Source of the DNA: Coriobacteriaceae bacterium AM48-5
GTDB taxonomy: Bacteria; Actinomycetota; Coriobacteriia; Coriobacteriales; Coriobacteriaceae
DNA length: 10,052 nucleotides
Direction: 5' to 3'
NCBI GenBank assembly: GCA_027669525.1
Contig: JAQEDJ010000057.1
Location: 1 to 10,052, forward strand
The position numbers and the translations under genes were made by a program. The notes under the pieces are model-generated. The model was not told where the DNA came from and did not search any database. It worked only from the letters and a program-made list of their open reading frames with translations. Shown piece after piece: positions 1-10,052 of the stretch. Each line of letters opens with the position of its first letter. Position 1 is the first letter of the stretch.

Positions 1-1177
<1,177 letters not shown>

Positions 1178-1326
1178 AGAATCATCCCTTCGTATCTTGA
1201 ACGAATCACTTGGATCGCAAACGATGTCTTTAGCATCATTATTGCCCAATGTGGGGTCAAATACTCAAAGATGACCGATTTGCAAGGTACACGGCGCCGG
1301 CAGGCGGTTCGTTGAATACGTCTGCG

Positions 1327-2348
1327 TTAGTTCGTTCCGCGGAAACCCTTGCCGACGATCTCGGAGCTGTCGACGATCGTGATAAAGGCACCCGGATCGA
1401 CTTCGCGCGCATAGCGGCGCAGTTGCACGGCCTCGCGACGGCTTAGCACGCTCATGATCACCGTCACGCACTTGCCCGAGAAAGCACCGTAGCCGCGCTG
1501 ATAGTCGCCGTACGGTTGAGATGCTTGACGATAAACTCCTCGACCTTAAGGGGCTCGGAACAAATGACCGTGCAGACTTTGCGCAGGTGAATGCTCTCGA
1601 TGGCCTTGTCGACCACAAGCGTCTTGGCAAACAGGCCAAGCACGCAATACAGACCGACGCGCGGGCCGTACAAGAAGGCCGCGATGGTCACGATGCCGAT
1701 ATCGACCAACAGCAGGGCGCGGCCAATCTCGAGCGTCGTGCGACGTTTGAGGATCATGGCGAGAATGTCCGTGCCGCCCGTCGAGGCACCAATATCAAAG
1801 ACGATGGCGCTGCCGAGCGCCGGCAGAATCACGGCAAAGCACAGGTCGAGCCACATATCGCCCGTCATCGAGACATCGGTCGGAATAAAGAGCTCAAACA
1901 GCGAAACATAGGCGGACAGCGCAAACGAGGCGAAGACGCTCCACAGGATTGCCTTGCGCTCCAAAAAGATAAAGCCCAGAACGACCAGGACCGCATTGAT
2001 AATCCACATAAAGACGCCGACGGGCAGGGTCGGGAACAGCGTGGACAGAATGACCGACACGCCCGAGGTGCCGCCAAAAGCAAAGTGATTAGGGGTTTTA
2101 AACGCGACGATGGCAAAGGCCGTGAGGATCAGGCCCAAATTGAGCTCGGCAAAAAAGCGCGGAAAGCCCGGCTCCTGGCTGCGCTTGCGACCAGCGCGCT
2201 CGCCCCGCTCGATAACATCGCGATCGACCACGCGCTCCATCGGCACTACGGGAGGACGATGCACCTCCTCGGCAGCACGCGACGCCGCCTCTGCCGCAGC
2301 GGCCTCAATTGCCCATGCCTTGCTTTCTGTTTCGTGCTCGTCGGCCAT
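1327..2348 (-). CDS. yitT: YitT-family membrane protein with C-terminal DUF2179 domain; one frameshift near 1491-1504
   Basis: From ATG at 2348 a long frame runs with a hydrophilic Ala/Glu-rich N-terminal extension (about residues 1-66). The YitT (DUF161) membrane region follows, with the signature stretches FGGTSGVSV and FDIGASTGGTD and about five or six hydrophobic segments, and then the start of DUF2179 (CTVICSEPLKVEEFI, HLNRTATIS). The frame stops early at 1464, but the adjacent frame continues the domain (RGYGAFSGK, VIMSVLSRREAV, DPGAFITIVDSSE) to a TAA at 1327. One missing base near 1491-1504 explains both halves; the restored protein would be about 340 residues, near family size for the core plus the N-terminal extension. 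YitT proteins are conserved integral membrane proteins of unsettled function, with DUF2179 as a cytoplasmic regulatory-type domain. A possible ribosome site (GAGGGG) lies about 8 bases before the ATG. Whether the break is real or a sequence error cannot be told here; error is favoured. Confidence 0.88.
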
Positions 2349-2459
2349 TACGGCAACCCCTCGTTAACAATTTGGAAACAATGCGCCCATTAGAGTAACG
2401 CGGAACGTGGGGATTGCAACCCCTAGTTAGACGAGCGGTATGACTACATCGGGAGCGTA

Positions 2460-2483
2460 CAAAAACGGCCGGCCACGCTTTTG
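2460..2483 (-). terminator. Candidate intrinsic terminator after asp23
   Basis: On the minus strand CAAAAGCG pairs with CGTTTTTG (one G-U) around an 8-base loop of GGCC-rich sequence, and the right arm contains a run of five T. It lies about 70 bases beyond the asp23 stop, past the hairpin repeat at 2501-2555, and before the yitT leader. The stem is short and A/T-rich at its base, so this is tentative. Confidence 0.35.
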
Positions 2484-2500
2484 CTTGCGCGGTCGGCGTT

Positions 2501-2555
2501 TAACGTTTTCGCAGATAAAACCTGCCAAAACAAACCTGTCCCTTTTTGGAAGGTT
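2501..2555. repeat. REP-like hairpin element, copy A (inverted relative to 7373-7427)
   Basis: The plus strand has AACCTGCCAAAA (2519-2530), a 13-base loop and TTTTGGAAGGTT (2544-2555): a 12-base stem with one mismatch. The loop on the minus strand reads AGGGACAGGTTTG. The whole 55-base stretch matches the reverse complement of 7373-7427 at 51 positions (differences at 2509, 2511, 2531 and 2550). The last two bases of the asp23 stop codon (TAA at 2556-2554) are the first two bases of the element on the coding strand. It reads as a dispersed palindromic repeat of the REP type. It could also protect the 3' end of the asp23 message or slow transcription there. Confidence 0.85.
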
Positions 2556-3069
2556 ATTCGTGCTGGCTGGTGCGGTGCTCGTACTCCTCGGGGGTGATGA
2601 CGTCCTCGATGCGCAGGTTGACGCCCGCCACCTCAAGGCCGGTCATCGCGGCAAGGCGCTCGGTGACACGTGCCTTGACATCGTCGAAGATCGCGGGCGC
2701 ATAGGCGCCGTACTCGATGATGACGGAGATGTTGACGACCACGCGATTGTCATCGGTGACCTCGACCGTCACGCCCTTGGTCAGATTCTCGGCACCAAAC
2801 TGCTCCTGCACAAAGTGCATGAGGTTACCCTTCATGCCCAGAACGTGCGGAACCTCGCGGGTGGCCATGGCAACGATTTTCTCAATCACGCCGTTGGAAT
2901 AGGTGAGTGAGTCCTCGGACTCGTCCGCTTCCTCGTCATCCTCATCCGTATCGGACTCGGCCTCGACGAGAGCCTCGTCCTCGAGCGTCACATCCTCAGC
3001 TTCGGCGACGACCGACTCGTTCTCCTCGAGCTCGGTATCGGCTACATCGACCTTCGTATTAAAAGCCAT
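2554..3069 (-). CDS. asp23: Asp23/Gls24 family envelope stress response protein
   Basis: This 171-residue protein carries the Asp23/Gls24 (DUF322) domain from about residue 55 to 160: a GVIEKIVAMATREV start, KGVTVEV, a hydrophobic strand ending in IIEYGAYAP, and a closing VAGVNLRIEDV. In Staphylococcus aureus Asp23 is an abundant cytoplasmic protein that is tethered under the membrane by AmaP and takes part in cell-wall stress response. Here the N-terminal 54 residues are strikingly acidic: residues 12-54 hold 23 Asp/Glu and no Lys or Arg. ATG at 3069 is preceded by AAGGAGG with 5 bases between, a strong start. It is the last gene of amaP-DUF2273-asp23, 44 bases after the DUF2273 stop. Its TAA stop overlaps the hairpin element at 2501-2555. 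Confidence 0.93.
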   Translation of the reverse strand: MAFNTKVDVADTELEENESVVAEAEDVTLEDEALVEAESDTDEDDEEADESEDSLTYSNGVIEKIVAMATREVPHVLGMKGNLMHFVQEQFGAENLTKGVTVEVTDDNRVVVNISVIIEYGAYAPAIFDDVKARVTERLAAMTGLEVAGVNLRIEDVITPEEYEHRTSQHE

Positions 3070-3113
3070 GGTTCCTCCTTATGCCTGCCGCGGATGCGAC
3101 AGTCGAATACATA

Positions 3114-3491
3114 TTAGCGGCCGCTAAACAGACGGCCGAAGAAGTTGACGATCCCGTTCTCGCCGTCGCGAATTTGGCCGATCACAGCGCCGATCAGCAC
3201 GAAGAATGCAATGACGAGCGTATCCCACAGGCCGAGCGTGAGCACCAACACGGCGAGGATAAAGCCAGCGACGGCACCGAGCGTGGTGTTGGGATGACGC
3301 ACAGCATAGCTCCAGATGGCAGCGCCCGTACCCTTGATGAGACCCATAGCCTCGTCAAAATCCGCGGCTGCCGCATCTTGCAACTCGGTTGCCTCTGCTT
3401 TGGAATCAACAGGTTCGCTCGTCGGCGTGGCGCCCTGGTCAATCGTCAGGCGCGGCGTACGAGCGGTCTTATCTTGATTGGTATCACTCAC
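3114..3491 (-). CDS. DUF2273 small membrane protein of the asp23 operon
   Basis: A 125-residue protein starts at GTG 3491, which overlaps the end of amaP by 8 bases (the GTG is read across amaP's GGT GAG TGA end), suggesting translational coupling. Residues 1-60 are hydrophilic. Residues 68-87 and 89-106 form a tight pair of membrane segments (LGAVAGFILAVLVLTLGLWD, then VIAFFVLIGAVIGQ), followed by RDGENGIVNFFGRLF. This helix-turn-helix membrane pattern with a short C-terminal FxxRLF tail is typical of DUF2273 proteins, which are regularly encoded between amaP and asp23. The usual family member is about 60-70 residues, so the 60-residue N-terminal extension is longer than normal. The frame is open upstream to 3710, but that part is a shadow of amaP. 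The function is unknown, probably part of the membrane platform for Asp23. Confidence 0.88.
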   Translation of the reverse strand: MSDTNQDKTARTPRLTIDQGATPTSEPVDSKAEATELQDAAAADFDEAMGLIKGTGAAIWSYAVRHPNTTLGAVAGFILAVLVLTLGLWDTLVIAFFVLIGAVIGQIRDGENGIVNFFGRLFSGR

Positions 3492-4029
3492 CGGAAACCT
3501 CCACGGTCTGGACGGTAGTCTTGGACGGCAAAAAACGGACGCGCGTTGTCGTACCCGGCGTGCCGAGCATGGTGTCGCAAGCTTCCTCGATGCGCTGCTG
3601 CATCGCGGTAGCCAGAGATGCCACGTCTTTATCGTCAAGCGCGATAGCCTCGACCTTAAAACGGACGTGCGAATCGTCGGAGCCTTGGACGCGTGCCTCG
3701 ACATGCTCAACCATCACGCGGTCGTCGCGCTCGGCAGCAGCCCTGGCGCACGAAGAAAGCGCCGCAAGGGTAACCTCGATATTGCGCTCCCCCGCCGGAT
3801 GCACACAGGACGGCTCGCGACGGGCAAACATCAGGCGGAAGAAGCTTACCAGCACGCCAAACGCCACGATGCCGGCGCACGCCGTCACGACGATGCGCGG
3901 CATGGGGTCGCGCATCAGCAGCATAAAGCGATACGTATACGGCCCCCAAAACTGACAGACAAGCGTACCCAGCGCCACGATGGTGGCGGCAAGATACACG
4001 ATCGCTAGGGCTCGTTTGAGTACGCGCAC
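3484..4029 (-). CDS. amaP: Alkaline shock response membrane anchor protein AmaP
   Basis: A 181-residue protein starts at GTG 4029, with AAGGGAG six bases before it. Hydrophobic segments at about 7-27 and 45-67 give an N-terminal hairpin in the membrane. The rest is cytoplasmic, with weak similarity to Asp23-like alpha/beta domains (ERNIEVTLAALSS, HVRFKVEAIALDD, TTRVRFLPSKTT). AmaP anchors Asp23 at the membrane in staphylococci. The identity is supported mainly by the two-helix architecture, the length and the order amaP-DUF2273-asp23. It is first in the operon and follows a strong terminator and a TATAAT box (4080-4085). Its stop overlaps the DUF2273 start by 8 bases. Confidence 0.85.
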   Translation of the reverse strand: MRVLKRALAIVYLAATIVALGTLVCQFWGPYTYRFMLLMRDPMPRIVVTACAGIVAFGVLVSFFRLMFARREPSCVHPAGERNIEVTLAALSSCARAAAERDDRVMVEHVEARVQGSDDSHVRFKVEAIALDDKDVASLATAMQQRIEEACDTMLGTPGTTTRVRFLPSKTTVQTVEVSGE

Positions 4030-4079
4030 GCGGCGCTCCCTTCAAATCTCGGCTCTCGAAATGCAGAACGGTTCGCATC

Positions 4080-4085
4080 ATTATA
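4080..4085 (-). promoter_or_regulatory. Candidate -10 box for the amaP operon
   Basis: The minus strand reads a perfect TATAAT about 50 bases before the amaP GTG, which would give a leader of roughly 45 bases. No good -35 hexamer is present at 16-18 bases upstream, because that position falls inside the yebC terminator hairpin. The box also overlaps the terminator's T-rich tail, so it may be chance. Confidence 0.35.
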
Positions 4086-4126
4086 AAAGAGCCGGGTCCG
4101 GTGCTCTACGCACGCGGATCCGGCTC
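4081..4126 (-). terminator. Intrinsic terminator after yebC
   Basis: On the minus strand a GAGCCGGATCCG arm (4126-4115) pairs with CGGACCCGGCTC (4100-4089), giving 12 pairs with one G-U or mismatch. The loop of 14 bases can add a further GTG/CAC pairing. TTTTATAA follows directly. The stem is strong and the tail lies on the minus-strand side only, so it ends yebC transcription rather than serving a plus-strand gene. Confidence 0.8.
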
Positions 4127-4172
4127 ATCTATTCCACGAGGCTTGCATGCTCGCTTCATTATGCCCAGATAT

Positions 4173-4190
4173 GCACGGCTTAACCCGTGC
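4173..4190. other. Short hairpin just after yebC stop
   Basis: GCACGG (4173-4178) and CCGTGC (4185-4190) form a perfect 6-base stem with a 6-base loop, beginning 5 bases beyond the yebC stop codon. It has no T-run, so it is not itself a terminator. It may fold in the 3' untranslated region ahead of the terminator at 4081-4126. Confidence 0.5.
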
Positions 4191-4195
4191 GAGCG

Positions 4196-5001
4196 CTACT
4201 CCTCCTCGAGGGCAGCGATGACCTCGTCGGTCATGTCCATGGTGCTGTAGACGTCCTGGACGTCGTCGAGCTCCTCAAGACGGTCGATGAGGCGCTGGAC
4301 CTTCTTGGCGTCGGCGCCGGAGACCTCGGTCGGGGTGGTCGGGACCATGGTGGTCTCGGAGCCCTTGACCTGGACGCCCTGCTCCTCGAGCGCCTTGGAG
4401 ACAGCCATGACCTCGTTGGCAGTAGTCCAGACAATCCACTCCTCGCCGGCATCCTCGTAGTCCTCGCCACCGGCCTCGGCGATGGCCATCATGAACTCAT
4501 CCTCGTCACCGGCAGCACCGTTGGCGATCATGGTCTCCTTCTTGGCGTTCTCATCCAGGATCTCCTTGGCGACGACGATCTGGCCCTTACGCTCAAACTG
4601 GAAGGCGACGGAGCCGGAGGTGCCCAGGTTGCCACCAGCGTGGGAGAAGGCGGAACGGACATCAGCGGCGGTACGGTTGCGGTTGTCGGTCAGGCAGTCG
4701 ACGTAGACGGCGACACCGGCGGGACCGTAGCCCTCGTACACGATGTTCTCGTAGACGGCGGCATCGGCACCCGAACCAAAAGCCTTGTCGATAGCGGACT
4801 TGATCTTGTCCTTAGGCATGGACTGAGCCTTGGCCTTGGCAACGGCAGCGGCGAGGCTGGCGTTGTTCTCGGGCAGCGGGTCACCGCCGAGACGGGCAGC
4901 AACGGTGATGTTGCGGCTGAGCTTGGAGAAGAGGGCGGAACGCTTGGCGTCCTGCGCGCCTTACGATGCTTGGTTGTGGCCCACTTAGAGTGTCCGGACA
5001 T
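4196..5001 (-). CDS. yebC: YebC/PmpR family transcriptional regulatory protein; one frameshift near 4953-4962
   Basis: ATG at 5001 follows AGGAGA by about 6 bases and encodes the family's invariant opening MSGHSKWATTKHRK. The frame then goes wrong; restoring one G in the AAGGCGCGC stretch gives the expected GAQDAKRSALFSKLSR, GGDPLPENN and AKAKAQSMPKDKI. From 4819 the correct frame is uninterrupted to TAG at 4196, with YEGYGPAGVAV, LTDNRNRTAADVR, FSHAGGNLGTSGSVAFQFERKG and a Glu-rich end. The restored length is 268 residues, a little above the usual 240-250 because of an acidic C-terminal third. YebC proteins are widespread; members are described as DNA-binding regulators (PmpR) and, for one subgroup, as helpers of translation through polyproline. 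Automatic calling would start at the internal ATG at 4819 and lose 61 conserved residues. The gene ends in a strong terminator (4081-4126). Confidence 0.93.
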
Positions 5002-5132
5002 ACGTGTCTCCTATCGGTTTCGACCTAAAGCCCAGCGCAGATGCTCGGGCAATATAAACAAACGTCGTTATGATATACCTACTGGCCTGCAAGATAAACC
5101 CCAAAATGAAGGCGTCGTGATGATGGCCCCTT

Positions 5133-5170
5133 TGGTGCAGCAAAGAAACCTGACCCCAATGCACCAGGTT
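5133..5170. repeat. REP-like hairpin element, copy D, at the end of the 727-residue gene
   Basis: Two alternative stems are visible. AACCTG (5147-5152) pairs with CAGGTT (5165-5170) around a 12-base loop, and TGGTGCA (5133-5139) pairs with TGCACCA (5160-5166) around a 20-base loop. They share bases and exclude each other. On the minus strand the region contains the core TTGGGGTCAGGTTT. The first two bases on that strand are the AA of the upstream gene's TAA stop (5171-5169). The core and the stop-codon placement match elements A and C. Confidence 0.65.
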
Positions 5171-7352
5171 AGGACCAGAGGAAGTCACTGCGGGTGACGG
5201 TGGCGCCGATGGCGAAGGGCATGCAGGCGATGACCGGATACAGGTAGCGCATGTAGGTCGAGCCGTTGCACGGACCAATCAGGCACACGGCGAGCACGCC
5301 CAACAGCGGCACCCAGATCGCCAGCGCACGCCATGAATGACGACGCAGCAGGTAGACCACCACGGCGATCATGATCCACACATAGGTGGCCGAGCTCATG
5401 GTGAGCGAAATAAACGGGGTGCGCTGCACCGCCACACGGTACAGATTGATCAGGTGGTCGCACCAGCGCACCACGTTGCTGTCAACCGGATGGAAGTCGA
5501 AGTACTTGAGGTTGTCGGGACGCGCCATGATCTCGGCACTACGCGCCGTGCTGTAGACCCAGGCATCGCGCGCGCTCGGATAAAAGTAGCCGTAATAGTT
5601 ATTGATGAGCGCCGAGATATAGCACTCGGGATCCTTTTTGAACATCTGCGCCCAGACCTCAAAATAGGCCTTGATGTCCTCCTGCGAGGCGTACTCGTTA
5701 AAGCAGTTCTTGACGGCATCGGACTTGTCAGGGTTGTAGCGGCGGCCCAGGTTCTCGTACTTGAGCACGCGATCGATCACGACGCGCTCCTCGTCGGTCA
5801 CCAAGCCGTCGCAAGGAGCCTCCACGATGGTGCCGTCCTCCTTTACCGTGGGGTTGACGCCCGAGTTGAGGCCGTCGTGCTTTTGGACGAAACGAGCCGT
5901 CTGTTGGAACGGAATCGAGAGGATTTCGCGCTTGGAACCAGGCGTGATGTCGTGCGCCGGCATAAAGACCTTGGTGAAGTACATATTAGAGGCAAGGCAG
6001 AGTGCAAGCACCGCGAGGACGCCAACCCAGCGGAAGCGCGGCGTGGCGCATGAGACCGCGGTGCCCGTCTGCTTAGCCGCACGACGGGCGACATGTACAT
6101 CCCATGCGCAAAACGCCGCCGCAATCACGCAGGCCGCCAACGGAAAGACCAGACCGCCATTGCGCAAAAACGTGGAACCCATGGCAGCCAGCGCAAGCAA
6201 CAGCCAGTCGTGGCGCGCAAAGAGCACGGGCCTCTGTTCGCCCGCACGCTCGGCATTGGCATCACGACGGGGCAAGCCACATGCCACGAGCTTGACGGTC
6301 TGTACCAGCAGCACCAAAAACGCGTCGGCAAAGAGCACGTCTTTGGTGAGCAACGCCGCGTAGTTAGAGAACATCGGCATAAACGCAAAGAACAGCAGGA
6401 TCGCACCGCGAACCGGCAGGCTCACGCCCAGTTTGCGCAGCGACGAAATGGAATAGGCCATGCAGGCAGCCGTGATGACAAATTGAGCGCAGGTATAGAT
6501 GATGAGGCCCGCGTTAGCGCTGTTGAACAGCGAAAGCCCCAGTTGAACGCACGAGCCGATAATGGCCGTGTGCACTACGGGATGATGCCCGTTGAGCAGC
6601 ACGTTGGGGTTGAGTAGGCGCAGGTAGTCGCTCGTGCCGTTGGGATAGTTGAACCACTGGCGAATCTGCGCACCCGTATCTCCCATAAAAAGGCCGGGCA
6701 GCGAAGCGATGAGCGTGGGCGCCCAGGCGATCATAAGCACCAGGAAGGGCCCGGCAAAGGGATGGACCGAGAGCACGGCGTGAGCCACACGCCATATGCG
6801 GCCAAAGTGCGCCTCGGAAAACGGGATGCGTCGGGAGCTCAGCCAATCCAGACACTCAAAAGCCAGATAGAAGGCCACGATCGCTAGGAGCATCCAGCCC
6901 GCGCCGCCAATCCAGGCGCAGATGATGCGGGCCTTGTCGCCAAGAACAATCTCGGCCGAGTCGGTGAGGTCGTAGCTGCGGCCGAACACCATGCAGATGG
7001 CGAAAAACAGCGACGGCAGAATGATCGATGGACGCCAGGTGTCGCCACGGCCAAAGAACACGTAGCGAAACGGCAGCGTGAGCAGGCAGGCAAGCGCAAG
7101 CAGCATGACCGCGTCGGTATGGCCGGCAAACGAGAGGAGCACCTCGTAGCACACGTACAGCATGCCCGAGGCTTTGGGGTCAATCGCCAAGACTGCGTTG
7201 CTCGACACCGGGGCGGGATCGATGGAAAACGCCGTGGTCGCCAACAGCGCGAGCAGAAATGCGATGAGCGTCTGCTTGGCGGGGTAGCGCTTAAACCAGA
7301 CGATGCGGGCCGCGTCGCGCGCAGCCGTTGTGGAGAGATCGGAATCCTTCAC
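5169..7352 (-). CDS. Large polytopic membrane protein, DUF6020/GT-C-like
   Basis: This 727-residue protein starts at GTG 7352; AGAAAGG lies about 10 bases upstream, a rather long spacing, and no better start exists nearby. There are about 13 hydrophobic segments (for example 26-43, 82-98, 108-124, 145-165, 200-218, 283-300, 315-332, 340-356, 402-416, 442-458, 655-669, 676-692 and 703-718). A large soluble region lies at about 462-645, before the last three helices. Motifs include GDTG (224-227), NGHHPVVH (254-261), LTKDVLF (335-341) and FLRNGGL (395-401). An acidic loop motif, then HHP, then KD is the pattern I associate with DUF6020 proteins, thought to be GT-C-fold glycosyltransferases using polyprenyl-phosphate sugars. 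That link is inference from memory. An outward-facing soluble domain would fit modification of a surface glycan. It is probably monocistronic, with hairpin repeats on both sides. Confidence 0.85.
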   Translation of the reverse strand: MKDSDLSTTAARDAARIVWFKRYPAKQTLIAFLLALLATTAFSIDPAPVSSNAVLAIDPKASGMLYVCYEVLLSFAGHTDAVMLLALACLLTLPFRYVFFGRGDTWRPSIILPSLFFAICMVFGRSYDLTDSAEIVLGDKARIICAWIGGAGWMLLAIVAFYLAFECLDWLSSRRIPFSEAHFGRIWRVAHAVLSVHPFAGPFLVLMIAWAPTLIASLPGLFMGDTGAQIRQWFNYPNGTSDYLRLLNPNVLLNGHHPVVHTAIIGSCVQLGLSLFNSANAGLIIYTCAQFVITAACMAYSISSLRKLGVSLPVRGAILLFFAFMPMFSNYAALLTKDVLFADAFLVLLVQTVKLVACGLPRRDANAERAGEQRPVLFARHDWLLLALAAMGSTFLRNGGLVFPLAACVIAAAFCAWDVHVARRAAKQTGTAVSCATPRFRWVGVLAVLALCLASNMYFTKVFMPAHDITPGSKREILSIPFQQTARFVQKHDGLNSGVNPTVKEDGTIVEAPCDGLVTDEERVVIDRVLKYENLGRRYNPDKSDAVKNCFNEYASQEDIKAYFEVWAQMFKKDPECYISALINNYYGYFYPSARDAWVYSTARSAEIMARPDNLKYFDFHPVDSNVVRWCDHLINLYRVAVQRTPFISLTMSSATYVWIMIAVVVYLLRRHSWRALAIWVPLLGVLAVCLIGPCNGSTYMRYLYPVIACMPFAIGATVTRSDFLWS

Positions 7353-7372
7353 AGTCCGAAAGCCTTTCTAGA

Positions 7373-7427
7373 AACCTGCCAAAAAGGGACAGGTTTATTT
7401 TGGCAGGTTTTATCTGGGGAAACGTTA
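7373..7427. repeat. REP-like hairpin element, copy B (inverted relative to 2501-2555)
   Basis: On the plus strand AACCTGCCAAAA (7373-7384) pairs perfectly with TTTTGGCAGGTT (7398-7409): a 12-base stem with the 13-base loop AGGGACAGGTTTA. The match to copy A continues beyond the stem to 7427, ending in AACGTTA, giving 51 of 55 identical positions. It sits about 20 bases before the GTG of the 727-residue gene, just upstream of its ribosome site, so it may lie in that gene's leader or promoter. Confidence 0.88.
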
Positions 7428-7451
7428 CGGTTCTGTCATCATTGCCCAGCA

Positions 7452-7498
7452 AACCACCACAAAGGTGCCTGCCCCCTTTGTGGTCGTATGTGGTGGTT
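7452..7498. repeat. REP-like double hairpin element, copy C, at the end of lgt
   Basis: An inner perfect 10-base stem ACCACAAAGG (7456-7465) / CCTTTGTGGT (7475-7484) has a 9-base loop. A competing outer perfect stem AACCACCACA (7452-7461) / TGTGGTGGTT (7489-7498) shares one arm with it. The minus-strand loop and arm contain AAAGGGGGCAGGCACC, similar to the GGG(G)NCAGG core of elements A, B and D. The AA of the lgt TAA stop (7499-7497) forms the first two bases of the outer arm. It may also act as a 3' end stabiliser or attenuator for lgt. Confidence 0.8.
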
Positions 7499-8316
7499 AA
7501 GCGTCGAGGTAGATGCGCTGGGGGCGATTGCGGTGTCGGGCGAAGATGATGAGCGCCAGGCCCGCAATAACGAGCGGAAGGCTCAGCAGCTGACCCATCG
7601 TGATGACGCCGCCCAGCAGATAGCCAAGCTGGGCGTCGGGCACGCGCACGAACTCGACGAGGAAGCGGACGATGCCGTAACCCATCACAAACACGCCCAT
7701 AAACGTGCCTGGGGCAGCAGCGGCTTTTTGCGGCTGAGCACCTGCAGAATGCAAAAGAGCACGACGCCCTCAAGAAACGCCTCATAGAGCTGGGAGGGAT
7801 GGCGCGGCATATCGCCCGCAGTGCCGCCAAAGACCACACCCCAAGGCAGATCGGTCGGCTTACCCCACAGCTCGCCGTTGACGAAATTGGCACAACGGCC
7901 CAGGCACAGGGCCAGCGGGGCGCCGATCACGGCAAGGTCGGCGATGGTCCAGGCGTCAAGCTTATACATGCGGCACACGATGATACCGCCCAAGATGCCG
8001 CCCACCAGGCCGCCGTGGAAGCTCATGCCGCCCTCGTTGGTGGCAAAGATCTCGAGCGGGTGGGTCCAATAGTAGCCATCGCCGTAAAAGACGACGTAAA
8101 ACAGGCGCGCGCCGATGATGAGGCCAAAGACCGCGCCGACCACGACGCTCGTCAGGTCATCGATCGTAATGTCGAAGCCCCAACGACGCTGCGTGCGGTA
8201 CATAACGACCGCCGTGAGCAGGGCGCCGACACGTAGGCCAGGCCGTACCAGTAGATAGTGATGGGGCCCGCCGAGATCGCGACGGGATCAAGCATATGGT
8301 AGAGGTCGTTGAGCAT
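7497..8316 (-). CDS. lgt: Prolipoprotein diacylglyceryl transferase Lgt; two frameshifts (near 8226-8235 and 7706-7714)
   Basis: Lgt moves a diacylglyceryl group from phosphatidylglycerol to the lipobox cysteine of prelipoproteins at the cytoplasmic membrane. ATG 8316, behind AGGGGAT, starts MLNDLYHMLDPVAIS and GPITIYWYGLAYV, the typical first helix. The middle frame (8203 leftwards) gives FGLIIGARLFY, GGMSFHGGLVGG, the GRCANFVNGELWG signature (conserved Arg and Asn) and RHPSQLYEAFLEG. A third frame gives GTFMGVFVMGYGIVRFLVEFVR, with the catalytic-region Arg and Glu, and ends at TAA 7497. Each join needs one extra base (for example CAGGCACG to CAGGGCACG at the second). The restored protein is about 273 residues, the normal size. 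All key motifs are present. Because lgt is usually conserved, two errors in the sequence are likelier than a true double mutation. Confidence 0.93.
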
Positions 8317-8343
8317 ATCGATCCCCTGCTCCCTACATACAAA

Positions 8344-8374
8344 TGCGGCCGCGGGCCTTACGCTCGCAGCCGCA
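8344..8374 (-). terminator. Hairpin between nifU-like gene and lgt, possible terminator
   Basis: On the minus strand TGCGGCTGC pairs with GCGGCCGCA (nine pairs with one G-U) around a 13-base loop, followed by TTTGTATG. The stem is strong but the T-run is only three, so it may be a weak terminator after the NifU-like gene or a structured leader of lgt, whose start is 28 bases further on. Confidence 0.5.
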
Positions 8375-8393
8375 CATTTGGACGTAACGTCTA

Positions 8394-8413
8394 TGCGGAG
8401 CGTACCGTCCGCA
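8394..8413. other. Second hairpin in the nifU-lgt gap
   Basis: TGCGGA (8394-8399) pairs with TCCGCA (8408-8413) around an 8-base loop, 11 bases beyond the NifU-like stop codon. It has no T-run. With the hairpin at 8344-8374 it means most of this 108-base gap can fold. Confidence 0.5.
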
Positions 8414-8424
8414 GCTTTCGCGTC

Positions 8425-8703
8425 TTAGAACGGCGCGTACTCGTCGTACAGGTCCTCGGCCTCGCCGGAAGCATTGACCTGCTCAACGCGGGTAACGCCG
8501 GGCACATGCTCCTTCAGGATGCGCTCGATACCCATGGAAAGGGTTAGCGAGCTCATGGGGCAGCCGGCGCAGGCGCCCTGCAGCTCCAGCTTGACAACAC
8601 CCTCGTCGTCGACGCCCACATACTCCATATCGCCGCCATCGGCCTGCAGGTTGGGGCGAATCTCTTCAAGAACCTTCTTAAGCAGCTCTTCGTTAACAGC
8701 CAC
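8425..8703 (-). CDS. NifU C-terminal domain Fe-S cluster scaffold protein
   Basis: A 92-residue stand-alone NifU C-terminal (NFU-type) domain. It shows the expected LEEIRPNLQADGGDMEYV opening (helix, then the DGGD turn), VVKLELQGACAGCPMSS with the cluster-binding CxxC at residues 45-48, and the TLSMGIERILKEHVPGV helix. Such proteins carry or transfer Fe-S clusters in the cytoplasm and usually act as dimers with the cluster bridged by the two CxxC pairs. The start is GTG at 8703, with AAGGAG five bases before it. A perfect 6-base stem (8726-8741) lies just upstream of the ribosome site. The gene stands alone, with over 100 bases on each side. The short product and C-terminal tail (EDLYDEYAPF) are ordinary. 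Confidence 0.93.
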   Translation of the reverse strand: MAVNEELLKKVLEEIRPNLQADGGDMEYVGVDDEGVVKLELQGACAGCPMSSLTLSMGIERILKEHVPGVTRVEQVNASGEAEDLYDEYAPF

Positions 8704-8725
8704 AGGGGCTCCTTTCTCACAATAA

Positions 8726-8741
8726 CGCGGGCACGCCCGCG
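8726..8741. other. Perfect hairpin in the leader of the NifU-like gene
   Basis: CGCGGG (8726-8731) and CCCGCG (8736-8741) form a 6-base all-G/C stem with loop CACG, ending 11 bases before the AAGGAG ribosome site. No T-run follows on either strand, so it is more likely a leader structure than a terminator. I see no recognised riboswitch or protein-binding pattern in the remaining 8742-8873, apart from a 12-base palindrome CGCCAGCTGGCG at 8852-8863. Confidence 0.5.
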
Positions 8742-8873
8742 GACAGGGGCTATGTTACTACAGCCATGTACCCGCTTAGGCGCCAGCCATGCGTGCGGAC
8801 ACGACTTTCACGAGCAGTCAATTTGGGACGGGGCTCTTTTGGCTGTTTTGCCGCCAGCTGGCGTTGGCACGCG

Positions 8874-9398
8874 CTACTGCCGAGCCTGTCCCCCGGTACC
8901 AATCTGGACATCGACGATGACCTGGCGGTAGCTGATGCCGCAGGAGTCGAGAATGCGGCGGCTGATACGGCCGTCATCGGTGTCGGCATACTTATTGTCC
9001 AGGTAGACGACCTCGCCCACGCCCACCTGCGCCAGGATCTTGGCGCAGTCATGGCACGGGAACAGCGTGACGTAAACCGTGGAACCCTCGAGGTCCTTGA
9101 GCGAGCCACGGTAGTTGAGCACGGCGTTGGCCTCGGCATGGACCACGTAGTTGTGCTTGTCCTGCAGCGGGTCATCGCTCGTACCCCACGGGAAAAAGTC
9201 GTCGTTGAGCGCCGAGGGCGTGCCGTTGTAACCCACCGAAAGGATGCGGTGGTTGGTGCTGGCGATGCACGCTCCCACCTGCGTGTTGGGGTCCTTGCTG
9301 CGGCGCTGCGCGGCGATGGCCACGCTCATAAAGAACTCGTCCCAGCTAATAACGTCGCGGCGCTTGCCCGACGCGGTTTGATGAAGATCGTCCGACAT
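8874..9398 (-). CDS. dCMP deaminase family protein (ComEB-like)
   Basis: A 174-residue zinc-dependent deaminase from ATG 9398, chosen because GGAGGTG lies 7 bases upstream; an ATG 12 codons earlier (9434) has no comparable site. Motifs: SWDEFFMSVA at the first helix, VGYNGTP (55-61), the zinc/catalytic HAE at 87-89 followed by ANAVLNYRG, and PCHDCAK with the two zinc cysteines at 115 and 118. These match deoxycytidylate deaminases and ComEB, which make dUMP for thymidylate synthesis. Length and motif spacing are normal. It lies 82 bases downstream of coaX and may share its transcript. The last residues (GTGGQARQ) are low in family signal; the DNA there carries a GGGGGACAGG string like the loop core of the nearby hairpin repeats. 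Confidence 0.92.
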   Translation of the reverse strand: MSDDLHQTASGKRRDVISWDEFFMSVAIAAQRRSKDPNTQVGACIASTNHRILSVGYNGTPSALNDDFFPWGTSDDPLQDKHNYVVHAEANAVLNYRGSLKDLEGSTVYVTLFPCHDCAKILAQVGVGEVVYLDNKYADTDDGRISRRILDSCGISYRQVIVDVQIGTGGQARQ

Positions 9399-9480
9399 GG
9401 CAGACACCTCCGCAATCGCAATAGTTTGGCCCATTGTAGCAGGTGAAAGGTAGGGGCGCTTATCCCACCAGCCCCTCGCC

Positions 9481-10052
9481 CTACGCGCGGCGGGGCTTTT
9501 GGTTGATGCGGTAGAGCTCGGCGAGACCCCGCAACGTCAGCGCGTCGTCTACCGTCAGGCTATGGCCGACCAGCGCCGCAAGTGCCTCGGCATCGTCGCC
9601 GGTAATGACGATGGGCACATCGCCCTCCCCCGCGGCCTTGGTCGCGCGCATCTCGGCAAGCACCATGTCGAGCATTCCGTCGATGCGGGCTACCTCGCCC
9701 AAAACCACACCCGAGCGCATGGCCTCACGCGTGTTGCGTCCGATGACGTGCGTTGGCGCCGAGGGCTCAACCTGGGGTAGGCGCGCTGCTGCCGCCGAAA
9801 GCGAACGGGCGCCGAGGGCCAGGCCTGGCGCGATAACGCCGCCCACAAAGGTACCGTGCACGTCGATGACCTCGATATTGGTCGTCGTGCCCAGGTCAAT
9901 CACGATGCACGGCGAGCCGTAGACGGCGCGGGCCGCCACGGCATCGGCGATGCGGTCGGGGCCGATCTCGGCCGGATCGTCGTAGTGCACGGGTATGCCG
10001 GTCTTAAGTCCCGGCCCCACGGTGAGCACGCGCCCCGTGCAGGTGCGGGAAA
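9481..10052 (-). CDS. coaX: Type III pantothenate kinase CoaX, 5' end beyond the window
   Basis: The frame enters from the right edge and runs about 190 codons to TAG at 9481. CoaX phosphorylates pantothenate in the first step of coenzyme A synthesis and is an ASKHA-fold enzyme with no homology to CoaA. Visible motifs: VGPGLKTGIPVHYDDP, IGPDRIADAVAA, VIDLGTTTNIEVID, the glycine-rich GGVIAPGLALGARSL, IGRNTREAMRSG, an IVITGDDAEALA strand and LTLRGLAELYRIN at the end. Compared with a usual length of about 255, roughly the first 65 residues, including the N-terminal catalytic Asp/phosphate region, are off the window. The GTG at 10029 is an internal codon, not the start. The substrate-binding GADR motif reads GPDR here, a mild departure. 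Confidence 0.93.
   Translation of the reverse strand, partial: SRTCTGRVLTVGPGLKTGIPVHYDDPAEIGPDRIADAVAARAVYGSPCIVIDLGTTTNIEVIDVHGTFVGGVIAPGLALGARSLSAAAARLPQVEPSAPTHVIGRNTREAMRSGVVLGEVARIDGMLDMVLAEMRATKAAGEGDVPIVITGDDAEALAALVGHSLTVDDALTLRGLAELYRINQKPRRA

Follow-up and report, generated by a model that had tools for sequence, protein, structure and literature searches.

The hairpin elements found in the 10,052-nucleotide stretch of DNA analyzed here (the window) belong to three separate families of repeats with a GGGACAGG-type core, namely, AB (elements A and B), C, and D. A portion of the AB copies abuts TAA stop codons with base-exact precision, and in related genomes inverted AB copies bracket genes encoding Y1 transposases. 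We consider it likely that the hairpins are non-autonomous palindromes of the RAYT or TIRYT kind, with arms matching the repeats of Y1 genes where such genes were found, and that AB lands behind stop codons that already exist. Judging from the sequences, the hairpin repeats of gut Collinsella are probably mobile.

The window is a segment of a Collinsella chromosome. It matches its nearest relative genome (G001) at 97% along its full length, and its 727-residue gene matches 20 named Collinsella loci, one of which (L150) is probably the same record as contig C18 of G001. The frames of the yitT-like, yebC-like, and lgt-like genes of the window are broken by single-base length differences in comparison to relatives with intact-looking lengths, likely as the result of sequencing or assembly errors.

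A preliminary description of this DNA had reported four hairpins with a common core, and all four were recovered. Element A (2504 to 2554, minus strand; core at 2535 to 2542; previously placed at 2501 to 2555) is an AB copy beginning with ACCTTCC, and its orthologue in G001 is located at C18:8776. The last base of the TAA stop codon (2554 to 2556, minus strand) of an asp23-like gene (open reading frame [ORF] 2554 to 3069) is also the first conserved base of this element. Element D (5129 to 5168, minus strand), which belongs to a low-copy family and has the core GGGTCAGG at 5149 to 5156, lies immediately 3' of the TAA stop (5169 to 5171, minus strand) of the 727-residue gene (ORF 5169 to 7352). 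Element B (7374 to 7424, plus strand; core at 7386 to 7393; G001 orthologue at C18:13596) is an AB copy that is not located at a stop; it is located upstream of where the 727-residue gene begins, with its left end toward that gene. Element C (7452 to 7488, minus strand), with the core GGGGCAGG at 7468 to 7475, is found 8 nucleotides (nt) past the TAA stop (7497 to 7499, minus strand) of the lgt-like gene. The stop codons had been thought to contribute their AA to the first arm of the hairpins. TAA followed by CC does end the asp23-like gene (A), the 727-residue gene (D), and lgt (C), but the lgt stop is near the hairpin rather than within it, since the hairpin proper begins 8 nt past the stop, as seen for the G001 orthologue.

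The pattern GGGNCAGG has six matches in the window for 1.49 ± 1.21 expected, and none of 200 shuffles reached six. Four of these matches are elements A to D, and the other two (8885 to 8892 and 9816 to 9823) are coding. A candidate fifth element at the end of a dCMP deaminase-like gene (8885 to 8892) was rejected, as relatives vary at this coding position in the manner of a protein end. Elements A and B are one repeat of about 51 nt, with 93% complementarity across 55 nt, and the arms of C and D differ from theirs. Folding of single-stranded DNA was better than that of shuffled sequences for A (z = −2.76), B (z = −4.54), and C (z = −3.72) but not for the window copy of D (z = −0.78); D is a clean palindrome in the relatives L159, L164, L165, and L167.

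All three families carry no gene, have lengths of about 36 to 52 nt, and follow the same layout, consisting of an arm, the core (GGGACAGG, GGGTCAGG, or GGGCCAGG), a few bases, and the complement of the arm. In G001, GGGNCAGGYWYY has 45 matches, versus 16 for the reversed pattern. In 213.8 kb of this genome, AB has 34 copies and C has 30 with an identity of ≥70%, leaving out truncated AB pieces and counting one doubtful C copy at 70%. The elements are thus multicopy, with D as a low-copy family of which few D-like cores were found in the same stretches. AB is present in 22 of 43 genomes of the genus, with 20 to 45 matches each; C occurs in the same 22 genomes, with 14 to 38 matches each, and has one additional match in G028 (23/43). 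The reversed AB and C patterns have no match across the 43 genomes. Conservation across 58 distinct AB sequences is 97 to 100% at the eight core positions and 62 to 100% at the arm positions, a range that omits the first base of AACC. Because this base is an A in only 57% of the sequences, the AB element proper begins at ACC.

Genes were called in G001 and G059 with a simple purpose-made caller based on codon usage, and no AB copy was found within a called gene. The left end of AB faces the end of a same-strand gene for 17 of the 34 copies in G001 and 17 of the 36 copies in G059, and the stop is located at −2 to +1 nt in 12 and 15 of these, respectively. Adjacency to a TAA stop on the strand of the core is thus observed for 12/34 and 15/36 copies, versus an expected fraction of 0.0099 for a random point and orientation in noncoding DNA, in agreement with the earlier suggestion that the elements are not located by chance behind genes whose coding strand carries the core. 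The p values obtained for the two genomes are not independent, because most sites are shared by descent; distinct stop sites number about 16 of about 40, and one of them (C8:13500) is at a stop according to the gene calls of G059 and not those of G001. By visual inspection, all of the stop-abutting copies in both genomes are at TAA, a codon that ends 97 of 183 called genes. The distance from the right end of AB to a facing stop is at least 54 nt in G001 and, except for one copy overlapping a called gene end by 30 nt, at least 61 nt in G059. The remaining copies, about half of the total, point with their left end to the start side of a gene, at distances of 13 to 407 nt in G001. Several start-side copies of G001 and G059 lie 13 to 56 nt upstream of the gene with the core on the template strand, and no common flank was seen among the start-side copies of these two genomes.

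Tabulation of distances to stop codons supported the preliminary description for AB, apart from the start-side half, and less so for the other hairpins. Placement of C is looser, with 14 of 21 same-strand stop distances ranging from −2 to 17 nt (one copy called inside a gene being omitted). Control families with other arms were sampled in G020, G030, G013, and G008 at 15, 15, 13, and 14 loci (25, 20, 23, and 19 copies) of 59, 73, 67, and 120 matches, respectively, and only 2 of 48 same-strand copies were within 3 nt of a stop, ruling out a stop rule for every hairpin with the core. Thus, the stop codon geometry is real but family specific. The sequence motif alone does not account for it either: outside the elements in G001, TAA(A/AA/CA)CC is at a stop in 18 of 99 noncoding or stop places, whereas 12 of 14 TAA-flanked AB copies are at called stops, with the caveat that the motif was picked after the data had been seen.

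Matches to PF01797 were detected in 37 of 58 genomes, and the flanking of a Y1_Tnp gene by the same repeat, suggested from the sequence of the window, was found for AB in G018, G004, and G064. In G018 and G004, inverted AB copies bracket a Y1_Tnp/RAYT-like gene inserted between two neighboring genes; the same neighbors are found in G001 without the Y1 gene or AB and with C copies close by. The downstream copy in G004 is degenerate, so that a strict rule scores this locus as one-sided. In G064, AB copies flank the gene on both sides. Overall, an AB-bracketed Y1 gene (matches at >90% identity) is present in 3 of 43 genomes of the genus, versus AB itself in 22. The G064 protein retains both catalytic motifs (NHIH and YIHLNP), scores 33.2 bits against Y1_Tnp and 69.7 bits against the NCBIfam model REP_Tyr_transpos, below its cutoff of 80, and is similar to TnpArep (PDB 4er8; E = 1.6e−5). 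The gene is truncated in G018, and its HuH motif is changed in G004. The AB-bracketed protein has no HTH_23 match; the only such matches, in L049 and weakly in L043, were below the cutoff. We infer that the AB-bracketed Y1 protein may mobilize AB. Possession of the Y1 gene was not associated with more perfect AB copies among the genomes listed, which had 6/33 (G018, with the gene), 9/26 (G014), 13/36 (G059), 10/28 (G010), and 7/27 (G009).

In all, 66 of the 70 matched non-IS200 Y1 loci were examined, some of which are fragments or cut by contig ends. Inverted core hairpins flank both sides of the gene in 8 loci (including that of G018), one side in 4, and neither in 54. Apart from the AB-bracketed gene, seven Y1 genes lie between hairpins that share the core type but have other arms. 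The bracketing arms differ between genes. Of the eight both-sided loci, those of G056 and G037 are from outside the genus. The arms of two of these genes, that of G008/G013 and that of G020/G030, recur 120/67 and 59/73 times, respectively, in those genomes. In G008 and G013 (e.g., L321, L324, L331, and L344), the hairpins with GGGAAAATA arms form many close inverted pairs, like REPINs, and arms of this type also bracket a Y1 gene. None of the 66 loci showed a Y1 gene between copies of C or D, and the only Y1_Tnp gene of G001 is among the loci lacking core hairpins. Y1_Tnp genes whose products have 263 and about 340 residues are found repeatedly in the genus with no core hairpins beside them (L061, positions 6710 to 7498, and related loci) and may have been domesticated. 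The five IS200-like loci with a DHVH motif that were examined have no flanking core hairpins, just two lone cores without family arms.

In the explanation that we consider likely, the conserved core lies in the loop, the family-specific arms would tell which transposase recognizes the element, and the Y1 (HUH) enzyme would cut and rejoin single-stranded copies of the element. AB would land with its left end (ACCTGCC) immediately 3' of a stop that was already present, the core reading along the coding strand, in about 16 of about 40 distinct sites. We infer that the preference for stops may come from base pairing of GGTTTA in the loop, or GGTTTTA in the right arm, with TAA(A)CC, similar to the guide sequences of IS200/IS605 that pair with a short flanking target according to passages of PMC8266576. 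That AB homes to stops through such a guide, its copies landing harmlessly behind genes, is a possibility that we put forward tentatively. The loop reads GGCAC in C and in the families of G008/G013 and G020/G030, in which base-exact placement is absent; it reads GGTTA or GGTTT in D, which abuts TAA in most relatives. The guide idea predicts that copies of the GGGGTCAGGTTA family of G037 (locus L132) abut TAA, and homing to stop codons, if real, would amount to a harmless-site strategy.

Landing behind existing stops has to be weighed against the reverse order of events, in which a gene acquires its stop codon from the element that enters it, one of the options offered in the preliminary description. 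All stop-abutting copies in G001 and G059 show TAA, versus TAG in five of the seven AB-free outgroup genomes at site C25; the last A of the stop in T-AACC cases is the first conserved base of AB (the A of ACC); and GTAG REPs often provide TAG stops, as stated in sections of PMC3733652. However, termination of the upstream protein at C25 occurs at the same codon in the seven AB-free genomes (five with TAG and two with TAA), AB-free genomes at C47 likewise stop at an unchanged codon, and both genes flanking the Y1 locus end with TAACC in G001, without insertion. AB therefore uses stops already present, and stop creation, largely refuted for those four genes, is highly improbable. The first conserved base of AB can serve solely as the third base of TAA, indicating that the element supplies at most the last base of the stop. 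Mere chance likeness of unrelated hairpins, in both the shared core and the TAACC starts, might be invoked on the grounds that the window has two coding, unrelated matches among its six for GGGNCAGG and that its copy of D folds poorly; this reading has a negligible probability and is refuted by the genome-wide copy numbers, the lack of any match for the reversed patterns, and the shuffled windows.

Insertion could also be unspecific, with stop-proximal copies kept by selection as terminators, as hairpins of mRNA 3' ends, or as the least harmful, which we regard as unlikely. Read along the coding strand, AB folds into a hairpin with a T-rich stretch behind it and satisfies a simple terminator rule, the consensus RNAs fold better than shuffles (z = −2.50 for AB, −5.15 for C, and −4.99 for D), and by the same rule another terminator-like hairpin, in one case a C element, lies in the next 150 nt for only 4 of the 15 stop-abutting AB copies of G059. 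A terminator role for AB is therefore possible. C copies near stops on both sides, and the known location of REPs close behind ORFs (sections of PMC3733652), also fit selection. Yet, the four downstream hairpins exceed the number found in shuffles (6/300), indicating that AB precedes a separate terminator at some genes, and half of the AB copies are oriented toward the start side of a gene. Just 1 of 696 stem cells is altered on both sides, so that covariation does not back a maintained structure for AB and lends no support to a maintained RNA structure. In addition, selection for a hairpin does not require the base-exact contact observed for 12/17 and 15/17 same-strand copies. Landing of AB behind existing stops remains our preferred explanation.

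The sites also show signs of turnover. Elements A and D are present in all 19 anchorable named loci and C in all 20, three of the A copies having lost part of the core, whereas 7 of 20 named relatives lack B; the sequence AAACCTATCAAA at the B-less loci could equally be read as a scar or as a target. At C47, nine genomes of the AB set without AB retain AACCTG- or AGCCTG-like letters behind the stop. These AB-free alleles and the B-less ones, with their AACCT-like sequence, could be deletion scars. A search at C59 revealed no genome of the AB set without an AB-derived hairpin at the stop, and a clean empty and filled pair with identical flanks was not found among the sites compared. At C10 in G018 (L278), a C element directly follows the first AB bases at the stop codon, as would be expected from replacement of one family by the other, and three genomes (L385, L386, and L388) have a hybrid AB site with a reversed loop at C59, as if produced by deletion between two inverted copies.

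To our knowledge, how RAYT-linked palindromes choose their landing sites is poorly known. For an element of a known kind, AB is exceptionally precise in where it sits, and its distinct base-exact stop positions, combined with many sequenced relatives, provide a natural data set on target choice. In addition, palindrome populations of up to 120 matches per genome occur here beside transposases resembling a group surveyed as lacking them (PMC6006769, in the sections concerned).

Similar to IS200/IS605, the present system combines a Y1_Tnp domain, hairpins, and possible guide pairing with a short flanking target; unlike IS200/IS605, the elements themselves (about 36 to 52 nt) encode no transposase. 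The REPs and REPINs of RAYT/TnpAREP, as portrayed in portions of PMC3116915, PMC8266576, and PMC6006769, share with it a single Y1 gene set between copies of its own repeat, inverted doublets (numerous in G008 and G013), an extragenic location close behind ORFs, and a protein similar to TnpArep (4er8). GTAG REPs and REPINs carry the tetranucleotide GT[AG]G at the 5' foot of the hairpin, which none of the consensus sequences of AB, C, and D shows. The proteins (NH[VIF]H, Y..xNP, 246 to 355 residues) resemble subclass 2.1, which includes most TIRYTs and for which no REP-like sequences are reported in the relevant sections of the survey by Quentin et al. (2018; PMC6006769). TIRYT transposases of this subclass combine HUH and Y...NP motifs with an HTH-type domain at the C terminus, and no such domain was detected in the AB-bracketed protein. 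TIRYT genes, in the sections of Di Nocera et al. (2013; PMC3733652) devoted to them, lie between inverted repeats containing GGGGWSAS, some of them self-complementary, and are accompanied by dispersed families of the same repeats (TIRtrons); flanking inverted repeats and dispersed families are likewise observed here. GGGGACAG and GGGGTCAG fit this motif, as do the C consensus, D, and several other families, and the AB core AGGGACAG and the C core of the window GGGGGCAG are each one base off. The elements are probably TIRYT-type repeats. Differences from TIRYTs as depicted in those sections are the location of the core in a hairpin loop, gene-specific arms, 20 to 120 copies per genome in Collinsella, and base-exact adjacency of AB to stops. 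Among the papers listed in literature searches on Collinsella in combination with REP or REPIN, and on TIRYT or TIRtron, none concerned Collinsella repeats of this kind, and neither a loop core with swappable arms, nor such populations in Collinsella, nor base-exact stop adjacency in one family was found in the literature searched. The closest published kind is thus the TIRYT/RAYT-associated palindrome, from which the Collinsella hairpins differ by a core located in the loop, swappable arms, and one stop-bound family.
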